DNA of 41,519 nt from Acidobacteriota bacterium (GTDB lineage: Bacteria > Acidobacteriota > Polarisedimenticolia > J045): assembly GCA_003696075.1 (NCBI GenBank), contig RFHH01000054.1, positions 1-41,519 of the forward strand. Reading direction: 5' to 3'. The notes below the pieces were generated by a model, which did no database searches, was not told the origin of the DNA, and worked only from the letters and a program-made list of their open reading frames with translations. Below are positions 1 to 41,519 of this stretch, in pieces. Made by a program: the position numbers and the translations under genes. Positions within the stretch are counted from its first letter, which is position 1. The number at the start of each line of letters is the position of its first letter.

Positions 1-191
1 GCCCGGCGCCAGCGGACCTTGACCCGCGCACCGGGCAGGAGAGCGCCGCCGAACCGGCGCTGCGACCGTGCGGCTGCGGGAGCGAGGGCGACGAGCCGCT
101 CCCCGGAGGCCGCCAGCAGGTGGACGACGCGGTCCGCCTCCCCCCTGACGGTCGTTGCGAGCACGATCGCCTCCGTCTCGCCGCGGGTCAC
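1..191 (-). CDS. recO: DNA repair protein RecO, N-terminal part (cut by window edge)
   Basis: The reverse strand from GTG 191 reads on open to the window edge (63 codons). It begins VTRGETEAIVL, continues with GEADRVVHLL, and then has RSQRRFGGALLPG. This is the usual RecO opening: TEAIVL, GE(A/S)DRVV, then a basic stretch ending in (R/S)RFGGAL before the OB fold. RecO loads RecA on SSB-coated DNA together with RecR. The GTG overlaps the mgtE stop in a GTGA junction, so recO is the next gene of the phoH-to-mgtE operon. The order era...recO is widespread in bacteria, here with mgtE between them. The C-terminal part, including the zinc-finger region, lies outside the window. The call rests on N-terminal motifs and on context. 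Confidence 0.85.
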   Translation of the reverse strand, partial: MTRGETEAIVLATTVRGEADRVVHLLAASGERLVALAPAAARSQRRFGGALLPGARVKVRWRR

Positions 192-1582
192 AGCACCGCG
201 AGAAGCGTGGTCGCGAGGCCGAGGAAAATCAGCGAGCCGACCACGTCGGTCGTTGTGGTGACGAACGGGGTCGTCGAGATCGCCGGATCGATGCCCAGCC
301 GGTGGAGAGCCAGGGGCAGCAGCGACCCGACGAGCGTCGCCACGGTCATCGACATCGCCAGGGAGCTCCCGACGACGATGGCGACCGGGAGGGCCCGGTC
401 CGCCGGCAGCCCCGACAGCCAGTGGAGGGTGGCGAAGCTCCCCGCCGCGAGCAGCAGTCCGTAGACCATGCCGAGGACGGCGGCCACGCCGATCTCCCTC
501 AAGAAGGACCGGAGCAGAACGCCCTCGTGGATCCGGCCGGTGGCCAGTCCGCGGATCACCACGATCGCGGTCTGGTTCCCCGCCGAACCCCCCATCCCGA
601 GGACGATCGGGATGAAGGCCGCCAGCCCGACGACCCGCTGCAGCGTGGGCTGGAAGCCGCTGATCACGAACGATGCCAGCATCCCGCCGCAGAAGGTCGC
701 CACGAGCCACGGAGAGCGGGTTCGGACCGACTTCCAGATCGACGGCTCGATCCGCTCCTCCTCGGAGGTCCCCGCCATCCGGAAGATGTCCTCGGTTGCC
801 TCCTCGCGAAGGACGTCGATCACGTCGTCGATCGTCACCATCCCCACCAGGCGCCCCTGATCGTCCAGGACCGGGATGGCGATCAGGTCGTACTTCGCCG
901 CGATGCGCGCGACCTCCTCCTGGTCGGTGTCGGTCCGGACGGTGATGAGGTCGGTGTTCATGATCTCGGACAGTCGCGTGTCCGGAGGATGGAGGAGCAG
1001 GTCCCGCAGCGAGAGCACGCCGACGAGGTGGTTCCGCTCGTCGACGACGTAGACGTAGAACGCCATCTCGACGCTGCCCCGCGTTTGGAGCTCGCGGATC
1101 GCCTCGGAGACGGTGTAGTGCTCGGGAAGCGAGAAGACCTCCGGCGTCATGATGCGGCCGGCGGTCTCCTCTTCGAAGATCAGGAGCTGCTCGACGCCCG
1201 CCTTCTCCTCGGGGCGCATCGCCTCGAGGATCGCCTTCGCCTCCTCCTCTTCCAGCTCGGTCAACAGGTCGGCGGCATCGTCGTCCGCGCACTGCTCGAG
1301 GAGGCGCGCCGCCGGCTGCGGGCCGAGGCGGCGAAGGAGCCCCGGTCCGCTGCCCGGCGCCAGCTCGACGAGAAACGCGGCGCCGAGTTCGGGATCCCGC
1401 TCCGCGAGCGCCCGGAACAGCGCCACCTGCTCCCGCTCCGTCATCTCCTCGTAGAGGGGAGCGAAATCCTGGGGACGCGTCTTCGCCAGCAGGTTGAGCA
1501 GGTGGGCGAAGGCGCCGCGCCGGAGGAACCGGCGGACCGACTCCAGAACGAGGATCTGCCGGCGATCGAGCGGTGCGGGCAC
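188..1582 (-). CDS. mgtE: Magnesium transporter MgtE
   Basis: 464 residues, normal for MgtE. An N-terminal helical MgtE_N domain (about 25-130) is followed by a CBS pair (about 140-260, with TAGRIMTPEVF and later DDVIDVLREEATEDI) and a five-helix membrane domain (about 285-464). The membrane part carries GMGGSAGNQTAIVVIRG and TTTTDVVGSLIFLGLA, which match the pore-lining family motifs. MgtE is a Mg2+ channel in the inner membrane that is gated by Mg2+ bound to the N and CBS domains. The GTG start is supported by a GGAGAGGGGAG ribosome site just upstream. The gene lies 74 nt downstream of era and overlaps recO by 4 nt. A -10-like box and a hairpin in the gap before it suggest its own promoter. 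Mg2+ supply placed among ribosome and RNA genes may be meaningful, but that is inference. Confidence 0.95.
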   Translation of the reverse strand: MPAPLDRRQILVLESVRRFLRRGAFAHLLNLLAKTRPQDFAPLYEEMTEREQVALFRALAERDPELGAAFLVELAPGSGPGLLRRLGPQPAARLLEQCADDDAADLLTELEEEEAKAILEAMRPEEKAGVEQLLIFEEETAGRIMTPEVFSLPEHYTVSEAIRELQTRGSVEMAFYVYVVDERNHLVGVLSLRDLLLHPPDTRLSEIMNTDLITVRTDTDQEEVARIAAKYDLIAIPVLDDQGRLVGMVTIDDVIDVLREEATEDIFRMAGTSEEERIEPSIWKSVRTRSPWLVATFCGGMLASFVISGFQPTLQRVVGLAAFIPIVLGMGGSAGNQTAIVVIRGLATGRIHEGVLLRSFLREIGVAAVLGMVYGLLLAAGSFATLHWLSGLPADRALPVAIVVGSSLAMSMTVATLVGSLLPLALHRLGIDPAISTTPFVTTTTDVVGSLIFLGLATTLLAVL

Positions 1583-1586
1583 GGAA

Positions 1587-1630
1587 CTCCCCTCTCCGCC
1601 GGCGAACTCGCCGGCAAGCCGGGCATTTTA
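1587..1630 (-). promoter_or_regulatory. Candidate mgtE promoter, leader hairpin and Shine-Dalgarno site
   Basis: Read on the minus strand: TAAAAT (1625-1630) fits a -10 box, with no good -35. It is followed about 7 nt later by the inverted repeat GCCGGCG-agtt-CGCCGGC (1598-1615), then by the purine-rich ribosome site (1587-1597) and GTG at 1582. The hairpin would sit at the very 5' end of a leader of about 36 nt and abuts the ribosome site. The same layout recurs at 8545-8605 and 26751-26790. Confidence 0.4.
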
Positions 1631-1656
1631 GCGCGAAACGCCGTGCCGGCCCGTCC

Positions 1657-2568
1657 TCAGCCGGGGTAGACGCCGATCTCTCGCAGCACGCCGATCCGGT
1701 CCCGCCAGGCTTCCCGCACCTTCACCCAGAGTTTCAGGAAGACGCGGCGCCCCGTCATGGCCTCCAGCTCCTTGCGGGCCTCGGTTCCCACCTCCTTCAG
1801 CATCCGGCCCCGGTGCCCGATCACGATCGCCTTCTGGGAGGGCCGCTCCACGTAGATCACCGCGTGGGCTTCCAGGAGGCCGTCCTCCCGCTCTCCCAGG
1901 TGCTCGACCGCCACCGCCACGGCGTGCGGCACTTCCTGGCGGAGGCGCTCGAATAGCTTCTCCCGCACCAGCTCCGCCACGATCGTCCGCTCGCGCTGGT
2001 CCGTGACGAAATCGGGGGGATACATCGGTTCGCCCGGCGGAAGCAGCGAGACGACCGTCTCGAGCAGGCGGTCCACGTTCTCCCCCGTGAGGGCCGAGAC
2101 CGGCACCGCCTCCCGGCAGCCCCACTCGCGCACGCCCTGCTCGATCAGCGGCAGCAGGCGTCCCTTGTTCATCCGGTCCAGCTTGTTCAGGACCAGCACC
2201 ACCGGCCGCTCCGGCGCCACCTTGCGCACTTCGTCGAGGACGCGGCGGTCCCCCGCCCCGACTCCGGCCGCCGCGTCGACCACCCAGAGCACCACGTCGG
2301 CGTCGCCGGCGGCCGACCGGGCCTGCTCCAGCATCAGCTCGCCGAGCTGGCGGCGAGGCCGGTGAAAGCCGGGGGCATCGACGAACGCCACCTGACCCGT
2401 CGGGAGCGTGCGGACGCCGAGGATCCGGTGGCGGGTCGTCTGCGGCACCGGGGAGACGATGGCCACCTTCCTCCCCACGAGGCGGTTCAGGAGCGTGCTC
2501 TTCCCGACGTTGGGACGACCCGCCAGCGCCGCGAATCCGAACCGCTTGCCCTGATCGCCGTCGCTCAC
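1657..2568 (-). CDS. era: GTPase Era, 16S rRNA maturation factor
   Basis: 303 residues, the usual Era size. It has the G1 motif GRPNVGKST (17-25), G3 DAPGF, G4 NKLD and G5 SALTGENV. A C-terminal KH domain follows with VIGHRGRMLKEVG and the closing KLWVKVREAWR signature. Era binds the 3' end of 16S rRNA and assists 30S assembly. The frame stays open far upstream, but the GTG at 2568 gives a GTGA overlap with the corC stop and places the G1 motif at the normal distance, so I chose it over upstream starts. The neighbours YbeY (16S 3'-end processing) and PhoH form a coherent rRNA maturation set. Confidence 0.96.
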   Translation of the reverse strand: MSDGDQGKRFGFAALAGRPNVGKSTLLNRLVGRKVAIVSPVPQTTRHRILGVRTLPTGQVAFVDAPGFHRPRRQLGELMLEQARSAAGDADVVLWVVDAAAGVGAGDRRVLDEVRKVAPERPVVLVLNKLDRMNKGRLLPLIEQGVREWGCREAVPVSALTGENVDRLLETVVSLLPPGEPMYPPDFVTDQRERTIVAELVREKLFERLRQEVPHAVAVAVEHLGEREDGLLEAHAVIYVERPSQKAIVIGHRGRMLKEVGTEARKELEAMTGRRVFLKLWVKVREAWRDRIGVLREIGVYPG

Positions 2569-3806
2569 TTGCCCGTCCCTTCCGCCGCCGGCCGGAGCCG
2601 AACGGCCGCGACCCGCCGCCCGTCCAGCCGGGCGACCTCGAGTTCGATCCCCCCGGCCAGCTTGGCACGATCCCCCAGCCGCGGCACCCGCCCCAGGCGG
2701 GAGAAGAGGAGGCCGCCGATCGTGTCCACCTCGTCCTCGGGAAGCTCGACACCGAGCCGCCGCTCCAGCTCGTCGATCGGCATCCGCCCGTCGACGAGCC
2801 ACTCCCCGCCCGGCTGCGGCTGCAGCGGCTCGCGGGCCGGTTCGTGCTCGTCCCTGATCTCCCCGACGATCTCCTCCACCAGATCCTCGATCGTGACGAT
2901 TCCGGCGGTGCCGCCGTACTCGTCCACGACGACCGCCATCTGCTGGCGCTCCCGCTGCAGCTCCCGGAGAAGCTCCAGGACCGGCTTGCTGGCCGGCACG
3001 AGCCGCACGGGGTGCATCAGATCGCGGGCGCGCACGTCGGGCCGCGGCGCGACGAGATGGGGAAGCACCTCCCGGAGCGAGACGATTCCCACGATCTTGT
3101 CCAGGTTCCCCTCGTACACCGGAAGTCGGGAGTGGCGCGAGGCGACGAGAGCCCGCCGGAGAGCGTCGATGTCCGCGTCGGCGGGGACCGCCTTGATCTC
3201 GGTCCTCGGCGTCATCACCTCGCGGACCACCTGGTCGCCGACGTCGACGATCTCGCGAAGGAGTTCGCTCTGCTCCCGTTCCAGCAGTCCTTCCTCCTCC
3301 GCGTCCCTGATGTACTCCTCGATCTGCTCCTCCCGCCGTTCCTCCTCCTCCACCCCCGTCTCGCCGCGCCGCCGGGCGGCGGCCAGCTCCCCGAGGCGCA
3401 CCACCGGCGCCACGAGCAGTCCGAGCGACTTGTCGACCGCCCGGAGCAGCGGGGAGGCGAGGCGAAGCACCCGTTCCGGGAAGGCGCGGGCCACGAGCGC
3501 CTCGGCCAGCCGCGCGCCGAGGACCACCGCGGCTCCGATCCCGGCCGCCTCGACGACACCCCGCGGCCAGCCTCCGCGCGCCGCGATCGCCGCCGCCATG
3601 AGCGCCAGCGCGACGTGCCGGAGGAGCTGGACGGCGACCCAGGTGCGCGAGCCGGGCGCGAGGTCACCGCCCACGCCGGCGGCCCCGAGCAGCCTGTGCG
3701 CGGCGTGCCGCCCCAGACCGAGGCGGGCGGCCGCCGCCAGTCCCAGCGCGACGTAGGCGGCGGCGCTCCCGGCGGCCACCCCGAGGGGCAGGGCGCCTCC
3801 GGTCAT
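2565..3806 (-). CDS. corC: CorC/HlyC-type CBS-domain membrane protein
   Basis: 413 residues. Hydrophobic N-terminal segments (about 1-125) are followed by a charged linker containing EEEERREEQIEEYIRDA. Then come two CBS motifs (REVMTPRTEIKAVP and the RDLMHPVRLVP region, with VDEYGGTAGIVTIEDLVEEI) and a C-terminal transporter-associated domain (DEVDTIGGLLFSRLGRVP). This is the CorC/TlyC/YfjD family linked to Mg2+ or Co2+ handling. The membrane part here is weakly conserved and lacks an obvious full DUF21 (CNNM) domain, so transport by itself is uncertain. The ATG at 3806 overlaps the ybeY stop (ATGA) and its own stop overlaps era (GTGA). The order ybeZ-ybeY-corC is classical. Confidence 0.9.
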   Translation of the reverse strand: MTGGALPLGVAAGSAAAYVALGLAAAARLGLGRHAAHRLLGAAGVGGDLAPGSRTWVAVQLLRHVALALMAAAIAARGGWPRGVVEAAGIGAAVVLGARLAEALVARAFPERVLRLASPLLRAVDKSLGLLVAPVVRLGELAAARRRGETGVEEEERREEQIEEYIRDAEEEGLLEREQSELLREIVDVGDQVVREVMTPRTEIKAVPADADIDALRRALVASRHSRLPVYEGNLDKIVGIVSLREVLPHLVAPRPDVRARDLMHPVRLVPASKPVLELLRELQRERQQMAVVVDEYGGTAGIVTIEDLVEEIVGEIRDEHEPAREPLQPQPGGEWLVDGRMPIDELERRLGVELPEDEVDTIGGLLFSRLGRVPRLGDRAKLAGGIELEVARLDGRRVAAVRLRPAAEGTGK

Positions 3807-4225
3807 CGCCGCCTCCGGCGAGCGCGGAGCCGGCGCCCGATTTCGCGTTCCGCCCGTTCCATCTCGCCGTCGTCCCGCTCGTGATCGAATCCCAGCAGGT
3901 GCAAAAGGCCGTGGATCGCGAGCGCCTCGAGATCGCGGGTCGCGGGGCGGCGCCCGCGGCCCGCCCGGCGCGCCGCCTCGGCGGGGCAGATGGCCAGATC
4001 GCCGAGGTAGCCGGCCGGCCCGTGCGCCGGGAAGGAGAGCACGTCGGTCGGGAGGTCCCGTCCCCGCCAGGTCCGATTGAGCCGCCGCATCTCTTCGGGA
4101 TCGGTCAGCTTGACCGTGACCGTCGCGCGGGGAAGGCCCAGGACTCGAGCCGCGCCGCGCACCCCTGCGGCGATCGCTGCGGCCGGCTCCCGCTGGTCTT
4201 CCTCCGAGACGATCTCGACCCTCAT
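3803..4225 (-). CDS. ybeY: Endoribonuclease YbeY, rRNA maturation factor
   Basis: 140 residues. The zinc-binding signature HGLLHLLGFDH (H-x3-H-x5-H) sits in the C-terminal third. It is preceded by LNRTWRGRDLPTDVLSFP and YLGDLAIC, both standard YbeY segments. YbeY is a single-strand-specific metallo-RNase needed for 16S 3' maturation and 70S quality control. The protein ends in a very basic run (RRLRARRRRR) that may help RNA binding. The ATG at 4225 lies 10 nt after the phoH stop, and its stop overlaps corC. Confidence 0.95.
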   Translation of the reverse strand: MRVEIVSEEDQREPAAAIAAGVRGAARVLGLPRATVTVKLTDPEEMRRLNRTWRGRDLPTDVLSFPAHGPAGYLGDLAICPAEAARRAGRGRRPATRDLEALAIHGLLHLLGFDHERDDGEMERAEREIGRRLRARRRRR

Positions 4226-4235
4226 CGGCCGGTGC

Positions 4236-5255
4236 TCACGCGGCGCCCTCCGGATCGTCCCGCTCCCCGCCCTCTCGGCCTCGCTCCGCGGCCTCGTGAC
4301 GCTCGTAGGCGCGGACGATCCGGCGCACCAGCTCGTGGCGGACCACGTCCCGCTTGTCGAAGTGGACGAACGCGATCCCCGGAATGCCCGCGACGATCCG
4401 GCGGGCGTGGATCAGCCCCGACTGCCGGCCCGGGGGAAGGTCGATCTGGGTGATGTCCCCCGTGACGATGGCACGGGAGCCTTCCCCGATCCGCGTCAGG
4501 AACATCTTCATCTGCTCCGGCGTCGTGTTCTGCGCCTCGTCGAGAATGATGAAGCTGTCGTTCAGCGTGCGGCCGCGCATGAACGCCAAGGGCGCCACCT
4601 CGACGATCCCTTGCTCGATCATCTTGGCGGCCCGCTCCCCCTCCCAGATGTCGAACAGGGCGTCGTAGAGCGGCCGGAGGTACGGATCGACCTTCTGCGC
4701 CAGGTCTCCCGGCAGGAACCCGAGCCGTTCGCCCGCCTCCACCGCCGGCCGGCAAAGGACGATCCGGCGCGTCTGCCGGCGCGCGAGCGCCTCGATCGCC
4801 ATCGCCACCGCCAGGTAGGTCTTGCCCGTTCCGGCGGGCCCGATGGCGAAGACGATGTCGTGGGACGCGATCGCCTCGAGGTACTCGCGCTGCCGGGGCG
4901 TGCGCGGGCGCACCGTCCGCCGCCCCGCTCCGGCGATGACGCTCGACTCGAGGACCTCGGCCAGGCGGACTTCGGGCTCCCGGCGGTACAGACGGCAGGC
5001 CTGGGCGACGTCGGGAGCGCGGAGCGTCGTTCCGCGAGCGGCCATCTCGGCGAGCTGGTTGAGGAAGGCCGCGCAGGCCGAGGATGGGGCCGGCTCCCCG
5101 AGGATCCGGACCTCCCCTTCGCGCGCCAGCAGCCGCACGCCGAAGGTCTTTTCGATCAGCCTGAGGTTGCCGTCGTAGTCGCCGACGACGGCGCGGAAGG
5201 CTTCGCGCGGAAAGCTGACACGGGGCCCGCGCGCGTCGGCCTTGGCGTCGCTCAC
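4236..5255 (-). CDS. phoH: PhoH-like ATPase (YbeZ)
   Basis: 339 residues, typical of the PhoH/YbeZ family. An N-terminal KH-like region (about 15-80) precedes the P-loop GPAGTGKTYLA (139-149). The Walker B and coupling region is FIILDEAQNTTPEQMK followed by the GDITQIDLP sensor segment. YbeZ is a cytoplasmic P-loop NTPase that partners YbeY and carries RNA helicase-like features. The start is a GTG (VSDAK). It leads an operon with ybeY, corC, era, mgtE and recO, and the best promoter candidate lies about 190 nt upstream at 5451-5479. Confidence 0.95.
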   Translation of the reverse strand: MSDAKADARGPRVSFPREAFRAVVGDYDGNLRLIEKTFGVRLLAREGEVRILGEPAPSSACAAFLNQLAEMAARGTTLRAPDVAQACRLYRREPEVRLAEVLESSVIAGAGRRTVRPRTPRQREYLEAIASHDIVFAIGPAGTGKTYLAVAMAIEALARRQTRRIVLCRPAVEAGERLGFLPGDLAQKVDPYLRPLYDALFDIWEGERAAKMIEQGIVEVAPLAFMRGRTLNDSFIILDEAQNTTPEQMKMFLTRIGEGSRAIVTGDITQIDLPPGRQSGLIHARRIVAGIPGIAFVHFDKRDVVRHELVRRIVRAYERHEAAERGREGGERDDPEGAA

Positions 5256-5490
5256 CGGCGGTGCGCCGCCGCGGCGGCGGGCGCGCGCCTCACGAGCGCG
5301 GGGCTCGGCGGCAGTCCGGATCCGATCCGGCGAGGCAGCTCGTGAGGACGTCGGGGGGATGGAATCGCGTCTGCGGTCACTGTCGCTCGAAGGCGGACCC
5401 CTCCGCCGGCCGGCCGCGAAACCGCTGCGCGGAACCGGCCTTTCGGGGGAAAGCTACCACCTGGCGCCGCGAGCGTCAATTCGCGGCGGG
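5256..5490 (-). other. phoH leader region, no convincing gene
   Basis: A 235-nt gap between the aspS stop and the phoH start. It holds the phoH promoter candidate and then a long GC-rich leader. The leader contains an inverted arrangement with CCGC-gca-GCGG inside flanking GGCCGG/CCGGCC blocks (about 5400-5435), which could form a hairpin near the transcript start. An 80-codon frame beginning at an ATG overlapping the aspS stop is open across it, but it has no recognisable features and runs through the promoter, so I do not call it a gene. Confidence 0.4.
5451..5479 (-). promoter_or_regulatory. Sigma-70-type promoter of the phoH operon
   Basis: On the minus strand TTGACG (5474-5479) and TAGCTT (5451-5456) are separated by exactly 17 nt. 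This is the best paired -35/-10 in the window. It lies just after the aspS stop, and the predicted start near 5444 gives a leader of about 190 nt ahead of phoH. It would separate the phoH-recO operon from hisS-aspS. Confidence 0.6.
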
Positions 5491-7258
<1,768 letters not shown>

Positions 7259-7269
<11 letters not shown>

Positions 7270-8539
7270 CGCCACCGTCCTTTCGGGTTCCGAGCAGCTT
7301 CGCGGCGAGCGCCGCCGGTTCCAGCGGCGCCTCCGTCTGCTCTCCGCTGTCGAGGTCCTTGAGGGTGACCCTCTCCCGGGCCAGCTCCTCCTCTCCGATC
7401 AGCACGGCGTAGCGGGCCCCGGAGCGGCCGGCGCGCTTCATCTGTCCGCCGAGCCCGTGGCCCGAGGTGTCCCACAGCACCGCCAGCCCGCGAGCGCGGA
7501 GCGACTGGACGTACCGGAAGGCACGGCGGCGCGCTTCCTCTCCCAGCGTCACCAGGTAGACGTCCGGGCGGCGGGCCGCCTCCTCCGAGTCGGCGCCGGC
7601 GGCGAGCAACAGGCGTTCGATCCCGGCGGCCCACCCGAGTCCCGGGACGTCGGGCCCGCCGAGCGCCGCGACGAGTCCGTCGTAGCGGCCGCCGCCGAGG
7701 ACGGCGTTCTGGGCCCCGAGCGCCGCGCTCCTGATCTCGAATGCGGTGCGAACGTAGTAGTCGAGACCGCGAACCAGCCGTGGATCGACGAGCGGTTCGA
7801 CACCGACCTGGCCGAGCGCGTCGACGACGGCCTCGAAGTGCCGGCGGCACGGTTCGCACAGGTGATCGAGCGCCCGCGGAAGGCCGTCGAGCGCCGCCTG
7901 GCAGCTCTCGTTCTTGCAGTCGAGCACGCGCAACGGATTCCTGTTCATCCGGTCGCGACAGTCCCGGCACAGCGCCGGGGCGCGTGCCTCGAGCGCCTCC
8001 AGCAGCGCGGCCCGGTAGCGCGGACGGCAGTCCCGGTCGCCGAGGCTGTTGACGTGGAGGCGGAACTCGCCGACGCCCGCCTGCCGCACGAACTCCGTCG
8101 CGAGCACGATCGCCTCGGCGTCGGCCTCCGGGGCGGGCTCGCCGAAAACCTCGATGCCCACCTGGTGGAACTGCCGGAGCCGCCCCTTCTGCGGCCGTTC
8201 CCGGCGGAAGGCCGGTCCGAGATAGTAAAGGCGTGTCAGGCCGCGCCGGTCCAGCCCGTGCTCGATGAACGCCCGGCAGACCGAGGCGGTGATTTCGGGC
8301 CTGAGGGAGACGCTCTCATCTCCCGCGAGGAAGGTGAACATCTCCTTTCCGACGATGTCGGTCGCCTCCCCCACCGAGCGGACGAAGAGCTCGGTCCGCT
8401 CGAGGTGCGGCGGGCGGATCTCCCGGAAACCGTACCGGTGCATCAGGCGGTGCACCCCCTGCTCGAGGCGCTGCCAGCGCTCCGTCTGGCCCGGAAGGAT
8501 GTCGTGGAACCCGCGCAGGCTCTGCAGTCGTCTGCCCAC
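7259..8539 (-). CDS. hisS: Histidine--tRNA ligase
   Basis: 426 residues, the usual HisRS length. It opens with LRGFHDILPGQ and has the motif 2 segment FRRERPQKGRLRQFHQ. The HisRS-specific LVRGLDYYVRTAFEI and GGGRYDGL follow, then the C-terminal anticodon-binding domain ending in GGQMKRAGRSGARYAVLIG. A Cys-rich segment (CRDCRDRMNRNPLRVLDC) is common in this family. The frame is open far upstream, but GTG 8539 has an ideal GGAGGC site 6 nt ahead and yields the family start. The gene leads the hisS-aspS pair. Its short leader begins with a perfect 9-bp hairpin. Confidence 0.96.
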
Positions 8540-8544
8540 GAGAC

Positions 8545-8605
8545 GCCTCCGCCCGCCGGGGTCCGGCGGGCGGGCCATTCTGCCACGCCTCCCTTCCGGG
8601 GTCAG
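8545..8605 (-). promoter_or_regulatory. hisS promoter, 5' hairpin and Shine-Dalgarno site
   Basis: On the minus strand CTGACC (8600-8605), a 17-nt gap and CAGAAT (8577-8582) form a plausible promoter with 4 of 6 matches in each box. The predicted start is near 8570. The inverted repeat GCCCGCCGG-acc-CCGGCGGGC (8551-8571) begins there and ends directly against the GGAGGC ribosome site (8545-8550). The leader would be about 31 nt, with a very stable 5'-terminal stem-loop. Confidence 0.5.
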
Positions 8606-8647
8606 ACGGCCGCGCCCGCGCGCCGCGTCCGCTATGCTCCCCCGCCG

Positions 8648-9745
8648 ATGCGACGCTCCTGGCTGATCGGTGCCTGCCTGATTCCCGCGGCCGCGGCGGC
8701 CGGGCCGCCCGCCCCGCACCTGGCGGTGCCGTTGCCGGCGGCGCCGGTGTCCGGTCCGCTGGCGATCCCCGGCGATCCTCCCGCGCTGCTGCTGTGGTAC
8801 GGGGACACGCTGGAAAAGCGCGAGGCGGCCACCGGCGAGCCCGTCTGGCGGATCCCGCTCGGGCCCGGAGGCCATCTGCAGTCCCGGGCGTTCGGCGAGG
8901 GCCGCTGCGGTCCCGCGGTGGGGTGGGCCGGTGTAAAGGACGGTGCCGCCGAGTTCCGGTCGATCTGCCTCGCGGACGGACGGATCGCGGCCCGGACCCC
9001 GCTCCCGCGCAGCCCGGTGGGCGCTCCTGTGCCGGTCCCCTCCCCGGACCGGCCGCTGCGCTGGTTCGTTCCGCTCGAGGGCGGGACGGTGGCCGAAATG
9101 GACGCCGAGGGCGGCGTCCGGGCCGTGCACGTCGTGGGCACCCCGCTGGTCCCTCCGCTCGTCGCCCTCCTGGGCGGGGCGGCCGCGTGGGTGGGCGATC
9201 CCCCGAGGCTGACGCCGCTCGAACGGCACCGGCGGCGCGGTCTTCCCGAGGGAGCCGATCCCCGCACCGCGGCGGTCGAGGGGGACTGTGTGGTCGCGGG
9301 CGCCGGGCGGGCGGCCGTCGCCTGGAGCTGCCGCCGCCGCCACGGCCGGATCCGGTGCCGGCGCCTCTGGCGGCAGCGCCTCGGCGCCGGGCTCACCGCA
9401 CCCCCGGTCATCGACGGCGGCCGCGTCCTCGTTCCGAGCCTCGACACGTTCCTCTACGGGTTCGCGCGCGACAACGGCCATCTCCTGTTCAGGTCCCGCG
9501 CCGAGCACCGCCTCGCGTCCCCCGGAGCCCTCTTCGACGGACGGATCGCCTTCACCCCCGCAGCCACCGCCGAGATCCTCGTCTTCGACCGGGGGGACGG
9601 GCGCCGCGTGGCGACCATCCGCGGCGAGCGGGGGGAGCTCTTCCTCACCCCGCCGGCTCCGGCGGGCGACCGCGTGTTCGTGGCCGTGCTGGCGTTCCCC
9701 GGGGAGAAGGTCGAGCTGCGCGGCTACCCCTTGCCGTCCGATTGA
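8648..9745 (+). CDS. Exported PQQ-type beta-propeller protein of unknown role
   Basis: 365 residues. It opens with MRRSWLIGACLIPAAAAAG, a Sec signal peptide. The Cys at 10 is too early for a convincing lipobox. The rest shows repeating blade-like segments: GDTLEKREAATGEPVWRIPL, PPVIDGGRVLVPSLDTFLYG, FARDNGHLLFR and AEILVFDRGDGRRVATIRG. These resemble the PQQ-like propeller repeats of BamB and quinoproteins. An odd basic loop, CRRRHGRIRC (228-237), could form a disulfide. A periplasmic scaffold role is the likeliest guess. The gene is divergent from hisS, with TATGCT at 8633-8638 only 9 nt before the ATG and no clear ribosome site, so it may be leaderless. Its 3' end overlaps the convergent DHH gene by 22 nt. 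Confidence 0.75.
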   Translation: MRRSWLIGACLIPAAAAAGPPAPHLAVPLPAAPVSGPLAIPGDPPALLLWYGDTLEKREAATGEPVWRIPLGPGGHLQSRAFGEGRCGPAVGWAGVKDGAAEFRSICLADGRIAARTPLPRSPVGAPVPVPSPDRPLRWFVPLEGGTVAEMDAEGGVRAVHVVGTPLVPPLVALLGGAAAWVGDPPRLTPLERHRRRGLPEGADPRTAAVEGDCVVAGAGRAAVAWSCRRRHGRIRCRRLWRQRLGAGLTAPPVIDGGRVLVPSLDTFLYGFARDNGHLLFRSRAEHRLASPGALFDGRIAFTPAATAEILVFDRGDGRRVATIRGERGELFLTPPAPAGDRVFVAVLAFPGEKVELRGYPLPSD

Positions 9746-11154
9746 GGCCCGGTCCCCGGCCCCACCGGCTCGCCGCGCAGCGCCGCGAGGAAGCGCTCCT
9801 CGATCAGGCGGCACACACCGTCGCCCGGCTTCCCCTCGCCCTGCACGGGAAGGCGATCGAGCGGCAGGATCGCCTTGGCCATCGAGCGATGACCGCCGGC
9901 GCCGCCCAGGTCGCCGAAGGCCGCCTTCACCACCGCCCCTGCCTTCTGCACGAACCCCACGTTCCGGATCGAGATGCTGACCTCGCCGTCCACCACGCCC
10001 GAGACGACCGACCAATCGACGTCCTCGATCTGGAGGCAGAAATCGGCCAGCTGCGGGATGACGTCCTCCCGCGCCACGCGGCCGAGGTGGCTGAAGATCA
10101 CGCGCTCCTCGATCCGCGCGTTGCGCAATCCGTCGGCGAACGCCCCGAGCGTCTCCCGCGGCAGTGCCGGACGTTCGATGCGCCTGATCCAGTTCAGGTT
10201 GGCTCGCTGGAACAGCCACGTGAAGGCATCCACATCGGCCGGCGTCACCGGGCGGTCGAGCATCATCGTGTCCGCCCGGATGGCGTACAGCAGCGCGGTC
10301 GCGAGGCGCTCGTTCACCTTCACGCCCTCGGCCCGGAGGTACTCGACGAGGATCGACGCGGTGGCCCCGTAGGCGTTCCGGACGTCGCGGAACCTCGCTT
10401 CGTAGGTGGTCTGCACCGGATGGTGGTCGATGACCGCGTCCACCCGGGGCAGCCGGATGCGCAGGTGGGGCGGTTGCGTGTCGACCATCACGATCCGATC
10501 GAACCTCTCGAGGTCGCCTTCGGTCACCGGCTCCACGCCGAGGTCGAGCACCCGGAGCATCGCCAGATTCTCGGGCCGGGTCACCCGGCCGAACGATCCC
10601 ATCGGCATCGTGGAGCGCGTCCGCCCGAGGAGGGTGCGCAGCGCGAGACCGCAGGCGAGTCCGTCGGGATCCGGATCGTCCTGCAGCAGCACGAGGATCT
10701 TCTTCGCGTCGCCCAGGATCTCCCGGAGCCGCCGGACGAGCGGGCGCGCCGCCGCCAGCCGCGCGTCGACGGCCAGCGACTCGCGGAAGCGCTCCCCCAC
10801 CGGCACGATGTGGGCCCAGGGGTAGTCGGTCACCGCGAAGGAGAGCTTCTCCAGCGGGACGTTAGAGAGCGCGATCACGGGGGTGTCCCGCCGTTCCGGC
10901 TTGACCGCCTCGAGGACGGTCCGCAGGCGCCGGTGATCCCGGAGCGAGATCACCAGAAGCCTGGCGGGGAGGAGTTCTCGGTACAGCGCCCGGTCGCGCA
11001 GGCGCCCGCGGGCGACGGCGACACCCTGCCGCTTGAGAAACCGCTCGAGCGAGACCGACTCCACGGCGAAGGCCAGCTCCTCCGGGCGGTTCCCGAGCGC
11101 CTGGAGCATGAGCACCGCGTGCGAGCGGCTCTGGCAGACGACGGCGTAGCGCAC
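9724..11154 (-). CDS. DHH/DHHA1 family phosphoesterase with an N-terminal Rossmann-like domain
   Basis: 476 residues. Residues 1-130 look like a Rossmann-type regulatory domain (VVCQSRSHAVLMLQAL, then RLLVISLRDHRR, as in TrkA-N or receiver-like folds). The DHH catalytic domain has DDPDPDG (159-165), VMVDTQPPH and IDHHP (242-246). The C-terminal DHHA1 domain carries GGAGGHRSMAKA. DHH proteins such as NrnA and GdpP cleave nanoRNA, pAp or cyclic di-nucleotides; the substrate here cannot be told. GdpP-type DHH genes sit next to rplI in Firmicutes, and this one is at the end of the rpsF-rpsR-rplI operon, which is suggestive. The ATG at 11154 is 9 nt after the vanZ-like stop. Its 3' end overlaps the convergent propeller gene. 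Confidence 0.85.
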   Translation of the reverse strand: MRYAVVCQSRSHAVLMLQALGNRPEELAFAVESVSLERFLKRQGVAVARGRLRDRALYRELLPARLLVISLRDHRRLRTVLEAVKPERRDTPVIALSNVPLEKLSFAVTDYPWAHIVPVGERFRESLAVDARLAAARPLVRRLREILGDAKKILVLLQDDPDPDGLACGLALRTLLGRTRSTMPMGSFGRVTRPENLAMLRVLDLGVEPVTEGDLERFDRIVMVDTQPPHLRIRLPRVDAVIDHHPVQTTYEARFRDVRNAYGATASILVEYLRAEGVKVNERLATALLYAIRADTMMLDRPVTPADVDAFTWLFQRANLNWIRRIERPALPRETLGAFADGLRNARIEERVIFSHLGRVAREDVIPQLADFCLQIEDVDWSVVSGVVDGEVSISIRNVGFVQKAGAVVKAAFGDLGGAGGHRSMAKAILPLDRLPVQGEGKPGDGVCRLIEERFLAALRGEPVGPGTGPQSDGKG

Positions 11155-11163
11155 GGCCGTGCC

Positions 11164-11550
11164 TCAACCGCACCCGCGGCGGCGCCGGCTCCACGCCGCG
11201 CCGGCGGCCGCGGCCGCGCCGGCGGCGTCGGCCGCGAGATCGCCGAGGGAGGCGTTCCGGCCGGGGACGAAGCCCTGGTGCACCTCGTCGAGCCCGCCCC
11301 AGCCCGCCGAAAGCGCACCCGCCAACAGGCAGCCGGGCGCCGGCCTGGCCGCGGGAGGGCGCAGGGCATAGACCCAGCTCGCGGCGAGCGCGGCGTAGAC
11401 CGCGGCGTGGGCGAGCTTGTCGGACCCGGAAGGCAGGGGCACGGGGCTCGGCCGGTGGCTGGAGAAGAAGATCGCCGCCATCAGGCCGAGCGGCACCAGG
11501 AGCCGGCGCCGGTCGGGTGCGTTCCGGTTCTGCCTCGACGAGCCGCGCAT
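11164..11550 (-). CDS. VanZ-like integral membrane protein
   Basis: 128 residues with about four hydrophobic segments. Family signatures are visible: [11 protein letters not shown], then [19 protein letters not shown], and [25 protein letters not shown] near the end. VanZ-type proteins are small membrane proteins. VanZ itself gives low-level teicoplanin resistance, but most chromosomal members have no known role, so no resistance is implied. I start at ATG 11550 ([10 protein letters not shown]) because residues upstream of it look non-natural. It is embedded in the tail of the ribosomal operon, between a 54-residue membrane protein and the DHH gene. Confidence 0.8.
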
Positions 11551-11561
11551 CGTCCGCCGCC

Positions 11562-11726
11562 TCAGGTGAACGGGTACATCAGCAGGGAGACCGCCAGCGC
11601 GCCGCCGGCCAGCGCGGCCCACATGATCGCGGCGAACCGCAGCCGGCGTCCCCGTTGCGCCACCAGATGCGCGAAAAAAGTGCTGAGGATCGCTGCGAAG
11701 AGCATCATGTGCGCGACGTGGATCAC
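11562..11726 (-). CDS. Small two-helix membrane protein, unknown
   Basis: 54 residues from GTG 11726: [18 protein letters not shown], a short basic loop [13 protein letters not shown], then [20 protein letters not shown]. This predicts two membrane helices with a positively charged turn, so both ends probably face the periplasm. The start overlaps nothing and lies 4 nt after the stop of the upstream gene, with GGCGGAG as ribosome site. I do not recognise a family. Its tight placement between two other small membrane protein genes supports it as real. Confidence 0.65.
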
Positions 11727-11730
11727 GGGC

Positions 11731-12198
11731 TCAGCTCCGCCTTCCGATCCCGATGTCCCAGGCATCGAGGATCAGCAGGAGATTCATCAGTCCGGCCGCG
11801 AGAAGATAGGTGCTCCCGTAGTTGCTGTACGGCCGGTAGAAGCGCCGGCGGCGGCGTTCCAGCGCCGCGGCCTTCACGGGCGATCCCCCGCCCTGCTCTT
11901 CGCGATAGAGGAGAGAGCCGTACATCGACAGGCGCATCAGCGGATCGAGCGGGCCCAGCGACAGGTGGGCGCCGACCTGGAGCGTCGTCAGGACGGGGGC
12001 CCGCCTCGCGTCGATGATCCCGAGGTTGCCGTCGCAGGCGACACCGAGCCCCACCGTGAGGAGGACGAGGGTGCAGAAGACCGCCGCGCGGCGCCGCGCC
12101 CCCAGGTAAAGGTGCCCCGCCCCCGGGAAGAGCCAGGCGAGCTGAGCCGCCCGCAGGGCGCGGCGAAGGTCTCCACCGCGCGCGGCGTTCCGCTTCAT
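11731..12198 (-). CDS. DUF6677/TM2-like membrane protein
   Basis: 155 residues. The N-terminal LAWLFPGAGHLYLGARRRA is the PGxGHxYxG turn of TM2/DUF6677-type membrane proteins and is followed by a hydrophobic helix (VFCTLVLLTVGLGVA). A basic central loop (ALERRRRRFYRPYSNYGS) and a second helix region (TYLLAAGLMNLLLILDAWDI) complete it. Function is unknown. The ATG at 12198 is 28 nt after the rplI stop, so it is probably co-transcribed with the ribosomal proteins. The family assignment comes from memory of the motif, not from a search. Confidence 0.7.
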   Translation of the reverse strand: MKRNAARGGDLRRALRAAQLAWLFPGAGHLYLGARRRAAVFCTLVLLTVGLGVACDGNLGIIDARRAPVLTTLQVGAHLSLGPLDPLMRLSMYGSLLYREEQGGGSPVKAAALERRRRRFYRPYSNYGSTYLLAAGLMNLLLILDAWDIGIGRRS

Positions 12199-12226
12199 CG
12201 TCCGGCCCGTGCCACCCCGGGTCCGC

Positions 12227-12688
12227 TCACGCGCCGTCCCCCTCCTCCGGCTCGACCTCCACGACGACCTCCACCTCGAGATCCCCGTGAACGTGGATCA
12301 GGACCCGGTGGGTGCCGATCCGCTTGATCGGCTCTTCGAGCCTCACCTGCCGGCGCTCGATCGGCAGGCCACGCCCGGTGAGCTCGGCGGCGATGTCCTG
12401 GGCGCTCACCGACCCGTAGAGCAGTCCCGTCTCTCCGGCCCGCCGCTTGAAGCGGATCACGTCGAGACCCCGGAGCCGCTCGGCGACCGCCTCGGCCTCC
12501 GCCCGCTCCCGCGCCTCGCGCGCCAGCTTCGCGCGGGTTTCGACCTCGACCTGCCGCCGGATCCCGGGCGTCACCTTGTAAGCGAGCCCCTTCGGAATCA
12601 GGTAGTTCCGGGCGTAGCCGTCGGCGACGTTGACGATCTCGCCGCGCTTTCCGAGATGAGCGACGTCCTCTCGAAGGATCAGTTCCAC
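12227..12688 (-). CDS. rplI: 50S ribosomal protein L9
   Basis: 153 residues, the normal L9 length. It has the globular N-domain (MELILREDVAHLGKRGEIVN, then YARNYLIPKGLA), the long connecting helix (about 50-80) and a C-domain (FKRRAGETGLLYGSVSAQDI). The C-terminus is unusually acidic (EVVVEVEPEEGDGA). L9 binds 23S rRNA near the L1 stalk and limits frameshifting. The start is a GTG with a strong GGAGGTGG site. It follows rpsR by 18 nt in the common rpsF-rpsR-rplI order. Confidence 0.97.
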   Translation of the reverse strand: MELILREDVAHLGKRGEIVNVADGYARNYLIPKGLAYKVTPGIRRQVEVETRAKLAREARERAEAEAVAERLRGLDVIRFKRRAGETGLLYGSVSAQDIAAELTGRGLPIERRQVRLEEPIKRIGTHRVLIHVHGDLEVEVVVEVEPEEGDGA

Positions 12689-12706
12689 GGTCCACCTCCC
12701 CGCCGC

Positions 12707-12952
12707 TCAGTCCGCCGTGTAAGGCAACAGCGCCAGGTGACGGGCGCGCTTGATGGCGCGGCCGAGCTGCCGCTGGTGCTTCGCGCAGGTGCCCGAGGTG
12801 CGCCGCGGCAGGATCTTGGCCCGCTCCGGGATGTAGTTCTGGAGGGTCCGCAGGTCCTTGTAGTCGATGATGTCGACCTTCGCCTCGCAGAACTTGCAGT
12901 ACTTCTGCCGCCGGAACAGGAATCGGCGGCCCCGTCGCCGTCCGCCCGACAT
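12707..12952 (-). CDS. rpsR: 30S ribosomal protein S18, zinc-binding (C+) form
   Basis: 81 residues. The S18 core [23 protein letters not shown] is clear in pieces ([22 protein letters not shown]). The protein carries C-x2-C (CKFC) near the start and C-x2-H (CAKH) near the end, which is the zinc-binding variant. The C-minus paralogue common under zinc limitation lacks these. The start is the ATG within a TGATG junction with the rpsF stop. A GTG one codon earlier is too close to the AAGGAGG ribosome site, which lies in the end of rpsF. Confidence 0.97.
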
Positions 12953-13518
12953 CACTCCTCCTTCCCGGCGGAGCCGTCCGCCGGAGCCTCGGCGGTCTCG
13001 TCGCCGGCGTCATCCGGTGCTTCCGGTGGTTCGCCCGCCTCGTCGCCGGCCTCCTCCTCGTCGGCGTCCTCGGGCTGTTCGTCTCCCTCGACCTCGTCCT
13101 CCTTCTCCTCTTCGGCGACCAACTGCCGCGCGGCCTCCGCCGCGGCCTGGGCGGCCCGCTCGGCCGCGCGCCGGAGCTGTTCGCGCCGGCGCTCCTCGAG
13201 CTCGGCCTTCTCCTCCTCGGTGGGAGGCCGCTCGTGGTCGGCCCGTACCGAGAGGAACCGGAGGAAGGTGTCGGACAGACGCACCCTGCGGAGAATCTCC
13301 TTTTCGACCTCCGGCTCGGCGTCGTACAGGAGGAGGGTGTAGTTGCCCTCGTTGAACTTCTTGATCGGATAGGCGAGCTTGCGGCGGCCCCACCGGTCCA
13401 CCTTGAGCACCTTCCCGCCCATCTCGGCGATCAGGTTCTCGAGGCCGGTGATCTGCTGGTCGAGCGCCTCCTCGGCGACGCTCGGGGCCGCCACGAGAAC
13501 CATCTCGTAGCGACGCAT
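12952..13518 (-). CDS. rpsF: 30S ribosomal protein S6 with long acidic tail
   Basis: 188 residues, much longer than typical S6 (95-140). Residues 1-95 are a normal S6: [32 protein letters not shown] and the [19 protein letters not shown] end. After a charged helix (about 95-135, [18 protein letters not shown]) comes a tail of about 60 residues dominated by Glu, Asp, Ala, Gly and Pro. In Escherichia coli, RimK adds Glu residues to the S6 C-terminus after translation; here the tail is encoded. The ATG at 13518 has an AGGAGGG site 9 nt ahead. The gene leads the rpsF-rpsR-rplI operon, with TAGCAT at 13584-13589 as a possible -10 and a 6-bp hairpin at 13543-13560. Confidence 0.96.
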
Positions 13519-13592
13519 TCTTCGTTCCCTCCTGGACGTCAGGCCCCGGTGCGGCGGGGCGAGGGGGTCTTCGAAACCGGGCGATGCTAGCA

Positions 13593-13628
13593 CCGGCCGG
13601 GGGGAGCCGCCACGCTCCCCCCGGCCGG
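13593..13628 (-). terminator. Strong GC hairpin after hppA (terminator-like, no U tract)
   Basis: A perfect 14-bp inverted repeat with an 8-nt loop begins 5 nt past the hppA stop (arms 13593-13606 and 13615-13628; core GGGGGGAG/CTCCCCCC). There is no T run after it on the minus strand, so it is not a textbook intrinsic terminator. In this GC-rich genome it may still end or protect the hppA mRNA. A TAGCAT box for rpsF follows at 13584-13589. Confidence 0.55.
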
Positions 13629-13633
13629 CCGGA

Positions 13634-15760
13634 TCACCGGAGCAGAGGCGCGATCACCAGCGCCACCACGCTCATCAGCTTGATCAGGATGTTCAGCGAG
13701 GGCCCGGCCGTGTCCTTGAACGGATCGCCGACCGTGTCTCCGATCACCCCCGCCTTGTGGGCGTCGGAGCCTTTGCCTCCCAGATGGCCCTCCTCGATGA
13801 ACTTCTTCGCATTGTCCCAGGCCCCACCCGCGTTGGCCATGAACACCGCCATCAGCACGCCGGAGGTGGTGACGCCGGCCAGCAGGCCGCCGAGCGCGGC
13901 GGGCGTGTGGGCGTCGTTCAGGAAGCGCGAGCCGAAGCCGACGACGACGGGGGTCACCACCGCGAGAAGTCCGGGCACCACCATCCGCCGGATCGCCGCC
14001 GCCGTCGAGATGTCCACGCACCGGGCGTAGTCGGCGCGCGCCTTCCCCTCCATCAAGCCGGGGATGCTCTTGAACTGGCGGCGCACCTCCTCGATCATGT
14101 CGAACGCGGCGTCCCCGACCGCCCGCATCGCCAGCGCCGAGAAGAGGAAGGGAAGCATCGCCCCCACCAGAAGTCCGGCGATGACGTCCGGCTGCGAGAG
14201 GTCCATCGTCATCGGACGGCCGCCGGCGGAGATCTGCGTCTGGAAGGCGGAGAAGAGGGCCAGCGCGGTGAGCGCCGCCGATCCGATCGCGAAACCCTTG
14301 CCGATCGCGGCCGTGGTGTTCCCGACCGCATCCAGCTTGTCGGTGCGCCCCCTCACCTCGGGTGGCAGGCCGCTCATCTCGGCGATTCCGCCGGCGTTGT
14401 CGGCGATCGGCCCGTAGGCGTCGACCGCCAGCTGGATTCCGGTGGTGCTCAGCATGCCGAGCGCCGCCAGCGCGATGCCGTACAGGCCGGCCAGGCGGTA
14501 GGAGACGAGGATGGCGCCCGCGATCCACAGGACGGGCAGCGCGGTGGACCTCATGCCGACGGCGAGGCCGGAGATGATGTTCGTGGCCGGTCCGGTGGCG
14601 GAATCGTGCGCGATCGACTGGGCCGGCTTCCGGTCCTTCGACGTGTAGTACTCGGTCGTCAGGCCGACGAGAATCCCGGCGAGCAGTCCCGCGACCACCG
14701 CGGCGAAGACCTTTCCCCAGCCGATGGCCGAGCCGCCGTCCGCGAAGGTGATTCCCCGTACGGGAACCATGATGCGGGAAAGGACTCCGGCGCCGACGAC
14801 CATCAGTCCCCCGGCGACGAACGACCCGGTGTTCAGAGCCGCCTGAGGGTTGCCTCCCTCCTTCACTCGGACGAAGAAGGTGCCGATGATCGAGGCGACG
14901 ATCCCGACCCCCGCGAGGTACAGGGGGAGCATGGTCGCGTTGTAGAAGCCGGTGGCCGCCGATGCGCCGATGACCATCGAACCGACGATCGCGCCCACGT
15001 AGGACTCGAAGAGATCGGCCCCCATTCCGGCGACGTCGCCGACGTTGTCGCCCACGTTGTCGGCGATGACCGCCGGATTCCGCGGATCGTCCTCCGGGAT
15101 CCCGGCCTCCACCTTGCCGACCAGGTCGGCTCCCACGTCGGCGGCCTTGGTGTAGATGCCGCCGCCGACGCGCGCGAACAGCGCGATCGACGACGCTCCC
15201 AGCGAGAAACCGGTCAGCACGGTCACCACGTCGCGGAGGAATTCGGCCCGGCCGGCGGTGCCGGGGATGCCGAGAATTCCTGTCTCGTGGTAGAGCGCGA
15301 GCAGAAGGCCGAGCCCCAGCACGCCGAGTCCCACCACCGACAGACCCATCACCGACCCGCCGGTGAAGGCGACCTTCAACGCGGCGTTCAAGCTGTCCCG
15401 CGCGGCCTGCGTGGTCCGCACGTTGGCGGCGGTGGCCACCCGCATCCCGAAGAAGCCGGCAAGCCCGGAACAGAGCGCCCCGACGACGAACGAAAAAGCG
15501 ACGAGCGGATGCTTGAAACCCCCGTCGGTGGCGCCGCCCATGTTGCTCAGCGCCAGCAGGACGGCCACCGTCACCACGAACACCGCGAGGACCCGGTATT
15601 CGCGCGAGAGGAAGGCCATCGCTCCCTCGCGGATCGCCCGTGCGATCTCGTTCATCCGGTCGTCGCCCGAGGACGACCGGTTCACCGACCCCGCCCGCGC
15701 CCAGGCGAACGCGAGAGCGAGCACGCCCAGAGCGGGCACGACGAGGAGTCTCCAATCCAT
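13634..15760 (-). CDS. hppA: Membrane-bound ion-translocating pyrophosphatase, K+-dependent class
   Basis: 708 residues with about 16 predicted membrane helices. The substrate signature [11 protein letters not shown] (208-218) is intact, followed by the acidic [19 protein letters not shown] region (234-252). Near the second site the motif reads [11 protein letters not shown] (480-490). Ala at the position that is Lys in K+-independent enzymes, with Gly at 487, places it in the K+-dependent class, which contains both Na+ and H+ pumps. It couples PPi hydrolysis to ion export across the inner membrane and pulls PPi-releasing reactions forward. The ATG at 15760 has a GGAGGGAGA site. The gene sits between pth and rpsF, where ychF lies in some other bacteria. 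Confidence 0.96.
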
Positions 15761-15764
15761 CGCG

Positions 15765-15794
15765 TCTCCCTCCGCGGGGCCTCCCGTGCCCCGC
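15765..15794 (-). promoter_or_regulatory. hppA leader hairpin abutting Shine-Dalgarno site
   Basis: The inverted repeat GCGGGGC-acgggag-GCCCCGC on the minus strand (arms 15788-15794 and 15774-15780) ends directly against the GGAGGGAGA ribosome site (15765-15773). I see no good -10 box upstream. It resembles the leader hairpins of hisS and mgtE. Confidence 0.35.
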
Positions 15795-15835
15795 CATGGT
15801 TCCCGGAGCCGTTCCTCCGATCCGCCGGCCGCCGG

Positions 15836-16417
15836 TCAGCCGTCGCCCGCGCGGCGGCGGTTGAAGCGCTGCATCGCCGCGTCGACGCCGTCCGCCAGAA
15901 CCGCCTCGGCGGCGTCGGCCGCGAGCTCGATCCCCACCTCGAACGCCTCGCGCTCCTCGCCGCTCGGGGCGGAGAGGACGTAGCGCTCGAGCGGCAGGCG
16001 GTCGGAGGCGGGGCGCCCGATGCCGACACGGATCCTCGCGAAGTCGCGCGTCCCCAGGTGCCGGACGATCGAGCGGAGGCCGTTGTGCCCCGCGATCCCT
16101 CCGCCCATCTTCACCCGGACGGTCCCGGGGGGGAGGTCCGCCTCGTCGTGGATCACGAGGAGCCGTCCCGGGTCCGCCCCGTGGTAGGCGAGCAGCGGCC
16201 GCGCCGCCTCGCCCGCCAGGTTCATGAAGGTCAGCGGCTGGGCGAGGAGCGCCGGCGTACCGGCCACGTTGCCCTGGCCCAGCCGGGCCCGGTGCCGCAC
16301 GCGGTCGAGGGCGATTCCGTGCCGCGCCGCGAGTCTTTCGACGACACGGAAGCCCGCGTTGTGCCGCGTCCGCTCGTACTCGGGGCCCGGGTTGCCGAGC
16401 CCGAGCACGATCCACAC
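15836..16417 (-). CDS. pth: Peptidyl-tRNA hydrolase
   Basis: 193 residues, family-typical. It has VLGLGNPGPEYERTRHNAGF with the catalytic His (RHNAGF), PLTFMNLAGE, HDEADLPPGTVRVK with the catalytic Asp, and GGIAGHNGLRSI. The enzyme frees tRNA from peptidyl-tRNA that drops off the ribosome. The start is a GTG 21 nt after the rplY stop. The rplY-pth pair is one of the most conserved bacterial gene neighbours. Confidence 0.96.
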   Translation of the reverse strand: MWIVLGLGNPGPEYERTRHNAGFRVVERLAARHGIALDRVRHRARLGQGNVAGTPALLAQPLTFMNLAGEAARPLLAYHGADPGRLLVIHDEADLPPGTVRVKMGGGIAGHNGLRSIVRHLGTRDFARIRVGIGRPASDRLPLERYVLSAPSGEEREAFEVGIELAADAAEAVLADGVDAAMQRFNRRRAGDG

Positions 16418-16438
16418 GCCGCCGGGCCCCCGGGCGCG

Positions 16439-17104
16439 TCAGGAGCCGGACTCGGAGGAGCTCTCCTCCCCGCCGGCACCTTCGGCCGCCGCGCCCTCGG
16501 CCGCCGCCTCCTCCTCGGCCGCCGCCTCCTCCTCGGCCGCCGCCTTGCCGACCACCGTCACGATCGTCTCGGTCGGCGGCGCCAGCAGCTCCACTCCCTC
16601 CGGGAGGGGCAGGTCTCCGGCGTCGAGGTGCTGGCCCACGTGCAGGCCCGAAATGTCGGCCCGGAGCGCCTCGGGGATGTTCCCCGGCAGCGCGCGGATC
16701 TCGACGGAGCGGGTGACGAACTCGACGAGGCCTCCCTCGTTCTTGACGCCCGTCGGCACCCCCTCGAGCTCGATCGGCACCTCGACGGTCACCGGCTGGT
16801 CCATCTCCACCCGCCGGAAGTCGGCATGGATGAGCCGGTCGGTCACGGGGTGCCGTTGCGCTTCGCGGATCATCACGAGGCGCCGCAGTTCCCGTCCCGC
16901 CAGTTTGAGCTGGATCAGCGTGTTGACGCCCTGCTTGCTCTGCAGGACCGCCTCGACCGGTCGCGGATCCACCTCGATCCCGACCGGCTCCCGGCCGCCG
17001 CCGTAGACGACCCCGGGAATCTTCCCCTGGCGGCGCAAGCGCCGCGACGCGTTCTTCCCCAGCTCTTTGCGGGGCTCCACTTCGATCACGACCCGTGGCT
17101 TCAT
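16439..17104 (-). CDS. rplY: 50S ribosomal protein L25 (CTC/TL5 long form) with acidic Ala/Glu tail
   Basis: 221 residues. The N-terminal L25 domain (LGKNASRRLRRQGKIPGVVYGG; the 5S rRNA-binding fold, 1-95) is followed by the TL5/CTC C-domain (EVPIELEGVPTGVKNEGG, GNIPEALRADISGLHVGQHL). The last 35 residues form a low-complexity tail of AAAEEE units that end in EESSSESGS. This is the general-stress CTC class rather than the short E. coli L25. I use ATG 17104 (MKPRVVIEVEPRKELG), since upstream open sequence lacks homology. The gene is 35 nt downstream of prs, as in Bacillus prs-ctc-pth. Confidence 0.95.
   Translation of the reverse strand: MKPRVVIEVEPRKELGKNASRRLRRQGKIPGVVYGGGREPVGIEVDPRPVEAVLQSKQGVNTLIQLKLAGRELRRLVMIREAQRHPVTDRLIHADFRRVEMDQPVTVEVPIELEGVPTGVKNEGGLVEFVTRSVEIRALPGNIPEALRADISGLHVGQHLDAGDLPLPEGVELLAPPTETIVTVVGKAAAEEEAAAEEEAAAEGAAAEGAGGEESSSESGS
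16499..16544 (-). repeat. 18-bp tandem repeat coding for the L25 tail
   Basis: The plus-strand unit ggccgccgcctcctcctc occurs at 16499-16516 and 16517-16534, followed by a partial copy to 16544. It encodes the EEEAAA units on the minus strand. Perfect copies suggest recent slippage, so tail length may vary between strains. Confidence 0.85.
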
Positions 17105-17139
17105 CGCCTCTTGTCCTCGCCTCGTTGGGCCCCGGATGC

Positions 17140-18108
17140 TCAGACGAACAAAGAACTGATCGACGAATGGTTGTGCGTGCGGCTGATCGCCTCGCCGAGC
17201 AACGGGGCCACGGAGAGCACGTCGATCTTCTCGTTCCGGCGCCGCCTCTCGTCGAGCGGAATCGTGTTGGTCACGGTGATGCTCTCGAGGGGGGCCTTTT
17301 CCAGCCGTTCCATCGCGTCGCCCGACAGGACCGCGTGGGTGAAGCATCCCCGGACGGAGCGCGCCCCCGCCTCCATGAGCGCCCGCGCGGACCCGAGAAG
17401 CGTTCCTCCCGTGTCGATGATGTCGTCCACGATGACGCAGTCGCACCCGGCGACATCCCCGATCACGTGCACCGATTCGGCCACGTTGGGGCCGGTCCGC
17501 CGCTTGTCCACGATCGCCAGGCCGCACTGGAGGCGCTTCGAGTAGAAGCGGGCGCGCTCGACGCCCCCCGCGTCCGGGGAGACGATGATCGGGCGCTCGA
17601 GCCCCATCTCGCGGATGTGCTCGATCATCAGCGGTGCGGCGAACAGGTGGTCGACGGGGATGCTGAAGAACCCCTGGATGGCGGGCGCGTGGAGATCCAT
17701 CGTGAGCACGCGGTCCGCGCTGGCGGCCTCGATCAGGTCGGCGACCAGGCGGGCGCTGATCGGAACCCTCGGCTTGTCCTTCCGCTCCTGCCGCGCGTAG
17801 CCGTAGTAGGGAATCACGGCGGTCACCCGCGCCGCCGACGACCTCTTGAAGGCATCGAGCATGAGCAGCAGCTCGAGGATGTTCTCCGCCGGAGGGTTCG
17901 TCGGCTGGATGACGAAAACGTCCGCTCCCCGGACGTTCTCGAGCACCTGCACGTAGACCTCGCCGTCGCTGAACCGCTCCAGCTCGATCCGTCCCGGGGG
18001 CACGCCGAGGTAGGCACAGATTTCCTGGGCGAGCTCCGGGTGGGCGGAGCCGGAGAACACCTTCATCGGCCCGACGGCCGTCACCGCGCTGGTTCCGCTC
18101 ACCGTCAC
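17140..18108 (-). CDS. prs: Ribose-phosphate pyrophosphokinase (PRPP synthase)
   Basis: 322 residues from GTG 18108, or 308 from ATG 18066 (MKVFSGSAHPELAQ). Class I PRPP synthase motifs are present: YYGYARQERKDKPRVPISA (ATP loop), the DLHAPAIQGFF segment, SPDAGGVERARF, and the PRPP loop VIVDDIIDTGGTL. It makes PRPP from ribose 5-phosphate and ATP for nucleotide, His and Trp synthesis. I prefer the GTG because it overlaps the spoVG stop (GTGA), like many junctions here, and has GAGG ahead; the ATG lacks a ribosome site but matches the usual family start better. The C-terminus (HNHSSISSLFV) is normal. Confidence 0.96.
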   Translation of the reverse strand: MTVSGTSAVTAVGPMKVFSGSAHPELAQEICAYLGVPPGRIELERFSDGEVYVQVLENVRGADVFVIQPTNPPAENILELLLMLDAFKRSSAARVTAVIPYYGYARQERKDKPRVPISARLVADLIEAASADRVLTMDLHAPAIQGFFSIPVDHLFAAPLMIEHIREMGLERPIIVSPDAGGVERARFYSKRLQCGLAIVDKRRTGPNVAESVHVIGDVAGCDCVIVDDIIDTGGTLLGSARALMEAGARSVRGCFTHAVLSGDAMERLEKAPLESITVTNTIPLDERRRRNEKIDVLSVAPLLGEAISRTHNHSSISSLFV

Positions 18109-18503
18109 CGGCCAGGAGCCTCGGGCCGCGGGCCCTCGGTCGCGGCCCCGCCGGGAAGCGGCGCCTCCGGGGCCTTCGCGGAGCGCTGCTCTGGCTCGAC
18201 CGGGTCCGGCGCTTCGCGCGGCCTCCGGACCGAGCGCGGCAGCGTTCCCGCGGCGAGCACGGCCTCGTACTTGCTCAGAACCTTCTCCTCGAGCATCCGC
18301 CTCGTCTCGCTGTTCAGCGGATGGGCCACGTCCCGGTAGGTGCCGTTCTTTCTCTTCTTCGAAGGCATCGACACGAACAGACCGTTGTTGCCGTTGATCA
18401 CCTTGATGTCGGAGACCATGAAGCAACCGTCGATCACGATCGTGACGTAGGCCTTGAGCTTCTCTTCGTCGACAGGGAAAACCCGGATGTCCGTGATCTC
18501 CAT
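18105..18503 (-). CDS. spoVG: SpoVG family RNA/DNA-binding regulator with Pro-rich tail
   Basis: 132 residues; SpoVG itself is about 85-100. The core (1-85) is clear: MEITDIRVFPVDEEKLKAYV, VIDGCFMVSDIKVI, GLFVSMPSKKRKNGTYRD and AHPLNSETRRMLEE. The tail (about 90-132) is rich in Pro, Glu, Ala and Arg with no known domain. SpoVG proteins are small site-specific nucleic-acid-binding regulators, first found in sporulating Bacillus but widespread. Its place between ispE and prs repeats the Firmicutes order. No sporulation is implied. The stop overlaps the preferred prs start. Confidence 0.94.
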   Translation of the reverse strand: MEITDIRVFPVDEEKLKAYVTIVIDGCFMVSDIKVINGNNGLFVSMPSKKRKNGTYRDVAHPLNSETRRMLEEKVLSKYEAVLAAGTLPRSVRRPREAPDPVEPEQRSAKAPEAPLPGGAATEGPRPEAPGR

Positions 18504-18522
18504 CGTGCTGTCACCTCTCCCG

Positions 18523-19419
18523 TCACGCCCCGCCGGCCCGCGCCCGGCCGCCGCGCGGAAGCGTCCGCGTGAGGCAGACCCACGCCTCCGGCTCAGCCGC
18601 CGCCAACGCGCGGGCCGCGGCCGCCGCCTCCTCCTCTGCAGCGAACAGGCCGAAGACCGCCGATCCGCTCCCCGTCATCGCTGCGCGTCCACCCGCCTCG
18701 GCCAGCCGCTGCACGAGCCGCCGGATGGCCGGTCGCAGTTCCGCCGCGGGCCCGAAGAGCATGTTCCCCACGGGCGGGAGGCGGCGCGGAGCCGCGCGCA
18801 GCTGGTCCAAGAACCGCTGGATCTTAGGCGGATCCCTCCGGGGAGTCAATCGCGCGCGGGCGTACACCTCCGCTGTGGACAGGGGCGGACCGAGCCGGGC
18901 GAGCACGACGGGCAGGGGCCGCGGCCAGTCGGGAAGCGGCTCGAGCTCGTCTCCCCTTCCCCGGCCGATCGCGAGCCCCCCTTCGAGCAGGAACGGAACG
19001 TCGGCACCGAGTCGCGAGGCGAGGCGGCGGAGCGCTTCCTTCCCGAGGCGCCGGCCGGCGAGCTCCTCCAGCGCGACCAGCACCGCCGCGGCGTCCGACG
19101 AGCCGCCTCCGAGGCCCGCTCCCTCCGGGATCCGCTTCCGGAGGGCGATCCGGATCCCGCCGCTCCATCCCGCGGCCCGCCGGTAGACCTCGGCCGCCCG
19201 CCAGGCCAGATTCCGCTCGGGCGGGAGATCGAGCCCCTCCGCTTCGATCACCGTGCGGTCCGGGCCTTCCGCCACGGAGACCGTGACCTCGTCGGCCAGC
19301 TCGACCGTCTGATAGACCGTGGCGATCTCGGTGTAGCCGTCCTCCCGGCTGCCGAGCAGGTCCAGAACGAGGTTGATCTTCGCGGGAGCCGCGAGCCGGA
19401 GCCGCCTCCCCTCGCTCAC
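18523..19419 (-). CDS. ispE: 4-diphosphocytidyl-2-C-methyl-D-erythritol kinase
   Basis: 298 residues, a GHMP kinase. It starts with APAKINLVLDLLGSREDGYTE split over the substrate-binding region, then has the ATP loop PEGAGLGGGSSDAAAVL, GADVPFLLEGG and the C-terminal MTGSGSAVFGLF. IspE phosphorylates CDP-methylerythritol in the MEP route to isoprenoids, so this organism uses the MEP pathway. The GTG at 19419 overlaps the upstream lipoprotein stop (GTGA) and has an AAGGAG ribosome site 9 nt ahead. The next gene is spoVG, 19 nt away. Confidence 0.95.
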   Translation of the reverse strand: MSEGRRLRLAAPAKINLVLDLLGSREDGYTEIATVYQTVELADEVTVSVAEGPDRTVIEAEGLDLPPERNLAWRAAEVYRRAAGWSGGIRIALRKRIPEGAGLGGGSSDAAAVLVALEELAGRRLGKEALRRLASRLGADVPFLLEGGLAIGRGRGDELEPLPDWPRPLPVVLARLGPPLSTAEVYARARLTPRRDPPKIQRFLDQLRAAPRRLPPVGNMLFGPAAELRPAIRRLVQRLAEAGGRAAMTGSGSAVFGLFAAEEEAAAAARALAAAEPEAWVCLTRTLPRGGRARAGGA

Positions 19420-20018
19420 GAACCGTACTCCTTCCTCGCGAACCCGGGCGGAACCGCGGGCCACGCCCCGGGCCGGGGCGAGGGGGCCTCCTGCGTCTTT
19501 CTCAGCTCGATGCGGGCGCCGCTGGGATGGCGGGCCACACCGCCCGGGGTCAGCCGGCCGTCCGGATCGCCGTCCCGCACCCGCTCGACCACCCGCCACC
19601 GTCCCGCTCGCTCCGCACCCCCGCGCAGGAGCTCCAGCAGCAGCCGTCCGCTCAGGGGGAGGCCGAGTTCCCGCCTCCACGCGCGGGAGTCCGAGGCGGG
19701 AGCGTCGACCACCAGGCGTTCCGACGGGAGGAGGAGGCGCGTCCGTTCCTTCTCGATCGCCACCACCAGCGCCGGTCCCCCGACGATCCCGCGGATCTCC
19801 AGCACCGAGGGAGCGTCCCCGCAGACGCGCGCGCGGAGGGTGAAGCGCCGGCGCTTCCCCTCGGGGCTGACGTAGCGCCCGCGGTAGGCGGCGTCGACGC
19901 AGTCGCCGGCGCTGGGGGTCCGGCCCGCCGCCGGAGGCCGCACGGCGCACCCCGGCGCGGCGAGCAGCCAGGCGGCGGCGACGAGGGCGGGAACCGGCGT
20001 CCGCCGCCAGCGCGTCAC
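19416..20018 (-). CDS. LolB-like outer-membrane lipoprotein (putative)
   Basis: 200 residues. The signal peptide ends in LLAAPGC with Cys 24, a plausible lipobox. The mature part has beta-rich segments such as RRFTLRARVCGDAPSVLEIRG, GPALVVAIEKERTRLLLPSE, a Trp-Arg helix (SRAWRRELGLPLSGRLLLELL) and the closing PSGARIELRKTQEA. These fit the LolA/LolB fold in outline (half-barrel strands plus a helix), but sequence similarity is weak. Position is the strongest argument: TPR-lolB-ispE-prs-rplY-pth is the order in Pseudomonas. LolB receives lipoproteins from LolA and inserts them in the outer membrane. It overlaps both neighbours by GTGA. Alternatively it is another DUF4292-type lipoprotein. Confidence 0.6.
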   Translation of the reverse strand: MTRWRRTPVPALVAAAWLLAAPGCAVRPPAAGRTPSAGDCVDAAYRGRYVSPEGKRRRFTLRARVCGDAPSVLEIRGIVGGPALVVAIEKERTRLLLPSERLVVDAPASDSRAWRRELGLPLSGRLLLELLRGGAERAGRWRVVERVRDGDPDGRLTPGGVARHPSGARIELRKTQEAPSPRPGAWPAVPPGFARKEYGS

Positions 20019-21976
20019 GGCCGAACCGCGCTCCGTTCGTGCCGCCGGATCTTGCCGAGCAGGCGCTCTCGATCTTCCGGAAGCCGGTCGAAGCCCAGCC
20101 CGAGGGCCGCCTTCCACTCCGCCACCGCGCGGTCCGTCTGCCCGAGGGCCGCGTAGACGTCGCCCAGATGCTCGCGCATCTCGGCCACGGCGTCGCCCGT
20201 GGCCCGCTGCACCGCTTTCAGGAGCAGCGGAAGGGCCTCCTCCGAGCGGCCCGACCGGTGGAGCGCCCACGCCAGGCTGTCCAGGTAGGCCGGCGTGTCG
20301 GGCCGCAACTCCAGGGCCCGTTCCACGAGGCGGATCGCCTCCGGGAGGGAGCGGCCGGCGTTCGCCAGCAGATAGCCCAGGTCGTTGAGCACCCGGTGAT
20401 CGTCGGGGTCGACCTCCAGCAGCCGCCTGAAGGCCGCCTCCGCTTCCCCGAGCCGCCCGGCGGCTTGCAGGGTGATCGCCCGCGCCCGCAACACGACCGG
20501 ATCGGGATCGGGCGGCAGACCGACCGCGTCCAGCAGGCGCGCGGCCAGATCGGCCGCTTGCCAGCCGGTGAGAATCCCCGCGACGCGGGCGGCGAGCCGG
20601 TGGCGCTCCGGTCCCGGCGGGAGGGCGGCCAGCGCCACCTCGAGCGCCTCCTCGGCACCCTTGTCCCTCGCGCGGTCCACGCTCAGGGCGATCAGCCAGG
20701 GATCCTCCGGCGCCTCCTCGAGCCGCGAGTCGAGCAGCGCCGCCGCCTCCCCGGCACGCCCCGCGGCGTCGAGAGCCTGCAGCCGGAGCCGAAGCACGGA
20801 GGCGTCGCCCGGATCGAGGGCGTCGAGCGCGGCGAGGGCGTCCTCCGGTTCGCCGGCGCGCAGCCGGTCCCTGGCGGCCCGCAACCGGAACACCGGCGCC
20901 AGCTCCTTCTGCCGGTCGTCGTCGAGAGCGCGCACGAGCGACTCGTACCGCTCCGCCGCCTCCTGCCACCGGCCCGCCTGCTCGGCGGCCTGGGCCCAGA
21001 CCAGGAGGGTGCGCGGCGTGACGTAGATGTCGGCCAGGCCCGCCAGCAGCTCGAGCGCTTCCGCCCCCCGCCCCATCCGGACCAGCGCCTCGGCGAGGTC
21101 CCGGCGGATCAGGGGGTCGGCCCGGCGAAGGGCCAGCGCGGCTTCCAGCGTTCGAACGGCGTCGAACGTGCGCCCGAGCCTCAGGTAACCGAGGCCGAGC
21201 CGGTGGGCGATCTCGGGATCGTTGGGGCGCAGAGCCCTCAGCCGCGACAGCGCCGAGACCTGCCCCTCCAGGTCGTGCCGGCGCCCTTCCAACTCCACGA
21301 GCAGCTCGAGGAGCGGGAGGGCGGCCCGCCCCTGAACCTCCACCCCCTCGAGCAACGAAACCGCGCGATCGGTCTGCCCGGCGGCCACCAGGGCGCGGGC
21401 GAGGACGAGCCACGGCGCGGCGGCATCGAGGCCGGGAGTGGCGGCCGCCCGCCGGGCCACCTCCTCCGCCTCGTCGAAGCGGCCCTCGCTGCCGAGCAAC
21501 CGGATGAGATAGGTCCACACGCCGACATCGTTCGGATCGACCTCGACGGCGGCCTTCAGCTCCTGGATCGCGCGGTCGAGATAGCGCGCGTCGCCGCTCT
21601 CCCGGTACCGGTCGCGGGCCAGCTCGGCGAGCACCAGGTGCCCGTCCGGATCGTTCTCGGTCAGCGCCACCGCCCGCGTGGCTTGCGCCTCGGCGCAGGG
21701 CCGGTCACCCAGCCTCAGGCAGAGCCGGGCGAGCGCGGACCGCACCCGGGGGGCCTGCGGGTCGAGTTCCGCGACCTTTTCCATCTTCTCGCGGGCCTTG
21801 CGGAACTCTCCCGCCGCGGCGAGGTCCTGGGCCTCGAGGAACAGGACGTAGGCCTCGGCCCGCTCTCGGACGGCCTCGGGGGCGGCTCCGCCCTCCGGAT
21901 CCGCCGCGGCCGGGGCCGCCAGAAGAGCCGCTGCCACGCCGCTCGAGGCCGCCAGCGCGCGAAGCCGGGGGACCAT
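20015..21976 (-). CDS. Exported tetratricopeptide repeat protein
   Basis: 653 residues. It has a cleavable signal peptide (MVPRLRALAASSGVAAALLA, processed near residue 25), then TPR-type helix pairs almost to the end, for example GEFRKAREKMEKVAELDPQ, YLDRAIQELKAAVEVDPND, GRLGEAEAAFRRLLEVDPDD and RSLPEAIRLVERALELRPD. The protein should be periplasmic or outer-membrane associated. A large TPR protein precedes lolB-ispE in pseudomonads too, so this is probably the same family. Its role is unknown; TPR arrays act as protein-binding scaffolds. The ATG at 21976 is 14 nt after the S41-like gene, and the stop overlaps the lolB-like gene. Confidence 0.85.
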   Translation of the reverse strand: MVPRLRALAASSGVAAALLAAPAAADPEGGAAPEAVRERAEAYVLFLEAQDLAAAGEFRKAREKMEKVAELDPQAPRVRSALARLCLRLGDRPCAEAQATRAVALTENDPDGHLVLAELARDRYRESGDARYLDRAIQELKAAVEVDPNDVGVWTYLIRLLGSEGRFDEAEEVARRAAATPGLDAAAPWLVLARALVAAGQTDRAVSLLEGVEVQGRAALPLLELLVELEGRRHDLEGQVSALSRLRALRPNDPEIAHRLGLGYLRLGRTFDAVRTLEAALALRRADPLIRRDLAEALVRMGRGAEALELLAGLADIYVTPRTLLVWAQAAEQAGRWQEAAERYESLVRALDDDRQKELAPVFRLRAARDRLRAGEPEDALAALDALDPGDASVLRLRLQALDAAGRAGEAAALLDSRLEEAPEDPWLIALSVDRARDKGAEEALEVALAALPPGPERHRLAARVAGILTGWQAADLAARLLDAVGLPPDPDPVVLRARAITLQAAGRLGEAEAAFRRLLEVDPDDHRVLNDLGYLLANAGRSLPEAIRLVERALELRPDTPAYLDSLAWALHRSGRSEEALPLLLKAVQRATGDAVAEMREHLGDVYAALGQTDRAVAEWKAALGLGFDRLPEDRERLLGKIRRHERSAVRP

Positions 21977-21990
21977 GCCGCCGGCCCCCC

Positions 21991-23175
21991 TCAGGCGGCG
22001 GGCGCGAGCGCCCGCTCGCCGTCGCCGGCGGCTCCGGAACGGATCCACTCCAGGGCGGCGCCCAGGAGGCGATCGCTCTCCCCGCCGATCTCCTCGACCC
22101 CGGCCTCGGGGGTGAGGATCTTCTCCGGCTCGAGCCCCTCCCCCGCCCAGCGACGGCCGCCCGGCGTCGTCATCTCCCGCGTCGCCAGGAGGATCCACCG
22201 GTGGTTCCGCAGCTCGATCAGCTCCGGAACCCCGCCGAGTCCGTACGTCGTTCGGCCGCAGAGGCGGGCTCCCGACCGCTCGGCGAGAAGGGCCGCGAGC
22301 GCTTCTCCGACGCCCGCCGTCGTCCCGTCCATCAGGACGAAGAGGGGATCGAGCCGGACGGGGCCCTGCTCCGGGGCGGCGATCGGCCGGGGGTCCCCCT
22401 CCTTAGGAACGAGATCGAGCAACCGACCGCCGGGCAAGAGCACCCCCGCGAGCCGCGTCAACGAGGAGGCTTCGAGCCCCACCACCCCCCGGACATCGAC
22501 GAGGATCGGCGCGCCGGGGTGCGCGGTCCGGTAGCGGGTGAGAGCCTCGGACAGCGCGGCCGCATCCACGCGGTCCGGGTCCTCGATCCGCAGATGCAGC
22601 ACCGGGCCCGCCTTTTCCGACGCGGTGAAGCCCGGTCCGGTCGGCGGCTCGAGCGTGACGGTGACGGTTCGGCGCTTGAACTGCGAGCCGTCGAGGATGA
22701 CCAGCTCCCGGCTCTCGCCGGGTCGACCGGACAGCAGCCTCTCGACCAGCGGCAGCGGCATCAGCCGCGTCGAGCGCCCGTCGATCCTCCAGATCTGGTC
22801 GCCGGCCTCGAGACCGGCCTTGTCCGCCGGCCCTCCCGGAACGACGCGGACGACGACCGGGATCCCTCCCGACGGCAGCACGCGCAATCCGCAGCGGGCC
22901 GGACCCGGGGGCCGCTCGAGAAGGGCCCGGTCCCCCTTCTCCAGGTAGGCGCTGGCCGCGTCGAGCGAACCCAGCATCCCCTTGTAGGCGCCCTCGAGCA
23001 GTCTCTCCTCGTCCACCGGTTCGACGTAGTTGGCCCGGGCCAGCCTCCACACCTCCTGGAAGACGCCGAGGTAGCGGTAGGTGGCGCGGTTGTGGAGACC
23101 GGCCGCCAGCCCCACCGTCAAGAGAAGGACCAAGGCGGCCGCGTAGGCGAGGCGACGGGGACGTGGAAGCTGCAT
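21991..23175 (-). CDS. S41/CtpA-like peptidase homologue, apparently inactive
   Basis: 394 residues. An N-terminal membrane anchor (about 9-27), a helical region (35-85), a PDZ domain (about 95-185, PGGPADKAGLEAGDQIWRID) and an S41 fold (about 195-365) give the C-terminal processing peptidase layout. At the nucleophile, families read SASASE; here the segment is TTAGVGEA (285-292) with no Ser. The general-base region normally reads GEKTFGKG; here it is GRTTYGLG (307-314), so the Lys is Thr. The DLRxNxGG loop is also lost (VDVRGVVG). It is therefore probably a non-catalytic PDZ scaffold facing the periplasm. The ATG lies directly behind a TATCCT box, suggesting a leaderless start. It precedes the TPR gene. 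Confidence 0.8.
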   Translation of the reverse strand: MQLPRPRRLAYAAALVLLLTVGLAAGLHNRATYRYLGVFQEVWRLARANYVEPVDEERLLEGAYKGMLGSLDAASAYLEKGDRALLERPPGPARCGLRVLPSGGIPVVVRVVPGGPADKAGLEAGDQIWRIDGRSTRLMPLPLVERLLSGRPGESRELVILDGSQFKRRTVTVTLEPPTGPGFTASEKAGPVLHLRIEDPDRVDAAALSEALTRYRTAHPGAPILVDVRGVVGLEASSLTRLAGVLLPGGRLLDLVPKEGDPRPIAAPEQGPVRLDPLFVLMDGTTAGVGEALAALLAERSGARLCGRTTYGLGGVPELIELRNHRWILLATREMTTPGGRRWAGEGLEPEKILTPEAGVEEIGGESDRLLGAALEWIRSGAAGDGERALAPAA

Positions 23176-23182
23176 ATGTCAA

Positions 23183-23188
23183 AGGATA
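23183..23188 (-). promoter_or_regulatory. Candidate -10 box giving a leaderless start
   Basis: On the minus strand TATCCT lies 7 nt before the ATG at 23175, with no Shine-Dalgarno sequence between. The -35 region is poor. If used, the transcript would begin at or next to the start codon. Confidence 0.3.
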
Positions 23189-23224
23189 GGCCAGACCCGA
23201 GGCGGCCACCATCCCGAACCCGGT

Positions 23225-23692
23225 TCACCCGCCCTCCGCCGGCGGCGCGCCGGGCTTGACGACGAGCACCGGGCAAGGGGCGGTCCTCACGACCCGCTCG
23301 GCCACCGAGCCGAGCAGCAGGTGGCGCGCCCCGGTGCGGCCGTGGGTGGCGATGACGATCAGGTCGGCACCGACCTCCCCGGCCACCCGGACGATCTCGG
23401 CATGCACGGTCCCCGCCTCGACCCGCCGCTCCACCCCGCCGGGCGCGTCGAGTCCGCCCGGGGGCGCGAAACCCTCGAGCTCCCGCCGGGCCCGTTCGAC
23501 GGCCGCGTGGAGCAGCTCCCCGTCGGAGAAACCGGCGATGTCGGGAACGAACGTGGGCAAAAGGTCCGGCACGACGTGGACGAGCACGAGCCGCCCGCCC
23601 GTTTCCCGGGCGATGTCTCGGGCGGTCTCGAGCCCGTGGCGCGAGTGCTCCGAGAAATCGACCGGAACGAGGATCGTCCGCCAGCGAGGCAT
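23225..23692 (-). CDS. Universal stress protein (UspA family, ATP-binding type)
   Basis: 155 residues. The first strand TILVPVDFSEHSRHGLETA and the C-terminal nucleotide loop GRTGARHLLLGSVAERV with G-x2-G-x9-G-S are intact, so it should bind ATP. It ends with APCPVLVVKPG. Usp proteins are cytoplasmic and help cells survive stress and growth arrest by poorly defined means. The ATG lies 7 nt after the ubiA stop and uses a GAGG site inside that gene's end, so it is coupled to ubiA. Confidence 0.93.
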   Translation of the reverse strand: MPRWRTILVPVDFSEHSRHGLETARDIARETGGRLVLVHVVPDLLPTFVPDIAGFSDGELLHAAVERARRELEGFAPPGGLDAPGGVERRVEAGTVHAEIVRVAGEVGADLIVIATHGRTGARHLLLGSVAERVVRTAPCPVLVVKPGAPPAEGG

Positions 23693-23699
23693 GCGGGCC

Positions 23700-24623
23700 T
23701 CATCCCCCGGGGGCGAGCCGGGGAACCACGTACAGCAGGGCGAAGACGGTCAGGCCGTACAGGAGGATGTTCACCACCAGGGGGCGGTCGGCGACGAGTT
23801 CCCGCGCGGGGCGGCCGCCCTCACCGCGGACGTGGACGAGGTAGAAGTAGCGGAAGATCCCGTACAGCACGAACGGCACCGTCAGGCCGAGGTAGGGCGT
23901 TCCGAGCTTCCGCGCCACCTCCTCCGAGAGCGCGTAGAACGTGTAGGCAACGACCGTCGAAGCGGTGACCACCGCGATCATCTGATCCAGGAACGGCTCG
24001 GTGTAGCCGGCGAGCACCGCCCGGTGCCGCGTCGCGTCCCCCTCCAGGCTGGTCAGTTCCTGCCGCCGCTTGCAGAAACCGAGGAACAGGGCGAGGAGCG
24101 AGGTGCAGAGCAGGAGCCAGCTCGAGAACTCGACGTCGATCGCCTCCGCCCCGGCCACGGCCCGCAGGGCGTACCCCGACGCCAGCACCATCACGTCGAG
24201 AATCACCACCCGCTTCAGCGCCAGGCAATACGCCAGCGAGACGGCGGCATAGGCCACCGCCGCAGCGAGGAACCCGAGCCCGAGCAGCGCGCTCCCGGCG
24301 AGGCCGGCGGCGGCCAGACCCGCTGCCAGGGCGAGCGCCAGCGGCAGGGGCACGAGACCTGAGGCGATCGGCCGGCTCCGCTTGACCGGGTGGAGCCGGT
24401 CGGCCTCCCGGTCGACCACGTCGTTGACGAGGTAGACGAACGAGCTCAGGAGGCAGAAGAGGAAGAACCCCGCGGTGGCCCTCAGGACGGCGTGCGGATC
24501 TCCGGCTCTCTGGGAGAAGACGAGCGCCGCGAACAGGAGAACGTTCTTCACCCACTGGTGCGGCCTGAGCGACCGGACCACCCCGGCCCACACCCTGCGT
24601 CGGGACACCGGGGAGGCGGCCAT
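23700..24623 (-). CDS. UbiA-family prenyltransferase, decaprenyl-phosphate phosphoribosyltransferase-like
   Basis: 307 residues with about eight membrane helices. The aspartate motifs are NDVVDREAD (67-75), followed by HPVKRSRPIASG, and in the second half YCLALKRVVILDVMVLASGY with LRAVAGA. The trailing FCKRRQELTSLEG is typical of the DPPR synthase branch (mycobacterial Rv3806c type), not of ubiquinone or menaquinone enzymes. That branch moves phosphoribose from PRPP to a polyprenyl phosphate for arabinose-containing glycans. The product here is unproven, and DprE1/DprE2 partners are not in view. The ATG sits in a TGATG junction with greA. The gene lies in the same stretch as prs, which makes PRPP. 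Confidence 0.85.
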   Translation of the reverse strand: MAASPVSRRRVWAGVVRSLRPHQWVKNVLLFAALVFSQRAGDPHAVLRATAGFFLFCLLSSFVYLVNDVVDREADRLHPVKRSRPIASGLVPLPLALALAAGLAAAGLAGSALLGLGFLAAAVAYAAVSLAYCLALKRVVILDVMVLASGYALRAVAGAEAIDVEFSSWLLLCTSLLALFLGFCKRRQELTSLEGDATRHRAVLAGYTEPFLDQMIAVVTASTVVAYTFYALSEEVARKLGTPYLGLTVPFVLYGIFRYFYLVHVRGEGGRPARELVADRPLVVNILLYGLTVFALLYVVPRLAPGG

Positions 24624-25114
24624 CACGGCGCGTCGTCGCCGTCCGCTCCCTCGCGGTCGTGCAGCGTCACCACGCGCACGATCTCCAGCGTCCGTTCCCC
24701 GGACGGCGCCCGGACGGTCACCAGGTCCCCCTCCGAGCAGCCCGCGAGAGCCCGCCCGATCGGCGAGTTGATGGAAAGCTTGCCGTTGGCCGGATCCCCG
24801 TCCTCGGCGGCCACCAGCTCGTACCGCCGTTCCTCTCCCGAGTCGACGTCGACGACGTCCACGATCGAACCGAACCCGGCGCGGTCGCGGGGAATCTGCG
24901 ACATGCGGATCGTCGAAAGCTGACTCAGGCGCCGCTTGAGCTGGCCGATCCTGGCCCGCACGTAGGACTGGCGCTCGAGCGCCGCGTGGTACTCCGCGTT
25001 CTCGCGCAGGTCGCCCAGCGCGGTCGCCCGTTCGATCTCCTTGGGAAGCTCGTACCGCAACTCGTGCTCGAGTTGCTTGAGCTCCCGCTCGACACGCTCC
25101 CGGATTTCCCGCAT
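24623..25114 (-). CDS. greA: Transcription elongation factor GreA
   Basis: 163 residues, GreA-sized. The N-terminal coiled coil carries the tip signature GDLRENAEYHAALERQ with the acidic pair that reaches the RNA polymerase active site. The C-terminal domain has KLSINSPIGRALAGCSEGD. It rescues backtracked polymerase by stimulating transcript cleavage. The frame is open upstream, but ATG 25114 (MREIRERVERELKQLE) is the family start, with GGGGAG ahead. It appears to head a long minus-strand run starting with ubiA and usp. Confidence 0.94.
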   Translation of the reverse strand: MREIRERVERELKQLEHELRYELPKEIERATALGDLRENAEYHAALERQSYVRARIGQLKRRLSQLSTIRMSQIPRDRAGFGSIVDVVDVDSGEERRYELVAAEDGDPANGKLSINSPIGRALAGCSEGDLVTVRAPSGERTLEIVRVVTLHDREGADGDDAP

Positions 25115-25130
25115 CGGCTCCCCGTCTTCC

Positions 25131-25172
25131 GGCCCCTCGCCCCCCTCCGGCTCCGGGGCCGCGCAAAGTGTA
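25131..25172 (-). promoter_or_regulatory. Candidate greA promoter and leader stem
   Basis: On the minus strand TACACT (25167-25172) is a fair -10 box with no convincing -35. The leader contains GGCCCC (25155-25160) pairing with GGGGCC (25131-25136) just ahead of the purine-rich ribosome region (25118-25130). Confidence 0.35.
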
Positions 25173-25228
25173 CCGAAACCGGGGCGCCGCGGGCACGCCG
25201 GCGCCCTGCGGCCGTGCCGCCCCCGCCG

Positions 25229-25265
25229 AAAAAAACGGGGAGGCCGGCCCGAAGGCGGCCTCCCC
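25229..25265 (-). terminator. Rho-independent terminator of the tlpA operon
   Basis: Perfect 10-bp stem (arms 25237-25246 and 25256-25265, core GGGGAGGCCG/CGGCCTCCCC), 9-nt loop. On the minus strand it is followed after one C by seven T (25229-25235). It lies about 60 nt beyond the stop of the gene at 25325 and shields greA from read-through. It is the only textbook intrinsic terminator I see here. Confidence 0.92.
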
Positions 25266-25324
25266 TCGAGCAAGGGGGGGTCATGAAGCGTCCACCGTCG
25301 AATCTAGGCGGCGAAAAGGGGCGG

Positions 25325-26041
25325 TCAAGACGCCGGTGCGGGCTCCTCCCGACCGCGGGCGGGCCCCTTGTCGCGAGGTGGGGGGGCGGTGTCGAAGACA
25401 CCGAAGTCGCACCGCTCGATCTCCTCCCGGTGTTCCTCCAGCCACGCCACGGTGGCCGGGTCCAGCCGGTCGAGAACCGCCTTCTTCTGGGCGGCGGTCT
25501 CGTAGGCGAACGGGGCCACGAAGGCGATCTGGTGCCGGACCGCCGCGAGCCTCTCCTGCAGCCGGTCACGGGCCTTCGGATCCTCCGGAGGATTGTTGGC
25601 GAGGTGCCGCTGCAGCCCCACCGCCAGCTCCGCCAGTTCCCGCACGAGCTTCGCCTCCGGCGACGGGCGATCCGAGACGGCACGCAGCCACCGGCCGTAG
25701 ACGAGGAACGTCAGCCGCATGTACTGCTCGAACGACAGCCCGTGCTGTTCGAGCAGCTCGTCCAGCTTCTTGCGCATCACGGTGACGCGGAGAAGGGAGC
25801 CCCACATCGGTATGGTGCCGGCCTCCCGCAGCGCCCACTGCGTCAGGTCGAAGCTGTGCTCCTTGTAGTACGGCTGCAGCGCCTTTCGGATCTCCAGGAA
25901 CTTCTCCAGTTCTTCCGGAGCGGCGGGGTCGAAGGAGGCGTCGATGAGCCGCGACTGGAGCTCCGCCGGCGACTCCCCCGCGACGGCCGCGCCGGCGGCC
26001 AGCGCGGCGGCGAGTGCCAGCGCCCGGCGCACCCCTCTCAC
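25325..26041 (-). CDS. Exported helical protein of unknown function, coupled to tlpA
   Basis: 238 residues from GTG 26041. The signal peptide RRALALAAALAAGAAVAG is cleaved near residue 22. The mature protein is mostly helical and charged, with Trp/Tyr-rich segments (KALQPYYKEHSFDLTQWALREAG, cut here into YYKEHSFDLTQWAL; LSFEQYMRLTFLVYGRWLRA) and a Pro/Arg-rich end. I do not recognise a domain. One Cys (ERCDFGVFD) is present near the C-terminus. It overlaps the tlpA stop by GTGA, so it may be a client or partner of that thiol-disulfide protein, but this is context only. The transcript ends at the terminator 60 nt later. Confidence 0.7.
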   Translation of the reverse strand: MRGVRRALALAAALAAGAAVAGESPAELQSRLIDASFDPAAPEELEKFLEIRKALQPYYKEHSFDLTQWALREAGTIPMWGSLLRVTVMRKKLDELLEQHGLSFEQYMRLTFLVYGRWLRAVSDRPSPEAKLVRELAELAVGLQRHLANNPPEDPKARDRLQERLAAVRHQIAFVAPFAYETAAQKKAVLDRLDPATVAWLEEHREEIERCDFGVFDTAPPPRDKGPARGREEPAPAS

Positions 26042-26625
26042 GCCCGGGGCTCCTCCGCCGGGCCCTCCGGGCCGCCGAGCAGCTCCTGGACGCGGCGCTC
26101 GATCGCCTCCAGATCGTTCACCCCGGTGAAAACGTCGGCCACCGTCCCGTCGCGGTCGATCAACAGAAGCGTCGGGATACCGATCACGTCCCCCCAGGCG
26201 CACGAGAATTCCGCCGCGTCGTCGTCGTAGAGGACCTGATACCCGACGTCCCGCTGCGCCACGAAGCTCGGGCCGATGCTCATGGCGTTGCTGTCGATCA
26301 TGATGCCGACGACCTCGAAGCCGCGGTCCCCGTACTTCCGGTCCATCGCCTCCAGATGCGGAAGCGCCGCCAGACACGGAGCGCACCAGGTCGCCCAGAC
26401 GTCGACGAGGGCCACCTTCCCGGCGATCAGGTCGTTGACCACCACTCGGCCGCCGCTGGCGTCCTTCACCTCGAGCGGCGGAGCCTTCTCGCCGGCGCGC
26501 AGAAGGTCGCGCGGCTCGCACGTTTTTTCCGCCGTCGCCGTGCATCCGCTCAGGAGCAGGGCGGCCCCGAGCGCCAGGGCGAGCCCCGCCGGAACCGTCC
26601 GCCGAACCAGCCTGCTTCCGGTCAC
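26038..26625 (-). CDS. TlpA/ResA-like thiol-disulfide lipoprotein
   Basis: 195 residues. The lipobox LLLSGC with Cys 28 marks a membrane-anchored lipoprotein. The thioredoxin domain opens with GEKAPPLEV and has the active site WATWCAPC (Cys 81 and 84), the AlkC/TlpA-type insert, and the cis-Pro region GIPTLLLIDRDGTVAD. It should act on periplasmic disulfides, often in cytochrome c maturation; no ccm genes are nearby. GTG 26625 is chosen because a GGAGGAG site lies 8 nt ahead and the signal peptide follows immediately. An in-frame upstream extension would be Arg-rich and unlikely. The only thing in the divergent spacer is a TAAGAT box at 26708-26713. Confidence 0.9.
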   Translation of the reverse strand: MTGSRLVRRTVPAGLALALGAALLLSGCTATAEKTCEPRDLLRAGEKAPPLEVKDASGGRVVVNDLIAGKVALVDVWATWCAPCLAALPHLEAMDRKYGDRGFEVVGIMIDSNAMSIGPSFVAQRDVGYQVLYDDDAAEFSCAWGDVIGIPTLLLIDRDGTVADVFTGVNDLEAIERRVQELLGGPEGPAEEPRA

Positions 26626-26750
26626 GTCGGTCTCCTCCGCGCGCCGTCGTTTCCTGCGCCCCCGCAGCCCGGCGCCCGGCTGCCTCCTCCACGCCTCGAA
26701 GGCGGCGATCTTAGCCCGGCGCGCGGCGGGGCGCCGCCCCGCCGCCATGC

Positions 26751-26790
26751 GATAATCGCGCGCCGGCGCCGCGCGGCGCCGGGGAGGAGC
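26751..26790 (+). promoter_or_regulatory. Promoter box, perfect palindrome and Shine-Dalgarno site of the LOG gene
   Basis: GATAAT (26751-26756) is a good -10 box, with a weak -35. Its predicted start falls where a perfect 20-nt palindrome begins (26763-26782, ccggcgccgcgcggcgccgg). The ribosome site GGGGAGGAG (26781-26789) follows at once and the ATG is at 26792. The leader is about 30 nt, almost all of it hairpin plus ribosome site. Confidence 0.5.
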
Positions 26791-26791
26791 G

Positions 26792-27331
26792 ATGGGGTCA
26801 CCGGAGCGGGGCATCGCCGTCTTCGGCGGCGTCGAGGCGGAACCCGGTGACGCCGCCTACGAGCTGGCCCGCCGGGTGGGGTGCCTCGTCGCCGAGCGCG
26901 GTCTGCCGGTCGTGACCGGCGGTTACGGCGGCGTGATGGAGGCCGCCAGCCGAGGGGCCCGCGAGGCCGGGGGGGAGGCGGTGGGGGTGACCTGCGCGGC
27001 GTTCCGCGGGCGGACGCCGAATCCCTACCTCACTCTCGAGATCGAGGAGCCGACGCTTTCGGCGAGGACCGAGCGGCTGGTCGCCCTCTCGCGCGGGTTC
27101 GTGGTGCTCGCGGGTCGCGCCGGGACCCTCGCCGAACTCGCCTACCTGTGGGCCGCGTTGCGGGCCGGCGTGATCGCCGCGCCGGTGGCGATCCTGGACG
27201 ACGCCTGGTCCGCCCTGTACCGTGAGCTGGTCCGCTCCGGGCGCCTCGACGAGCGCCCGCGCCGGGCGACGCGGGTCGCCCGGGACGCCGACGAGGCGGT
27301 GGCGATCGCCTCGGGCGGAGGATCGGGATGA
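26792..27331 (+). CDS. LOG/SLOG-family protein (nucleotide-binding, possible phosphoribohydrolase)
   Basis: 179 residues, Rossmann-like. It has IAVFGGVEAEPGD at the start, the signature VTGGYGGVMEAASRGA (42-57) and the second motif LAGRAGTLAELAYLWAAL. In LOG enzymes (cytokinin-type 5'-monophosphate phosphoribohydrolases, often misnamed lysine decarboxylase) these read GGGxxGLM and PGGxGTxxE. Here the second is changed to GRAGTLAE, as in the TIGR00725 branch, so activity is uncertain. It starts a plus-strand operon, and its stop overlaps lepB (ATGA). Confidence 0.82.
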   Translation: MGSPERGIAVFGGVEAEPGDAAYELARRVGCLVAERGLPVVTGGYGGVMEAASRGAREAGGEAVGVTCAAFRGRTPNPYLTLEIEEPTLSARTERLVALSRGFVVLAGRAGTLAELAYLWAALRAGVIAAPVAILDDAWSALYRELVRSGRLDERPRRATRVARDADEAVAIASGGGSG

Positions 27332-28002
27332 GCGAACCGGCCGGAGGCGCGCCTCCGAAGGGGGTGATCCGCGAGTACGTGGAAACGATCGCGGTGTGCG
27401 TGCTCTTCCTCGTCTTCGCCCGCACCTTCGTGTTCATGCAGTCGAAGATCCCCACCGAGTCGATGCTGAACACCCTCCTCGTCGGGGACTACATCCTCGT
27501 CAACCGGAACGTCTACGGCGCTCCCGGGGACGGCGGCGGACTGGCGATCCTCGGGCAGCGCCCGATCCGCCGGCAGGACGTGATCGTCTTCCGCTACCCC
27601 GAGGATCCCGACGTGGACTTCGTGAAGCGGGTCATCGCGCTGCCGGGCGAGACGATCCGGATCGACGCGGGACGCGTGTACGTGGACGGCGAACCGCTCG
27701 ACGAGCCGTACGTCCGCCGGACGGTCAGCCTGGACCGGACCTACTTCGGGCCCTACAAGGTGCCGAAGGACGCCTACTTCGTGATGGGCGACAACCGCAC
27801 GAACTCCAGGGACTCGCGCGTCTGGGGTCCGGTGCCGCGGGCGATGGTCAAGGGACGGGCGTTCTTCGTCTGGTTCTCGTACAAGGAAGACCGGAACGAT
27901 CACCTCCGGACGGGCTGGCGCCGGCTCTACTCGATCGGCAAGAAGCTCGTTCACTTTCCCACCCGCACGCGCTGGCATCGCCTGTTCTCCCTGATCCGCT
28001 GA
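27328..28002 (+). CDS. lepB: Signal peptidase I
   Basis: 224 residues. One membrane anchor (about 17-37) is followed by the nucleophile box SKIPTESM with Ser 45, then by DVIVFRYPEDPDVDFVKRVI split around the catalytic Lys 100, and GDNRTNSRDSRVWGPVP. The enzyme removes Sec and Tat signal peptides on the outer face of the inner membrane; many exported products in this window are its likely substrates. The nucleophile box has Thr-Glu where Ser-Gly is common. The ATG overlaps the LOG gene stop. Confidence 0.95.
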   Translation: MSEPAGGAPPKGVIREYVETIAVCVLFLVFARTFVFMQSKIPTESMLNTLLVGDYILVNRNVYGAPGDGGGLAILGQRPIRRQDVIVFRYPEDPDVDFVKRVIALPGETIRIDAGRVYVDGEPLDEPYVRRTVSLDRTYFGPYKVPKDAYFVMGDNRTNSRDSRVWGPVPRAMVKGRAFFVWFSYKEDRNDHLRTGWRRLYSIGKKLVHFPTRTRWHRLFSLIR

Positions 28003-28027
28003 GCCCCGGCGGGCTTCCCGTTCGTCC

Positions 28028-28049
28028 TATACTCACCGCCCCGGGGCGG
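28028..28049 (+). promoter_or_regulatory. Candidate promoter and 5' palindrome ahead of the SPOR-like gene
   Basis: TATACT (28028-28033) is a near-consensus -10 without a clear -35. A perfect 14-nt palindrome, ccgccccggggcgg (28036-28049), lies at the predicted transcript start. The leader to ATG 28117 would be about 77 nt. Confidence 0.4.
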
Positions 28050-28116
28050 GTTGCCGTGCCCGAGGCGCCGAGCGAGGTTCTCCCTCGGGCTCCGGGAGCT
28101 TCTCAGGGAGGGAGTC

Positions 28117-28965
28117 ATGGACCAGTCGAAGGGCGACGACCGCCGTCCGGAAAGCGCGCGGCCGGCCGAGGAGCCGCGCGTCGCCCAGGAGCTACGCTAC
28201 GACGGGCCGATCACCATCGACGACGAGGCGTTCGAGCAGGGACCGCGGCACCCCGGCTCGGCGCGCCGCACCGTGATCGCCTTCTTCGCCGTCTCGTTCG
28301 TCGTCGTCGTTCTGCTCGGAGTCGCCCTGTTCCTCAAGGAGGACGAACAGGCGCCCGATGTCACGTCGCTCGTCGCCGCGGCCCGCGGCGAGAAACCCGT
28401 TCCGGGGCTCGCGCCGCCGCCGCCGGCGGAGCAGCCCGAGGCGGCCGAGCCCGGAACGAACCCCGCCGCGCCGGCCGCCGAGGCGGACGCCGGCGCCTGG
28501 CGCCCGGTGCCCGCTCCGGAAACGCCACCGGAGGCGCCGCAACCGGCCGCCGCCGCGGCCCCACCGGAAGAGCGCCCCGCGCCGCGGGCCGCCGCGCACT
28601 ACGTCGAGCCGGCCGCCGAACCCGCCGCCGGGACCGCGCCGGTCGAGGCGGCCCGCGGGGGGAGCCTCGCGGAGGTCGCCCGCCGCTCGCGCCGGCTGGC
28701 GATGGCGGCCCCCTCGGGAAGCTGGACCCTGCAGGTGCTCTTCGCCTGCGATCCGGCGAACGTCCGGCGAGCGCTCGCCCAGGCGGGCGGGGACGAGCTC
28801 CTGGTGTTCGCCGTGAACCGCGACGGCCGGCAGTGTGACCGGCTGGCGTGGGGCATCTTCGGCAGCCGGGACGAAGCGTCGGGCGCGGTCGCCCGGGTTC
28901 CCGCGTACTTCCGCCGCGCCAATCCGCCGCAGCCGGTGGTGTTGGCGCGGGCGGCGGGGTTGTGA
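28117..28965 (+). CDS. Single-pass membrane protein with SPOR-like C-terminal domain
   Basis: 282 residues: cytoplasmic N-terminus (1-50), one membrane helix (about 52-73, TVIAFFAVSFVVVVLLGVAL), a linker of about 120 residues rich in Pro, Ala and Glu, and a C-terminal domain (about 205-280) starting SGSWTLQVLFACDP and continuing with WGIFGSRDEASGAVARVP. The N-in anchor, low-complexity linker and periplasmic SPOR-type domain are the layout of FtsN/DedD-like proteins that bind denuded peptidoglycan at division sites. Two Cys in the domain (ACDP and RQCDRLAW) may pair. The ribosome site AGGGAGG precedes ATG 28117. The SPOR match is by pattern and not certain. Confidence 0.75.
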   Translation: MDQSKGDDRRPESARPAEEPRVAQELRYDGPITIDDEAFEQGPRHPGSARRTVIAFFAVSFVVVVLLGVALFLKEDEQAPDVTSLVAAARGEKPVPGLAPPPPAEQPEAAEPGTNPAAPAAEADAGAWRPVPAPETPPEAPQPAAAAAPPEERPAPRAAAHYVEPAAEPAAGTAPVEAARGGSLAEVARRSRRLAMAAPSGSWTLQVLFACDPANVRRALAQAGGDELLVFAVNRDGRQCDRLAWGIFGSRDEASGAVARVPAYFRRANPPQPVVLARAAGL

Positions 28966-28975
28966 CGGCTCTCCC

Positions 28976-30361
28976 GTGACGGGCCGAACCGCCATCGCGC
29001 TGCTCGCCCTCGCCGGGGCCGCCGGTGCCGCCTCGCCGGCGGCCGTGCTCCACCTGAAGAGCGGCGGTGCGGTGGCGGTCTCCAGCTACTGGATCGAGGG
29101 CGACACCGTCTTCTACGAGGGGCCCGGTGGGGTGGTGGGCCTGCCTCGCAGCGAGGTGGCCCGCATCGACGACGACGCGCCCGGCCCTCCGCCCGGCCGT
29201 CGCTCCCCCGCCGCCCCGAGGCCGGAGGCCCGGCCGTCGCCTCCCGATCGCGGCAGCCAGGACCGCTGGAGCGACGAGGAACTCGAGCAGGCGATCGCGA
29301 GGCTCGAGGAGGAGCGGCGGCGGGCCGGTATCGCGGAGCAGCGGCGGCGGATCGACGAGGGTCTGGCCAACCTGCACGTCCTCCTGGCGCGCCGCCATGC
29401 GGAGCGGGGGGAGCTGGATGCCGCGGAAGACGAGTACGAGCGCGCCCTCGGCCTGCTGCCGCGGCATCGCGTGGCGCGGGTCGAACTCGGCTGGCTCGAG
29501 TTGCGCGCCGGGCGCTCCCGCCGGGCCGAGGCGGTGGTCGAAACGGGACTCGCCGCCGATCCGGACGACCCGTGGCTCCTCGAGCTCCGCGGGGAGATCC
29601 TCTACCGCGCCAACCGCCTGGAAGACGCGCTCGAGGACCTCCGCGCAGCCCTGAGAAAGCGACCCGGCGATGCGGGCCTTCGCGCGCGGCTGGAAAAGGT
29701 CCGGCGCGACCTTTCTGCGGAGCGCGGGTACCGGCGGACGCTCTCCCGCCATTTCGAGGTGCGGTACGACGGCGACCGGGACGACGCCGCCGGCGAGCTG
29801 CTCGTCGAGGTTCTCGAGGACGCCTGGGACGAGCTGACGAGAGAGCTCGAGGTCTACCCCACCGAGCCGATCACAGTGATCCTGTACACCAGCCGCCAGT
29901 TCCACGAAACGACCGGGACGGGACGCGAGGTCGCGGGGCTGTACGACGGGAAGATCCGGCTGCCGGCCGGCGGGATCGAACGCGTGACCCCGGCGGTACG
30001 CCGGGTGGCCCGCCACGAGCTGGTGCACGCCCTGCTGCGGGCCAAGGCGGCCGGACCGCTCCCCCGGTGGCTTCACGAGGGGCTGGCGCAGCTCCTCGAG
30101 CCGCGCGATCCGGACACCGTCCGCCCCGCCCTCGCCCGCGCCGCCTCGGAGGGGCGGCTCGACCTCGAGCCGTTCTCCTACCCTGCATCGCTGTCCTTCG
30201 TCGCGTTCCTCGACTCCCGCTACTCGCGCACCCGGCTCCTGTGGCTGGTGGAGCGGCTGGCCCGCGGACAGCCGGAGGACGATGCTTTCCTCGGCGCCTT
30301 CGGCGCCGGACGCGAGGAGCTCGTCGACGAATGGCGGCGGTGGCTGCCGGAGCGGAGCTGA
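28976..30361 (+). CDS. Exported TPR protein with gluzincin (peptidase MA-like) domain
   Basis: 461 residues from GTG 28976. The signal peptide (GRTAIALLALAGAAGAA) is followed by a small beta domain (VLHLKSGGAVAVSSYWIEGD, 24-65), a Pro-rich linker, a charged helix (98-130), TPR-like pairs (about 135-245) and a zinc peptidase domain. The latter has HELVH (347-351) and the downstream third ligand in WLHEG (Glu 368), the gluzincin layout of DUF1570/peptidase_MA_2. It should be a periplasmic metallopeptidase of unknown substrate. It is 10 nt after the SPOR-like gene, and its 3' end overlaps the next gene by 31 nt. No clear ribosome site is seen. Confidence 0.8.
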   Translation: MTGRTAIALLALAGAAGAASPAAVLHLKSGGAVAVSSYWIEGDTVFYEGPGGVVGLPRSEVARIDDDAPGPPPGRRSPAAPRPEARPSPPDRGSQDRWSDEELEQAIARLEEERRRAGIAEQRRRIDEGLANLHVLLARRHAERGELDAAEDEYERALGLLPRHRVARVELGWLELRAGRSRRAEAVVETGLAADPDDPWLLELRGEILYRANRLEDALEDLRAALRKRPGDAGLRARLEKVRRDLSAERGYRRTLSRHFEVRYDGDRDDAAGELLVEVLEDAWDELTRELEVYPTEPITVILYTSRQFHETTGTGREVAGLYDGKIRLPAGGIERVTPAVRRVARHELVHALLRAKAAGPLPRWLHEGLAQLLEPRDPDTVRPALARAASEGRLDLEPFSYPASLSFVAFLDSRYSRTRLLWLVERLARGQPEDDAFLGAFGAGREELVDEWRRWLPERS

Positions 30362-31758
30362 CCTTTCCCGCCGAGGGGCGGCTGGCGCAGTATCCCCTGC
30401 CCTCTCTCCTCGGGTGGCTCGGTCGGCTCCGGGCCACCGGCGCGCTCGACGTCACGCGCCGGAAGCTCGTCCGGCGGTTCGTGCTCGAGGAGGGGCGGGT
30501 TCTCGTCGTCGTCTCCAACGCCCTCGAGGACCGCCTGTACGAGTGGGCCCGCGAGTCGGGTCGCCTCGACGTCGAGGACTGGAAGGCCGTGTCGCTCGAG
30601 CAGCGCCTGGCGCGCCGGCCCCTGGCCGGAGCCGTCCTGGTGGAGCGCGGTCTGGCGACCCCCGGCCAGGTGCGGGGGTGGTTGCGCGACCAGATCGTCG
30701 AGCTGCTGTGCGAGGCGGCCGCGTGGCGCGACGCTCGCTACGCCCTGCACGCCGGTCGGGCCGAGCTGGGTGAAGAGCCGACGGCGGACCTGCCCGCCGT
30801 CGCGGCGGCCCTCGAGGTGGCCCGCCGCGTCGCCCCGCCCCGCCGGCCGGTTCTGCCGCCCTACGTGGTCGCCCGGATCGGCGCGGAGGAGCTCGAGGGA
30901 ATCGAACTCCGGCCTGAGGAGCGGGCGCTTCTCGAACGAGCGAAGGAGCCGATCGCGCTCGGCGCCCTCGCCCCCGAGCGCGATACGGCCGGGCTCGAGG
31001 TCCTCTGGGCGGCGGGCCTCCTGGCGGAGGCCGAGCCTCCCCGGCATGCCGCGGAGACGCATCACGTCCGCGAAGAGGAGCTGCAGGAGTGGCTCAAGGC
31101 GGCGGCGGCCGAGCAGCTCGAGCGGCTCTTGGGCGTCGAGCCCGGCGCGGACGTGGACGAAGTGCGCCGCGGGTACTACCGCACCGTGCGCCGCTTCCAT
31201 CCCGACCGCTTCCGGGGCGGGCCCCTCGCCCGGTATCACAAACAGGTGGAAAGCGCCTTCCGGCTCGTGCACGAGGCGTTGAAGATCCTGACCGATCCGG
31301 CCGAGTACCGCGCCTGGCAGCAGCGCCGGCGGCAGAAGGTCGCACGCCGGCCGGAGGAGATGGCCCGGCAGCGGCTCGCGCTCGCCCGCGCCGCAGCGCG
31401 CGCGGGAAATCGGGCACAGGCGGTCGAGCACCTCGAACGCGCCATGGAGGATCACCCGGACGACGCCGAGGTGGCGTTCCACCTGGCGCTGCTGCTGATC
31501 GGCAACCCGCGGCGCCGGCGTGAGGCAGCGGGGCTGCTGGAGGACCTCGCCAAGCGCCATCCGCACCGCGCGGACATCCTCGCCGCGTGGGGCATCGCCC
31601 TCAAGCGCCTCGGCGAGGGGGACCGCGCCGTCGCGGCGATCACGCGGGCCCTCGCCCTCGACCGCCACCAGCTGATCGCCCGGGCGGCCCGTAACGACGA
31701 GGCCGCTCTCGAGCGGTTGCGCGACGATCCGTTTCTCGGCCCCCTATTCCGGAGCTGA
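30331..31758 (+). CDS. PATAN (DUF4388)-J-domain-TPR protein
   Basis: 475 residues. Residues 10-130 match the DUF4388/PATAN pattern: LAQYPLPSLLGWLGRLRATG, then GALDVTRRKLVRRFVLEEGR and VSNALEDRLYEW. A J-domain follows (about 262-335) with GYYRTVRRFHPDRFRGG, the HPD at 290-292 intact, so it should stimulate a DnaK. The C-terminus (345-465) holds TPR-like helices (NRAQAVEHLERAMEDHPDD, EGDRAVAAITRALALD). The protein has no signal peptide and is cytoplasmic. PATAN domains occur in signalling proteins of delta-proteobacteria, Deinococcus and cyanobacteria. The ATG at 30331 lies inside the previous gene; GTG 30340 is an alternative. Its 3' end overlaps the convergent hydrolase gene by 15 nt. Confidence 0.85.
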   Translation: MAAVAAGAELTFPAEGRLAQYPLPSLLGWLGRLRATGALDVTRRKLVRRFVLEEGRVLVVVSNALEDRLYEWARESGRLDVEDWKAVSLEQRLARRPLAGAVLVERGLATPGQVRGWLRDQIVELLCEAAAWRDARYALHAGRAELGEEPTADLPAVAAALEVARRVAPPRRPVLPPYVVARIGAEELEGIELRPEERALLERAKEPIALGALAPERDTAGLEVLWAAGLLAEAEPPRHAAETHHVREEELQEWLKAAAAEQLERLLGVEPGADVDEVRRGYYRTVRRFHPDRFRGGPLARYHKQVESAFRLVHEALKILTDPAEYRAWQQRRRQKVARRPEEMARQRLALARAAARAGNRAQAVEHLERAMEDHPDDAEVAFHLALLLIGNPRRRREAAGLLEDLAKRHPHRADILAAWGIALKRLGEGDRAVAAITRALALDRHQLIARAARNDEAALERLRDDPFLGPLFRS

Positions 31759-32655
31759 CGGCGGCGCGGCGAGGAAGGCGCCGATCCGCTCCGCCGTGGC
31801 GGCCGGACGCTCCCACACCACCATGTGGCCGGCCCCCGGAACGATCTCGAATCGGGTGCCGATGCGATCGGCCATCTCCCGGCCGATCCGGGGCGGGACC
31901 AGCCGGTCCTGCTCGCCGAAGATGACCAGGGCCGGCACGGCGAGCCCTTCGAGCAGGCCGTCGAGGAGGAACCGGCCGGACAGGGCGGACGCGAGCAGCG
32001 CAGCGGAGGTCCCCGCCGGGCGCCGCACCGCGATCCACAGCAGCGGCGCCGGCACGAAGCGGGGCGGCCGGGCGAACAGAAGCGGGAGGCTCGCGCGGGC
32101 CTGGGCGACGGTCGTGGACAGCAGCTGGGGGAGCGGTGGCGGATCGAAGGGCAGCCCGGGAGAGGAAACCAGCACGACCGGCCCGCACCGCCCCGGGTCC
32201 CGAAGCGCGGCGTAGGCGACGATCCACCCGCCGAGCGAATGCCCCACGAGCGCGGGCCTCGGGCCCATCTCGAGCCGCCCGGCCGCCTCGAGCAGCAGGT
32301 TCGCGGCGGCGCCGATGTCGAGCGGCCGGATGGGTGCCGGGGAACGGCCGTGACCCGGAAGGTCGATGGTCACGGCCCGGAAACCGCGGCGCGCCAGTTC
32401 CCGGGCGAGAGGAAGGAGAACCGTCCCCTCCCCCCGAAGGCCGTGCAGGAGCAGAACGGGCCGGCCGCGGCCGACCTCCAGGTATCGCAGGCGCGCGTCC
32501 CCGGCCTCGATCTCCCCCGCGCGCGCTCCGTAGCGCCATCGCGCCGCGAGCCGCCAGGTTCCCAACGCCAGCTCGGGAAAGGCGGTGAGCGCGGCCGCCA
32601 GCAGGAAGGGCGCCGCCGCGGCGCCGAGGAGAGCGGCGCGGCGTCCCGGCGTCAC
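31744..32655 (-). CDS. Membrane-anchored alpha/beta hydrolase
   Basis: 303 residues from GTG 32655. An N-terminal hydrophobic anchor (ALLGAAAAPFLLAAALTAF, 8-26) precedes the alpha/beta hydrolase fold with oxyanion HGLRGEG (71-77), DLPGHGRS, nucleophile elbow GHSLGG (Ser 140), acid FGEQDRLVPP (Asp 250) and base GAGHMVVWE (His 277). The triad is complete. The substrate is unknown; bacterial members include esterases and C-C hydrolases. The start overlaps the mutS2 stop (GTGA). The 3' end overlaps the convergent PATAN-J gene. Confidence 0.88.
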   Translation of the reverse strand: MTPGRRAALLGAAAAPFLLAAALTAFPELALGTWRLAARWRYGARAGEIEAGDARLRYLEVGRGRPVLLLHGLRGEGTVLLPLARELARRGFRAVTIDLPGHGRSPAPIRPLDIGAAANLLLEAAGRLEMGPRPALVGHSLGGWIVAYAALRDPGRCGPVVLVSSPGLPFDPPPLPQLLSTTVAQARASLPLLFARPPRFVPAPLLWIAVRRPAGTSAALLASALSGRFLLDGLLEGLAVPALVIFGEQDRLVPPRIGREMADRIGTRFEIVPGAGHMVVWERPAATAERIGAFLAAPPSAPE

Positions 32656-35027
32656 GATTCCTCCCGGGCCAGCCGCACGATCGTGGCCCCGGCACCCCCT
32701 TCGTGCGGCTCCGCCTCCCGCCACGAGGCGACCTCTTCGTTGTCCTCGAGGCGGGCGCGGACCGCCGCCCGCAGCCGGCCGGTCCCGATCCCGTGCACCA
32801 CCCGCACCTCCTCCAACCCCGCCAGGCACGCATCGTCGATGTACCGGTCGAGCTCCGGGAGCGCCTCGTCCACCCTCTTGCCGATGAGGATCAGCTCGCG
32901 CGGAACCTCCCGCCGCGAGAGTTCGGCGTGGACGCCGGGGCGGTCCGGAGGTGCCTTCCTCACCGCGGCCGGGGCGGCCCCTCCGGAGCCGGGACGCAGA
33001 TCCTCGGCGGCCACGGTGAACACGGAGCGCCCCAGCTCGACCTGCGCCCGGCCGTGGCTCACCGACCGCACGACACCCTCCCTCCGCAACGAGGCGACGA
33101 GGACGCGCTCGCCGGCGCGAGGGCTCCAGCCTCGCGGCCGCTCGGGAACCGGCTCTTCCCGCGGCCCGTAGCGACGCTCGAGCCGGCGCAGCGCTTCGGC
33201 GCGCGAGCGCTCGAGGGCCCGGCGGTCGCGCGACCGGCGCAGTTCGTCGAGGATGCGCTGCGATTCCCGCCGCAACTCCTCCAGGCGCTGTTTGACCTGG
33301 CGCTCCCAGTCCTCGCGCAAGCGCTCCCGCGTGCGGGCGAGCTTCTCGCGTTCCTTCTCGAGCCGGGCCTCCAGTTCCCGCCGGCGGGCGACGTAGTTTT
33401 CGCGCTCGCGCTCGATCTCGGCGGCGGTCCGCCGGATCGCTTCCAGCTCGCGCGCCGCCTCCGCCCCCGCGGGGTCGAGCCGCCGCCGCGCCTCCTCGAC
33501 CACTTCCCGGGGGAGCCCCAGTTGCTCGGCGATCGTCAGGCCGATCGAGGCGCCCGCCACGCCGGGCACGATGCGGTAGGTGGGCCGGAGCGTCCGCTCG
33601 TCGAATTCCGCCGCCGCGTTGAGCGCTCCCGGCGTCCGGTAGGCCCAGGTCTTCACCGCCTGGTGATGGGTGGTGGCGACGACGTGGACGCCGCGGCGCC
33701 GGAGGCGGTCGAGGACGGCGATCCCGAGGGCCGCGCCCTCGGAGGGATCGGTCCCGGTGCCGATCTCGTCGGCGAGCGCGAGGGCCGGCGGTTCCGCCTC
33801 CCGCACCATGGCGGCCAGGTTGCGCACGTGGCTGGCGAAGGTGGACAAACCGTCGTCGATCGACTGCTGATCGCCGATGTCGGCCATCACCGCGCCGAAC
33901 AGGGGGAAGCGCGCCCGCTCGGCGGGCACCGGAAGGCCGGCGTGGGCCATGAGCGCCAGCAGGCCGATCGTCTTCAACGCCACCGTCTTCCCGCCGGCGT
34001 TGGGACCCGAGATCACCAGCACCCGCGTTTCCCGATCGATGTCGATGTCGAGCGGGATCAACCGGCGGCCGGAGCGGGCCAGGGATCGCTCGAGCACGGG
34101 GTGCCGCGCCCGCACCAGCGTGAGTCCCCCCTCGCCCAGCTGCGGGCGGCAGGCATCGGCGGCGTCCGCCCACGCGGCGACCGCCTCGAGCCGGTCGATG
34201 TCCGCCAGCACGCGGGAGGTCTCGGCGATCTCGGCCCGGCACCCGCGGAGGAGCTCCGTGTAGCCGGCGAGGATCCGCTCGACCTCCTCCGCCTCCTCGT
34301 CCTTCAGCCGGACGAGCTGGTTGTTGATCTCCACCGTCTCCATCGGCTCGACGAAGAGGGTCTTCTCCGAGCCGCTCCTCCCGTGGACGATTCCGGGGAA
34401 CCTCCGGGGAGTGTCGACGCGCACCGGGAGGACGAAGCGGTCGTTCCGGACCGTGATGTACCGGTCGCGCAGGACCGGACGCGTCCACTCCGCGTCGAGG
34501 AGCGATTCCAGGATCGAGGTCAGGCGGTCGCTCAGATGGCGGATCTCGCGGCGGAGGCGGGCGAGCTCGGGGGAGGCGTGGTCCTCGACATGCCCGGTGG
34601 GTGTGACGTTCCCTCCGATCGCGGCGCGCACCCCGCCGAGGTCGGGGAAGCGGGCCCAGTCGGCGGCGAGCTCCGGGTACCGGTCGGGATCGAGCTTTCT
34701 GAGGGCCTCCGCCACCTCCGCCGCGACGTCGAGGAGTCGGACCGTCTCGTAGATCTCGATCCCCCCGAGAACCCTTCCGGCGATCCCGAGCGCGGTGAGC
34801 ACCTCCCCGGGGTCGGCGACCTCGACGATCGGCAACCGGCCCTGCTCGGCGTGGAGGCGGCGGATCTCCTCGACGCGGCGATGCTCCGCGAGGGTGCTCT
34901 CGATGTCGGCCCGGGGGCGCAGCTCGAGAATCCGCCTCCGGCCCATCGGCGTCCGGGCGTGCCCGGCCACCATCTCGAGCACCGAGGCCCACTCGAGCCG
35001 GTCGAGGACGTGGTCGTCGATGCGCAC
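32652..35027 (-). CDS. mutS2: MutS2 ATPase/endonuclease
   Basis: 791 residues, standard for MutS2. Core and lever helices (1-320) precede the P-loop GPNAGGKT (341-348), DIGDQQSIDDGLSTFASH, the Walker B LADEIGTGTDPSEG and the signature THHQAVKTWAY. A long coiled coil (about 510-620, Arg/Glu-rich) leads to the KOW-like and Smr regions; the Smr domain at the end has ELILIGKRVDEALPELDRYI and VVHGIGTGRLR. MutS2 suppresses homologous recombination and, in Bacillus, acts on collided ribosomes. The Smr catalytic motif DLHG is replaced by LIGK here, while HGIGTG is intact. The GTG start is 12 nt after the pgsA stop. Confidence 0.95.
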   Translation of the reverse strand: MRIDDHVLDRLEWASVLEMVAGHARTPMGRRRILELRPRADIESTLAEHRRVEEIRRLHAEQGRLPIVEVADPGEVLTALGIAGRVLGGIEIYETVRLLDVAAEVAEALRKLDPDRYPELAADWARFPDLGGVRAAIGGNVTPTGHVEDHASPELARLRREIRHLSDRLTSILESLLDAEWTRPVLRDRYITVRNDRFVLPVRVDTPRRFPGIVHGRSGSEKTLFVEPMETVEINNQLVRLKDEEAEEVERILAGYTELLRGCRAEIAETSRVLADIDRLEAVAAWADAADACRPQLGEGGLTLVRARHPVLERSLARSGRRLIPLDIDIDRETRVLVISGPNAGGKTVALKTIGLLALMAHAGLPVPAERARFPLFGAVMADIGDQQSIDDGLSTFASHVRNLAAMVREAEPPALALADEIGTGTDPSEGAALGIAVLDRLRRRGVHVVATTHHQAVKTWAYRTPGALNAAAEFDERTLRPTYRIVPGVAGASIGLTIAEQLGLPREVVEEARRRLDPAGAEAARELEAIRRTAAEIERERENYVARRRELEARLEKEREKLARTRERLREDWERQVKQRLEELRRESQRILDELRRSRDRRALERSRAEALRRLERRYGPREEPVPERPRGWSPRAGERVLVASLRREGVVRSVSHGRAQVELGRSVFTVAAEDLRPGSGGAAPAAVRKAPPDRPGVHAELSRREVPRELILIGKRVDEALPELDRYIDDACLAGLEEVRVVHGIGTGRLRAAVRARLEDNEEVASWREAEPHEGGAGATIVRLAREES

Positions 35028-35039
35028 GGCCCGATGACC

Positions 35040-35657
35040 TCAGCCCGACGCCCGCGAGTCCAGGGCCGCGAGGCGGCGCCGCGTCCGGAGCAGGTACTGC
35101 AACCCCGACGCGACCACCAGCGCTCCCGTCACCGCCGCCCCGGCATGGAGCAGGAGCGGCGGGAAACCGGTCCACACGTTCGCCAGGAGGAACCCGCCGG
35201 CCGTGCCCATCTCGAAGCCGGTCGTCCACTTCCCCAGGCGCGTCGGAGGAAAGCTCCGGACGTCGGTCGCGAGGTACAGGGCGGCGGCCACGAGCACGAT
35301 CAGCACGTCCCGGGCGACGACGAGGAGCGCCAGCCAGGCCGGCACGTGCCAGGCCAGACGGAAGTCGGGGAAGGGCCGCGGCGCATCCGGCATGGCCATC
35401 GCCACGTAGCTGACGAGCATCATGAGCTTGTCCGCCGCCGGATCCAGGAACGCACCCAGAGCCGTCTGCTGTCCGAACCGGCGGGCGGCGAGGCCGTCGA
35501 GCCGGTCGGTCACCGCGGCCGCCACGAACAGGCCGAACGCCAACCCCGGCAGGCCGTTGAGGAGGGCCAGGGCGAGGGCCGGCGCGGCGGCCAGCCGGAG
35601 GAGGGTGAGCTGGTTGGCGACCGTCAGTTGCCGCAGCAGCGACTCGAAGGGCTTCAT
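35040..35657 (-). CDS. pgsA: CDP-diacylglycerol--glycerol-3-phosphate phosphatidyltransferase-like
   Basis: 205 residues with four to six membrane helices. The CDP-alcohol transferase motif is complete: DRLDGLAARRFGQQTALGAF followed by LDPAADKL (D-x2-D-G-x2-A-R-x8-G-x3-D-x3-D). The opening LTVANQLTLLRLAAAP is typical of PgsA. It makes phosphatidylglycerol phosphate, the first step to PG and cardiolipin. Other CDP-alcohol transferases share the motif, so the exact acceptor is not proven. The ATG at 35657 lies 7 nt behind a TAGAAT box with no ribosome site, so the mRNA is probably leaderless. It is followed by mutS2. Confidence 0.88.
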   Translation of the reverse strand: MKPFESLLRQLTVANQLTLLRLAAAPALALALLNGLPGLAFGLFVAAAVTDRLDGLAARRFGQQTALGAFLDPAADKLMMLVSYVAMAMPDAPRPFPDFRLAWHVPAWLALLVVARDVLIVLVAAALYLATDVRSFPPTRLGKWTTGFEMGTAGGFLLANVWTGFPPLLLHAGAAVTGALVVASGLQYLLRTRRRLAALDSRASG

Positions 35658-35664
35658 GCGGGGG

Positions 35665-35670
35665 ATTCTA
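35665..35670 (-). promoter_or_regulatory. pgsA -10 box, leaderless start candidate
   Basis: On the minus strand TAGAAT lies 7 nt before the pgsA ATG (spacer CCCCCGC), with no Shine-Dalgarno sequence. The -35 is poor. Transcription would start at or next to the start codon. Confidence 0.45.
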
Positions 35671-35708
35671 CCGCCCGGCCGCGCGTGGCCCCCGGGCGCG
35701 GCCGGACC

Positions 35709-35778
35709 TAGATTCGCTCCGTCGGCGCGTCGCCCGGCCGCCCGCGGGGGGAGGGCCGGTCGCGCGACCGGAAGGGGA
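35709..35778 (+). promoter_or_regulatory. pilT upstream region: -10 box, perfect palindrome, ribosome site
   Basis: TAGATT (35709-35714) may be a -10 box. A perfect 16-nt palindrome, ccggtcgcgcgaccgg (35756-35771), leads directly into the ribosome site GGAAGGGGA (35770-35778) before GTG 35786. It could be a leader stem or an operator. Confidence 0.4.
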
Positions 35779-35785
35779 TCGCCAG

Positions 35786-37252
35786 GTGAGTCGAGCGGTC
35801 GCCGAAGGCCCCAGGAAGGCGGTGCCGACGCTGCGCAGTCTGCTGAAGTTCCTGGTGGACAAGGAGGCGTCGGATCTTCACCTCAAACCGATGCGCCCGC
35901 CGCTGGTGCGGCTGAAGGGCCGCCTCCTCCCCCTCAAGGCGCCCCCGTTCCGGCCGGAAGATCTCGACCGGATGCTGCGCGAGATCCTCACACCGCAGCA
36001 GCAGCGCATTCTCGAAGAGAAGCTGTGCGTGGAGTTCGGACACTCCGTCGGCGGGATGTCGCGCTTCCGGGCGACGATCTTCTACCAGCGAGGAACGCTC
36101 GGAGCCGTTTTCCGGCGCGTGCCGATCCACTTCCCCACGATCGACGAATGGGGGCTCCCCGAGGCGATCAAGGAACTCGCCGATCTGCGGCAGGGCCTGG
36201 TGATCATCACCGGACCGACCGGATCGGGAAAGTCCTCGACGCTCGCCGCGTTGATCCACGAGATCATCAGCAAGCGGTTGGTCCACGTCGTGACGATCGA
36301 GGATCCGATCGAGTTCCTCTTGACCGACGGCCTCGGCGTCGTCACCCAGCGCGAGGTCGGGTCGGACACCACCAGCTTTCCCGACGCTCTCCGCAACGCG
36401 CTTCGCCAGGATCCGGACGTGATCATGGTCGGTGAGAACCGCGACCTGGAGACGATGGAGACCACGCTGACCGCGGCGGAGACCGGGCATCTCGTGCTGA
36501 CGACCCTGCACACGAACTCCGCGGCCCAGACCATCGACCGCATCATCGACATGTACCCGGCGGAGCAGCAGCGGCAGGTGCGCCAGCAGCTGTCTCACGT
36601 CCTCCAGGCGGTGGTCAGCATGCAGCTCGTCGAGCGGGCGGACGGGAGCGGGCTCGTCGCCGCCGTGGAGATCCTCCGCGCCACGCCGCGGATCAGCAAG
36701 CTCATCCGGGACGGGAACATCGGGGAGCTGCAAGAGGAGATGGAGCGGTCGGTTTCGTACCACCGAATGCAGACGATGAATCAGTCCCTGGCGGCGCTGG
36801 TCGTCAACAGGGTCATCACCCGCGAGCGGGCTCTCGAGGCCTCGCCGAACCCGGGCGACCTCGACCTTCTGCTCCGCAAGCTGCTCTACTCCGCGAACGC
36901 GACCGACGCCCCGGGGGAGGAACAGGAGATGGCTTCCGACGCCGATTTCTCGCGCATCCACCGCCTGATGGAGATCGAACGCCTCTACGACGAGCTCCAG
37001 GAGCGCCACCAGCAGGCGATCGCCGAGCGGGACGCGAGGATCGCCGAGCTGCAGGCGCAACTCGACCAGTTGCGGAACGCCGATGCGGAGCAGGACCAGC
37101 GGCTGCGGGCACTCCAGGACGAGCGGGACCGCATCGCGCGGGCCATGGAGGCGCAGCGCGCCGAGTACGAGGCGAAGATCGAGCGCCTGCAGGCGCGCGT
37201 GCGGGAGCTCAGCACCGAAACCGCCGGTCGCGGCGGGCTCTTCCGCCGCTGA
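35786..37252 (+). CDS. pilT: PilT-type twitching/retraction ATPase with coiled-coil tail
   Basis: 488 residues; PilT is usually 340-380. The N-domain has ASDLHLKPMRPPLVRLKG; the core has the P-loop GPTGSGKSST (143-152), the Asp box TIEDPIEF, Walker B RQDPDVIMVGENRDLETME and the His box TGHLVLTTLHTNSA. PilT retracts type IV pili from the inner membrane base. The usual GEMRD is GENRD (216-220). Beyond about residue 385 is a tail of about 100 residues of heptad-like coiled coil (EIERLYDELQERHQQAI, AELQAQLDQLRNADAEQ). PilU-like or other GspE-family ATPases are alternatives. No other pilus genes are in the window. Confidence 0.92.
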   Translation: MSRAVAEGPRKAVPTLRSLLKFLVDKEASDLHLKPMRPPLVRLKGRLLPLKAPPFRPEDLDRMLREILTPQQQRILEEKLCVEFGHSVGGMSRFRATIFYQRGTLGAVFRRVPIHFPTIDEWGLPEAIKELADLRQGLVIITGPTGSGKSSTLAALIHEIISKRLVHVVTIEDPIEFLLTDGLGVVTQREVGSDTTSFPDALRNALRQDPDVIMVGENRDLETMETTLTAAETGHLVLTTLHTNSAAQTIDRIIDMYPAEQQRQVRQQLSHVLQAVVSMQLVERADGSGLVAAVEILRATPRISKLIRDGNIGELQEEMERSVSYHRMQTMNQSLAALVVNRVITRERALEASPNPGDLDLLLRKLLYSANATDAPGEEQEMASDADFSRIHRLMEIERLYDELQERHQQAIAERDARIAELQAQLDQLRNADAEQDQRLRALQDERDRIARAMEAQRAEYEAKIERLQARVRELSTETAGRGGLFRR

Positions 37253-37273
37253 CCGCGAGGCGGGCCGGAGCGC

Positions 37274-37483
37274 TCAATCCCCGCGCGCGGGCCCGATCGT
37301 GGCGATGGCGTGCTTGAAGACCACGTGCTCGGCCCCCCCGTGGTCGAGAACGATCGTGTAGCGATCGTAGCCCCGCAGCCGCCCGATCAGGCGCTTGCCC
37401 GAGACCAGCCACACCGCCACCACCGCGCCGTTCTGGCGCAGGCGCTCCAGCAGCTTCGCCTGCAGATCGGACTCTCCGGCCAT
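37274..37483 (-). CDS. hfq: RNA chaperone Hfq
   Basis: 69 residues, the Sm core with almost no tail. Sm1 reads VWLVSGKRLIGRLRGYDRYT, and Sm2 reads VVFKHAIATIGPARG against the classical (Y/F)KHAIST. The N-terminal QAKLLERLRQN replaces the usual QxxFLNxLR, so proximal and rim contacts may differ. Hfq hexamers pair sRNAs with mRNAs. It lies next to miaA, the ancestral miaA-hfq order. The ATG is 6 nt behind TATAAT, which contains the miaA stop codon TAA; there is no clear ribosome site. It ends 21 nt from convergent pilT. Confidence 0.9.
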   Translation of the reverse strand: MAGESDLQAKLLERLRQNGAVVAVWLVSGKRLIGRLRGYDRYTIVLDHGGAEHVVFKHAIATIGPARGD

Positions 37484-37489
37484 GGGCGG

Positions 37490-37495
37490 ATTATA
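37490..37495 (-). promoter_or_regulatory. Consensus -10 box at the miaA stop, leaderless hfq candidate
   Basis: TATAAT on the minus strand overlaps the miaA stop TAA and lies 6 nt before the hfq ATG. No -35 match is present. It may be a real promoter for a leaderless hfq mRNA or simply reflect the stop codon context. Confidence 0.35.
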
Positions 37496-38471
37496 GGCGA
37501 CGGCGGGGCTCGCGCGCGCCGATCTCCCGGAGCCACTCGATGACGATCCGCTCGGCGGCGTCCACGAGGCCGGGAGCGTCGGCCTCCAGCCAGCGCACGC
37601 CGGGTTCGCCCCTGAACCAAGTCATCTGGCGCTTCGCGTAGCGGCGGGTGTTCCGCTTGACCAGCTCGATCACCTGCGGGAGGCGATCCGGAGCGCCTCC
37701 CTCCTCCAGCCAGGCCACGACCTCCCTGTACCCGATCGCCTTGAGCGCGTTGGCCGACCGGGGGACGCCCTGCCCGAGGAGCCGGCGGACCTCGTCGACC
37801 AACCCCGCCGCGAAGAACTCCTCCACGCGGGCGTCGAGACGTTCGGCGAGTCGCTCCCGGGGCAGCCGCAGGCCGAGCCGGAGCAGCGGAAAGCGGTCCG
37901 GGCCCCGCCAGTCCGTCTGCAGCGGCGCCGGCCGGCTCGCCGGATCGACCAGGCGCACCTCGAGCGCCCGGACGATCCGCTGGCGGTCCCCGGGGCGGAG
38001 GCGGGCGGCCGCTTCCGGATCGATCCGCCGCAGCATCCGGTGGAGGAACGGCACCCCGCGCCGCCTGGCGATCGCATCCAGCCGCGCGCGGAGCTCCGGC
38101 CTGCGCCGCGGCGCGGGGGTGACCCCCTTCGCCAACCCGCGCAGGTAGAGCCCGGTGCCGCCCACCACGACGGGAAGCTCGTCCCGCCGGGCCGCTTCGA
38201 CGAGTTCCGCCTCGGCCGCCCGGACCCAGCGCCCGAGGTCGGCGTCCCGCTCGGGCGGAAGCCAATCGACCAGCGCCCACCGGTGGCGGCGCTCCGCTCC
38301 GCTCGGTTTCGCGGTGGCCGCGTCCAGCCCGCGGTAGACCTGCACCGCGTCGCAGGAGATCAGGCGACAGGCGTACCGGTCGGCCAGGGCCGCGGCCAAG
38401 CCCGTCTTCCCGGTCCCGGTGGGCCCGACGACGGCCACCGTCGGCGGGAACCTTGCGCGTGCGCCACTCAT
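37491..38471 (-). CDS. miaA: tRNA dimethylallyltransferase
   Basis: 326 residues. It has the P-loop VVGPTGTGKT (14-23), SCDAVQVYRGLDAATAKPS, VGGTGLYLRGL, the ALEVRL segment and the C-terminal ANALKAIGYREV and KRNTRRYAKRQMTWFRGE. MiaA puts the isopentenyl group on A37 of UNN-reading tRNAs, using DMAPP that the MEP pathway (IspE, this window) supplies. The start ATG overlaps the stop of a 40-residue ORF (TGATG), and hfq follows 7 nt after the stop. Confidence 0.96.
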   Translation of the reverse strand: MSGARARFPPTVAVVGPTGTGKTGLAAALADRYACRLISCDAVQVYRGLDAATAKPSGAERRHRWALVDWLPPERDADLGRWVRAAEAELVEAARRDELPVVVGGTGLYLRGLAKGVTPAPRRRPELRARLDAIARRRGVPFLHRMLRRIDPEAAARLRPGDRQRIVRALEVRLVDPASRPAPLQTDWRGPDRFPLLRLGLRLPRERLAERLDARVEEFFAAGLVDEVRRLLGQGVPRSANALKAIGYREVVAWLEEGGAPDRLPQVIELVKRNTRRYAKRQMTWFRGEPGVRWLEADAPGLVDAAERIVIEWLREIGAREPRRRL

Positions 38472-38593
38472 CACCGGCAGGCGGCCAGGGCTCCGCAGAG
38501 CTGCAGGCCCGCCACGTAGACGGCCAGGAGCGCCCCGAGGAGGAGCAGTCCGTCCGTGGCGTCGCGGGCCGCTTTGCGCGGATCGCGTCTCAT
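38471..38593 (-). CDS. Small single-helix membrane ORF (40 residues), unknown
   Basis: 40 codons from ATG 38593. A basic N-terminus, MRRDPRKAARDATDG, is followed by one hydrophobic helix, LLLLGALLAVYVAGL, and QLCGALAACR with two Cys. It predicts a short N-in membrane peptide. Its ATG overlaps the spoIID stop (ATGA), and its stop overlaps the miaA start (TGATG), so translation should pass from spoIID through it to miaA. The double coupling and the classical charge-then-helix pattern argue that it is translated. No family is recognised. It could be a leader-like coupling peptide or a small SpoIID partner. Confidence 0.6.
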   Translation of the reverse strand: MRRDPRKAARDATDGLLLLGALLAVYVAGLQLCGALAACR

Positions 38594-40890
38594 GGCGCGT
38601 CGATGCGGGCGATCCTCGCTCCCGTGTAGTAGTGCGCGAGGATCTCCCGGTAGCTCTTCCCCCGGGAGGCCATCCCGAAAGCGCCGTACTGGCACAGGCC
38701 GACGCCGTGCCCCCACCCGCGCCCTTCGAAAAGGGCGCGCCGGACGAGGCCGTCCTCGTCCCGCTGAATCTCCACCCCGAACAACGTCTCCGGCAGCCCG
38801 AGGGCACGCCGCAGGCGGAATCCCTCCACCACCGCCCGGCCCGCGGTGCCGATGGCCTCGAGCCGCGCGACGCGGCCCGAGATCCCGCGCTCGAGCACCC
38901 GCAAGTCGCGCAGAGCGCCCACCGGTGCCACCTCCGCCAACGAGCGCTCCAACTCCCGCCGGTCCCGGACGAGGGTCCAGCGGAAACGACCGCTGGACCG
39001 GTCGTCCGCCACCCCCTGCCGCTCCGGAACGGCTAGCAGCCGAATGCGCCCGCCGGGGTCGGTCACGAGGCGCACCGTGTCCCCGGAGAGCAGCCGGACC
39101 GACCTGACCCAGTGCCAGCGGCCCCCCGTCTCGGCGACGATCCACGGGGCGGCATCCGGCGGGAGATCCCGGACCACCCGGCCCGAGCGCACCCGGAACG
39201 CGGCGCCCGAACCCTGAATCTGCCCGTCCTCGAGTGGCACGAGGCCGTAGCGCTCGGCCAGCCGCAAGACCCAGGTGAGCGCCTCTCCGCGGGAAGGGTG
39301 CGCGGCCGGAGCGAGACGTCCCGCATCCTCCGGGACGACGAGGCCCTCTGCCATCAGGGCGGCGACCAGGAGGCGATCCTCCGGGGCGAGCGCGCCCGCA
39401 TCGTCGACGGGAAGGAGCGGGTCGAGCGGCCCGTCGGGGACCGACGATTCGATGAGAGGGCCGGCGAGCCCCAGGCCGCGCGCCCACCAGCGCCACGCCT
39501 CGAGTCGGGTCGGGCGGCCTCCGATCGGCGCCGGTGCCGGCCGTCCGGCCCGGCGGGCGAGGGCGCCGAACAGCGCCGTCAGATCGGCTCCGGTGACCCG
39601 CTGGCGCCGCCAGGCGGCGCGAAGGATCTCCGGCCCGGCGAGTCCGTGGGCCACGAGCCGCGCGAGGCCGAGAGGATCCGGCCCCGGGCCGGGATCGCCG
39701 ACCCCCGCCCCCTCGATCTCGACCCAGGAACGCTCCAGCTCCTCCTGCTCGGGGCGGCACGGCACCCCGCGCAGGTAGGGCGCCGCCATTTCCGGGAACA
39801 CGACGGCTGCGTCCTCCGTGTGCCCCCCGCATGTCGAGGTGTACAGGGCATTGATCGGCTGTCCGTCGAAGACGAGGATCTCGCCCGCGGTCTCCGCCAC
39901 CGCCCGGTCGCTGAGCGGATGCTCGCTCGCCTGCCCGCCGTAGACCTGGCAGCGCGGGGTGTCGCAGATGTCGAAGCCCGCTTCGGCGAACTGCCCGCGA
40001 TTCGCGTACGCGTAGGTCCGGGCGGCCACCGCCTGGGCCTTGAGCGCCTCCAGCTCGGGGAACGCGCCGGGGCCCAGCTCTTCCGGAACGACACCCCGCA
40101 GGTACTGCTCGAGATTGAGTTCGTTCACGACGAGCAGGGTGCCGCGGTCGGTCACCCGTATCTCCAGCACGCCGCGGTACGGGCGGCCCTCCTGCGTGAC
40201 GAGCCCTCCGGGGGCCGCCGCCACGATCGCGGACGTGCCGGCGGAGCGAACCCGCCACCGGGCGTCCACCAGCTTCAATCCGGTCGCCTCGAACGACGCC
40301 TCCGGCTCGGCGACCACCCAGGCGTCCGGGAATCCACCGGAGCGCAGCGCCGCCAGCAGGCCGGCGAGCGCGCGCGCCTCCGGCGCCCGACCCACGCGCA
40401 CCCGGAAAACGCCCCGCGGCGCGTCCCGGACGGCCCGTGCGGGAACGCGGTGCTCCCGCTCCAGCCGCCGCGCGAGGGCCCGTGCCGCCCCCTCGTCGCG
40501 GAACGCTCCGACCTGAACGGCGTAGACCTTCCGGCCGCTGGCGACCTTTTCCCCTTCGGGGACCACGATCACCTCTCCCGGAGCCCGGTCCTCGCTCCAC
40601 AGCGGGCGGCCCGTCGCCGCATCGAAGAGCAGGAGCGGTCCCTCCGTCGCCCCGACCCGCACGGCTTCCTCGGGTGCGCTGAGCGCCACGCGGATTCTCG
40701 GCGGCGGGATCGCGACGCCCGGGTCGACGTGGTCGAGTGCGCTCGGTCCGGCTGCGAGGGCCAGCGCCGCCGCGCCGGGGGCCCAAGCGGCGATCCCCCC
40801 GAGGAGGCGGGAACGGGCGCCAGCTTGCCTCCGGTTCGCCGGTCGGCGCCGGCCTCGCCGGATCCTGTCGTCCCGGAGCCGCGAAATCAC
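38590..40890 (-). CDS. SpoIID/LytB-type peptidoglycan lytic protein with SPOR domain and SLH-like insert
   Basis: 766 residues, roughly twice a basic SpoIID. A signal/anchor (about 28-48) is followed by a SPOR-like domain (120-196, KVYAVQVGAFRDEGAARALA). The SpoIID N-half (239-378) has NELNLEQYLRGVVPEELGP with the catalytic Glu region near 270-271, and Cys 309 and 314 in DICDTPRCQVYGG, as in zinc-binding SpoIID. An insert (about 380-635) contains SLH-like helices (HPSRGEALTWVLRLAERYGL). The C-half (636-766) ends with GRGWGHGVGLCQYGAFGMA. SpoIID cleaves stem-free glycan strands, which SPOR domains bind, so one protein may both find and cut denuded glycan. The GTG overlaps the STAS stop. LytB-like septum or envelope remodelling is likely; no sporulation is implied. 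Confidence 0.88.
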   Translation of the reverse strand: MISRLRDDRIRRGRRRPANRRQAGARSRLLGGIAAWAPGAAALALAAGPSALDHVDPGVAIPPPRIRVALSAPEEAVRVGATEGPLLLFDAATGRPLWSEDRAPGEVIVVPEGEKVASGRKVYAVQVGAFRDEGAARALARRLEREHRVPARAVRDAPRGVFRVRVGRAPEARALAGLLAALRSGGFPDAWVVAEPEASFEATGLKLVDARWRVRSAGTSAIVAAAPGGLVTQEGRPYRGVLEIRVTDRGTLLVVNELNLEQYLRGVVPEELGPGAFPELEALKAQAVAARTYAYANRGQFAEAGFDICDTPRCQVYGGQASEHPLSDRAVAETAGEILVFDGQPINALYTSTCGGHTEDAAVVFPEMAAPYLRGVPCRPEQEELERSWVEIEGAGVGDPGPGPDPLGLARLVAHGLAGPEILRAAWRRQRVTGADLTALFGALARRAGRPAPAPIGGRPTRLEAWRWWARGLGLAGPLIESSVPDGPLDPLLPVDDAGALAPEDRLLVAALMAEGLVVPEDAGRLAPAAHPSRGEALTWVLRLAERYGLVPLEDGQIQGSGAAFRVRSGRVVRDLPPDAAPWIVAETGGRWHWVRSVRLLSGDTVRLVTDPGGRIRLLAVPERQGVADDRSSGRFRWTLVRDRRELERSLAEVAPVGALRDLRVLERGISGRVARLEAIGTAGRAVVEGFRLRRALGLPETLFGVEIQRDEDGLVRRALFEGRGWGHGVGLCQYGAFGMASRGKSYREILAHYYTGARIARIDAP

Positions 40891-41225
40891 AGGAAGGAGG
40901 CGATCGCTTCCGTGACGTCCTTGTACACGTCGAGGACCCGGGTGAGCTGCGTCACGTGCAGGGCGTCGGAGACACGCTGGCTCACGTGGGCGATCTTCAG
41001 GTCGCCCCCGGCCTCCCGAACCCGCTTGAGGGCCGCGACGAGTTCACCCAGCCCGGCGCTGTCGAGAAAGCTGACGGATTCCATGTCGAGGACGATGAGC
41101 TTCCGGCCTTGATCGAGCTGTTCCTTGACGACGTTCCGCAGGGCGACGTCCCCCTCGCCGACCCGGACCGCGCCCTGCGGGCGGAGGATGGTGACCTTCC
41201 CCGTCTGGTCCACGCTGATCTTCAT
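40887..41225 (-). CDS. STAS-domain protein (anti-sigma factor antagonist-like)
   Basis: 112 residues, a single STAS fold. It has TILRPQGAVRVGEGDVALRN, KLIVLDMESVSFLDSAGLGE with the phosphorylatable Ser in LDSAGLGEL, and VSDALHVTQLTRVLDVYKD. SpoIIAA/RsbV-type proteins bind an anti-sigma kinase when unphosphorylated. No kinase or sigma factor is in the window, so the partner is elsewhere. The ATG has an AGAGAGG ribosome site 6 nt ahead. It leads an operon with spoIID, the small ORF and miaA. Confidence 0.9.
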   Translation of the reverse strand: MKISVDQTGKVTILRPQGAVRVGEGDVALRNVVKEQLDQGRKLIVLDMESVSFLDSAGLGELVAALKRVREAGGDLKIAHVSQRVSDALHVTQLTRVLDVYKDVTEAIASFL

Positions 41226-41256
41226 CTGGCGCCTCTCTCTTTCGGCTTCACCCCTT

Positions 41257-41294
41257 CCCGGCCGGCCCTCCGGCCGGGCCTTCGGGGCATTCTA
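41257..41294 (-). promoter_or_regulatory. Candidate STAS-gene promoter and 5' hairpin
   Basis: On the minus strand TAGAAT (41289-41294) is a good -10 box. The perfect 9-bp inverted repeat CCCGGCCGG-aggg-CCGGCCGGG (41257-41278) begins a few nt after the predicted start near 41282. The leader to ATG 41225 is about 57 nt. The -35 is not convincing. Confidence 0.45.
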
Positions 41295-41519
41295 GCCCGG
41301 ATCATTCGCCAAGCCCTCGGCCGCAGCGCCGGATCGGCTCGCCGGCCGGGGCCTCGGCCTTTCCGAAACGGAGCCGGCCTTTCCGCGGCCGGACGCCCGC
41401 CGGACCGTCCGGCCATCCGTACGGCCGCGCTCGTCGCGGCCAAGCCGCCGACGCGCGCCCCGGCGGAGTCCTCTTCGAGGGCGCTCGGTCGCTCGGACCG
41501 GCGGCCGGGGAAACCGGCA
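41295..41519. other. Unassigned end of window
   Basis: I see no gene with recognisable features here. Short open frames exist on both strands, but they are GC-driven and lack motifs or ribosome sites. The region lies upstream of the STAS operon promoter and may contain the promoter or end of a neighbouring gene beyond the window. Confidence 0.4.

Follow-up and report, generated by a model that had tools for sequence, protein, structure and literature searches.

5'-terminal stem-loops act as mRNA stabilisers in E. coli (ompA, papA and bla fusions) and in B. subtilis (the aprE leader), and they can work without conservation of the stem sequence. Structured standby sites, such as those of E. coli thrS and of synthetic leaders (PMC3936740), likewise consist of a hairpin that lies upstream of the 16S-binding site and excludes it. 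REP and other interspersed palindromic repeats are likewise GC-rich palindromes found between genes. The leaders that we describe here, from a GC-rich, uncultured Acidobacteriota bacterium, bear a likeness to each of these systems but coincide with none of them. Unlike in the 5'-terminal stabilisers, the stem occupies nearly the whole leader, abuts the Shine-Dalgarno (SD) site and recurs at many genes, and these leaders are known from sequence. In contrast to standby sites, single-stranded flanks, whether distal or proximal, are almost lacking, an arrangement for which the E. coli model predicts poor translation. Unlike REP elements, they share no sequence, and their stems are tied to gene starts and SD sites rather than to 3' regions. 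We regard them as an element of a known kind whose form here is unusually compact and recurrent, with a function of the sort proposed below. Our search of the non-subscription literature, in which several queries were too narrow to inform, found no published report of such a hairpin cassette in Acidobacteriota.

Hairpin leaders in the window

The window is the whole stretch of DNA that was read, a contig of 41,519 nt (C54) from an assembly of 3.29 Mb in 231 contigs that is 98.6% complete. The sequence-only reading had proposed that the LOG gene, hisS and mgtE share a cassette in which a -10 box, a hairpin, an SD site and a start codon follow one another closely (Table 1). On direct reading, its coordinates are exact for the -10 box, palindrome, SD site and ATG of the LOG gene, and for the -10 box and 7-bp stem of mgtE. 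At hisS the -10 box, hairpin and SD site are likewise present, but the stem, given as 9 bp, is 11 bp long and overlaps the SD site. Apart from this two-base overlap, the hairpin lies upstream of the 16S-binding site and excludes it. The LOG hairpin begins 7 nt past the -10 box, which is the predicted +1. Single-stranded flanks in the window cassettes measure about 0-3 nt, and we found no usable flank for the 30S platform. Each hairpin taken singly is unremarkable for 73% GC (z -1.3 to -2.1 against dinucleotide shuffles: LOG -1.3, mgtE -1.6, hisS -2.1).

Related stems had also been proposed at six further genes. Those at hppA, pilT, rpsF and the STAS gene are present, with hppA a good fit to the pattern; those at greA and the SPOR-like gene are weak. 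The STAS hairpin (z -2.7 for the fold alone) is close to the predicted +1; 31 nt separate it from the start codon, and hence it does not lie against the SD site. Four of the genes concerned, mgtE, hisS, hppA and the STAS gene (window 188-41225), occur in the same order and on the same strand in a family relative (G004:C23 226954-273973), and thus form a conserved block.

Table 1. Positions of leader elements and associated genes in the window.
Feature	Position	Strand	Basis
LOG (SLOG-family) gene, -10-like hexamer GATAAT	26751..26756	+	direct sequence reading
LOG leader, 8-bp hairpin, perfect 20-nt palindrome CCGGCGCCGCGCGGCGCCGG, GCGC loop	26763..26782	+	sequence reading, fold
SD site GGAGGAG, immediately 3' of the LOG hairpin	26783..26789	+	sequence reading
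LOG / SLOG-family protein, ATG at 26792	26792..27331	+	PF18306, PF03641
mgtE, -10-like TAAAAT	1625..1630	-	sequence reading
mgtE leader, 7-bp hairpin, then directly GGAGAGGGGAG	1598..1615	-	sequence reading, fold
mgtE	188..1582	-	PF01769, CBS, MgtE_N
hisS, extended -10 TGGCAGAAT, hexamer CAGAAT	8577..8582	-	sequence; kept in most family relatives
hisS leader, 11-bp hairpin, loop ACC, last two bases within GGAGG	8549..8573	-	sequence reading, fold
hisS, histidine--tRNA ligase, GTG start 8539	7259..8539	-	TIGR00442 above cut-off
STAS / anti-sigma antagonist gene leader, 9-bp hairpin after TAGAAT (41294-41289)	41257..41278	-	
hppA (H+-pyrophosphatase gene, start 15760), 7-bp hairpin adjoining the SD site	15774..15794	-	
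pilT-family gene, 6-bp palindromic stem upstream of AAGGGG site; weak, start codon uncertain	35756..35771	+	
rpsF, 6-bp stem	13543-13560		
greA stem, loop of at least 16 nt; weak	25131-25160		
SPOR-like gene, 5-bp stem; weak	28036-28049		

Excess and placement of stems in promoter-bearing leaders

Our sample covered about 1.17 Mb, roughly one third of this genome. In it we called 957 genes by means of a codon-periodic Markov model, with starts chosen in view of the SD site; the gene set is our own rather than that of a published annotation. This yielded 463 promoter-bearing leaders, each with an upstream gap of at least 60 nt, and an intra-operon comparison set of 350 leaders. A stem was scored at -45 to -1 if it was perfect, at least 7 bp long and closed by a loop of 3-8 nt. 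Against dinucleotide shuffles of the leaders, our first null, stems were found in 59 of the 463 promoter-bearing leaders, with 20.9-21.7 expected (+/- 4 at the higher figure). The excess remained when the window was excluded (56 of 448 leaders, against 20.2 +/- 3.8), and it persisted in divergent and co-directional genes taken separately. Further upstream there was no clear excess, with 27 stems at -90 to -46 and 22 at -135 to -91 against about 21 in shuffles, and the intra-operon leaders held 15 stems where 12 were expected. The comparison with shuffled leaders, which the sequence-only reading had named as its test, thus came out in its favour, the stems being both commoner and better placed than in shuffles.

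Because shuffling a whole leader erases its switch from balanced to G-rich composition at the SD site, which could itself create stems, we adopted a chimera null in which the 5' halves of leaders were joined to the 3' halves of other, GC-matched leaders, so that position-specific composition was kept. Under this null the leader excess was 2.06-fold (136 against 66 +/- 11.7, z 6.0); the corresponding ratios in this genome were 1.1 for the regions further upstream and 1.02 for operon leaders. Retaining positional composition therefore lowers the excess from 2.7-fold to 2.1-fold: the first excess is partly compositional, and the twofold remainder is not. The hairpin leaders are a real, modest, leader-specific regularity of this genome, and the cassette is carried by a minority of leaders.

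With the SD site as reference, stem 3' ends are two to three times as frequent as expected at -15 to +1, and they drop off behind the site. For the other end of the stem we took the predicted +1 from a -10 matrix (T/G-A-T/G-A-A-T-like) trained on the leaders themselves, which matches 227 of the 463 leaders and 76 in shuffles. Where the predicted +1 lies 14-35 nt from the SD site, a stem that begins near the former and finishes near the latter is present in 14 of 56 leaders (5.6 +/- 1.9 expected). Of 43 stems that abut the SD site in leaders with a -10 box, 16 have their 5' end no more than 4 nt from the predicted +1, where permutation of the -10 distances gives 8.9 (p 0.009). The proposal that the stem reaches from +1 to the SD site is thus consistent with the predicted starts of these 16 leaders. 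The 16 include the leaders of genes for LOG, mgtE, FtsH, a RidA-family protein, RpiB, a Crp-like regulator, an aminotransferase and an RNase R-like protein, and have no common function. Leaders longer than 35 nt showed no clear preference for the 5' end, in numbers that give too little power to separate 5'-end from SD anchoring.

Two observations lie beside this pattern. Genome-wide, -10-like hexamers have a second peak at -15 to -11 from start codons (24-26 leaders), a signature of leaderless mRNAs. The RNase R-like (RNB) gene (L039:5420-7645, minus strand) has its own compact hairpin leader, and autoregulation of a decay enzyme is conceivable there.

Strand signature and variation of the stems

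A G-U pair is useless to a DNA palindrome; its counterpart on the opposite strand is an A-C mismatch. At -55 to -14 we counted 55 stems that contain a single G-U pair, against 24.4 in shuffles (z 6.4); stems with one A-C mismatch in the same interval were not enriched (33 against 26, z 1.6). The chimera null gave z 3.7 for G-U stems and 0.8 for A-C stems. In the outside genomes, pooled and compared with shuffles, the values were 3.8 and 0.3, and under the chimera null the asymmetry in these outside sets was not clear. Sense and antisense folding energies did not differ, so the strand asymmetry rests on the G-U and A-C counts. Since the former are enriched and the latter are not, these counts point statistically, rather than biochemically, to hairpins that act as RNA, with RNA and not a DNA palindrome as the probable object of selection.

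The 69 stems that we listed have no common sequence and vary from gene to gene, which argues against both a repeat family and a single operator. When the LOG leader was compared with the rest of the genome, the sole match was a GC-rich stretch of 31 nt at 90% identity (C116). A REP-like repeat or mobile palindrome family was rejected on these two grounds. An intrinsic terminator or attenuator was rejected as well: the stems run into the SD site, and a terminator scan found no intrinsic terminator (a GC stem, then a T run) around the LOG gene. An Rfam scan of the window at gathering scores gave no match to a riboswitch, leader or thermometer. One leader (L082, upstream of 3065, minus strand) has a palindrome of another kind, a perfect 13-bp AT-rich one (AGTATTCTTGACA-TTT-TGTCAAGAATACT) that overlaps the start region, is unlike the GC stems and is probably an operator.

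Conservation was examined through orthologues and relatives. With stems of 6 bp, an orthologue also had a stem for 7 of 22 stem-bearing genes and for 1 of 21 stemless genes (p 0.027); with stems of 7 bp, no orthologous pair had a stem in both members. Among named relatives, the LOG protein has its best matches, with identities of up to 68%, in MAGs that carry the label Acidobacteria. Upstream of the LOG gene, an AATAAT/ATAAT-like element is found again in several family relatives; the stem is mostly lost, being absent from several relatives that retain the -10-like box and present in one (L146) as CCGCCC...GGGCGG. Several relatives carry hairpins of differing sequence at the same place upstream of hisS, and folding of the hisS leaders in relatives was not significantly better than in shuffles (Fisher p 0.26). 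The hisS promoter (window 8570-8590, minus strand; loci L264-L269) keeps an extended -10, TGGCA(G/C)AAT, in most relatives, and the leader behind it is fully diverged. Three relatives within the family and a number of further high-GC bacteria also show an approximately twofold stem excess upstream of genes, one that is not clearly confined to leaders; the upstream regions of the present genome are the most GC-rich of the set compared, and the samples elsewhere are smaller. The excess may be either a lineage trait or a high-GC trend.

Possible roles of the hairpin leaders

Beyond the observed excess, position, placement between +1 and SD site and RNA signature, we infer transcript starts, protection and an effect on expression as follows. 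With transcription predicted to begin about 7 nt past the -10 box, the opening 20-25 nt of the message would form a GC-rich hairpin whose 3' end lies at the SD site or immediately ahead of it. Such a hairpin would leave little or no free 5' end, so that 5'-end-dependent decay, by pyrophosphate removal followed by RNase E/G or by RNase J from the 5' end, would probably be hindered, while the SD site, outside the stem, could still be loaded by ribosomes. We tentatively favour this account, of selected 5'-leader hairpins that most likely shield the mRNA 5' end from RNases, at somewhat less than even confidence. It leads because, according to reviews (PMC3997798 and PMC7509114), mRNA in E. coli and B. 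subtilis is stabilised by 5' hairpins, which hinder RppH and 5'-end-dependent nucleases, and because the genome encodes 5'-end-sensing decay enzymes: it has an RNase E/G that scores above cut-off, an RNase J-like protein (2e-97, below the MG423 cut-off) and also RNase Y. Counting against protection, a stem too near the SD site reduced stability in B. subtilis (cited in PMC7509114). The minority share of leaders with the cassette, the loss of the LOG stem in relatives, the hisS folds no better than shuffles, the 7-bp stems unshared between orthologues and the want of a 5'-end preference in longer leaders weigh on the same side. RNase Y has two homologues in the genome (G000:C198:15724-17256 and G000:C91:16258-17709), of which one exceeds the family cut-off and the other falls just short of it.

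The same geometry could serve translation instead, the chief alternative and a possible but doubtful role, in which a hairpin at the SD site with almost no flank would limit 30S standby binding and set a low or controlled rate of initiation, RNA stability being secondary. That the stems halt at the edge of the SD site is consistent with this, as is the published standby-site model (As = 15 + P + D - H; PMC3936740), whose fitted penalty, with unfolding excluded, comes to about 6 kcal/mol for mgtE, 10 for LOG and 13 for hisS, a strong predicted reduction, so that the window leaders should translate poorly in E. coli. However, the model was fitted in E. coli, the cassette genes include the housekeeping genes hisS and ftsH and the RNase R-like gene, which are not obviously low-expressed, and SD accessibility by folding equals that of shuffled leaders. 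The last point bears also on insulation of the ribosome-binding site, whereby the leader would fold on itself and so be unable to pair with the SD site. Local folding does exceed that of shuffles at -46 to -14 and is weaker across the start codon, but predicted accessibility from SD to start in 41 stem leaders was 0.433 with the real leader, 0.434 with a shuffled one and 0.430 with none. As the leader leaves accessibility unchanged, we rejected insulation, or a simple opening of the ribosome-binding site, as very improbable. Protection of the 5' end and tuning of translation may operate together; both roles are drawn from precedents in E. coli and Bacillus.

Two further readings would make the hairpins incidental to the mRNA. 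It is unlikely that they are an artefact of composition, a C-rich stretch followed by the G-rich SD region that folds by chance at 73% GC. The non-significance of single stems, the shrinkage of the excess under positional composition and the similar excess in relatives and other high-GC bacteria are what such an artefact would give, but the excess survives the GC-matched chimera null, with ratios near one upstream and in operon leaders, and the asymmetry of G-U and A-C stems likewise speaks against it. That asymmetry would not be shown by a DNA site either, which makes it quite improbable that the palindromes serve as operators or as protein sites close to the promoter, located 3' of the -10 box by coincidence. 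The LOG hairpin is a perfect palindrome, and other palindromes occur in some leaders, as in L082; against this stand the lack of a shared sequence among the 69 stems and a placement that terminates at the SD site.

On a broader and rather speculative view, which we think rather unlikely, the leaders would represent a genome-scale design of high-GC Acidobacteriota: a single hairpin, reaching from +1 to the SD site, would make up the entire 5' UTR, selection would act on shape alone while sequences are freely replaced, and a single module of 20-25 nt would set both mRNA lifetime and initiation. Should the pattern hold, bacteria of very high GC content whose leaders are short would have a protective hairpin built into the 20-25 nt that separate +1 from the SD site, at a meaningful share of their promoters. 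This would conflict with rules derived from E. coli, by which a tight hairpin at the SD site is bad for translation or stability, and so would test their reach. It would also offer a cheap, sequence-only predictor of transcript starts for uncultured GC-rich genomes.
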